Shown here one piece after another: positions 1 through 38,994 of a stretch of DNA of 38,994 nt. Source of the stretch: Deltaproteobacteria bacterium (GTDB lineage Bacteria > Bdellovibrionota > Bdellovibrionia > Bdellovibrionales > JAMPXM01); the NCBI GenBank assembly GCA_017302795.1, contig JAFLCB010000019.1:1-38994 (forward strand), read 5' to 3'. Position 1 is the stretch's first letter. Each line of letters opens with the position of its first letter. The notes beneath the pieces are model-generated. The model had not been told where the DNA came from. It did not search any database and saw only the letters and a list, made by a program, of their open reading frames with translations. The translations under genes and the position numbers were made by a program.

Positions 1-44
1 AACGGACCGAAATGCTGTGAAACAATCTGAAATACTACCTGCGG

Positions 45-665
45 TTGGTTTGTGTATTCGATTTGGATAAGTATCGGATTCTATTTTTGTTTTTTCGGGT
101 TCCAATTTCACCAAGGAAAATTGGATGTCCAGTAGCGGCAACTCGCAATAATTCACCGGCTATTGATATCATTGAGTTTTTCGAAAAACGGTCACCTCGA
201 ATTATCGAGGAAATCGCACCGTTGTACCGGAAAGGCCTCTCAATCAGTGACATTGAGGTCCAAACCGGAATGAAACGTCACGCGATCTGGAATGCTTTGA
301 AAAAGCATCGCGTTGAACTTCGCGCAGCGGAACCAGTTTCCTTCAAGAGGTGGCGGAAGGGGCGAGGTAAGACGCGGGCGAGGCCGCCTTACGGCTACAG
401 CTATTTCCAAGGCGAGGTGATCAGGGACCCGGTCGAGTATCCGACGCTTCAATTGATCGCGAGTCTGGCGAAACAGGGGATGAGCATCAGTTCCATCGTT
501 CTGCGTTTGAATTCCAAGGGCATCAAGTCACGAATGAAAAAGCCATGGAGCTACAATGTCATCAAGTTCACGATCGCGCGTCTCAAAGACGGTTCGACCG
601 AGAAATTAATTACGTCATCAAAACCGAAAAAGTCCGAAACCAAGAACACCGGAGCTGGAAAATGA
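45..665 (+). CDS. Recombinase-like DNA-binding protein lacking the catalytic domain
   Basis: The C-terminal half (about residues 113-190) resembles the 'Recombinase' domain that follows the catalytic domain in large serine recombinases: a PPYGY start, a segment on residual family spacing with 'GMSISSIVLRLNSKGIKSR', and a tryptophan before the final helix. A helix-turn-helix-like stretch (about residues 60-92, with 'LSISDIEVQTGMKRHAIW') precedes it. The serine-containing resolvase domain is absent, and an in-frame TGA at 18-20 shows it is not fused upstream in this frame. The listed start is TTG at 45. The first 40 residues look unlike a normal N-terminus, so the true start may lie further in. 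It could be a regulator, an excision factor or a recombinase remnant. The stop overlaps the next start (ATGA at 662). Confidence 0.55.
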   Translation: MVCVFDLDKYRILFLFFRVPISPRKIGCPVAATRNNSPAIDIIEFFEKRSPRIIEEIAPLYRKGLSISDIEVQTGMKRHAIWNALKKHRVELRAAEPVSFKRWRKGRGKTRARPPYGYSYFQGEVIRDPVEYPTLQLIASLAKQGMSISSIVLRLNSKGIKSRMKKPWSYNVIKFTIARLKDGSTEKLITSSKPKKSETKNTGAGK

Positions 666-859
666 ATCTCGAAAAAATGTTTGTCTGGATCACTGCCGTC
701 GTCATCGCGTTTGCCACCGCAGGAAAACTCGACGTTCTCCAAAACTGGATTTGGCGTGCCCAGGCGAAGGTGATCTATGAATCGCGCACCTCGACATGGG
801 GTAGCCCGAGGCTATTCCGTTCCGAAGAAGTGCGTTCGAACCATAAGGGAGACAAATGA
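662..859 (+). CDS. Small membrane protein coupled to the recombinase-like gene
   Basis: This 65-residue product begins at an ATG that overlaps the stop of the preceding gene as ATGA, with a GGAG ribosome site about 9 bases upstream. It therefore looks translationally coupled. Residues 6-23 form one hydrophobic segment (FVWITAVVIAFATAGKL region), and a basic, polar tail follows. I do not recognise the family. A single-span membrane or membrane-associated protein is all the sequence supports. Confidence 0.5.
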   Translation: MNLEKMFVWITAVVIAFATAGKLDVLQNWIWRAQAKVIYESRTSTWGSPRLFRSEEVRSNHKGDK

Positions 860-918
860 ACATCAGCGCACGCGGGCGCACATCCTTCGTTTGTTCTTTT
901 TTTCATTCCCAGCAGTAA
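856..918 (+). CDS. Possible 20-residue ORF at the end of the coupled pair
   Basis: An ATG at 856 overlaps the stop of the previous gene as ATGA and has GGGAG just upstream. It opens a 20-codon frame ending with TAA at 916. The peptide begins MNISARGRT and has no recognisable feature. The overlap and ribosome site are the only support. It may be a remnant of a truncated gene. Confidence 0.2.
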   Translation: MNISARGRTSFVCSFFHSQQ

Positions 919-929
919 AACCGACTGAA

Positions 930-950
930 TTGTAAAACATCGTTATACAA
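930..950. promoter_or_regulatory. Near-perfect palindrome, likely operator upstream of the RHH gene
   Basis: The arms TTGTAAAAC and GTTATACAA are separated by ATC and match at 8 of 9 positions. The site lies 57 bases upstream of a gene for a ribbon-helix-helix protein. Proteins of that kind often repress their own operon, so autoregulation is a reasonable inference. The right arm contains TATACA, which could serve as a -10 element, but I see no convincing -35. Confidence 0.4.
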
Positions 951-1006
951 CAGATAGACATCGCGAGCGTTAAACCATACAAACCGCCATCTTGTGAGGA
1001 TGGTGT

Positions 1007-1210
1007 ATGTCGAAAATTCGGGCCGTGAGACTTTCTGAGCACGAAGAAAAACTTGTCCAATCGTTTCTCAAAAAAAACTCGCTATTCGACTTTACAACGC
1101 TGGTGCGCGCCGCTTTGCGAGAATTCATTAAGCATCCGCATATGAGCCTTAATGCTGTTCAAGAAGTTCCAAAGAAATCGAAAGTTTCTACGAAGGAGTC
1201 GCGCGTATGA
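1007..1210 (+). CDS. Ribbon-helix-helix (CopG/MetJ-like) DNA-binding protein
   Basis: A 67-residue protein with the layout of a ribbon-helix-helix dimer: a short beta-like segment (SKIRAVRLSEHEEKL), then two helices with 'LVRAALREFI' matching the end of the second helix in such families. The tail is basic. The ATG has GAGG 8-10 bases upstream. Its stop overlaps the radical SAM start (ATGA at 1207), so it leads a three-gene overlapping operon and probably regulates it through the palindrome at 930-950. An antitoxin role is possible, but no toxin is recognisable next to it. Confidence 0.7.
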   Translation: MSKIRAVRLSEHEEKLVQSFLKKNSLFDFTTLVRAALREFIKHPHMSLNAVQEVPKKSKVSTKESRV

Positions 1211-2604
1211 GTCTCGATCGAACTGACGTTGGTGCCGAGCAAGCGCAAATTCTAAAATTCCCTCCTGTTGGTCCCGAGGCCTTCCGACCTGCGGGAGAGG
1301 TACCGATTGTCGCCACTCCGCTCGTCGATGCAATGATCCAGCAATCAAAAAAGTTGGATTTGTTGTCGAAGTACAAGTCTGAGTTCGATTGGTCTCCACT
1401 TCGAGGCTTGGAAGTTCGGACAAAAGATAAACCGATCAGGGGCGGCATTGTATTCCGATCGCCATTCAAACTGGTAAACTCACATTCAACTTGTCAGCAG
1501 TGCCTCTATTCTTTTGAGGTAGATACGTATGGTCGGGGGTGTGTCCACAATTGCGTCTACTGCTACGCGAAGGCCGAACTCACCGTTCATGGCTACTGGA
1601 ATAATCCATATCCGGTGCCTGTTGATCTTAATGAAATTCGCAAAACTTTCTATTCAGTCTTTGAAACGGATAAGAAAAGTAAGTGGCGAGACATTATGGA
1701 AAAACGAATTCCGATAAGAATCGGTTCGATGAGCGATTCATTTATGTGGATGGATGATAAGTTCAAGGTTACCCAGGAATTTCTGAAGATTCTGGATTTC
1801 TACGATTATCCTTTTGTGGTATTCACTCGCTCTGACCTCATCGCGCGAGATGACTATTTGTCATTGATTAGAAAAGACCTTGCGGCGATTCAATTCAGCA
1901 TGTCGTCGACAAATGATGAGATGAATCGCAAGATCGAACCCGGTGCGCCATCGGCCAAGAGAAGGCTCAAGGCGCTGGAGAAAATTACTAAAGCCGGATA
2001 CTGGACGACAGTTCGAGTGAATCCACTCTTTCCAATTTATCCAGATGGTTATTTTTCAGATCCATCATTTAAGTGGGATGGTCCGGTGCCGAAGTTCGAC
2101 TATTCGTCGTTCGATATTGTCGACGAAATTGCAGATGCGGGTGTGCCTGCCATGCTGACCGGCTTCGGACGGTTTAGCTCGTTCTCTTTGAACCAGATCG
2201 AAAAGGCTACTGGATTTGATCTTCGACAAATGTACAATCAGGACACCAAAAAGTCGTCTCGTGATTTTCACTTCAGTGATCGTGAAATTCGTCACTACTA
2301 CCAAGAGATGAAAAATCGGTGCATAAAACGTGGGGTGCAATTTACGACGTGCTATATCGGCAATGGAGAAGGCCACTTTTGGAAGGACCAAGATCTGTGG
2401 TCGAATAAGAAAGACTGCTGCAATATCCAGAGTCGTGTAAAGGCATTCGACCTCGACTCCAGACAAATTCCATTTGAAACTCGACTGAAGTTTACCGGAC
2501 ACAAAAATGCGGTCCCGACGTCCGAAAGACTGCACGATGGGCTAGGCGGTACCAATGATTCTCCGATCGATGCTGGAACCGCTGAGCTCCGTTTAGATCG
2601 ATGA
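1207..2604 (+). CDS. Radical SAM enzyme, spore-photoproduct-lyase-like family
   Basis: The radical SAM signature CxxxCxxC is seen as C112, C116 and C119 within 'GRGCVHNCVYCYAKAEL'. These cysteines would hold a 4Fe-4S cluster that cleaves S-adenosylmethionine. The surrounding sequence (GRGC...C.YCYA) resembles the SPL/Rv2578c-type branch. The 465-residue length leaves an additional C-terminal half with further cysteines (for example around 'FTTCYIGNGEGHF' and 'KKDCCNIQ'). It overlaps the RHH gene before it and the ASCH-like gene after it, both by ATGA, so the three are co-translated. The substrate is unknown. The position beside a DNA methyltransferase makes DNA repair or base modification an attractive inference only. 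Confidence 0.8.
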   Translation: MSLDRTDVGAEQAQILKFPPVGPEAFRPAGEVPIVATPLVDAMIQQSKKLDLLSKYKSEFDWSPLRGLEVRTKDKPIRGGIVFRSPFKLVNSHSTCQQCLYSFEVDTYGRGCVHNCVYCYAKAELTVHGYWNNPYPVPVDLNEIRKTFYSVFETDKKSKWRDIMEKRIPIRIGSMSDSFMWMDDKFKVTQEFLKILDFYDYPFVVFTRSDLIARDDYLSLIRKDLAAIQFSMSSTNDEMNRKIEPGAPSAKRRLKALEKITKAGYWTTVRVNPLFPIYPDGYFSDPSFKWDGPVPKFDYSSFDIVDEIADAGVPAMLTGFGRFSSFSLNQIEKATGFDLRQMYNQDTKKSSRDFHFSDREIRHYYQEMKNRCIKRGVQFTTCYIGNGEGHFWKDQDLWSNKKDCCNIQSRVKAFDLDSRQIPFETRLKFTGHKNAVPTSERLHDGLGGTNDSPIDAGTAELRLDR

Positions 2605-2987
2605 AGCTGCTTACTGGCATAAATATTCAGTTTCCGATTTCAAGATCGATCTTAGATGGATCGAAAGTCGTGGAAACTAGAACCTATCCAATTCCCGAGG
2701 CGTACCTAGGGAAAGATTTGGTGATCGTTGAAACTCCAGGAAAGTTGGGACGATTTAAAGCTCGAGCAGTCGCGATCGTGAGGTTCGGAGCGTGCTTTCA
2801 GTATCGAACGGCGAAAGAGTTTTACGATGATATCGATCGACACCAAGTTGCGCCGAGCTCGCCATGGGCCTGGAGCGATGAGCGGCCGAAGTGGGGTTGG
2901 ACCATTGACGAGATTAGACCTTTGAGCACATCCTTCGAAATTAAAAAGCGAATCGGTATCAGGTATACGAAAGACATCTCTGTCTAG
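2601..2987 (+). CDS. ASCH-like domain protein
   Basis: A 128-residue protein. The N-terminal half has the ASCH/PUA-like pattern: a short strand (TGINIQFPISRSILDG), 'KVVETRTYPIPE', and a 'LGKDLVIVETPG' strand. Later comes an acidic/aromatic segment ending in W-W-I ('PKWGWTIDEIRPL'). ASCH domains bind nucleic acids or modified nucleosides, and some are nucleases or amidohydrolases. It overlaps the radical SAM stop as ATGA, so the pair is probably functionally coupled. Which activity it has cannot be told from sequence alone. Confidence 0.65.
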   Translation: MKLLTGINIQFPISRSILDGSKVVETRTYPIPEAYLGKDLVIVETPGKLGRFKARAVAIVRFGACFQYRTAKEFYDDIDRHQVAPSSPWAWSDERPKWGWTIDEIRPLSTSFEIKKRIGIRYTKDISV

Positions 2988-3113
2988 TTTGGTCAGTTCG
3001 TCCGGCCGCCGATCGTCCGGTTTCCAATCCTCCGCCGAAGCCAACGTAAAGTTCTTCATGTTTTAGACCGAGACAATGGTGTCATATTTTAGCTATGCAT
3101 CCATGGAGGGCGC

Positions 3114-5423
3114 ATGTCTCGATCAAAAGCGAAAGTTTCGCAACCTGAAGCACGTCATCGCAAAGACCAAACAATTGACTTCCTCAACTTTCTTACGCGT
3201 CGGTCAAAATCCGACAACGTAGACCAGTACTTGAGGACTGGCAAAGTCACGCAAATTCAGGACCTCTTTGATTGCGGCAAATACTTTCTTACGCATGCCA
3301 TGGGATGTGGAGAGAATGATTTTATCCCGAACATCAATTTTAAAGAATTCGCCTGCTTCGTACCCCAAAGCGAGAATTATTATCCGTGGGTGTTTTTTAC
3401 TGTTCCGACTACGACCTCCGATCTTGGGGAGTTCTTCGATCAGCACGGTCGCAATTACTTGATGTCAGCTGATGCTGGAAAAAAAGATTTCGCGATTGTG
3501 ACCAACTTAAAATCGATCTCAGTTTTTGATTTCAATCACTTTCAATCTGAGTTCGAAGTTTCGATTGAAGAACTTTTTGATGCATTAAAGTCCGGGGAAA
3601 ATTCAACGGCCAATAAAAATTGGGCGAATTTCCTTGGAACCTTTGGCACTGAAAAAGTTGAGGAACGAAAAAAGGTCCGAAGAAAAGAAGTCGTCAAGTA
3701 CGTTGAGCCAAAAGAGGCATCCCCAAATCTTCAGTATGTGAAGCGCTTCGGACACATGCCAAGTTTTGAAACGCCCGTTGGATACGACGGTAAGAACTTC
3801 CGCGAAACATTCAAAACCAAAGAGCTTCCGTTCCTCAAGACCGAGTCGATCGACTGGGATGGTGTTGTTAAGTCTTCTTCTTCTGGAAACCGACTAATTT
3901 GGGGCGACAACCTTTCGGTCATGCGCGCATTACCCGATGATTCGATCGACCTTATCTACGTCGACCCGCCATTCTTTTCAGGTCGGAACTACAATTGCAT
4001 TTTCGGGGATGACGACGAAGTTCGTACGTTTAAAGATATTTGGGACGGCGGGCTTCCGACCTATTTGGCATGGCTAAATGCTCGAATTTGGGAAATGAAA
4101 CGGATTCTTAAGCCGACAGGAAATTTAGTTCTTCATCTCGACAAGCATGCTTGCCATTACGTGAAGATCGAGCTCGACAAGATTTTCGGCGCGGACAATT
4201 TCCAAAATGAAATTATTTGGTCGTACCGTACGGGTGGTGCATCAAAACGTCGATTTGGCCAAAAGCACGACAATCTCTTTTGGTACTCAAAAAATACGGA
4301 CGAATACTACTACAACTGTATTAAAGAGCGCATCTACTATGAAAAGCCCTTCTTCAATCCCAAGGTCGACGAAGAGGGAAGATATTATGCAGACATACTT
4401 CCAGATGATACTTGGGATGTAAAAGCTGTGTTGAATATCAGCAAGGAGCGGATTGGCTATCCGACTCAAAAACCGGAGCAGCTTCTTTCAAAAATAATTA
4501 CGGCTCTTTCTAAGCCTGGCGATGTCGTCGCCGATTTCTTTTCGGGCGGAGGTACCACAATTGCGGTCGCCGAAAAACTGGGCCGCCGGTGGCTTGGTGT
4601 GGACATCTCGCGAATCGCGGTCTCAGTCGCACGCGACAGAGTGTCGAAACTTTACGATGTGGATGCCGGAATCCCACGGTTGTCGGATAAGCCGAAGACT
4701 GGATTTTCAGTCGAATATCACGGCGTATATGAAAGAGACCTCGTGCGCGAGATGGAGGAGTCCGAATATCGAAGTTTCATTCTCGGATGCTACCAGTCCT
4801 CGGAAAAATCTAAGGGGAGCTTTATTCATGGCTTTAAAGAAGATCGTGCAGTTTATGTGGCACCCGCAAAAAAGAATCTTCGTAAGGATCAGATTGAGGA
4901 ATTTCACTCCGAGCTTGCAGAATTAAAAATTAAAAATGGCGTAATTTTGGCGTGGAACGTATCTAAGGAAGCGGAAAAATACGTCGACGATTTACGTCGC
5001 GGCGCAAACGGTCCCGATATTCAAATTATCCAGGTTCGGCTTGTCGACATTGATAGCAATGAGTTCAAGGGAGACAACATCCGTTTCGTGAACAAACCCG
5101 CTGCGATCATCAAGTCCTCTCAAAAAAATGGGCTTACTTGGATTTTCGATGCAACCGCGTCGTGCGGTACGAATGGTTCCGAAATTCATTATTTCCAGTG
5201 GGACTTCGACTATAGAAGCCGATTCTCGCCGCACACCAAACCAAAATTTCAAGATGATGCTGATGGCGACGGGAATCCTTTGAACGACTATCGACGAATT
5301 GAATTCACGTTTCCGAATGAAGGAAAGTTCAAAATCGCATTGAGAATTTTCGATAAGTCGGGCGCAGAAGCTACCCACGTTGTGGAAGTAAATGTGGCTA
5401 AGACCTCTAAAAGGGCTAGCTAG
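3114..5423 (+). CDS. mod: Type III-like DNA adenine methyltransferase with Ig/PKD-like tail
   Basis: This is a beta-class amino-methyltransferase: catalytic motif IV DPPF at residues 284-287 precedes the SAM-binding motif FFSGGGTT at 475-482. 'GYPTQKPEQLL' lies just before the latter, as in Mod subunits of type III systems. The order implies N6-adenine (or N4-cytosine) methylation, with target recognition between the motifs. A separate domain occupies residues 1-180. About 95 C-terminal residues (672-766) form an immunoglobulin/PKD-like beta domain ('FQWDFDYRSRF', 'GKFKIALRIFDKSGAEATHV'); a similar tail occurs on other methyltransferases of this type. The helicase gene begins one base after its stop. 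The gap before it (2988-3113) may carry the promoter. Confidence 0.85.
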   Translation: MSRSKAKVSQPEARHRKDQTIDFLNFLTRRSKSDNVDQYLRTGKVTQIQDLFDCGKYFLTHAMGCGENDFIPNINFKEFACFVPQSENYYPWVFFTVPTTTSDLGEFFDQHGRNYLMSADAGKKDFAIVTNLKSISVFDFNHFQSEFEVSIEELFDALKSGENSTANKNWANFLGTFGTEKVEERKKVRRKEVVKYVEPKEASPNLQYVKRFGHMPSFETPVGYDGKNFRETFKTKELPFLKTESIDWDGVVKSSSSGNRLIWGDNLSVMRALPDDSIDLIYVDPPFFSGRNYNCIFGDDDEVRTFKDIWDGGLPTYLAWLNARIWEMKRILKPTGNLVLHLDKHACHYVKIELDKIFGADNFQNEIIWSYRTGGASKRRFGQKHDNLFWYSKNTDEYYYNCIKERIYYEKPFFNPKVDEEGRYYADILPDDTWDVKAVLNISKERIGYPTQKPEQLLSKIITALSKPGDVVADFFSGGGTTIAVAEKLGRRWLGVDISRIAVSVARDRVSKLYDVDAGIPRLSDKPKTGFSVEYHGVYERDLVREMEESEYRSFILGCYQSSEKSKGSFIHGFKEDRAVYVAPAKKNLRKDQIEEFHSELAELKIKNGVILAWNVSKEAEKYVDDLRRGANGPDIQIIQVRLVDIDSNEFKGDNIRFVNKPAAIIKSSQKNGLTWIFDATASCGTNGSEIHYFQWDFDYRSRFSPHTKPKFQDDADGDGNPLNDYRRIEFTFPNEGKFKIALRIFDKSGAEATHVVEVNVAKTSKRAS

Positions 5424-5424
5424 C

Positions 5425-7509
5425 ATGTCAGAGTTTTTAAACTCTAAGCGTTGGGAGGCTATACATGGGGAAAAATACGAAAAGTGGCGGACTTCGCGTT
5501 GGATCGATTCAAGCAGAGAGACTCAGATTTTTCTAGATCACGTTCTTCCTCTTGGACGGATTGACGGCGAAAAACGGTTGCTACCTCACCAGGCTGAGAC
5601 TCTTCAGCGTGTGATTTATAGCCACGAAATTCTTGCTCTTGATCCGATTCTGGCTACCCTTGCAACGGGTACTGGTAAGACCCTCGTGATGGCCTCGGTG
5701 ATGGCGTGGCTTGCTTGCATTAAGAAGATTCAGACATTCATAGTGTTTTGTCCAAACACCATTGTTCGAGACCGGTTAAAGCGAGACTTTGAAGCGGGAA
5801 GCGTGTTTGACGAGTTCAATCTCTTCCCACCGCAGTTCACTGAGCTTCGAAAGGCGCTGCGCCCGTCGATTGTTGACGGCTATAAAGGTTTGACGAATTT
5901 GCTGGGCTTTAACCTTCTCGTTGCGAATCGCCATCAGTTTCAACAGGGATATTCGGGTGGTCAGGATCACTTAAAGTTCGTTCTCGATGAGGGCGGCACT
6001 CTAGGAATTTTTAACGACGAAGCCCACAACACTCGTGGACCGGAGTATAAGCGAACGCTCGACTTACTGAAGTCGAAGTCACCGTTTCGATTTGATGTTA
6101 CCGCTACACCGGATCGTGCAGACAATCTGCGTCCGGAATCGCATGAGATATACAGTCTGTCGGTTGTCGAAGCCATTACCGGAAGCTACAAAAATAATCG
6201 ACACATCGAAAAAGGTTACGCGAAGTATCCTCGATTGATCAAAGACGTCTTGGTACAGCGACCAGACATCAAGAAATATGGGGCAATCAGTCAAGCGGAA
6301 CTAACATTCAGAGATGAAGGTTCAGGTCAGGTATTACGACTACGAGAGATCGACTGGGATGATCTGCCCCGTAAGAAGAATCTGAAGCTCGTTATGGACC
6401 CCGGTCCGATGAAAATGCAGCTTCACCTGGCGGTCGAAGCGATTGAAAAAAAACGGATCGTTGCAAACGGACGTTACAAACCGCTTCTCTTTGTCATTAC
6501 TCCGAGCATCGCTGGAGCGAAACAAGCGGTCGACATGATGAAGCGAGAGTTCAAACTCAATCCGCTCCTCGTTGTGGATGACGAAACGGAGTACGAGAAG
6601 AAAGAATTGCGCGAAGCGGCGGCATCGCTTGGTAGCGTCGATTCACCGTTCGACAGTGTCGTATCGGTCTACATGCTGCGCGAAGGATGGGACGTTCCGG
6701 AGGTCTCGGTAATTTGTTTGCTTAGAGGATTTGGATCACCGTTGTTTGCGAATCAGGTGCTAGGTCGCGGCCTCCGCCTAATTCGAAGAAGTGGATGCGA
6801 ATCGGACCGTGATGTCCAAGAGCTAACGATCATCGATCACCAGACCTTGGGTCTCGATTACCTCTGGGAGGAAATCGACGCTATGATCAAGGAAGGCGAT
6901 CAAGTAACACGCGAACGTGAAATCCCTAGAGACGAAAATGGAAATGTCGAAATTTCCGAAGGTGGCGATAAGATCGTCCGCGAACAGATTGTCGTTCGGC
7001 AAGATCTCTACCATCTGTTACTTCCAATTCCAGATCCGAAAGTGATTGAGGGGATTTCATTCGAGAGAGCGTTGGAGCTGCTCGATCAGGCGATGGGCTG
7101 CATCACTGACTATAAACCGGACAATTTGATTTTTGTCGAGGTCGAAATTGAAGGAATACGGCGTTTTCGTCCGCAACGTCCTGAAGAAAAAACGGCTAGG
7201 GGCCTCCGTTTAAGCGCCATTCCCGAGATCGGAAAAACCCAGGAACTTTTCGATCAAACCAAACAAATGATCATGGAGTGGGCGCAAGACTTATCTCAAC
7301 GATACGATCCGTTTGCGACGAAGACGAACTATCTCTATTCAATCATTTTAGATCACGTTGAAGAAGGTCTTGGCGGAAAGGTCCCGCTTCCGGAGATGGA
7401 GCCGAACATTCTCTATGCGATCTCGCTGAGTATTCCGCAGATCCGCGAAAGCGTAGCCTATGAACTGAATCAGCGAATCTATTCAGAGGAGCTTCTCTAC
7501 AATGGCTGA
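5425..7509 (+). CDS. res: Type III-like restriction helicase subunit
   Basis: A superfamily 2 DEAD/DEAH helicase: Walker A ATGTGKT at residues 80-86, DEAH at 198-201, TATP at 226-229, and a late 'QVLGRGLRL' motif VI. It would use ATP to move on DNA between methyltransferase and nuclease. ATG at 5425 is preferred over one 33 bases upstream because it follows the methyltransferase stop directly. The 694-residue length is short for a Res subunit, because the usual C-terminal nuclease domain is not fused. That domain is encoded by the next gene, which overlaps this one by 8 bases. Confidence 0.85.
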   Translation: MSEFLNSKRWEAIHGEKYEKWRTSRWIDSSRETQIFLDHVLPLGRIDGEKRLLPHQAETLQRVIYSHEILALDPILATLATGTGKTLVMASVMAWLACIKKIQTFIVFCPNTIVRDRLKRDFEAGSVFDEFNLFPPQFTELRKALRPSIVDGYKGLTNLLGFNLLVANRHQFQQGYSGGQDHLKFVLDEGGTLGIFNDEAHNTRGPEYKRTLDLLKSKSPFRFDVTATPDRADNLRPESHEIYSLSVVEAITGSYKNNRHIEKGYAKYPRLIKDVLVQRPDIKKYGAISQAELTFRDEGSGQVLRLREIDWDDLPRKKNLKLVMDPGPMKMQLHLAVEAIEKKRIVANGRYKPLLFVITPSIAGAKQAVDMMKREFKLNPLLVVDDETEYEKKELREAAASLGSVDSPFDSVVSVYMLREGWDVPEVSVICLLRGFGSPLFANQVLGRGLRLIRRSGCESDRDVQELTIIDHQTLGLDYLWEEIDAMIKEGDQVTREREIPRDENGNVEISEGGDKIVREQIVVRQDLYHLLLPIPDPKVIEGISFERALELLDQAMGCITDYKPDNLIFVEVEIEGIRRFRPQRPEEKTARGLRLSAIPEIGKTQELFDQTKQMIMEWAQDLSQRYDPFATKTNYLYSIILDHVEEGLGGKVPLPEMEPNILYAISLSIPQIRESVAYELNQRIYSEELLYNG

Positions 7510-7843
7510 AAAAATATTTTATGAAGGTAAAAAGAGTCCGTTCAATTTCGAGATTTGCCATTCCAAAGACGAAAAAAAATTCGCTGAGAACTTGGACGCC
7601 GATGACAAAGTCGCTGCGTGGACGAAAGCCCACAATATAGTGATCCGCTATCGAAACAAAAAAGGTGTGATCGCCAGATACTATCCAGATTTTTTGGTGC
7701 GATGGAAAAATGAAAATGAGATGGAGCTTATCGAAATCAAAGGCGCACATTTGAACAACGATCCGAACGTCGAACTCAAACGGAAGGCTGCCGAAGACTG
7801 GTGTTTCCAACGCGGCATGAAGTACAAAAAAATCGTCGTATAG
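7502..7843 (+). CDS. Stand-alone PD-(D/E)XK nuclease of the restriction system
   Basis: A 113-residue protein. It carries P62-D63 ('YYPDFLV') followed by E78-I79-K80 ('ELIEIKGA'), the PD-(D/E)XK nuclease motif. The 'YYPDFLVRW...EIKG' segment resembles the C-terminal nuclease domain of type III Res proteins. It overlaps the helicase by 8 bases and would be made together with it. I infer a split Res: helicase and nuclease in separate chains that assemble with Mod. It ends 9 bases before the convergent minus-strand gene, with no clear terminator between. Confidence 0.8.
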   Translation: MAEKIFYEGKKSPFNFEICHSKDEKKFAENLDADDKVAAWTKAHNIVIRYRNKKGVIARYYPDFLVRWKNENEMELIEIKGAHLNNDPNVELKRKAAEDWCFQRGMKYKKIVV

Positions 7844-7852
7844 CGATCCCGA

Positions 7853-8710
7853 TCATGGAGCTTGGCCAAACGCTTTCAACAAAGTCGAACAGGTTCTCAC
7901 GACCGCAGACTTGAGCGGTGGATGCTTGTGGGCAGGAATCACTCGTAGCGTTCGGACGAGTGTCTCGACGCGCACGAGGGTCGAATTTTGGGGACCGCGT
8001 GAGAGCGGATAGAGCGGCAGAGAATTGCCACCGAGACCATCGTCCGACAAAACTCGAAGAATATCTTTCATCCAGTCTAGGTCGGTTTGTGAAACCTCCA
8101 ACGGATTTAGCGCCTTATCGGTCACGACCGGCGACTTGTGATGTAGCTGCATGGGACGTGACCGCAATTCAATCAACGTTCGGTTGATCTCGTCAAAAGC
8201 ACAATCGTAGAGATTTCCGAACCTTTGAAAACAAACGTGTCTCCATCGGTCGACGAAGTCGTCGAATTGCAACCCCGAATTCTTTTGATCGTATCTTGGA
8301 CGGGTCAGTCGATGGACTACGTCGTGAAGTAGTGAAGTCGTGGCCATAGCATCTGGGAGCTCGAATCTCGAGGTCACCGCGTGACGCAGGTTCACCGTCG
8401 CTTGATATTTTTTAGTTTCGGATACGACAGCATTCGAGAAATTTAAATGCAACTGCCCCGTCAACCAGGGGTAAGGTGTGAATCCAAAAGTTTTTGAGAC
8501 GACTGAAGATGTTCGTTCCCGATATTTGCGATCGTACAGTGCCAGGAGGCGTCCTTCGATATCATGATAGGCGAGATGCGGAACGTCGAGCTGGAACGTC
8601 TTCACCAGTTGATGTAACCGCAAAGTCGAAGGCTTAGCCTCTTTTAGGAGCCGTTCGAATTCCAAACTGAATTTAAGATCCAGGTGATGAATCGATTCGA
8701 TCTCTTTCAT
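7853..8710 (-). CDS. Unknown protein with HDxxH motif, possibly SprT-like
   Basis: A 285-residue protein. An upstream extension to 8863 is open but would lie inside the preceding gene; ATG at 8710 sits one base after that gene's stop, so I prefer it. The notable segment is 'SLLHDVVHRL' (H129, D130, H133) after a region that reads like a SprT-type metallopeptidase core ('GQLHLNFSNAVV...'). The catalytic glutamate of HExxH would be aspartate here, so any protease activity is doubtful. It is probably co-transcribed with the helical-repeat protein upstream. Assignment as metallopeptidase-like is weak. Confidence 0.55.
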   Translation of the reverse strand: MKEIESIHHLDLKFSLEFERLLKEAKPSTLRLHQLVKTFQLDVPHLAYHDIEGRLLALYDRKYRERTSSVVSKTFGFTPYPWLTGQLHLNFSNAVVSETKKYQATVNLRHAVTSRFELPDAMATTSLLHDVVHRLTRPRYDQKNSGLQFDDFVDRWRHVCFQRFGNLYDCAFDEINRTLIELRSRPMQLHHKSPVVTDKALNPLEVSQTDLDWMKDILRVLSDDGLGGNSLPLYPLSRGPQNSTLVRVETLVRTLRVIPAHKHPPLKSAVVRTCSTLLKAFGQAP

Positions 8711-8711
8711 T

Positions 8712-9956
8712 TTAGGACTCCAGAATTTTAGCAAGGTGGCCGCTCCAGTAGCGAAAATCAAAGGGACGCGCGCGTCGACAGCGTTGAAGGTTTTCGAGAG
8801 ATACAGTCCGAACGGTGAAAAGTGTCGATGATTCGGAAGTTGCCAGAATAGCATCGAGAACATCAGGGTCGTTTGGCATCAATTCGAGAAATGATTCGAA
8901 GATCCAAGTCGCCTCGTTGGCGGAATTTCTGTTCACATACCACTGTGCGAGTCGAAGGTACGTCGCTTGGTTCAACGTACCGTGTGTCTTAATCTTCTCA
9001 AAAAGCTCGGTCACTTCGTCGATTTTTGAGGATTCTGTCATGAGAAGATCGTCGAGATAGTTGCTAAGCTGTCTGCAAATCACGAGTTGGCTATTGAGGT
9101 ATTCAACTCGATATGGGTTGCTCAATCGAAGTTTCAATATCAACGAAAGTGCTTCGTCCAGTCGTCCGATCGAACTGAGAGCAATCGTTCTTAAGTACAG
9201 AATTCGATTTGTAAGCGTGTCGACCGAATTCCGCTGGGCGACTGCGGCGGTCGCGTCGATGATTTCTTGGTACTGAGATACAGCCCAATGCGCGTCGAGA
9301 ACAGAAATGAGTTCAACGGCTTTTGCAACATCGCGTGAATCGACGATCTCGATTTTTTCGGTAAGGTCCGGTTCGGTAGATTCTCGTGCGGAGCGATCGT
9401 CAATGGTGTCGAGCTCTTGCAAAAATTGAAGATTCGGCATCAAGCGTCTTAGCGCCGGTAGAATCTGCTTGGCTCGATCAATCTGCAAAGTTTGAAAGAA
9501 GTGGTTTGCGGCGAACAAGTAACCTTCAAGCCCGATTTCGCCACGCTCTCTTAGAAAGTCGTAAAGAGATGAGATCGAAGGGGCCTTCGGATCGTTCACC
9601 GCTGTTTCATGGAGCGCAGTCCAAAGCATGGTTAGAGATTGTTTGAAGCGGTGGGCCACCTCGACGTCAGCTGGATTCATTCGAAGCGCGGACTCGATAG
9701 CTAGCGTCGCCTCAAACGCTTTTCCGGACTCCTCGTATTGGACGGCTTGTAAGAGCTGAGACTCGACCGAAGCCGACGCTCCTGACAGTTGCGAAAGCGT
9801 TTTTGAGATGGATTCGATGTGGCGGGACGAATGAAGATTTGTGTGGTTGAGGCTTCTGCAAAGGAGCGTGAGATCGGTGGCGACTTTTCGCTGGAGATCT
9901 TTTGAAGACACCATATCGAAACTCAAAAGGGCTGTTTCTAATTCAACTCGCGACAT
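8712..9956 (-). CDS. TPR-like helical-repeat protein
   Basis: A 414-residue, largely helical protein with TPR-like repeats. Segments such as 'YEESGKAFEATLAIESALRMNPADVEVAH' (residues 90-118), 'LSSIGRLDEALSLILKLRLSNP' and the C-terminal 'ANEATWIFESFLELMPNDPDV' fit the pattern. No signal peptide is visible, so it is likely cytoplasmic. It precedes the HDxxH gene with one base between stop and start, so they form a two-gene operon. TPR proteins usually bind partner proteins; the partner here is unknown. Confidence 0.6.
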   Translation of the reverse strand: MSRVELETALLSFDMVSSKDLQRKVATDLTLLCRSLNHTNLHSSRHIESISKTLSQLSGASASVESQLLQAVQYEESGKAFEATLAIESALRMNPADVEVAHRFKQSLTMLWTALHETAVNDPKAPSISSLYDFLRERGEIGLEGYLFAANHFFQTLQIDRAKQILPALRRLMPNLQFLQELDTIDDRSARESTEPDLTEKIEIVDSRDVAKAVELISVLDAHWAVSQYQEIIDATAAVAQRNSVDTLTNRILYLRTIALSSIGRLDEALSLILKLRLSNPYRVEYLNSQLVICRQLSNYLDDLLMTESSKIDEVTELFEKIKTHGTLNQATYLRLAQWYVNRNSANEATWIFESFLELMPNDPDVLDAILATSESSTLFTVRTVSLENLQRCRRARPFDFRYWSGHLAKILES

Positions 9957-10090
9957 TTACTGCCTCCCGTATGAACTCTATCTTCCGCATGCCGGCGTCA
10001 TTTGAGGTCACGGCGTAAATTTCTCGTGATCGTTTGTACGAGTTTGAGACAGTGACCTGACATGGCATGGGAGCTTGGCAGACTAGCCCT

Positions 10091-10660
10091 ATGACACAGC
10101 TAAATCGAATGGTGCTGATTTTCGCGTTCCTTACTATTTCTTGCTTTGCACGCGCCGAGAGGGCTACCAAACCGTCACTCTCGCATCTAAGTGAAAAACG
10201 TCGGGCGGCGTTTGAGCATCAGATCGTAAAAGAATTTGAAGAAGCCATGATTGGAATTGGCGAGCGACCCGGAGACAAACTTGTCACTCCATTACCCTTG
10301 CGGGGACCGGTCAGAAGGTGTGATGGAAACGAGATCTACATTCTCGATGGCGCAGAAGTTCGCGTAAAATCTGCCGACGGAACTGTCGGTCCGGATCTAT
10401 TAGCCGCTGGTTCGGGCGGGATGCCGCTCTCGATCTATGCGTCGAAGCCGGGTTCGCCAGAATTTAAAAAGATTTTTGATCAGTCGGTTTTGAATTTTTA
10501 TGGCACCATCAAAACGAACGGACGAAATCAGGGGTGCCCAGAGTTTTCGGTCGAAATGCACGGAAGCTATTTGGGGCGCGTTGGGCACCAATCTGGTAAA
10601 ATGAAAATAACCTACGACGTTCGAAGCAAGTCGTATGGAAACTTCCCAATCAAAAAGTAG
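10091..10660 (+). CDS. Exported protein of unknown function
   Basis: The first residues form a Sec signal peptide: MTQLNRM, then VLIFAFLTISCFARA and a likely cut before E. A start 24 bases upstream (10067) is possible but gives a longer, less typical leader; neither has a strong ribosome site. The mature protein of about 165 residues has conserved-looking pairs of aromatic and glycine residues and two cysteines (in 'RRCDGN' and 'GCPEFS'). They could form a disulfide in the periplasm. Family not recognised. It diverges from the TPR-like gene and converges on the GIY-YIG-like gene. Confidence 0.65.
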   Translation: MTQLNRMVLIFAFLTISCFARAERATKPSLSHLSEKRRAAFEHQIVKEFEEAMIGIGERPGDKLVTPLPLRGPVRRCDGNEIYILDGAEVRVKSADGTVGPDLLAAGSGGMPLSIYASKPGSPEFKKIFDQSVLNFYGTIKTNGRNQGCPEFSVEMHGSYLGRVGHQSGKMKITYDVRSKSYGNFPIKK

Positions 10661-10668
10661 AAACAGTC

Positions 10669-11577
10669 TCAGCTTGCCTTCTGCTTCGACCCAGATCTGC
10701 TCTGAATGCAGTGCCGAAGAGGGGACGGAACGTGGTAAGAGTCGGTGAAGTGTCTGCGCCTGCTGAAACTGCCCAATTGGCTTTGCTTCTCGAGATAGCT
10801 CCAGGCGGCTGCATCTGATTTTTCAATAATGACGACCACTTCGCCATCTGTCCACTGGGAGCCCGCTCCAGTGATGTGCATAGCGAAACCGGGAACGGCA
10901 GGGTCCTGAAGTGCCTGCCAGTCAGCGAGCGTAAACCGAAAATAGTTACGGCTAACAGCGTGGTGTTTTGTATTTCGATTCGCCATCATGGAATCGACGG
11001 GCACGTGAAAGTTGGCAGGAACACGAACTGGTGTCTGATCTTGCTGTGTCACGTAGAAGTCGCCGAAAATTTCAATCGCTACCGATTTCAATCTAGGGGA
11101 TTGTAGCGCGACACCAAAAACGTCACCATTCTGGCGAACCAAGTCGATGAGATCAAGATGTCGATCCGATTGAGTCGCTCCGTTATGGATTTCGGCAATC
11201 AGCCAATCGATTGCGGACTGGTATTTATAGTTTCCTTCAATCACGGTCGATGTCGGGCGATCGGTTTGGACGAGAGTTCCAATACGTCGATGAATTTCTC
11301 GTTCGAGATCGGTCGCTGTAGACGCGGAGTCGACGACCTTTAGAAAAAAACAGATCGGATGATTCGGGCGCCACTTGTGGCAAAGCGAGACGAGCGGCTT
11401 CTTATTGTGTTTGCCTGATCCACCCTTTAGCGACGTGAGGCGCCGTGAATCCTTGCACTGGCCGAGTGTAATTAGACTGTCACCTTGAGCGACCAAGTAA
11501 ACCATCGGACTATTGGGAACGGCTTGTTTTTGTTTGATCTCGGTGAAACCAAATTCATTCGTCAACGCTTCAATCAT
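10669..11577 (-). CDS. GIY-YIG-like nuclease domain protein
   Basis: A 302-residue protein. Residues 25-100 resemble a GIY-YIG fold: 'MVYLVAQGDSLITLGQCKDSRRL' supplies the two short strands and arginine, and 'DLEREIHRRIG' (E92) supplies a candidate catalytic acid. The similarity is partial, since the second signature reads ITLG. The C-terminal 100 residues carry a separate domain of unknown nature ('HHAVSRNYFRFTLADWQAL'). A GGAGAA ribosome site sits before the start. It lies 17 bases downstream of the WYL regulator, so the two form an operon. A nuclease in a defence-type context is an inference. Confidence 0.55.
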   Translation of the reverse strand: MIEALTNEFGFTEIKQKQAVPNSPMVYLVAQGDSLITLGQCKDSRRLTSLKGGSGKHNKKPLVSLCHKWRPNHPICFFLKVVDSASTATDLEREIHRRIGTLVQTDRPTSTVIEGNYKYQSAIDWLIAEIHNGATQSDRHLDLIDLVRQNGDVFGVALQSPRLKSVAIEIFGDFYVTQQDQTPVRVPANFHVPVDSMMANRNTKHHAVSRNYFRFTLADWQALQDPAVPGFAMHITGAGSQWTDGEVVVIIEKSDAAAWSYLEKQSQLGSFSRRRHFTDSYHVPSPLRHCIQSRSGSKQKAS

Positions 11578-11594
11578 GACTTTTCTCCAATTAA

Positions 11595-12620
11595 TTAGGC
11601 GGCAGTTCGGCGACGGTAGGTTTGCGCAACACCGTCAGCGAGTTTCAAAACTTCGCTCTCAAGGTTCGACGGACTGAGCACCTCTGCACTTGGTCCTAAG
11701 CTCAACACCCACCGCGCGAGTTCTTGATTGATCTTCACCTTAAGTTTGAGTTCGATCATCGTTTCATTGAGCCGTGTCGTGCGTTGGCTGTGGTGCCAAC
11801 GACGTTCGGCAACGTAGCTCGCGATCGGTTCAGTGATCCGAATCGTTACCTCTGCGACTTCGCCCGAAGACAAAACACCAAAATCATCTTTGTAAAAGTC
11901 TTCGATCGAAAAGGGCTGACCGTTTTCGAAAGCCGTCTCGGTCCAATGAGCCGATCGAATTCGAACGAGCGCGAATTTTTTGACGATGCCGTCGGCCAGG
12001 TCTTTCGCAATGAGGTAGATGCTCGAATCAGCGAGATAGATACCGAGCGGCCCAATTCGGCGATTCGTTGCAGAGCTATTGTTAGACCGATACTCGATTG
12101 AAATCTCGTGGCCTTCGATACAGGCGCGATGAACGACATCGAGAACTTCTTGAGGGATTCCCGTGGTCCACATCGGTGAAGCGCGGAATGAATAGGTCTG
12201 CGCGAGATCTCGAAGTTCTGCCTGAACCTTCGGGCCAAGGAGCTTCTCGACCTTGTCGAAAAAAGACTGAATGTCTTTAAAGAACGACGTTCCTTTTAAA
12301 GGTTCGAGGCATTCTTTTGAGATGTAGAGCGCAATGATCTCTTCGTACGAGATCTGAATTTTCCCGCCAACGGTCGCGACTGAGTTGAAGCGCCATTTCT
12401 TTTCGCCTTGATCATCATCGAAACTTTCGAGCGGAAAGTGCGCTTCTTGAATTGCGGCAAGGTCTCGGTAGATAGTTCGGATACCTTCGGTGAAGCCTTC
12501 GTCGACCAGCACGGCGTGGGCGTACGCCGCGCTGATTCCTTGCGGGTGGCGCTCTAGCACGCGGATGACGTGGAGAATGCGAACAACTTGACCGTTGCGA
12601 GAAGCGCCGTCACTTTTCAT
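11595..12620 (-). CDS. WYL-domain transcriptional regulator
   Basis: A 341-residue protein with an N-terminal winged helix-turn-helix (about 1-60, with 'IRTIYRDLAAIQ' as the recognition helix). A WYL domain follows (about 160-235, 'ISIEYRS...RRIGPLGIYLADSSIYLIAKDL'), then a C-terminal WCX-like part ('TIRITEP...RRWHHSQ'). WYL regulators sense a nucleic-acid-like or other ligand and often control defence genes. It is followed by the GIY-YIG-like gene, and a 14-base palindrome at 12632-12645 just upstream of its start is a likely autoregulatory operator. Confidence 0.85.
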   Translation of the reverse strand: MKSDGASRNGQVVRILHVIRVLERHPQGISAAYAHAVLVDEGFTEGIRTIYRDLAAIQEAHFPLESFDDDQGEKKWRFNSVATVGGKIQISYEEIIALYISKECLEPLKGTSFFKDIQSFFDKVEKLLGPKVQAELRDLAQTYSFRASPMWTTGIPQEVLDVVHRACIEGHEISIEYRSNNSSATNRRIGPLGIYLADSSIYLIAKDLADGIVKKFALVRIRSAHWTETAFENGQPFSIEDFYKDDFGVLSSGEVAEVTIRITEPIASYVAERRWHHSQRTTRLNETMIELKLKVKINQELARWVLSLGPSAEVLSPSNLESEVLKLADGVAQTYRRRTAA

Positions 12621-12631
12621 CTGTTAGCTCT

Positions 12632-12645
12632 TCGACAATTGTCGA
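12632..12645. promoter_or_regulatory. 14-base perfect palindrome, likely WYL operator
   Basis: TCGACAATTGTCGA is fully self-complementary and lies 12 bases upstream of the WYL regulator start on the minus strand. That is where an autoregulatory site would be expected. It is the only strong palindrome in the gap between the two minus-strand genes. Confidence 0.45.
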
Positions 12646-12713
12646 GGTCGACCTAAGGTTAATCCACTTTGACGTCGCAGTTTTCAAGTGTCGCTGTCTC
12701 GATGCGATACAGT

Positions 12714-14369
12714 TCAAAACATACCTCCCCACGAAACTCCGATGAACGTTGATGTCCGCCCTTTGAGTGTCTGACCTTGAAACGAAGGGCCGTCCGAATA
12801 GGCTCGCGACCCGAGCTGAAGCTGAACGACACCGTTATTCTTTGTATAGATGTTCCAAGCCACGTACGCGCCGGTCGAAAATTGATTCCACGGGGCTTTC
12901 GACAGTAGCCGACTTGTTCCATGGTCTTTGACTTGAATCTCTCCGGCGTGGAATCCCGGTTCGATACCCAGTTCGATCTTTGCGGCTCCGATACTAAATT
13001 CATGATTCACGTTCAAGCGCACGCCGATATCCTCGCTTACCACCAAATCGTTTTTTCCGACTGGTGCTTCGCCGGTGCCGACAGAAATCCCCATCCCATA
13101 GCCGAACCAAGAACGTCCAATTGATTTTCCGAAGAGCGTGAATCGACCCATGGGCGCTTGAATCTGGGTAAATTGCGAACCGGCCGCCTCGATGCCAGCA
13201 TTAAGAAAGAAAGGATTTCCGTCGGTCGGTGTCGTTGAACCTTGCAGAACTTTCGCGCCTTCCGACATACGACGTAACATAACGACTCGGTTCAGCGGTT
13301 TGTTTGCGGAAAGAGAAATCGAAATCTGTTCGGGCTCGAATCCGTCGGCTTCAAGATCAAATTTATAATCGCCGGGCTCCAAAGTAGCGGAGTACGGCGT
13401 TGATCCTACGATGTTGCCGTTTACGCGAAGAACCGCCGCCGCAGGCGCGGTCGCGATGCTGAGACGCGCGGGTTTTGGAATCAACCGTGCCGAAATGGTT
13501 TTGATTTCATTGCGATCGAGTTTTAGGTCTTCAATAATCATAGGCAGAAAATCTTCATTCTGAATTTCGAGTCGGTAAGACTGGCCGGCGATAAGTTCAA
13601 ATTTTCTCTGGACTGATGGCTGTTCACGGCGATTGATCAAAATGCGAGATTTCTCGGGAACTTCTTCTAAGAGAAGCTGCGAGTGACTAGGGCGAAGCAG
13701 CGCGTGAACTGCTCGTGGTTCGGCTGAAACGATAATGGCTTCCCGAGTTTCGACTTCGAACTGAGGTTGGTCGAAACGGATTTTTATCGGCCCCGGTCGT
13801 AGCAGACCCTTGATTTCAAGAGGGGTTTGTCCGAGCGGCAAGTCATTGATCCATACGGTCGCGCCAGACGGTTCAGAACTTAGATTGAGCTGCGTTTGAA
13901 ACGCTGCGCCCTCAATTTTGTTGGCGACTGCGGTGTTCGTCGGAGCCGCGGTCTGCAAGCGAGCCTTCTCTCGGTTCATTTCAGTTTTCGGATATCGGTA
14001 GAGCGCCGACACTCGAAACCCAAATTCTCCTTTTTCAACATAGGTGTCGACGCGTTCGAATCCTCGGATATTTATTTTATCAGACGACTCTCGCAATCGT
14101 TTGATAGCCTGTGAGCGCGTGTCGGTTGCGTAGTGATCACTTTCTATCTGAGTGACAATACCAAACTGGTCTCTGACGGCGTCAGCTACCGCCGCTTGGT
14201 ATGCGCTTTCGCGAGCATCTTCGAGCGTCCGACAGTCGTCAGAAGATCCTGTGAAATAGAGAAATATTCCGTCGGGTGGCGGTGGTTTCGATAGCCAATC
14301 AGGCAGATCGTCCGCCTGGCCAACTGAAAAAACGAAAACACTGACAAGAACTAGAAAGTAAATTCCCAT
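12714..14369 (-). CDS. PEGA-repeat envelope protein with LPP20-like N-terminus
   Basis: A 551-residue exported protein with signal peptide MGIYFLVLVSVFVFSVGQA. The next 120 residues ('LPDWLSKPPP', 'AVADAVRDQFG', a tyrosine-rich end) look like the LPP20 fold. Three PEGA-like repeats follow at about 165-230, 235-295 and 300-365 ('GATVWINDLPLGQTPLEIKG', 'AAVLRVNGNIVGSTPYSATL'). The remainder, rich in alternating residues, may be a small beta structure. PEGA repeats occur on surface-anchored proteins. It is divergent from an LPP20-like lipoprotein gene that begins 135 bases away. Function unknown. Confidence 0.7.
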   Translation of the reverse strand: MGIYFLVLVSVFVFSVGQADDLPDWLSKPPPPDGIFLYFTGSSDDCRTLEDARESAYQAAVADAVRDQFGIVTQIESDHYATDTRSQAIKRLRESSDKINIRGFERVDTYVEKGEFGFRVSALYRYPKTEMNREKARLQTAAPTNTAVANKIEGAAFQTQLNLSSEPSGATVWINDLPLGQTPLEIKGLLRPGPIKIRFDQPQFEVETREAIIVSAEPRAVHALLRPSHSQLLLEEVPEKSRILINRREQPSVQRKFELIAGQSYRLEIQNEDFLPMIIEDLKLDRNEIKTISARLIPKPARLSIATAPAAAVLRVNGNIVGSTPYSATLEPGDYKFDLEADGFEPEQISISLSANKPLNRVVMLRRMSEGAKVLQGSTTPTDGNPFFLNAGIEAAGSQFTQIQAPMGRFTLFGKSIGRSWFGYGMGISVGTGEAPVGKNDLVVSEDIGVRLNVNHEFSIGAAKIELGIEPGFHAGEIQVKDHGTSRLLSKAPWNQFSTGAYVAWNIYTKNNGVVQLQLGSRAYSDGPSFQGQTLKGRTSTFIGVSWGGMF

Positions 14370-14503
14370 TCATTGAGATTGAGGGTTGTCGGTGTCATCC
14401 GAGGTCATCGGCAAAATATTTCGCAGACCGAGACGCCTCATGTTGAGACTGTCCTGAGGTGACAAACGTCCGACGTAGTCTTTTTAGAACAACGGAGGAA
14501 CGA

Positions 14504-15196
14504 ATGAAATCAAGTCTGTGGTACGTCGTCGGAATTTCACTCACGATGGTGTCGTGCACGACATCGGGCAAGAAAAGCGATTCGAGCGCGGAGAAACACG
14601 TTATCGAAACGAGTTTTCGTAAAGAGCCAGAGTGGCTCCGCGACACTCGAATGAACTGGGAAGATGGCGAATATCAGATGTTTCGTTCTTCATATTCTGT
14701 CGGCGGGCATCAACGTGTAAACGGGTGTGTCGATCTCGCGAAGTCTGAAAGTAAAGAGGCTCTCATCACCGAGATCGCGAATGACATTCGCGGCGAAATC
14801 GTTCGAGCCACATCCGGTATCGAAGAAGCCGGTGACGAGGGGCTGACGAAAACTTGGGTCGAGAAATTTAAAGGTGATACACGTGGACTTCGATTTGTCG
14901 AGTCGGCCTATGAACGCGCGATTGTGAATAACGTTGAGCGAGTGGAATGCTTCGTTCTGGGACGAATCAAGAACTCAGACTACGCTCAAATTAAGACGCG
15001 TATACTCGCCGGTGCAGCACGAACCGACAGCCGAGTTCGCAAACTCCTTGAAGATCGACAGGCGAACGTTCTTTCGATGGACATGGAGAATTTGGCGGAG
15101 AAATCCGCGAAGGTCGAGGTCTTGCCGGTCAATCTACCTACTCGTCGGGCGGCCGTAGTATCTGCTCCCGAGGTTAAACCCGATCAAGAGCCGTAA
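14504..15196 (+). CDS. LPP20-like lipoprotein
   Basis: Start chosen at 14504 because GGAGG lies 5-9 bases upstream; the frame is open 45 bases further. The leader MKSSLWYVVGISLTMVSC ends in a lipobox with cysteine 18. The mature part ('PEWLRDTRMNWEDGEYQMF', 'SKEALITEIANDIRGEIV', 'ERVECFVLGRIKNSDY') resembles the LPP20 fold and parallels the N-terminal part of the divergent PEGA protein. It is probably in the outer membrane. Its pairing with the PEGA gene suggests a joint envelope role, perhaps entry exclusion or mating-pair stabilisation. That is speculation. Confidence 0.65.
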   Translation: MKSSLWYVVGISLTMVSCTTSGKKSDSSAEKHVIETSFRKEPEWLRDTRMNWEDGEYQMFRSSYSVGGHQRVNGCVDLAKSESKEALITEIANDIRGEIVRATSGIEEAGDEGLTKTWVEKFKGDTRGLRFVESAYERAIVNNVERVECFVLGRIKNSDYAQIKTRILAGAARTDSRVRKLLEDRQANVLSMDMENLAEKSAKVEVLPVNLPTRRAAVVSAPEVKPDQEP

Positions 15197-15243
15197 ACTA
15201 AATCCCGATAAGTTCTTTAACCCTTACGAGTTCGGAGTACCCG

Positions 15244-17202
15244 GTGGCCAAAATCCAACTTTTGACAAAGTCGCGATTTAAGATCGGCGCCGAGTGCCCG
15301 ACGAAACTTTATTACAACGACCGAAAAGAATACGGAAACAAGAAAAGCCAAGACGATTTTCTTAAAGCGCTCGCGGAGGGCGGCTTTCAAGTCGGCGAGC
15401 TTGCGAAGCTCTACTTTCCGGGCGGCGTTGATGTCGACACGCTCAATAAAGAAGCCGCAATCGAAAAAACCAACGAACTGCTTAAGCAAGAAAACGTAAC
15501 GATCTTTGAGGCAGCCATTGCTTTCGACAATCTTCTGGTACGCGTCGATGTGTTAGAGAAAAAGGGCGATCAGGTAAACCTCATTGAGGTGAAAGCCAAG
15601 AGTTTTGATTCGTCGACGGTCTTTGAGTGCTTTGACAAACGTGCACTCAAGAAAGGTGAATATAAACTCAAGAGCGATTGGGGACCTTATGTCCTTGATG
15701 TCGCATTTCAAACATTTGTTTTCAAAAAAGCGTATCCGCTGCTTCGAGTAACTCCGCATCTGATGTTGGCCGACAAATCAAAGTCAGCGTCTCTGGATGG
15801 TATCCACCAACTTTTTTTAATTGAACGAGATGCTTCGGGGCGGACTCGCGCGCGAGTCAGCAACCAAACTACCGGTCGTGAACTTGGCCGCGAGCTTTTA
15901 GTTAAAATTCCGCTATCACACGAGGTTGAGAATGTTCTCAATCGAGTGAAACTTGATTGGGCTGGCGACTTCAACGCGCTCGTCGCAATGCTATCGGGCC
16001 TTTTGAAAGATGATAAGCAATATCCGCCGACGGTTGGCGCACATTGTAAAGGCTGCGAGTTTCGAATTGATCACGGTCGCTTCGATGCCGATGTAAAATC
16101 TGGATTCACAAACTGTTGGAAGCAGGCGCGAAAGCTGAGCGACGAGGACTTCAAAAAAGAATTCATATTTGACGTTTGGAACTTCCGTGGAAGCGAAGAT
16201 GCGATCGAAGCCGGAACGCTCTTCATTGCTCAATTGACGAAAGAAGACATTGACGTCAAACCGCGTACCGATGACAAGTCGGGACTTTCAAGGTCTGAGC
16301 GTCAGTGGGTGCAAGTCGAGTCCGTGAAAAGTGCCAATGATGTTGTTACTTTCGACCATGCTGGACTGTCGGCTGAAATCGAAACTTACGAATATCCCCT
16401 CCATTTCATCGACTTCGAAACTGCGACTGTCGCGATTCCGTTTCATAAGGGCCGCAGGCCCTACGAGCAGCTTGCGTATCAGTTCTCGCATCACGTGCTT
16501 CATAAAAACGGAAAGCTTGAGCATCGAACTGAATATCTTGATATCAGGCAGAACGTATTTCCGAATTTTGATTTCGGTCGCGCTCTCAAGAAAGCCCTTG
16601 AGGGCGATAAAGGAACCGTCTTTCGATTTGCGGCGCATGAGAACACAGTTCTAAATCAAATTCGCGGTCAACTCATGGCTTCATTGGAGCCCGATCGAGA
16701 TGTGCTAGTCACCTGGATCGAGTCGCTAACGACTTCGTCGAAAGACTCTGACGAGCAATGGACGCCGACGCGGCAGTTTGTGGATATGCTCGATTTAACT
16801 CTTCGTTTCTATTTCTTGCCCGAAACACGCGGTTCGAATTCGATCAAAAAAGTTCTCCCTGCCGTCTTGGGATACAAGGGTAAAGAGCTCGAGTCGAAAT
16901 TTCCGCAGTGGATTCAATTTGACGAAATCGGACGAGCGAAAGACCCGTACAAACTTCTGCCGCCGATTTTCTCAGACTTGGATCAGGCGCAGCTCGATCT
17001 GATTGAGAATCTCTTGATTGAAAAAGAAGACCTGAATGACGGCGGTGCCGCGATCATAGCTTGGTCACGTATGCAATTCACCGAGATGTCCGATCTTGAG
17101 CGGCAAAGGGTGAGTGAAGCGCTGCTTCGGTATTGTGCGCTGGACACTTTGGCGATGGTGATGATCTGGGAATGGTGGATGCTTGAGATGGGGGCGAGAT
17201 GA
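15244..17202 (+). CDS. DUF2779-type dual nuclease: Cas4/RecB-like plus DnaQ-like
   Basis: GTG start with GGAG upstream. Residues 18-291 form a Cas4/RecB-like nuclease: C18 ('AECPTKLYY'), catalytic D102 and E115-V-K117, and C268, C271 and C291. The four cysteines match those that hold a 4Fe-4S cluster in such enzymes. Residues 385-640 look like a 3'-5' exonuclease of the DnaQ type: D390-F-E392 ('FIDFETA'), H465-E-N, D515 and the final 'YCALDTLA' (D634). I infer cleavage and trimming of DNA. It overlaps the next gene as ATGA. Fusion proteins like this are known as DUF2779; their function is unproven. Confidence 0.8.
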   Translation: MAKIQLLTKSRFKIGAECPTKLYYNDRKEYGNKKSQDDFLKALAEGGFQVGELAKLYFPGGVDVDTLNKEAAIEKTNELLKQENVTIFEAAIAFDNLLVRVDVLEKKGDQVNLIEVKAKSFDSSTVFECFDKRALKKGEYKLKSDWGPYVLDVAFQTFVFKKAYPLLRVTPHLMLADKSKSASLDGIHQLFLIERDASGRTRARVSNQTTGRELGRELLVKIPLSHEVENVLNRVKLDWAGDFNALVAMLSGLLKDDKQYPPTVGAHCKGCEFRIDHGRFDADVKSGFTNCWKQARKLSDEDFKKEFIFDVWNFRGSEDAIEAGTLFIAQLTKEDIDVKPRTDDKSGLSRSERQWVQVESVKSANDVVTFDHAGLSAEIETYEYPLHFIDFETATVAIPFHKGRRPYEQLAYQFSHHVLHKNGKLEHRTEYLDIRQNVFPNFDFGRALKKALEGDKGTVFRFAAHENTVLNQIRGQLMASLEPDRDVLVTWIESLTTSSKDSDEQWTPTRQFVDMLDLTLRFYFLPETRGSNSIKKVLPAVLGYKGKELESKFPQWIQFDEIGRAKDPYKLLPPIFSDLDQAQLDLIENLLIEKEDLNDGGAAIIAWSRMQFTEMSDLERQRVSEALLRYCALDTLAMVMIWEWWMLEMGAR

Positions 17203-17975
17203 AGAAGTGCCCCGAATGTGATTCCAGCGAAGAAGGCGAGGAGTTGCAAATTTCGGTTGAACACGACGTCAAAACGCCGTGGAGCAATATTTTGAAGGCT
17301 GTCAGGTGTTCCGGCTGTGGCCATTTGATTCCAGCCCACATTTGGGAAAGATGGAATGGCTTGACCTTCAAGCAAGCGAAACTCGAGTGGATCGATATCT
17401 ATCGATCGAAGACTTCGCGGCAGCGGCAGGCGGCGATTGAGTATGTTGACGAGGGCGGGCGACCGATTGATCCGGACTCGATCGATCTCGACAAGGTTAC
17501 ATTCGCTGATGAATTCGGACGACCTTGCGATGAAAATGGCGAATTGATTTTGGATTTCGTATCCGAGCTAGATGCCGTTGAAATCGGTGAAAATTTATTG
17601 CGGGCCGGGAAGCTGAACGACGTCATCGGGCACTGCACTCGATACGTCGAGATTTACAGTGTTCCGACATTCTGGAAACTTCTTGGCGTTGCTCACGGCA
17701 GCCTCGGCGATCCGACCAGTGCTCGATTTAGTTTTTTGTCTGCGCTGAATCTCGATTCTTCGGATGCGGTTTCTCTGGGAAACTATGTGACGGCTTGTTT
17801 TGATGCCGGCGACAAAAAGTCGGCACTCGAGGCTATCGAGAGATTTTTTGAAAATATTGGCGATGATGGAAAGCAGATCATTCTTGGCGCCCTGCTTGAG
17901 GCGATAAAATCGGGCCTTGTCGCCAAACATGATCTTCCGCCAGCGATTCTTAGACTATTGAGAGAGGTCGAATGA
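17199..17975 (+). CDS. Zinc-ribbon and helical-repeat protein
   Basis: A 258-residue protein. The N-terminus has CPEC (C4, C7) and CSGC (C37, C40), a four-cysteine zinc ribbon. Residues 125-250 form helical repeats ('LDAVEIGENLLRAGKLNDVIGH', 'LGVAHGSLGDPTSARFSFLSALNLDSSD', 'SALEAIERFFENIG') of TPR type. It overlaps its neighbours by ATGA on both sides. A scaffold or recognition subunit for the DUF2779 nuclease and the GIY-YIG-like protein is the natural inference. Confidence 0.65.
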   Translation: MKKCPECDSSEEGEELQISVEHDVKTPWSNILKAVRCSGCGHLIPAHIWERWNGLTFKQAKLEWIDIYRSKTSRQRQAAIEYVDEGGRPIDPDSIDLDKVTFADEFGRPCDENGELILDFVSELDAVEIGENLLRAGKLNDVIGHCTRYVEIYSVPTFWKLLGVAHGSLGDPTSARFSFLSALNLDSSDAVSLGNYVTACFDAGDKKSALEAIERFFENIGDDGKQIILGALLEAIKSGLVAKHDLPPAILRLLREVE

Positions 17976-18970
17976 AAACCATTCTACAAATCATTGAAGA
18001 TCTAATTGCGCGATTCCCTACGGAAGTTCGAGCCGGTTTTAGCAAGGCTGATTTCATTCGATGGCTCGAAGCCGCCGGATATCCTAACGGTGAGTTCGAA
18101 GACATTTTTTGCGAGTTTAAAGATTTGGCTGAACGTGATTACCCGAAGTTCGTTTTGGACAATGGTGAAACCGTCTATTTTGTTAGTTCCGGCGTGAAGC
18201 GAGGTCGACGCTATTCAATAGAGGTCGGTCAAGAAACCATTGCTCGACTGTTTAAAGAGAGGGCGAAAGCGAAAGACCGAAGTGCGAGTTCATCTATCTT
18301 TCTGCCGACCGCTGAAGCCGTAGATAAGTTTTTATCCGAATTTGACCTTACGATTGGTGGCAACGTCATCGGACCGAACTCACTTACGATCGTTAAGAAG
18401 CCCGAAGATCTCGAATCGATTCCGAGCCAGCAGATGGGGTGCTATTTCATCTTCAGCACGCTGACCGAGCAGCAGATTCCTAATCTAAGTGCTGACGATT
18501 ACGCCTGCCACAAGCGGTGGATCGACAAGGATGGATTACGCTTTCGGTGCCTTTACAACGGTAAGGGAGCGCAAACGCGAGAGCGCCTAGCCGTGCATCT
18601 CTTTAACAACTCAACACGCGAAAAAGTGCTGAATTCCGAGGGCGGCGAAGTCAAAGTGTCGGGCACTGGCGCGATGTCTCTCGACGTTATCAGTGAAGCC
18701 GATGTTCGTATCTTGGTGGAACGGAATCAATTGGATCGGAACAAACACTGGTTAAAGAAAATTGAGAAATCGATCCGCCGATATTCCCACGTACGCCATC
18801 ATCCGGATGGCTATTTTCTGAATGGAATCGACATCCGCGAGGATAAGTGGAGCAAAGTCACATGGGCGGTTTGTACCGTTGAAACCGACTCTGAATTCGG
18901 AAAGATTCTTATCGAAGAAGCATTCGCTCGGAAAAACGGTCGTCCGCCGCTGTGTAGGCGTCATGGGTAG
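17972..18970 (+). CDS. GIY-YIG-like nuclease domain protein
   Basis: A 332-residue protein. The C-terminal 190 residues fit a GIY-YIG nuclease: 'MGCYFIF' (first signature), 'LYNGKGAQTRERLAVHL' (second signature, arginine and histidine) and a late 'LIEEAFARKNGRPPLC' with acidic residue and asparagine-glycine. The N-terminal 135 residues are helical and unassigned. It is the third gene of an overlapping operon with the DUF2779 and zinc-ribbon genes. A palindrome pair with possible regulatory meaning follows the stop. Confidence 0.6.
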   Translation: MKTILQIIEDLIARFPTEVRAGFSKADFIRWLEAAGYPNGEFEDIFCEFKDLAERDYPKFVLDNGETVYFVSSGVKRGRRYSIEVGQETIARLFKERAKAKDRSASSSIFLPTAEAVDKFLSEFDLTIGGNVIGPNSLTIVKKPEDLESIPSQQMGCYFIFSTLTEQQIPNLSADDYACHKRWIDKDGLRFRCLYNGKGAQTRERLAVHLFNNSTREKVLNSEGGEVKVSGTGAMSLDVISEADVRILVERNQLDRNKHWLKKIEKSIRRYSHVRHHPDGYFLNGIDIREDKWSKVTWAVCTVETDSEFGKILIEEAFARKNGRPPLCRRHG

Positions 18971-18984
18971 TGACGAGGTAGTTC

Positions 18985-19024
18985 GGCTCAAATGAGCCAG
19001 CTGTTAATTCAGAAAATCTGAATT
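18985..19024. promoter_or_regulatory. Paired palindromes upstream of the response-regulator gene
   Basis: GGCTCA-AA-TGAGCC (18985-18998) is followed 7 bases later by AATTCAGA-AAA-TCTGAATT (19006-19024). The same two motif types recur at 24809-24924, beyond the far end of the signalling cluster. They lie about 140-180 bases upstream of a possible sigma-54 promoter, at enhancer distance. Binding by the NtrC-type regulator is inferred. Confidence 0.5.
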
Positions 19025-19166
19025 CAACCAATGACTTACGAAATCCCGATGACCAGAGACAAAACGACCATGCATTTATTGCCCGCAAAATCCGACGAAA
19101 AACAGCTGCTCAGCTGGTCAGATCGCACCTAGCTGAAGCCGTCACCATTGTATGCCAGCATTTCCA

Positions 19167-19182
19167 GGGCATCAGTCTTGTA
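19167..19182 (+). promoter_or_regulatory. Possible sigma-54 promoter of the response-regulator gene
   Basis: GGGCAT, 5 bases, TTGTA matches the -24/-12 pattern TGGCAC-N5-TTGCA partly: the -24 GG is present but -12 reads TTGT instead of TTGC. The spacing is right, and it lies 29 bases before ATG 19211, whose own ribosome site is GAGGGG. Support is modest. Confidence 0.3.
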
Positions 19183-19210
19183 ATGCCAATCCTCGTATGA
19201 GGGGCATGCG

Positions 19211-20608
19211 ATGAAACACAACATTCTTCTGATCGATGACGACGCTGCGATTCGATCGTCGATGAAGGCCTTTTTGGAAGACGAAGGCTTTTTCGTGAAG
19301 GCAGTCGAGAGCGGCGACGAAGCCGTTGCGCTCGTTCGTCAAAAGGTCATTCCGTTCTCGTTAGCCCTCGTTGATTATCACATGCCCGGACTCAAGGGGC
19401 CGGGTGTTATAGCCAAACTCCGTGAGCACGATTCGAAGATCCACTTGCTCGGATTTTCAGGCGATGACGGAATCGACCCGCACAATGAGTCTCTCGACTC
19501 GGGTGCGCTGATGTTCGTCGCGAAGGATATCGAAAACGAAAAGCTTCTCGGCATTGTTCATCGCGTTTGCCGAGAGTTCGAAAAGAAGAATAAAGCCGTC
19601 GAGCTGACAAGTCCGTCGGAAAACCGAAAGCTCATTCAAAGTTTGAAAATCGAAGGTGCTTCGGACCATCTCGCGGAATCATGCCGTCTGGTTTTTCGAT
19701 ATGCGCCGTCATATCAAACAGTCTTGATTCGCGGTGAAAACGGAACTGGTAAAGAACGAATCGCTCACGCTTTACATGATCAGTCACCGTGGAGGCTTGG
19801 ACCGTTCATTTCCGTCAATTGCGGAGCGATCGCGGCCGAGTTGATTGAATCCGAACTCTTTGGTCATGAGAAGGGTTCGTTTAGCGGTGCGACGGCAGCC
19901 AGAGTCGGAAAGTTTCAGGCGGCGAACGGCGGCACTTTATTTTTGGACGAGATCGGTGAATTGCCACTGCATTTGCAGCCGACACTTCTTCGCGTTCTAC
20001 AAGAGGGCGAAATCACGCCGGTTGGATCGAACTCCACCAAAAAGGTGAAGGTCCGTGTTATCACCGCAACGAATGCGCCGCTTGAGGAAATGATCAAGCA
20101 ACGGACGTTTCGCGAAGACCTTTTCTATCGCATCAACGCGCTTCCGATAACACTAGAACCGCTTCGTAAACGACCGGAAGACATTCCGTGTTTGATCGAA
20201 TTTTTTCTTGAGAAAGCTAACGAGTCGTCGAATCCAAAGAAAGTCATTCTTGCCGAGTGCCATAGTCGGTTGATGAAACAATCCTGGCCAGGAAACATTC
20301 GCGAGCTTGCGAACGTAATCATCAGAATGCACTTGATGACCGACGGAACTGAGATATCCGAGAGCACGTTCGAGCGCGCAATTCAAACGCCAGAGCCTGC
20401 TCCTTCGAGAAAGAAAATGGAGTCGGTGGTCGACTACGAGATGTGGCGAGTACGAACGACCGACGAAGAAAAGAAAATGCTCCAAAGGGCGATCAGATCG
20501 TCTAGCAGCCTTCACGAAGCCTCTGAGCGCATTGGCATCGCGAGGAGTCGGTTGAGATCCAGAATGCGGGCCTTAGATATCGAAAATCCATTTAACGAGA
20601 GGGACTAG
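19211..20608 (+). CDS. NtrC-type response regulator (sigma-54 activator)
   Basis: Receiver domain 1-120 with phosphoacceptor D55, acidic D9-D11 and K105. An AAA+ domain follows at about 145-390: Walker A GENGTGKE (175-182), Walker B LFLDE (D246-E247), 'FREDLFYRI' arginine region (R301, R307) and 'WPGNIREL' at 359-366. The C-terminus ends in a Fis-type helix-turn-helix (about 428-457). The loop that contacts sigma-54 in this family, GAFTGA, reads GSFSGA here (222-227). It is the first gene of a five-gene cluster and has likely binding sites upstream and near the T4SS promoter. Its cognate kinase is presumably the hybrid kinase at the cluster's end. Confidence 0.9.
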
Positions 20609-20609
20609 A

Positions 20610-20894
20610 ATGAAATTACCGAAGATCGCCGCAGCTCTGCTGCTTTCCGTGATGAGTCATACAGCTTTGGCGCAAGAAAAAGCCGCCGCTCCCGAAATCG
20701 ACACCAGTGTCTACGACAAAGAAACGATCAAACAGGCGATGGTTGTTTTGCTCAAGTCGCGCGCCGTGACTATCGAGCCAAAAAAAGGTGCGCGCATCAA
20801 CCGTAGGTTGATTGAGGAGCTTCGTCGGGACGGAATCATTGAACCGGCGGCTACGAAAGCGGGTGTCGTGTGCACGGACAGTACCGGAAAATAA
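20610..20894 (+). CDS. Small secreted protein in the signalling cluster
   Basis: A 94-residue protein with a clear Sec signal peptide, cut expected after ALA (MKLPKIAAALLLSVMSHTALA). The mature part of about 73 residues is helical with many charged residues ('TIKQAMVVLLKSRAVTIEP', 'LIEELRRDG'). It ends in a tail with the only cysteine and several Thr/Ser (VVCTDSTGK). It starts 1 base after the regulator stop and overlaps the next gene by 25 bases. A signal peptide precursor or a sensor accessory protein are both possible. No family recognised. Confidence 0.6.
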   Translation: MKLPKIAAALLLSVMSHTALAQEKAAAPEIDTSVYDKETIKQAMVVLLKSRAVTIEPKKGARINRRLIEELRRDGIIEPAATKAGVVCTDSTGK

Positions 20895-22435
20895 CGACGA
20901 GGCGTGCGTGGTCGTTGTTTGGCCTATTAGTACTGATCGGAGGATCTGTGAGCTTTCTAATCTCGAAAAATGCTAACGATCAAAGCGGTGTACTTCGCGT
21001 CGCATTCCCATCCGTTCGTCCGATTGCATCCTATGAGCCGACCAATATTCACATCGCTTACGAATATATTCTGCTAGAGAACTTGTATTCGCCGCTTGTT
21101 GAAATTGATCCGAAAGGCGGGCAGGTTCTACCGGCCGTTGCCGAGTCATTTCAATGGGTGGGACCTGAGCTTCATTTCAAAATCCGCTCAAATCTTCGAA
21201 CCGCATCTGGCACTCCGGTCACTGCGGCCGACGTGATGTTCTCACTTAAACGAGTCATTGTTCTCTCTCAGAATACTCATGGTAATTTCCAGGACCTGAT
21301 TTGCCCTGGTGAAAGTCTGAAGAGCGCGGACGAACCCTGCTCTGGTCTAGAACTTCGCGGCGACACCGTTGTACTTAAACCAGGAACACAAAAGACCGTT
21401 CTGCTGCCGATGCTTGCGGCGATTGATTTTGCGATCATCCCGCGATCGGCGGTAGATCCGAAAACGCTCGCGATAAAAAATTACGGTGAAACAACCGGAC
21501 TCTATTTCGTCGAACGGCAGGATGCTGATGGATCACTTCATTTGAAGCAGAATCCTGGTCATTTTCATGCGCTAGAAGGAGTCGCTCGCGCCGTCACAAT
21601 GGTGGGTTTTGACGCGAAGACGCCGGGTACAGCTCTGGCGCTTTTCGAAGCTGGCAAGGTTGACCACCTTCTCACAACGAACGCCTCGAAGATTGAAGAC
21701 ATCATAAACTACGCGCGTTCACATTCCGAGAGTCAGCTTCATGCGACGATGAAGATCAAAAATTTTATTTTGGTTTTTACCGAACGAGGGAAGGCTGAAC
21801 TGTCGCTTGATCAGCGGCGAAGCATTGGTCTTAAGGTTCGCAAAGCGTTCTCCAAAATCTACGGTGAATCTGCGGGCTATCAAACTTCGGAAGAATTTTT
21901 CCCGTCTCTAGGCGACGGCGGCCTCAGCGAGCATCAGCTGTCCGAGATTCGCAGAACTACATCCGACGTCAAAGTCGATTACGCCGACTCAATCAGGATA
22001 GGTCTCTTCAAATCGGGTGGTTTCGAACAGTGGGCTGGACCCATTCGTGATGTTTTGCCCAACGCTGACCTTTACTCCGAGACGGTCGTTCCAGATCTTC
22101 ACACCTACAGCAATCTGTCGGAGATGCCGCAAGCCTTTATCGCGGGTACTGATACTGGATTTGCTGAAGACATCAACCTCATTTCCTATTCGCTAAACGC
22201 TGGTTATCTCGGGCTCAAGAAGAGCGAGCGTCCAAAATGGATAGCGAACTATATGGCGCTTCAGACGAAAGGGGAGCGAACGTCGGCGCTGAGGGAGCTT
22301 CACTTCAAGGCGCTTTCGGATGCGGCGATTGTACCGTTAGTTATCGCGCCCTTCGTTGCCCTCGCGCGAAAACCTTGGAAGATGGGTCTGTCCGAACTTT
22401 ATGCGAATAATCAGTTATGGCTTATCAAACACTAA
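20870..22435 (+). CDS. OppA-like solute-binding protein, membrane-anchored
   Basis: A 521-residue member of the SBP_bac_5 type. The body begins 'VLRVAFPSVRPI', has 'ILLENLYSPLVEID', 'LPAVAESFQWVG', and 'TAADVMFSLKRV', all typical of peptide/nickel-binding proteins. The GTG start at 20870 gives an N-terminal hydrophobic anchor (WSLFGLLVLIGGSVSFLIS), so it is probably tethered in the periplasm. No transporter permease or ATPase is encoded nearby, which favours a sensing role over uptake. It overlaps the small secreted protein gene before it and the YcaO gene after it. Confidence 0.8.
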   Translation: MHGQYRKITTRRAWSLFGLLVLIGGSVSFLISKNANDQSGVLRVAFPSVRPIASYEPTNIHIAYEYILLENLYSPLVEIDPKGGQVLPAVAESFQWVGPELHFKIRSNLRTASGTPVTAADVMFSLKRVIVLSQNTHGNFQDLICPGESLKSADEPCSGLELRGDTVVLKPGTQKTVLLPMLAAIDFAIIPRSAVDPKTLAIKNYGETTGLYFVERQDADGSLHLKQNPGHFHALEGVARAVTMVGFDAKTPGTALALFEAGKVDHLLTTNASKIEDIINYARSHSESQLHATMKIKNFILVFTERGKAELSLDQRRSIGLKVRKAFSKIYGESAGYQTSEEFFPSLGDGGLSEHQLSEIRRTTSDVKVDYADSIRIGLFKSGGFEQWAGPIRDVLPNADLYSETVVPDLHTYSNLSEMPQAFIAGTDTGFAEDINLISYSLNAGYLGLKKSERPKWIANYMALQTKGERTSALRELHFKALSDAAIVPLVIAPFVALARKPWKMGLSELYANNQLWLIKH

Positions 22436-23220
22436 GTACAGCCGAGTGGCTGCTGTCGAAACGAACCGAACTCGACGTAAAGTTTCTTGAGTTCAATTGG
22501 GGCAATGCCCACGGTGTTCCGCTTTTTGATTTTGAAGTGTCGCTCCTCGGGAGACACATCGGTCGGGGCACATCGTTTGATCAGGAACTTGCTTTTGAGA
22601 AGGCCGCGGCGGAAGCCTTGGAGCGGCTTGTTTGTTTCGAAAACCGGATTTCAACGGAAGGCGTAGCGGCACATCCGTCTCCTGAAGCTGCGAATCGAAA
22701 TGCAATCCTCGAAGCGCTTGAGCGACATCTATTCAATGAGCACCTCGCGACGAAGCAACCGTTCACTTTAGCGAAACCGGCGCCTGCTACCTTCGGTTTG
22801 AAGGCGGCAATTGAGAATCTCGGAGCGACAGTTGCTTGGATGAAAATGCGGCGGGTCGCGGGCTATGAATCGAGCGTCTGCCTCATTCAAAAGGAAGATC
22901 GTCGGTTTTTGGGTTTGGGTTTTGGTGAAGATGCAGCCGACGTGCAGACCCATGCAGCAATCGAAGCGCTTCGCAATTTAGCGGCCTATTGCGAAGCCCC
23001 GGTCGAGTTTGTTGAACAGACGAAATCGAATTCTGATCTGTGGTCATGCAGCAGTGATTTTTTTGCGAAACACGAAGACGTATTCCGTGGTTCCGCAAAC
23101 ACAATCGAACAGGATCACTTTAAAAATTTGCCGATCAGTATTCGACACCTTGAGAGCACCACTTTACCGGAGCTTCCGCTTTCGTTTGTTCAAGCGAGAG
23201 TAGCTGGAGGTGCTCTGTGA
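22417..23220 (+). CDS. YcaO-like domain protein
   Basis: A 267-residue YcaO-type core. First motif: 'AAAEALERL' with E66 and E69-R70. Second: 'AAHPSPEAANRNAILEALERHL'. Third: 'GLGFGEDAAD...AAIEALRN' with E183, where the usual glutamine is asparagine (N187) and the conserved serine of the first motif is lysine (K62). The end ('LPLSFVQARVAG') fits the family. YcaO enzymes use ATP to form azolines or thioamides on peptide backbones, or act in other ways. No E1-like partner is present. It overlaps the genes on both sides. Activity may be altered. Confidence 0.75.
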   Translation: MAYQTLSTAEWLLSKRTELDVKFLEFNWGNAHGVPLFDFEVSLLGRHIGRGTSFDQELAFEKAAAEALERLVCFENRISTEGVAAHPSPEAANRNAILEALERHLFNEHLATKQPFTLAKPAPATFGLKAAIENLGATVAWMKMRRVAGYESSVCLIQKEDRRFLGLGFGEDAADVQTHAAIEALRNLAAYCEAPVEFVEQTKSNSDLWSCSSDFFAKHEDVFRGSANTIEQDHFKNLPISIRHLESTTLPELPLSFVQARVAGGAL

Positions 23221-24752
23221 CTGGCAATTTGAAGGCGAGGATTCAGAACTTTGAAAGAAGGCAGATCATCGTTTCGCTCGTGGGACTCGTAGCACTGCTC
23301 TTCTTATCGGTTGTTTTCAATTTTATTCATTTAAGTCGTCAGGCTGAGCAGACGGCGAAATTTATCTCACGCATGATTCAAATTGAAGACTTCAGAGAGG
23401 TCGGAATTACACTTCAAGAAGCGAAGCTGGACCATTTCTCGGTCATAAAATATATTTCTTCGGACACTCGTCGATCGTTCACGTTGCCGGAAATTTCTGA
23501 ACTCATGCCGGACAATTCATTTTGGCGTAAGCTTACTCACGACACCGTGACGGTGGATGTTACGTCTGCATCTTCGAGTCGTGATAAAGTTACGTTCGAG
23601 TTCAGTCGATTTAAGGAAACCGGTTGGGCCTTTTTCATTTGGCTTGTTCTTAATTTGGTTTCGATTCCGCAGACGCGGCTCATGAAGAAGCGAATCGTTC
23701 AAGACTTTGACGAATCGGTGAAAATTGAAACTGAACTTGCACGCGCAGAAGTCGCGCGAAAGTTACGCCATAATATTCGCACTCCACTGTCGGCATTGAT
23801 TCGTCTTTCGAGCCGAAGTGGCTCTTTAGATGCGAACAAGGCGCTGCTTAACAATGTTATCGATCACATTAAAAATTTGGTATCGGAGCTTGATGAGCCG
23901 AATACAGCGTCGACTCCTGACAGTTTGTTCCATCCTGTCCTGACAAACGCAATGCGGGAGATTCGCCTTGTTTCGCCTTCTCGCTTAACCGTCACCACCG
24001 AAGTCGATGACTCGCTCATCTCAGCTCACGGTAATTTCGTTGGACATGAATTGCGTTCTATTTTGACAAACTTGGTGACGAACGCTTTTGAAGCGACGGC
24101 CGATGGTGGCAGAGTCGATGTTATCGCTCATGACTTTGGCGACCGAGTTATCATCGAAGTGAAAGACAACGGGAAAGGCATTCCATCAAGCATTTTGCCT
24201 CGCGTGACTGAAAACGGTTTCTCCTTTGATAAGACTTCCGGGACTGGACTAGGGCTTCACCACGCCACGAAAAATGTGGAAGACTGGGGTGGCGAGCTGC
24301 GGATTTCTTCGGATTCCGGAATTGGCACATTGGTTCGAGTTTCGATTCCGATCGGCGCTAGAGAGCCATGGTATGTTCCTCGAATCAAACTGCATTCTGG
24401 AGACACAGTTGTCGTTGTCGACGATCAGCTGAGTGTACATGACGTGTGGAAGGAGCGTCTGCTTGATGCGGGCTTCGCCGGAGCGGCGAAGTTCTTTTCG
24501 AACGCTGAGTCGGCCCTAGTATTTCTGGGCAAATCTGTCGGAACAGAGTCGAAAAAAGTTGTTTTTGCCGACTACGATCTTGGAACAGAACAGACAGGGT
24601 TCGATGTGCTTTCCAAGTTGCCTGATGGATCAGTCGGATTTCTTGTGACGGGCCACTTCGACGATCTCGATGTTCAAGCACGGTGCCGGAGTTTGGCTGT
24701 TCATCTTATGCCCAAGACGTCGCTCAGCGACATCCCTCTCGTTGTTCGGTGA
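23217..24752 (+). CDS. Hybrid histidine kinase with periplasmic sensor
   Basis: GTG start overlaps the YcaO stop (GTGA). Two membrane segments (about 17-37 and 137-155) enclose a periplasmic loop of 100 residues. The kinase core has H185 ('RHNIRTPLSAL'), N-box N285-N289, DNGKG (317-321) and GTGLGL (342-347). The C-terminus is a receiver domain with D402-D403, D452 ('FADYDLG'), T478 and K500, so phosphorelay is possible. The likely phosphate target is the response regulator of the cluster. The periplasmic loop may contact the OppA-like protein. Confidence 0.85.
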   Translation: MTGNLKARIQNFERRQIIVSLVGLVALLFLSVVFNFIHLSRQAEQTAKFISRMIQIEDFREVGITLQEAKLDHFSVIKYISSDTRRSFTLPEISELMPDNSFWRKLTHDTVTVDVTSASSSRDKVTFEFSRFKETGWAFFIWLVLNLVSIPQTRLMKKRIVQDFDESVKIETELARAEVARKLRHNIRTPLSALIRLSSRSGSLDANKALLNNVIDHIKNLVSELDEPNTASTPDSLFHPVLTNAMREIRLVSPSRLTVTTEVDDSLISAHGNFVGHELRSILTNLVTNAFEATADGGRVDVIAHDFGDRVIIEVKDNGKGIPSSILPRVTENGFSFDKTSGTGLGLHHATKNVEDWGGELRISSDSGIGTLVRVSIPIGAREPWYVPRIKLHSGDTVVVVDDQLSVHDVWKERLLDAGFAGAAKFFSNAESALVFLGKSVGTESKKVVFADYDLGTEQTGFDVLSKLPDGSVGFLVTGHFDDLDVQARCRSLAVHLMPKTSLSDIPLVVR

Positions 24753-24803
24753 CGATCGCACCGGACTTTATTTTCGTTCGAATTGCATAGACACAGATAC
24801 GCG

Positions 24804-24838
24804 ACGCTCGGCTCATTTGAGCCGAGCGTGGTTTTTTT
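24804..24838 (+). terminator. Rho-independent terminator of the signalling cluster
   Basis: A 12-base-pair stem (ACGCTCGGCTCA / TGAGCCGAGCGT) with a TT loop is followed by GG and a run of seven T. It lies 52 bases after the kinase stop. The stem contains GGCTCA-TT-TGAGCC, one of the repeated palindromes, so it could also be a regulator-binding site. Confidence 0.8.
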
Positions 24839-24867
24839 GAGCCCTGCGAACTTTCGTTGTTCATATA

Positions 24868-24924
24868 TCTGAATTGATTCAGAAATCTGTTTTTTCCATT
24901 TATTTTTCTCGGCTCAAAAGAGCC
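24868..24924. promoter_or_regulatory. Regulatory palindromes upstream of the T4SS operon
   Basis: TCTGAAT-TG-ATTCAGA (24868-24883) and GGCTCAAAAGAGCC (24911-24924) repeat the two motif types found upstream of the response regulator. Together with the terminator stem (24804-24829) and an ATTCAGA half-site at 24993, they lie 20-210 bases before the sigma-54-like promoter at 25016. They are the expected enhancer sites for the NtrC-type regulator. Confidence 0.5.
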
Positions 24925-25015
24925 GAAGTCGATTTCGTGTTTTCGCATATCCGAAAATTTTGTTCCGTAACTAAATCAATCACATAGATCTCATTCAGAC
25001 ACTTATCGTCGTGCA

Positions 25016-25031
25016 TGGAACTATTAGTGCT
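25016..25031 (+). promoter_or_regulatory. Probable sigma-54 promoter of the T4SS operon
   Basis: TGGAAC-N5-GTGCT has GG at -24 and GC at -12 with the exact ten-base gap required by sigma-54. It agrees with TGGCAC-N5-TTGCW at all but two informative positions. Transcription would begin near 25042, about 40 bases before the first gene. The nearby palindromes and the NtrC-type regulator fit activation through this site. Confidence 0.5.
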
Positions 25032-25083
25032 CTAAGGGTTCCCCGTAACCGCGCTGAAAATCAGCGTCGAAACGGAGGGAACT

Positions 25084-25356
25084 ATGAAAATCGGACTCGA
25101 GCACAAAAAAGAAAAGTGCCCGCGATGCGGGTCAAAAGAAATTCTGACGATTGGGTGGGATCAGATGTGCTGCGCCTGCGATTGGGACAACAGCCGGATG
25201 TTGGTCAATCTCGGGCAACTCGACAATTTGTCTGTCGCGGCAGCGCAGCAGTTCGGAAACTGCGTTGGATTCGAAACAGCCAGCAAAGTCGAAAAACAAA
25301 ATGACGAAGTTGCGAAGCAAATTTTGACAGATATGCCTTCGCGAAGAATCGCATGA
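25084..25356 (+). CDS. Small zinc-ribbon protein, first gene of the T4SS operon
   Basis: A 90-residue protein with two cysteine pairs: CPRC (C12, C15) and CCAC (residues 29-32), a small zinc ribbon. GGAGGG lies just upstream of the ATG. The C-terminal half is helical ('NLSVAAAQQFGNCVGF'). It is first downstream of the sigma-54-like promoter and leads four small genes before virB2. A DNA-binding or regulatory role in transfer is inferred from position; family not recognised. Confidence 0.6.
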   Translation: MKIGLEHKKEKCPRCGSKEILTIGWDQMCCACDWDNSRMLVNLGQLDNLSVAAAQQFGNCVGFETASKVEKQNDEVAKQILTDMPSRRIA

Positions 25357-25379
25357 ACAAAATAAATAGGGAGGTGCAG

Positions 25380-25589
25380 ATGAACACAAATAAAATTATG
25401 AATCTGGAAAAGACCGAAATATCGAATCATCGGCTGATGATTCCGCTTGAGAAGGCCGTGCGGCCGAGCCTGTGGGCGCGTCTGACGAAGCCAAAATCCA
25501 AGTCGGACCTAAGCTTCGAGCAATGGGAAAGTCTCGAGGGACGACGTTGTTGTCGACCGTTGGACGTTGATCAAAGGGGGCGACTTTAA
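25380..25589 (+). CDS. Small protein of unknown function in the T4SS operon
   Basis: Start chosen at 25380 because GGAGGTGC lies 5-9 bases upstream; the frame continues 27 bases further back. The 69-residue product (MNTNKIMNLEK...) has a polar, basic middle and ends with paired cysteines ('GRRCCRPLD'). No domain recognised. Position between two zinc-ribbon genes suggests an accessory function. Confidence 0.5.
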   Translation: MNTNKIMNLEKTEISNHRLMIPLEKAVRPSLWARLTKPKSKSDLSFEQWESLEGRRCCRPLDVDQRGRL

Positions 25590-25840
25590 TGGCGCGAACT
25601 CTCAAAGATCTAAATCCGATCTACCACAGAGGAATCGAGCCGACGCACGTCACACGGTCGGAGCCTGGCCTTAGACGTCGTTATCTCAATTTCAAGAAGT
25701 CAGGACCGCCGACGGATGGCGAGCAGTGCCCTGAGTGCGGTGGGCTCACGGACTTTCGAAGTGGATATCTTACCTGCTGTGAATGCGGTTGGACCGAAGA
25801 TGTCGTCGAAATGTTCGAGATGGCGAGGTTCGCAGCATGA
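25589..25840 (+). CDS. Small zinc-ribbon protein
   Basis: An 83-residue protein. The ATG shares an A with the previous stop (TAATG). The C-terminal half carries CPEC and CCEC, arranged as a rubredoxin-like or zinc-ribbon fold ('GEQCPECGGL', 'LTCCECGWTED'), resembling the first gene of the operon. The N-terminus is basic. The stop overlaps the next start as ATGA. It may bind nucleic acid. Confidence 0.6.
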   Translation: MARTLKDLNPIYHRGIEPTHVTRSEPGLRRRYLNFKKSGPPTDGEQCPECGGLTDFRSGYLTCCECGWTEDVVEMFEMARFAA

Positions 25841-26250
25841 ATAAATATGATGAGCCAAATTCTAACAATGTCTTCCCGTTGCGTAAGTCCGAGCGGTTCG
25901 GAGTATACGTCGGCGAAATTACGTCGTGCGGTGAGGTGATCGAAGGCGAAAGCGTTGGCATCGCTTTTCTGAAGGATGGATCGAAGAAGTTCCGTCTGAA
26001 GCTCTTCGTGTTCCCCGGAACTCAGTACTTCGTCGTACCCGACAATCGAGACGATTCGAAATACCTCGTGCTCAGTCTCGAAGAGTACGTGATTCCGAAT
26101 GGCGAGATTCGAACGAATTGGAACCGCATCGGGGACGGCCGTCTTGTCGGAAGCTTCATCGCTCTTCGAATTCCCCTACTCGCGGAAAATATTTTTCTGT
26201 GCCTGTTCCCGGACAAAAGCGAACCGCAGGAGGCGCAAATTGCTTCCTAA
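25837..26250 (+). CDS. Unknown 137-residue protein in the T4SS operon
   Basis: Start chosen at 25837, overlapping the previous stop as ATGA; an upstream extension would be out of the way of the zinc-ribbon gene. The product is rich in beta-strand-like segments ('RFGVYVGEITSCGEVI', 'KKFRLKLFVFPGTQYFVVP', 'KYLVLSLEEYVIP') and lacks a signal peptide, so it is cytoplasmic. It sits 28 bases before virB2. No family recognised. Confidence 0.55.
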   Translation: MNKYDEPNSNNVFPLRKSERFGVYVGEITSCGEVIEGESVGIAFLKDGSKKFRLKLFVFPGTQYFVVPDNRDDSKYLVLSLEEYVIPNGEIRTNWNRIGDGRLVGSFIALRIPLLAENIFLCLFPDKSEPQEAQIAS

Positions 26251-26278
26251 ACAACAACTTGAAACGGGAGGTGGTTTT

Positions 26279-26566
26279 ATGAAACGCACACAGGTGTTCT
26301 TATCGACGGTCATTCTCGTGCTCTTGATTTGCGCCTTGCCAATCCTCGCTTTTGCGAGCGTCGAATCGTCGCTGATCGGAATTCAGACGAAGTTAACGAG
26401 AGTCATTCTTCCGACGCTCTCAATCATCGCGATCGCGTGGGCCGCATTTTCGCTGATGAGCGGTAACGAGCGTGCGAAGTCGCATGTATGGTTGGCAGTG
26501 CTGGGATCGATCATCGGTTTTGGTGCTGAAGCGATCGTCGACTTCATCTCCCAGGCGGTGCGGTAA
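26279..26566 (+). CDS. virB2: VirB2/TrbC-like pilin
   Basis: Start at 26279 with GGGAGGTGG upstream. A 95-residue protein with a signal-peptide-like hydrophobic start ending in AFA (MKRTQVFLSTVILVLLICA...), then two membrane segments ('VILPTLSIIAIAWAAFSL', 'HVWLAVLGSIIGFGAEAIV'). Such proteins form the conjugative pilus. It overlaps the virB3 start. The identification rests on length, topology and position. Confidence 0.8.
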   Translation: MKRTQVFLSTVILVLLICALPILAFASVESSLIGIQTKLTRVILPTLSIIAIAWAAFSLMSGNERAKSHVWLAVLGSIIGFGAEAIVDFISQAVR

Positions 26567-26889
26567 TGAGTGAAGATTCGCTGCTCACAACCATCGTTCC
26601 GAGAACGTTGGAGACGAAAAACAAAATTCTAGGACTCGAGCTCTCTGACGTACTCTTGCTGTTGCTTAATATTTCGGTCGAAAACCTGATCTTTGGTTCG
26701 ACGCCGCTAAAAATTCCGATGGTCTTTGGGTCGACTCTCCTTTTTGCGGCGGTGCTTTTTCTATTTAAGCGCGGAAAGCCTGACGGCTACGTTCAGCACT
26801 ATGCCGAATATTTGATGTCACCGACGGTCTTCGCCGCGAATGCGGTCGATGAAAAGTATCGTCGATTTTCTGAACGGGCGGGCGTATGA
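26566..26889 (+). CDS. virB3: VirB3/TrbD-like inner-membrane protein
   Basis: A 107-residue protein with two hydrophobic segments around residues 27-43 and 48-65 ('VLLLLLNISVENLIF', 'VFGSTLLFAAVLFLF'). It overlaps virB2 by one base and virB4 by 4 bases. VirB3 assembles with VirB4 in the T4SS inner membrane. Assignment comes from topology and order. Confidence 0.75.
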   Translation: MSEDSLLTTIVPRTLETKNKILGLELSDVLLLLLNISVENLIFGSTPLKIPMVFGSTLLFAAVLFLFKRGKPDGYVQHYAEYLMSPTVFAANAVDEKYRRFSERAGV

Positions 26890-29351
26890 ACACGGACGGT
26901 GTTTTGTGCGAGAGCCTTCCATACTGGGAATTTCGAACAACGCCGATCCCGCACGTCATCTTATCAGACGGGTCGGTCAGCTCGGGCTTCGAGATTTCAC
27001 CGCTAGATATTGAGTGCTTTGATGAGTCGAGAATCAATCAGCTGACCCATGGCCTTCGAGCATTTTCGAACTCTCTTCCAGAGGGGATGACTTGCCAATT
27101 CATGGTGAAGGTCGAGTCCGACGTCGAAGACCTGCTTCGAAGACACGTTGAGCTTGTGACGACCAACAATAGCGCACTTGAATCTCTAGATCACGAGCGC
27201 TCGTCACTCGTTTTAGATGACGTTAAGCGCGGCGAACTCTTTCGTCCTCGGCTGATGTTTTTTATGAAAACTGAAGGCTCGCTTCGGCCGGGCATCTTTG
27301 CGATTTCGGGAACAAAGAAATTCTCTGAGAAATTCGAATCCGGTTTTGAAGATCGGCTACAGAGTCTTGCGCAAGCTCTGGACGGCGCCCGATCGTCGAT
27401 CGCTTCTCTCGGGTTTGCGACAGAAACTTTGTCGCCTTCGGATCTGATTGAAATTCTATACCGGTATCTCAATCCTCGTCGAAGCGAGGATGTGTCGGCG
27501 CCAAACGTGGCATCTCGCGACACTGATATAGATTTGACCTCGCCGAGGTCACAGATTGTTTTTGGCGACCTCATTTTAGATCGGGAAGATTTCATCCTCG
27601 ACGGGCTGCGGACGAGAGTCGTGACGCTCAAAACTTTGCCGGAAGTTACGTTCGCGGGAATGATGAGTGGCTTTCTAGCGTTTCCTTTTAAATACGAGCT
27701 CTTCTTTTCGTTCAAAGTTCCGGATCAATCGAAAGAAGTTAAGAGTCTCGAACAGAAGCGTCGAATGGCGCACTCGCTATCAGTGTCTTCGTCAAACCGG
27801 GTGACGGATTTAGAGAGTGAGTCGCGACTCTCGCAAACAACAGATTTACTTCGCGAGCTGATCGAAACCGGTCAAAAAATCTTCCGGTCCGAACTTGTTG
27901 TGATTCTGCGCGATGACGCCGGCCTGGACGGATTGAAACGATTGAATCTTCGCACCAAAGAAGTTCTGTCGAAGTTTAAAACGTTGAGCGGTTCGGAAGG
28001 CATTCAGGAAGCGGTGGGTGCATGGAAGATTTTTAAGTCGAATCTCCCATTGGCGCCGATGAGTCTCGTTCGCGGCAAGCGAATGAAGACAAATAACGTG
28101 GTCGATCTCTTTCCCTTGTATGGGGCGGCGACGGGAGACGAGACGCCAGTTTGCCTGTTGAAAACAAGACTCGGGTCTCTGTATTCGCTGAATCCGTACT
28201 CTGCCCGGCTGAACAATTTCAATATGCTCGTCACCGGATCGAGTGGATCAGGAAAAAGTTTTGCGAATAACTTTCTGATGCTTCAGCAGATCGCGCGAGG
28301 AACGAAGGTCTTCATCGTCGATGTCGGCGGATCGTACCGAAAAATGACCGAAGTCTTGGATGGTCAATATTTCGACGTGAACCTCACGGGCAAATACTCG
28401 ATTAACCCTTTCGACATGAGTGATCCTAGCTCCGTTCCTAGCGGTGAACGGCTCAAGTCACTCGTTAGCATCGTCGAGCAAATGGTGGTCGATGACGGCG
28501 AGAAACTTTCGCGTTTTGATCGAGTTTCTCTGGAGCGGGCGCTTGCGACCGTTTTCGAGAACGCGCGTACGCGTTTCGAAGCTGTCTCGCCGACGCTATC
28601 TGATCTGGCGAATTATTGCCTTCAATACGGTGATGAGTCGCTACAGAGAATCGGAAAGCTTCTTTATCCGTGGACGGGAGATACGCCGTACGGTCGGCTA
28701 TTGGACCGACCAGGTCAAATTGAGGCCGACAAGTCGATCGTGACATTCGATCTAAAAGGATTGTCGCAATATCCCGATCTTCAGTCGGTCATGATCTTGA
28801 TTCTGACGGGATTCATTCTTGAACAAGTCGAGACGGATCGAACAGTTTCAAAGCGCGTTTTGCTCGACGAAGCCTGGGAACTTCTGAAAAGTCCGGCCGC
28901 GAGCCAATTCATGGAGTACGCGGTTAGGACTTTCCGAAAAACCGGTAGCGGTGTCACGTTCATCACTCAGGGTGTCGAAGAAATCATCGCAAGTGGTCTA
29001 GGGTCTGCGATTCTCAATAACACCGCGATGAAGCTTGTGATGCTTCAACGCGGTAGCACGGATGTACTTCGCGATGCGCTAAAGCTCAATTCTCAAGAGC
29101 TTCGTCTGATTCAAAGCCTCGAACAGCGAAAAGGAGTTTTCAGCGAAGGTTTTTTGATGGCGGGTGAAACTCGCCAAGTCATTCGGATTCAGCCGACGCC
29201 CCGTCAGTATTGGATTTCAACGTCGGACCCGCGCGACGACCAATTCTTACGAAAACTTCAAGACGATGGTCATTCGCTTGAGTCTGCGATTTCGGAGGCG
29301 GCATCGGTCGCACCGTTCGGCGTTTCGTCGCTCAAAGGAGTCGCCGTATGA
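26886..29351 (+). CDS. virB4: VirB4 ATPase of the T4SS
   Basis: An 821-residue ATPase. The Walker A motif 'TGSSGSGKS' is near residue 450, 'LLDEAWELL' (Walker B) near 660, and 'SGVTFITQGVEEI' follows as in the TraC/VirB4 family. It powers pilus assembly and substrate transfer. It overlaps virB3 and the next gene by 4 bases each. No separate VirB11 is present, so this may be the only assembly ATPase beside VirD4. Confidence 0.95.
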   Translation: MNTDGVLCESLPYWEFRTTPIPHVILSDGSVSSGFEISPLDIECFDESRINQLTHGLRAFSNSLPEGMTCQFMVKVESDVEDLLRRHVELVTTNNSALESLDHERSSLVLDDVKRGELFRPRLMFFMKTEGSLRPGIFAISGTKKFSEKFESGFEDRLQSLAQALDGARSSIASLGFATETLSPSDLIEILYRYLNPRRSEDVSAPNVASRDTDIDLTSPRSQIVFGDLILDREDFILDGLRTRVVTLKTLPEVTFAGMMSGFLAFPFKYELFFSFKVPDQSKEVKSLEQKRRMAHSLSVSSSNRVTDLESESRLSQTTDLLRELIETGQKIFRSELVVILRDDAGLDGLKRLNLRTKEVLSKFKTLSGSEGIQEAVGAWKIFKSNLPLAPMSLVRGKRMKTNNVVDLFPLYGAATGDETPVCLLKTRLGSLYSLNPYSARLNNFNMLVTGSSGSGKSFANNFLMLQQIARGTKVFIVDVGGSYRKMTEVLDGQYFDVNLTGKYSINPFDMSDPSSVPSGERLKSLVSIVEQMVVDDGEKLSRFDRVSLERALATVFENARTRFEAVSPTLSDLANYCLQYGDESLQRIGKLLYPWTGDTPYGRLLDRPGQIEADKSIVTFDLKGLSQYPDLQSVMILILTGFILEQVETDRTVSKRVLLDEAWELLKSPAASQFMEYAVRTFRKTGSGVTFITQGVEEIIASGLGSAILNNTAMKLVMLQRGSTDVLRDALKLNSQELRLIQSLEQRKGVFSEGFLMAGETRQVIRIQPTPRQYWISTSDPRDDQFLRKLQDDGHSLESAISEAASVAPFGVSSLKGVAV

Positions 29352-30049
29352 AAAGAAAAATTCTGAGTTTCTTTTTTGTTCTGACGTTTGTCGCAAAGCC
29401 GACCGCCGTGCGAGCCGATATTTTCGGCGGTGACGTTTTTGTGCTTACTCAAATTTTGGCGCAGGCAGTTCAAACCGTCATTCAGCTAAGAACGATCCTA
29501 ACGCAGGGGAAAGACACATTGGATTTGCTTCGCGACGTGAACGCCGGGGTAAAGAGCGGCCTCGATCTTATTCGGATCATCAATCCAAACTTCAATCCGG
29601 GCGTCTACGGAGATTTACGTGACTCAGATGCAGTGCTTCGGGCGCTTCAACAAGTTTACGGCGCTGCACCAAAGGGAATGGACGAAGAGTTGATACGGTC
29701 GCAAGACCAGAGTGTCGCCGAAGTCATTTCGATGAATCGAAATCTCTACGACTATGCCGATCATGTCGACCGAGAACGGGATCGAATTCTATTTCACGCT
29801 GAGGTCGTAAGCCCTCAGGGTGCCGGTAAACTTCAAAATCAGGCGCTTGGTATTCTGATTGGTGTCACGACTCAACTGCTCAGGACGCAAAGTCAGATGC
29901 TTAAGATCATGGGTCAAAACATGGCGTACGACAATCGTAAGGAAAAGATCGCAACGCGAAATTTCCAGGAAAACTACCAGGGGCTTTCGAAAGGATTCGA
30001 GGGCTTGCCTAATGAGACGAAGCTGCCACGCCTTGGGGGTGAGAAGTGA
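29348..30049 (+). CDS. VirB5/TrbJ-like periplasmic protein
   Basis: A 233-residue exported protein: signal peptide MKRKILSFFFVLTFVAKPTAVRA, then 'DIFGGDVFVLTQILAQAVQTVIQL', a helical start typical of TrbJ/VirB5. The rest is mostly helical ('NQALGILIGVTTQLLRTQSQMLKIM'). It overlaps virB4 by 4 bases and virB6 by 4. VirB5-type proteins sit at the pilus tip. TrbJ is the closest family by appearance. Confidence 0.7.
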   Translation: MKRKILSFFFVLTFVAKPTAVRADIFGGDVFVLTQILAQAVQTVIQLRTILTQGKDTLDLLRDVNAGVKSGLDLIRIINPNFNPGVYGDLRDSDAVLRALQQVYGAAPKGMDEELIRSQDQSVAEVISMNRNLYDYADHVDRERDRILFHAEVVSPQGAGKLQNQALGILIGVTTQLLRTQSQMLKIMGQNMAYDNRKEKIATRNFQENYQGLSKGFEGLPNETKLPRLGGEK

Positions 30050-30924
30050 TTCCCAACCTCGAAGTCTTGGGTTCGCTTGTTCGCGATCTTCACCAGAGTT
30101 TAAGCCAGCTGTTTTATATTATGCTGCCGGTAGCGATTTTGTTTTCGGTCGTTTTTGGATTTTTGAAGTCGGGTGACGCGAATTATCCAGACGTGATTAA
30201 GCGTTCGTTTGTCGCGGCGTTGCTGCTCGCCTCATTTCCCGAGGTTTCAAACGTGATCCTCGATATTTGTGATGGTATCGCGGGGAAAATCGACAACATG
30301 TCGGGCCTCGACACGTTCATGCGAATGGCGCAGGAAAAGTCACTCAGCTATGCCACATCGACGACTTCGCTGCTATTGAAGTTTGACGATCTATTCATGG
30401 CTGTTCTGAGCTTTGGAAGTTTTGTGCTTCTTTACGTCGCTCGCTACGTCACAATCGCTCTTTACTATTTCTACTGGGTTCTTCTGTCGGTCTGCGCGCC
30501 ACTCATGATTCTTTGCTACATCTTCCCAAGAACGGCTGGAATTACGGCAAACCTCTATCGGGCACTTATCGAAGTCGCCTGCTGGAAAATTTTGTGGGCC
30601 GTGATGTCTGCGATGCTGACGTCGCTCACATTCGGAAGCCTCTATCGGACGGAAGGCGGGTATCTGACGCTCATCGTGATGAATTTTATCATCGCGCTCG
30701 CACTCCTATGTACGCCAATGCTGATGCGGTCGCTGATTGGCGAAGGGGTTCAAGCGACGGCGCACAAAATTGGCGGTACGGCCGCGATGGCAGCCGTGAT
30801 GTTCCCCGCGAAAACAGCCGTCGTACATCAGATGTCGAGAGAGTTTCTCTCGACGACGCGCGGTTATGCCGCACACAAGTTTCAGTCGTTTACAAACAAA
30901 GTTTCACGGCCCAAAGGGCCGTAG
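30046..30924 (+). CDS. virB6: VirB6-like polytopic membrane protein
   Basis: GTG start overlapping the previous stop. A 292-residue protein with five or six hydrophobic segments (about 24-40, 52-66, 122-158, 160-172, 185-205, 215-240). The 'IILDICDGIAGK' loop and 'YYFYWVLLSVCAPLMILCYIF' region match the shape of VirB6/TrbL. It forms part of the inner-membrane channel. A GC-rich hairpin lies across its stop. Confidence 0.75.
   Translation: MIPNLEVLGSLVRDLHQSLSQLFYIMLPVAILFSVVFGFLKSGDANYPDVIKRSFVAALLLASFPEVSNVILDICDGIAGKIDNMSGLDTFMRMAQEKSLSYATSTTSLLLKFDDLFMAVLSFGSFVLLYVARYVTIALYYFYWVLLSVCAPLMILCYIFPRTAGITANLYRALIEVACWKILWAVMSAMLTSLTFGSLYRTEGGYLTLIVMNFIIALALLCTPMLMRSLIGEGVQATAHKIGGTAAMAAVMFPAKTAVVHQMSREFLSTTRGYAAHKFQSFTNKVSRPKGP
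30906..30922 (+). other. Intercistronic hairpin at the virB6 end
   Basis: ACGGCCC-AAA-GGGCCGT is a perfect 7-base-pair stem ending just before the virB6 stop codon. It is followed by AGTGGAGGTG, not a T-run, so it is unlikely to be a terminator. It could act as an RNA processing or stability element, or shape access to the virB8 ribosome site GGAGGTG. Confidence 0.4.
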
Positions 30925-30938
30925 TGGAGGTGAATTCA

Positions 30939-31529
30939 ATGATTAAAAAAACAGTTCTTCGATCTAGCTCTTATCCCGAAGCAATGCGCTCGTTCGCCGA
31001 GGAGAATCTCAATCTCAAGTTTCTTTGCGCGAGCCTGCTCGGATTATTTTTCGTAACTCTTTTGCTCGTTCTATATCTCGTGAAAAAAGGCCCGACGGTT
31101 GTGGCGCTCGACAACACAGGTGAAGTCTCGCGGATTGAGGCGAAGGTCACAGACCTACAGATTCAAGCGGCGATAAAAGAATACGTCTCTCGTCGATATT
31201 CGTGGAACGAAAAAAGCATTTCGAGCCAACTTTTGAAAGCGAAGTTCTTTGTATTGCCGATGCTTGTCCCGGCTTTCGAACGTTCAATGGCGGACGTGCA
31301 AAAATTTGTTCACGACAAAAAAGTCAGTCAGCGCGTTTATCCGAAATCGGTCGAGGTTGATCTTAAGGAGAAGAAAGTTTCGGTGATCGCGGACCGAATT
31401 ACCGAGTTCGACAATCTCAAGGCGGCGACAGAGATGCGGCTCGTTTTACAGTTCGCGCTTGACGATCGAACGGTCACCAATCCTTGGGGCATCTATATCT
31501 CTAAAGAATCTGCAGAGGCGAGACCATGA
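30939..31529 (+). CDS. virB8: VirB8/TraE-like protein
   Basis: Start at 30939 with TGGAGGTG upstream. A 196-residue bitopic protein with one N-terminal membrane helix (about 27-49) and a periplasmic domain. The 'QIQAAIKEYVSRRYSWNE', 'QRVYPKSVEVDLKEKKVSVIA' and 'ATEMRLVLQFALDD' segments match the TraE/VirB8 shape. It bridges inner-membrane and core complexes. It overlaps virB9 by 4 bases. Confidence 0.75.
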   Translation: MIKKTVLRSSSYPEAMRSFAEENLNLKFLCASLLGLFFVTLLLVLYLVKKGPTVVALDNTGEVSRIEAKVTDLQIQAAIKEYVSRRYSWNEKSISSQLLKAKFFVLPMLVPAFERSMADVQKFVHDKKVSQRVYPKSVEVDLKEKKVSVIADRITEFDNLKAATEMRLVLQFALDDRTVTNPWGIYISKESAEARP

Positions 31530-32233
31530 AATGGCTTGCGGCTGCACTTCTAACGGTGATTCTGATGTCTTCTCCGGTGAATGCGCACGTTCGTAATATT
31601 ACGGCGAACGGGGATAATATTCTCAACGTCCGAACGGCGCTTGGGATCGCAACGATTATTCAGCTACCTGAAACGATTCAATCGGCCATCATAGGCGATG
31701 GTTCAGGTTTTAAGGTGGAGTATCTTGATCGGGCGGTGACCATCAAGCCGCTTCGGTTTGGCGTAAAGACGAATCTGTATCTCGTTACCGAAAAACGACG
31801 ATACAATTTGCGGCTTGTGACGCAGGCGCAGGATCTCGCGGACTACGTCGTTTATGTGCGAAATCCCGATATTAAGGACGCGGTCAGGTGGCGCAAGTTC
31901 AATCAATTCGGTGAAGCCGACAATATACGTCTGACGGTAAATCGAATCGCCGTGTCCGACGGTGGATTCGTCCTCATCGACGCGAAGATTTCTAGCAACT
32001 CGAACGAGACGAAGGCGCTGAAGCCCGAGGATTTTTGGATCGTTCAGGGAAACACATCGCGGACGGTTAACGGCCTTTTCGTTTCGGGTCTCGGAGTTTC
32101 AAAATCGAATCCAATTTCTGTTGGAATATCTCTGGCGAAATCTGAATTAGTTGCGACCAAACCGATCGTGATTGAACTGCGTATGAAACATAAAATTTCT
32201 GTTTCGATTTCAGAGGCGAACCTATGGAATTGA
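31526..32233 (+). CDS. virB9: VirB9/TrbG-like core protein
   Basis: A 235-residue exported protein: signal peptide MKWLAAALLTVILMSSPVNA. The body has 'ATIIQLPETIQSAIIGDGS', 'TIKPLRFGVKTNLYLVT' and 'RYNLRLVTQ', the N-terminal fold of VirB9/TraK. It lies in the periplasmic/outer-membrane core with VirB10. The C-terminal part is short for VirB9. It overlaps virB10 by 10 bases. Confidence 0.8.
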   Translation: MKWLAAALLTVILMSSPVNAHVRNITANGDNILNVRTALGIATIIQLPETIQSAIIGDGSGFKVEYLDRAVTIKPLRFGVKTNLYLVTEKRRYNLRLVTQAQDLADYVVYVRNPDIKDAVRWRKFNQFGEADNIRLTVNRIAVSDGGFVLIDAKISSNSNETKALKPEDFWIVQGNTSRTVNGLFVSGLGVSKSNPISVGISLAKSELVATKPIVIELRMKHKISVSISEANLWN

Positions 32234-33192
32234 AAACCTCAATCTCGAAGATGGCGAGCAAGATTGGTCAGCTTGCAACGAGTGGGAGAAATATTTTCGT
32301 CAGCGAAAATCGGTTCAGTCGAAAATTCGACGTGAATTTCAAGTCATTCAGAATCATGGGTCTTATCGGGTTGTTCATTTTTATCGGTGTCGTTTTTCTG
32401 CTTCCGAATGACGTACCTGTTCAGTTCACCGAAAAAAACAACCGAGACGCGAAGTCAGGGTCGGACGGCAGTTCGTCGGAGAATGGTGGTAGCAGCCAAA
32501 ACCGAGAGTCGGCGAGATCGTTGTGGTCTTCGCCGTCGATGGCGATCCCTCGCGGCGGTGGAAGCCAGGTTAACTACAATACTTCGATGGTTCTAGGGTC
32601 AAAGACCGGTAATGCCAAAACTCAGCTTCGCGCGGGAGCGCGGCTTTCCCTTCGGATTCTCGATAAAATCACGGTGTCGCAGGATTCGGTCCCAGTCTTA
32701 GCTGAACTTCTGTTGGACACCGAAACTGATTCTGGGTTGAGGCTTCCGGCGGGTTCACGACTCTACGGAGACGCGAGTTTTCAGCGCGGGTCCGACCGAG
32801 CGACGGTGCGATTTACTCAACTCTCGGTACCAAGTGGCCAGATTCGAAGAATTTCAGCGCTAGCGATCGGCAAGGATGGTCAACCGGGCGTCGAGGGGCA
32901 CGTGTTCTCGGACGGGATAAAAAACACGACAGGCCAGATACTGACAACGTTTGTTGGCGGACTTGCGGCTGGCAGTATGCAGACCGACATCTTTGGAAAA
33001 TCAAATGGCGGAGTGACGAATGGACTTCTCGCGGCGGTCTCGACGACAGCTCAGGGGCGAGCGCAGGCGTACGGAGAAAAATTAAAAACAGAACGCGAAT
33101 GGATCGAGTTAAAGCCGGGCACCGAGTGCGACGCGGTTTTAACCGATTCCGTTCGTCTTCAAGAAGGGGGTGATGACAATGAAAGACAGTAA
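32224..33192 (+). CDS. virB10: VirB10/TraB-like core protein
   Basis: A 322-residue protein with a membrane segment at about 40-58 ('RIMGLIGLFIFIGVVFLLP'), a low-complexity Ser/Gly/Asn linker (70-105), and the C-terminal VirB10 domain ('LDKITVSQDSVPVLAELL', 'LPAGSRLYGDASF', 'GVEGHVFSDGIKN'). VirB10 spans inner and outer membranes. The C-terminal 'EREWIELKPGTECDAVL' fits. It overlaps the virD4 start by 14 bases. Confidence 0.85.
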   Translation: MELKTSISKMASKIGQLATSGRNIFVSENRFSRKFDVNFKSFRIMGLIGLFIFIGVVFLLPNDVPVQFTEKNNRDAKSGSDGSSSENGGSSQNRESARSLWSSPSMAIPRGGGSQVNYNTSMVLGSKTGNAKTQLRAGARLSLRILDKITVSQDSVPVLAELLLDTETDSGLRLPAGSRLYGDASFQRGSDRATVRFTQLSVPSGQIRRISALAIGKDGQPGVEGHVFSDGIKNTTGQILTTFVGGLAAGSMQTDIFGKSNGGVTNGLLAAVSTTAQGRAQAYGEKLKTEREWIELKPGTECDAVLTDSVRLQEGGDDNERQ

Positions 33193-34834
33193 AGGTCCTG
33201 AGATGACCGACAGAGGGTTTCTATTTCTGACAATCGGCGCGGCGATTTTGGTTGGATGGCTCAAATTTAAGCCGCAGATTGTCGGCTTCTACGTGAAGTG
33301 GCGCTATCTCGTCGCGCTCGTCATCACGATCGCGATCATGGCCGCTTATCGATTGGCGAGAAATAGATTTAAAGCCAAGCATCGGTCGAAAAATTTAGAA
33401 AAAGAGATTCTGTCAGCAAGCGACACGGAAGACTCGGTCTACGCGGGTATCACGGCAGATGGAAAATCTGTATACATCAAGCAGTCCTTTCGACGCATGC
33501 ACACACAAGTCGTCGGCACAACGAATGCCGGCAAAACGGAATCGGTCATCATCCCTTGGGCGGTGGATGACATTAAAAAAGGTCGAGGCTTCTTGATGAT
33601 CGACGGGAAGGCGGATTCGGATTTGCTCAATAAGCTCTATGCTTACGCAAAAAAATACCATCGTGAACACGACGTCCGAATTTTGTCTCTGTGCAATGTC
33701 GACATCAGTCATACGTTTAACCCGTTGGCTGGCGGATCGCCGCTCGAAGTCGCGGAGCGCGTTTTTGCGGCCATGAACTTCGACAACGAGTATTTTAAGA
33801 GCATCCAGTACGACGCGTTTTTGCATTGTCTGCTGTTGCTCGCAGACGTGAAGATTAAAGCGACTCCTTACCGCGTCATCGAATGCCTAAAGCACGAGAA
33901 GCATCTGGCGGACTTAGCGAAGAGATCAACCGACGAGCGGCTGCAAAATTGGGTGAAAGACTTTTTAGGCCTCAAGCGAGAAGAGCGAGAGCAACGAACG
34001 AGCGGACTCGTGTCGCAGCTGCAAAGCTTTGCCGTCGGTGAAACGGCGACGATCTTTAACAGCGAAAACTCGGACATTGATTTGGAGCGCGCTCTCGAAA
34101 ACGGCGAGATCGTCTATTGCCAGCTTCCGGCCCTCAAAATTCCGACGCTTGGAAAAGCGACAGGTAAGGTTATTCTCCAATGCCTTCAGAGTGCCGTGGC
34201 TTCGCGTCACATCGGAGACTCAAAGAACCGAAAGTTCTTTTCGGTGTACCTCGATGATTTCACGGAGTACCTGACGCCGAGCTTTGTGACCCTGCTAAAT
34301 AAATCTCGAAGTGCGAACGTCGGAATCGTTTTTGCCCATCAGGCGCTCGGAGATTTGGCTGAGCATGGAGACGGGGTCAAAAATACGATCCTGACAAACT
34401 CGAACTTGAAGGTTTTCATGCGGACGAACGAGCCTGAGTCGGCCGAGTATTTTTCATCAGTGATTGGAACTTCACTAACCGCGAAAGTGACTGAGCGTCA
34501 AAAAGACGGGGTCTTTGGTCATGAGAAAACCGGCGACGGGTCGGTACGGGAAGCCGAGGAGTTCAAATTCCACCCGAACCTTTTTAAGCAAGAGCTTGGC
34601 GTCGGCGAAGCGATTGTCGTTCTCCCACATGCGCAAGGATCTCTGCCCGTTCGAATGAAATTCAAAATGTCATTCGATCTTGATAAGCCGATGATTCCGA
34701 AACTGTTGAAACCGGCTCCGCTTGGCATGCCAAAAAGTGATGAAAGCAAACCGTCGAATCAGCCGCAGCCCGAAGGAGCGCCTGCGGATGTGATGACGGA
34801 ATTGATTTCCGGTCAGACGGGGGTGGCGGCATGA
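33179..34834 (+). CDS. virD4: VirD4/TraD-type coupling protein
   Basis: Start chosen at 33179 because an AAGAAGGGGG ribosome site ends 8 bases upstream; ATG at 33173 is also possible. Two membrane segments lie near residues 10-25 and 37-52. Walker A 'GTTNAGKTES' is near residue 113, and 'FFSVYLDDFTEYL' plus 'VGIVFAHQALGDL' follow, as in the TraM-recognition/TraD ATPases. It hands the relaxase-DNA complex to the T4SS. The C-terminal tail is Pro/Gln-rich. Confidence 0.9.
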   Translation: MKDSKGPEMTDRGFLFLTIGAAILVGWLKFKPQIVGFYVKWRYLVALVITIAIMAAYRLARNRFKAKHRSKNLEKEILSASDTEDSVYAGITADGKSVYIKQSFRRMHTQVVGTTNAGKTESVIIPWAVDDIKKGRGFLMIDGKADSDLLNKLYAYAKKYHREHDVRILSLCNVDISHTFNPLAGGSPLEVAERVFAAMNFDNEYFKSIQYDAFLHCLLLLADVKIKATPYRVIECLKHEKHLADLAKRSTDERLQNWVKDFLGLKREEREQRTSGLVSQLQSFAVGETATIFNSENSDIDLERALENGEIVYCQLPALKIPTLGKATGKVILQCLQSAVASRHIGDSKNRKFFSVYLDDFTEYLTPSFVTLLNKSRSANVGIVFAHQALGDLAEHGDGVKNTILTNSNLKVFMRTNEPESAEYFSSVIGTSLTAKVTERQKDGVFGHEKTGDGSVREAEEFKFHPNLFKQELGVGEAIVVLPHAQGSLPVRMKFKMSFDLDKPMIPKLLKPAPLGMPKSDESKPSNQPQPEGAPADVMTELISGQTGVAA

Positions 34835-35124
34835 GACAGCTCACGGTTTTTCTAACGCCGATTTTTCTCGTTGGCTGTGTATCGACCCCAAAGTGTGGGA
34901 ATCCGGAAGGAGCGCGAACGATTTTGACCGGAAAAGAAAGCTGCCAGGTCCGAATTCGACAAGTCACGGTAGGTTCCGATTTGAAGATTCCGGCGAGTCT
35001 TAAGGGCGCGGCGCTCTCAGAATTTGCACTCGATTGGGTTGAGCCGACGTTGCAAGACGGTCGGATTGAGCTCGGACATTTTGTTTTGGTGCCGATGTCG
35101 CAATCGAAGGCGTCGGTAAAATGA
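34831..35124 (+). CDS. Small lipoprotein after virD4
   Basis: A 97-residue protein with a lipobox: MRQLTVFLTPIFLVGC, cysteine 16. It is probably in the outer membrane. It overlaps the virD4 gene by 4 bases and the next gene by 4. Position and size would fit a VirB7-like lipoprotein, but the order is unusual for virB7 and sequence support is weak. Its mature part has two further cysteines (C22 and C38), which could form a disulfide. Confidence 0.6.
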   Translation: MRQLTVFLTPIFLVGCVSTPKCGNPEGARTILTGKESCQVRIRQVTVGSDLKIPASLKGAALSEFALDWVEPTLQDGRIELGHFVLVPMSQSKASVK

Positions 35125-35936
35125 GGAGCATGAATCGACATGTGATTCAAAATGCTCAGGAGTTCGCGGCTCGTTGGGGATTCCTGACTCGCGACTTATT
35201 CTACGATTTTCTGTGCGGAATGAGCCCAACTCAGAACTACCGATATTGGAATTATCTGGTCGACGAGGGGTTGTTCGTGCAATCGCTCGCGTCGGAGGAT
35301 GTTTTGCTTTTGAGTGGGAAGAGTCGCCGATCCAATTTCGGTAAGTCGGCAAGGCCGTCACGGTTGCCGGTATATGTCGAACACGACGCCGTCGTCGCTC
35401 GGTTTTTATTGACGCTCGACCGCCTAGGTCTGATCGCAAGGTTTTGGCTCGAAGATGAGCTAACCCGCAGACCAGTCGAGGCGTATCAAATTTTAGGCGC
35501 GGAGAGAATGCATCGAATTCCAGATTTGATTTTCGATCTGAAAGCGGCGAACGGCTTCGTTCGCTGTGCGTTCGAAGTCGAAAAGACAACGAAGTCGCAA
35601 AGCCGGTATGACAAGATCGCGCTCGCCTATCTCGCCTATTCGAAAGTGAACGTGATTCTTTTTGGATGCGGAGGCCGCGCAACTGAGGCGGCCGTTCGGC
35701 GGTCGTTTGAGGGCAGACTCTATGTGGAGAGAAAACGTGTGCCAGGTATTTTTCAATACCCGGATTTCGCAAATGATGGTCTTCGGGCGGCAATTCGATT
35801 CGGATCAATGGAGTACACGGTTGAAAAAGTTCTTGAGATCGCGACGAAGCAATCGCTTCCGGCCCAAGCTTCTAAGCGGATTCTAAATGAAAAATCCATT
35901 TCATTTAGAATCCCGACAGACGGTGAGGCTGCATGA
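35121..35936 (+). CDS. Candidate relaxase: PD-(D/E)XK, MobC/replication-relaxation-like
   Basis: A 271-residue protein. The N-terminus has a helix-turn-helix-like region ('FLTRDLFYDFLCGMSPTQNY'). The C-terminal half has P134-D135 ('RIPDLIFDL'), E152-V-E154-K155 ('AFEVEKTTKSQSRYDKIAL'), which fits a PD-(D/E)XK fold as in the replication-relaxation/MobC group. Some members of that group are MOBC relaxases, which lack the usual HUH motif. It follows virD4 directly, and no HUH relaxase is visible in the window. Large inverted repeats lie at its end and just downstream. Relaxase function is therefore inferred. Confidence 0.6.
   Translation: MRSMNRHVIQNAQEFAARWGFLTRDLFYDFLCGMSPTQNYRYWNYLVDEGLFVQSLASEDVLLLSGKSRRSNFGKSARPSRLPVYVEHDAVVARFLLTLDRLGLIARFWLEDELTRRPVEAYQILGAERMHRIPDLIFDLKAANGFVRCAFEVEKTTKSQSRYDKIALAYLAYSKVNVILFGCGGRATEAAVRRSFEGRLYVERKRVPGIFQYPDFANDGLRAAIRFGSMEYTVEKVLEIATKQSLPAQASKRILNEKSISFRIPTDGEAA
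35878..35913. repeat. 15-base-pair inverted repeat inside the candidate relaxase end
   Basis: GGATTCTAAATGAAA and TTTCATTTAGAATCC are perfect reverse complements with a 6-base spacer. They encode the last residues of the candidate relaxase. No T-run follows. A stem of this size inside a coding region is unusual and fits a protein-binding site of an oriT. Confidence 0.75.
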
Positions 35937-35969
35937 GCAAAATCGTGAAACAAAACAGAAAGATCGGGA

Positions 35970-36068
35970 CCACCCAACCCCGCCCCCTTGAAACAAGTTT
36001 CTTCCTGTCCACCCCCACCCAACGAGTTGAGTGAAGGTGGACAGGAACCAGGGGGCGGGGTTGGGTGG
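35970..36068. repeat. Nested inverted repeats, candidate oriT
   Basis: The outer arms CCACCCAACCCCGCCCCCT (35970-35988) and AGGGGGCGGGGTTGGGTGG (36050-36068) pair perfectly over 19 bases. Inside, TTCCTGTCCACC (36002-36013) pairs with GGTGGACAGGAA (36036-36047), and CAAC-GA-GTTG sits at the centre (36020-36029). CCACCCAAC occurs twice directly and once inverted. No T-run follows, so a terminator is unlikely. It lies 33 bases after the candidate relaxase, as expected for oriT. The G-rich arm might also form a quadruplex. The rest of the 35937-36313 gap is A/T-rich with no gene. Confidence 0.6.
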
Positions 36069-36262
36069 AAGATGAGAAAGTCAGTTGGACATATTGATAG
36101 AGAGATAATTATTTTTTGAAGAGAAACAAGAGGGCACAGGACCAGAGGGATAGTCTGAACGAGATTTTTTGTGGAAGCGATCTTGTTTGATTTGTTGATT
36201 GTGCTTTTGTGCGGAGCTTTGGAATTGGACTATTCCCTTTGGCCCCGCGCCCTCAAGTAACT

Positions 36263-36290
36263 GCCGAGCCCATTCGGGCTTCGCGGTTTT
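36263..36290 (+). terminator. Possible terminator in the leader of the integration operon
   Basis: GCCGAGCCC-ATTC-GGGCTTCGCGG forms a stem with small bulges, followed by TTTT. It lies 24 bases before the next gene, whose ribosome site is GGGAGG. It may end the T4SS transcript or act as an attenuator of the integration operon. Confidence 0.4.
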
Positions 36291-36313
36291 AAACCCCTAA
36301 GGGAGGTGCAAAT

Positions 36314-36727
36314 ATGGATATGGAAAAGGAAAGGCCGGATCAAAAGGTCGATCAAGAAAACATCATCAAGATTACCGTCACGAAGGAGGCCGGAGAAATA
36401 CTCGCCGATTTGGTGGTACGAGCAAACGAAGGGTTCGAGGGCGGTAAGATCAATCGTCAAAACCTTGCGAGCTACGTAATTGAGAAATTCAAAAACAATT
36501 TTTCGGATAAGGATCTCGCTCAGCTCAGACAGCTACATTACGATGACGCGGCCATGCTTGAGGCGATGTACCGAAAAATGAAAGAAACTGGGGATATTCC
36601 GGATTTCTTACGAGAAGCCCTGAAAAAGCAGTTCCATGGAATTGATGACTCATTGAAGCGAACAAAAAAGTCATTGACGAAAGAGTACATCAATGATGTA
36701 CAGTCTTCAGATGGGGAAACGACATGA
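36314..36727 (+). CDS. Helical accessory protein, possible RHH-like regulator
   Basis: A 137-residue protein whose start has GGGAGGTGC upstream. Its N-terminus ('NIIKITVTKEAGEILADLVV') reads like a beta-strand plus helix, and 'GGKINRQNLASYVIEKF' follows; this could be a ribbon-helix-helix or relaxosome accessory. The C-terminal half is charged and helical ('LKKQFHGIDDSLKRTKKSL'). It lies between the candidate oriT and the recombinase. The next gene overlaps it by 4 bases. Confidence 0.55.
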   Translation: MDMEKERPDQKVDQENIIKITVTKEAGEILADLVVRANEGFEGGKINRQNLASYVIEKFKNNFSDKDLAQLRQLHYDDAAMLEAMYRKMKETGDIPDFLREALKKQFHGIDDSLKRTKKSLTKEYINDVQSSDGETT

Positions 36728-36975
36728 AAGGTTCCGAATTCAAAGCGATAAGGGAAGGCTTGGGTTTGTCGCAGGATGAACTAGCGGCTGTTCTTTGTCT
36801 TTCGGGCAAGCAGGCCGTGAGCAACATCGAAACGGGTTTTCGGAATCCGAGCAAGTTGTCGGCGGTCTTAATGCGGGTGTTCTCTGGTCTTTCCAGATCG
36901 CGATTCAAAGAACTCAGCGGTTTGATGTTGGAACTTGGCTCCGACATTCATGGCGGAAAGAAGCGGGGCCGATGA
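36724..36975 (+). CDS. Cro/Xre-like helix-turn-helix protein
   Basis: An 83-residue protein with a helix-turn-helix of the Xre family: 'FKAIREGLGLSQDELAAVLCLSGKQAVSNIETGFRNPSK' region (about residues 6-46). It overlaps the genes before and after by ATGA. It may control the integration operon or excision. Confidence 0.75.
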   Translation: MKGSEFKAIREGLGLSQDELAAVLCLSGKQAVSNIETGFRNPSKLSAVLMRVFSGLSRSRFKELSGLMLELGSDIHGGKKRGR

Positions 36976-37172
36976 CTCGCGGGCGTAAACGGAATCCCTT
37001 GTTCGCGGTTCGCAGCGATCTGCCCGTGACGTTGTATCCAACGAGTGAACCCGTATCGGACTTCTTGAAACGACACGATGAAGTGCAATCGATAATCGTC
37101 AAAATGATTTTGTTGAGCAAACGTAGAGGTCGCCCCTCAGAACAGGATCAAGACCATGAAGAAGCCGCTTAA
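36972..37172 (+). CDS. Small basic protein before the recombinase
   Basis: A 66-residue protein starting at an ATGA overlap with the Xre-like gene and overlapping the recombinase start by 17 bases. It is basic at the N-terminus (MTRGRKRNPL) with a short hydrophobic helix ('VQSIIVKMILL'). Family not recognised. It could be a recombination directionality factor or helper because of its position, but no motif shows it. Confidence 0.5.
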   Translation: MTRGRKRNPLFAVRSDLPVTLYPTSEPVSDFLKRHDEVQSIIVKMILLSKRRGRPSEQDQDHEEAA

Positions 37173-38904
37173 AATTGGTGCTTATGTTCGGGTTTCTACT
37201 GATCGCCAGGTTCAGGTATTTGAGGGATCGCTCGATACCCAAAAGTATCGCATGGCTGAGTTCGTAAAAGGTCGAAACAAGGACAATAAAAATTGGGGCG
37301 AGATCGTCGAATTCTATGTCGAGGAAGGTCTATCTGCGGGAACAGATAAGAGACCTCAGTATCAGCGGATCATGTCCGATGTTCGCGCAGGTAAAATAAA
37401 TCTGATTCTCGTCTCAGACATTTCGCGACTCTCAAGAAATACGCACGATTTCGGAGTTCTATTGAAAGAGCTTGAGCAGTGCAACGCGAGCTATCTGTCG
37501 ATGAAAGAGCAATTCGATACGACGACACCCGCCGGTCGGCTCATGATCAACATGGTCGTAAATATGGCGCAATTTGAACGAGAGATAACGTCAGAACGCG
37601 TATCCATCAATGTCTGTTCGCGTGCTCTACGTGGTTTCGTTAGCGGCGCGCCAGCTCCACTCGGACTGCATCGCGTGAAAGAGAAGCCTGGAGTTTTAGT
37701 AGTGAATGAGAAAGAGGCGAAAGACATTCGGACAATCTTCGATGTCTTTCGTGAACAGGGTAGCGTTGGTAAGACGATGCCGGTCATCGAGGCTCTCGGC
37801 ATACGTCCTCGTTCCAAGAAGTCGAAAGTCGACGGAATTGTTCCCGGCAAGTGGATTCATGATCAGCTGAGGGATATTCTCTCGAACCCGGCTTACGTGG
37901 GCATCAAAGAGGTTAACAAAAAGTACAAGCACTCGGATTCGGTGAATCTAAAACCTTGGCAAGGTTATCAGCAGGTCAAAGCGAGTTGGCCTGCCGTCGT
38001 GAAGCAGGAAGTCTTCGACGACGTTCAGAGAATGCTCAATGAGAACCTTCTGGTTGAAAGACGTCGCGTGGACGGTGCCGAAAGGCGAATATTTTTGTTA
38101 ACCGGCATTCTCCACTGCGGCGAATGCGGCCGACCGATGAGTGGTCAGTCCTCGCATGGTGCGAACCAGGTTCACCGATACTATTCACACACCGTAAAAC
38201 GTAACAGCGAAGTAAAGTGTTTAGTCAAACGCGTCCGCGCGGATGAGATCGAGCAGGTTGTTATCAATCATTTTACAGAAGTCTCGGGTCGGGCGGGTTA
38301 CTTCGATACGATCCAAAGTAAACTTAAAGAGGCGGTGAGCCACATCCCCGAGAAAATTTCGGAAGAAATCTCTGAGTTGAAAGAGGCGGCCGCTCAAATT
38401 GAGAAAGAGATATCGTCGACATTTAAATTACAGCTCCAGGTTTCGGGCGGAAGTGAAGCGGCGGCATTGACGGCCGAACACCTCGAAAAGTTGGGACGAG
38501 ACAAAAAGCTTGTGATGAATCGATTGGTCGAAGCTGAGGAACTCTTAAATGTTCAAAAGGATTCGGCTGGATTGAGGAATGTCATCGAGGGCCGAATTCG
38601 CGATTTCAAAAAGGCATTTCACAAAGCTTCGCCCGCGACGAAGCGGCGCCTCGTCAGACGGGTGCTGTGGAAATTGGTTTATCAACCGAATCGCCTCGAT
38701 ATTTATTTTAATTTTGCGGAAGGTCGGGAAGAGAAGGCGAACTCACCATTCGAGGCTCGCGAGCCGGGAAAGCTGATTCGATTTGAGCGAAAAATCGAGT
38801 CTGAGGAACGTTTTTCCAACTCCCAACCCGCTTTGAATCTGTCGTTCGAAAATTTGCGAGTTGACGGAATTGGATGGGGTGCCAGGACTCGAACCTGGGA
38901 ATGA
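37156..38904 (+). CDS. Large serine recombinase (integrase of the element)
   Basis: A 582-residue serine recombinase. The resolvase domain has S14 ('AYVRVSTDRQ') and 'SDISRLSRNT'; the recombinase domain follows from about 165, a zinc ribbon (CGECG near 318, later cysteine) and a coiled coil (about 390-480). The C-terminus (GWGARTRTWE) is encoded by the opposite strand of the tRNA-Gln gene, so its end probably changes between integrated and circular forms. It should catalyse integration and excision between att sites. Confidence 0.9.
   Translation: MKKPLKIGAYVRVSTDRQVQVFEGSLDTQKYRMAEFVKGRNKDNKNWGEIVEFYVEEGLSAGTDKRPQYQRIMSDVRAGKINLILVSDISRLSRNTHDFGVLLKELEQCNASYLSMKEQFDTTTPAGRLMINMVVNMAQFEREITSERVSINVCSRALRGFVSGAPAPLGLHRVKEKPGVLVVNEKEAKDIRTIFDVFREQGSVGKTMPVIEALGIRPRSKKSKVDGIVPGKWIHDQLRDILSNPAYVGIKEVNKKYKHSDSVNLKPWQGYQQVKASWPAVVKQEVFDDVQRMLNENLLVERRRVDGAERRIFLLTGILHCGECGRPMSGQSSHGANQVHRYYSHTVKRNSEVKCLVKRVRADEIEQVVINHFTEVSGRAGYFDTIQSKLKEAVSHIPEKISEEISELKEAAAQIEKEISSTFKLQLQVSGGSEAAALTAEHLEKLGRDKKLVMNRLVEAEELLNVQKDSAGLRNVIEGRIRDFKKAFHKASPATKRRLVRRVLWKLVYQPNRLDIYFNFAEGREEKANSPFEAREPGKLIRFERKIESEERFSNSQPALNLSFENLRVDGIGWGARTRTWE
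38871..38904. other. Candidate attachment site region at the tRNA 3' end
   Basis: The recombinase gene ends inside the tRNA 3' half, so the crossover point likely lies within or just beside 38871-38904. No copy of this segment was found near position 1, so the other att site is presumably outside the window. Confidence 0.4.
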
Positions 38905-38946
38905 CAGAATCAAAATCTGTTGTCTTGCCAACTTGACTACACCCCA
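38871..38946 (-). tRNA. tRNA-Gln (anticodon TTG)
   Basis: On the minus strand the acceptor stem TGGGGTG pairs with CACCCCA; the anticodon arm ACAGA-TTTTGAT-TCTGT shows anticodon TTG (Gln). The T arm contains GGTTCGAGTCC. CCA is encoded (38871-38873). The discriminator base reads T, where tRNA-Gln usually has G. The recombinase stop falls inside the gene. It is the probable integration site. Confidence 0.9.
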
Positions 38947-38994
38947 ACACGGGACTCCCAAGCGAGGTCAAAGCGGGCAGACCAAGTGGTCATC

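Follow-up and report, generated by a model that had tools for sequence, protein, structure and literature searches.

During conjugation, a relaxase nicks the transfer origin (oriT), the strand passes through a T4SS, and the ends are rejoined. pAD1 is reportedly nicked within its large inverted repeat, and its TraX protein is said to bind direct repeats located 70 to 120 bp from the nic site. In pAM373, the same nested fold that we describe below lies between the coupling-protein gene and the gene of a TraX-type relaxase, and four further Enterococcus plasmids show the nested fold as well. CloDF13 (MobB-MobC) and a Citrobacter MOBC plasmid carry an outer stem CCGGCCCCCGTCAG/CTGACGGGGGCCGG (14 bp in CloDF13) that encloses the inner arms GACCACCC/GGGTGGTC; in CloDF13, these arms lie around the nic, which we take to be GGGTG/GTCGGG. 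For elements organized as oriT-mobB-mobC, the nic of ICEKp1 (subgroup C1) is GGTTG|GTCGCG, a G|GTC context (PMC7755788), and the nic of pMET1 and HPI_ECOR31 lies within an inverted repeat that offers two mirror sites (PMC2262945). The oriT of SGI1 resembles the locus studied here in being G/C-rich, with several inverted repeats and beside mobilisation genes (PMC6414798), but it differs in its tyrosine-recombinase-like relaxase, in the additional need for an sRNA, and in having short repeats.

The locus analyzed here is a nested inverted repeat of 99 nt at positions 35970..36068 (+ strand) of the window, that is, the whole stretch of 38,994 nt under study, which comes from a Bdellovibrio-like bacterium. 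We are highly confident that this fold is the MOBC oriT of an integrative conjugative element and that the MOBC-type relaxase encoded next to it uses it as its substrate. A probable oriT had already been proposed here in an earlier note made from the sequence alone, and that reading is now backed by the position beside a relaxase and a T4SS, the recurrence of the fold in a family, its likeness to the pAM373-type and CloDF13 origins, and covariation of the type expected for DNA. The family-wide signature of the fold appears to be undescribed in the open-licence papers that our search covered.

Architecture of the nested repeat

The outer stem is formed by two arms of 19 nt with 100% complementarity and a spacing of 61 nt, the 5' arm being C-rich (35970..35988) and the 3' arm G-rich (36050..36068). 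Inside it, TTCCTGTCCACC (36002..36013) and GGTGGACAGGAA (36036..36047) pair into an inner stem of 12 bp; the four-base centre is at 36023-36026, and a small top stem bears the loop CGAG. The outer stem, the inner stem, and the centre, all read on the + strand, are as the earlier note had described them. Missing from its list was a 4-bp mini-hairpin, GAAA-CAAG-TTTC, which occupies the 5' linker (35990..36001, + strand) and covaries across the family; the 3' linker between the inner and outer stems consists of two bases, CC. As single-stranded DNA, the 99 nt fold with -43.5 kcal/mol, compared with -19.0 +/- 2.7 in dinucleotide shuffles (z -8.94, with none of the 200 shuffles equally good), and the covariance model R1 built for the family matches them with 104 bits (E 3.9e-22). 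A search of the window against Rfam gave a tRNA as the only match, the fold having no family match above the gathering score, and the exact core sequence was not found in viral contigs.

The strong asymmetry between the G- and C-rich strands is real and a trait of the family, in which the 5' arm has a mean composition of 60% C and 11% G. A quadruplex on the G-rich arm, which had also been suggested, is not borne out, since the canonical 3-tetrad motif is absent from the window and only three of 42 relatives have one; in these we consider it incidental and not conserved. The threefold repeat of CCACCCAAC exists in number, but the copies are not all direct (35970 and 36015 on the + strand, 36060 inverted). 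We rejected these repeats as functional units, considering that they are two direct and one inverted and that the outer-arm copy is not kept in the family.

The pAM373/pAD1-type origins share with the window the large nested repeat beside a MOBC relaxase and the mini-hairpin in the 5' linker. The inner arms of pAM373-like origins are TTCCTGACCA/TGGTCAGGAA, with a 10-mer identical to that of many relatives of the window. These origins differ in their inner stem of ~24 bp with A/T-rich arms, in a 3' linker of ~13 nt, and in lying upstream of traX with direct repeats adjoining, whereas the fold in the window comes after the relaxase gene, and a search for repeats of at least 8 nt showed no direct-repeat array near it. 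CloDF13 has the nested repeat too, but with a longer, bulged inner stem, a branched top, and a location upstream of mobB. GACC/GGTC inner arms occur in the oriT regions of both the pAM373 type and CloDF13. In addition, the motif G[A/T]CC-N11-ACG (36007..36024, + strand; GTCC-N11-ACG in the window, GACC-N11-ACG in the pAM373 type) keeps a constant spacing from Bdellovibrionota to Enterococcus, and in the form G[A/T]C[C/T]-N11-ACG with a paired arm it was found in 35/42, 8/10, and 5/5 structures of three sets, with no occurrence on the opposite strand and with <1% of shuffles showing it. In CloDF13, an ACG-like motif is spaced by 14 and lies on the strand opposite to that implied by the mini-hairpin. 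R1 gave no full-length match to pAM373 or CloDF13, recovering only the inner stem of pAM373 (E 0.002); as there is no significant full-length alignment, the kinship of these DNA folds rests on shape and motif.

By comparison with these origins, the predicted nic is GGTG|GACAGG, between 36039 and 36040 on the + strand, within the 3' arm of the inner stem. Alternatively, the nic may be at the mirror position, which falls in the 5' arm of the inner stem on the - strand. The window has G|GAC where most relatives have G|GTC, and it carries GGTGGACAGG at the place where most close relatives have GGTGGTCAGG, which makes the assignment of the nic weaker for the window than for them. Since the mini-hairpin and the ACG-like motif of CloDF13 point to opposite strands, either strand may be the one that is nicked.

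The 271-aa relaxase and its element

The fold lies just after the relaxase gene, as the earlier note had it, starting 33 nt past the stop of a 271-aa protein (35121..35936, + strand). This protein had no match among Pfam families, and it matches NF041423 (MobC, NCBIfam) only weakly, scoring 17.5 bits where the cut-off is 200; judging by its sequence, it is related to the narrow NF041423 MobC subfamily yet lies outside it. Invariant in 38 homologues are H88 D89, P134 D135, E152-x-E154-x3-K158, and Y163. The residues of the catalytic motif align with those of the CloDF13-type MobC (hhalign 96.8%, E 2e-10) and of the pAM373 TraX-type relaxase (79%, E 1.6e-5). In the AlphaFold model (pLDDT 85), the part from residue 6 to residue 76 resembles winged helices of the MarR type (Z ~7, rmsd 1.8-2.4 over 64-67 residues), and the best matches of the remainder, a nuclease-like domain with a strand-strand-helix-strand core, include the PD-(D/E)XK nucleases FokI, EcoO109I, and VC1899, although the range of the Z values is also compatible with a merely common arrangement, so that the motif and the profile match weigh most in the assignment. 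The known relaxase family that combines a winged helix with PD-(D/E)XK is MOBC (PMC12857230). On its motif and profile, the 271-aa protein groups with the MOBC relaxases, and its nicking activity is predicted.

The window belongs to an integrative conjugative element. T4SS genes (TraC/VirB4-like, VirB8, CagX/VirB9, and TrbI/VirB10; 26886..33192, + strand) are followed by the type IV coupling protein (T4SS-DNA_transf / TraG-D_C; 33170..34834, + strand), a 97-aa protein, the relaxase, the fold, and a second long inverted repeat (36130..36254, + strand), beyond which come a 137-aa protein (36314..36727, + strand), a helix-turn-helix protein, and then the integrase, which is a large serine recombinase (37156..38904, + strand). 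Thus, the coupling protein and the T4SS genes lie upstream of the fold in the same mobile element. The genome of the window (G000) has four MOBC-type loci with the fold (C19, C23, C7:190541, and C6:78851); the matches on C7 and C6 are each close to a MobC-type gene, and a second element of this genome (L004) has an identical gene order. The 137-aa protein follows oriT in relatives and is a candidate accessory relaxosome protein; it had no match among Pfam families, and its structure prediction is of low confidence (pLDDT 43).

The second inverted repeat starts 61 nt beyond the oriT core and has arms of ~20 nt or more around a hypervariable interior of ~70 nt. It is found in only part of the family, roughly 50-67 nt past the core (also in L005-L007, L010-L012, L042, and L024-L027). 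If the nick were on the + strand, this repeat would fall in the leading region, hence a role as a single-stranded DNA promoter or priming site is conceivable.

Three other features of the window deserve mention. A perfect 15-bp hairpin (GGATTCTAAATGAAA; 35878-35913) lies inside the relaxase gene, at its 3' end. The end of the serine recombinase gene overlaps a tRNA-Gln on the opposite strand (38871-38946, - strand), and this overlap suggests the location of an att site. Consecutive genes for a DNA methylase, a ResIII helicase, and a TnsA/RE-type nuclease at 3114-7843 are likely restriction or defence cargo.

Recurrence of the fold and other explanations

We searched 141 genomes of the order, found relaxases of this kind in 33, and examined the DNA after each. 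Every located relaxase locus with enough contig left has the same fold after the gene, and the three loci without it (L023, L037, and L048) all end at a contig end. The fold mostly lies 24-96 nt past the relaxase stop (in L022 it overlaps the end of the gene) and is kept down to ~22% relaxase identity, with 42 distinct structures in the order-level set. In the phylum, divergent NF041423-type relaxases are present in 117/291 genomes, and the fold was found in at least 13 of 19 loci, either upstream or downstream of the relaxase. Comparison with related elements, which the earlier note had proposed as a check, therefore favors the oriT reading, as the same fold recurs beside relaxases of the same kind across the order and the phylum.

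The stems of the 42 structures contain 1138 G-C, 615 A-T, and only 7 G-U pairs. Changes in the stems are nearly always from one Watson-Crick pair to another. In an alignment of 18 sequences, both sides have changed in 26 of the 37 pairs, a value reached by none of 500 shuffles, and when the partners were slid, the paired share fell from 97% to at most 51%; the relatedness of the sequences is not fully removed in these controls. RNA helices normally tolerate G.U. Considering that the pairs change freely with almost no G.U, we read the pairing as selected at the DNA level, not in RNA.

This bears directly on the proposal that the repeat acts as RNA, either a structured leader or a small RNA, in regulating the operon downstream of it, which comprises the 137-aa protein, the helix-turn-helix protein, and the recombinase. 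The RNA form would be very stable (-71.8 kcal/mol, z -7.9), the fold is intergenic and on the coding strand, and in SGI1 an RNA near the oriT is of known importance (PMC9299015). However, besides the 7/1,760 proportion of G.U pairs, the fold has no match in Rfam, it accompanies the relaxase, upstream or downstream, instead of one particular downstream gene, and the same shape is found in known oriT regions, all of which makes regulation through RNA very improbable. A long G/C-rich stem between genes would also suit a bidirectional transcription terminator or insulator, but the sequence downstream of 36068 (AAGATGAG) and that of the other strand ahead of 35970 (TCCCGATC) confirm the earlier statement that no T-run follows the large stem on either strand. 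A terminator scan gave two terminator-like hits, small hairpins on the - strand, a number near the shuffle mean of 0.9 (sd 1.2), and a conserved loop sequence and spacing are unnecessary for termination; we regard this function as extremely unlikely.

The fold could instead serve the excised element as an origin of replication or as a single-strand origin, with the same relaxase as initiator, a function compatible with oriT. Some ICEs replicate in a plasmid-like form, and there are elements in which the fold occurs on its own. In the self-replicating plasmids pAM373 and CloDF13, however, it lies beside the relaxase or mobilisation genes, and we give a replication origin only a minimal chance.

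Proposed strand closure and loci without a relaxase

No covalent intermediate has been seen for the MOBC relaxase TraX, and a 2025 review lists the closure of MOBC-transferred DNA in the recipient as an open question (PMC12857230). The architecture of the fold suggests how this step might work. The nested repeat, probably in the form of an extruded cruciform or a single-stranded DNA fold, would be where the relaxosome assembles, and the PD-(D/E)XK relaxase would nick the conserved inner stem at 36039/36040, or at the mirror site on the other strand, after which the coupling protein and the T4SS would transport the strand. The outer arms and the inner 5' arm would hold the nicked ends together, and because the inner 5' arm would pair with both sides of the nick, the result would be an ordinary ligatable nick that requires no covalent link between relaxase and DNA. 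In folding calculations, the halves cut at 36039/36040 re-pair as the uncut fold with -40.6 kcal/mol, compared with -5.0 and -1.2 for each half alone. The position and strand of the nick, the extrusion, and the splint-and-ligate step are what we infer from these data, and a self-splinting fold would suit a relaxase that has no known covalent intermediate. An earlier paper on pAD1 reportedly already raised the possibility that the repeat helps to join the ends; our splint model would extend that idea, the comparative support being new. It is possible, although we hold it with some doubt, that MOBC origins are self-splinting as a class and that the same fold is the signature that integrative elements lacking a relaxase carry for their mobilisation. 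With dozens of natural variants that share one fold, a fixed spacing, and compensated stems, the closure question becomes directly testable.

Because the fold also recurs next to related enzymes of bacteria that are very distant, it can serve to find such elements. Used as a search model, it flags conjugative elements in a phylum of predators and hints at relaxase-less elements that may hitch on them; a search based on relaxase genes would overlook the latter. R1 finds the structure in 67/141 genomes of the order. Among the best 30 hits, one per genome, 21 have a relaxase within 1.5 kb and nine do not. Ten regions of 6-19 kb, around those nine hits and one other, showed no relaxase. In L119, L120, L121, L123, and L126, a large serine recombinase of full length lies beside or close to the fold. 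Apart from the oriT core, L119, L120, L121, and L123 share no DNA with the relaxase-bearing loci that were examined. In L122 and L124, on the other hand, the flanks are also common to relaxase-bearing loci, and both look, from their sequence, like reduced elements; in L125, the relaxase may be missing owing to the contig end. We consider L119, L120, L121, L123, L126, and L127, loci in which no MOBC relaxase was detected and most of which have the fold beside a large serine recombinase, candidate oriT-only integrative elements, which fits the description of such elements in other systems (PMC11389934). One of these loci, L121, has three oriT-like structures within ~6 kb of one contig (7700-13899).
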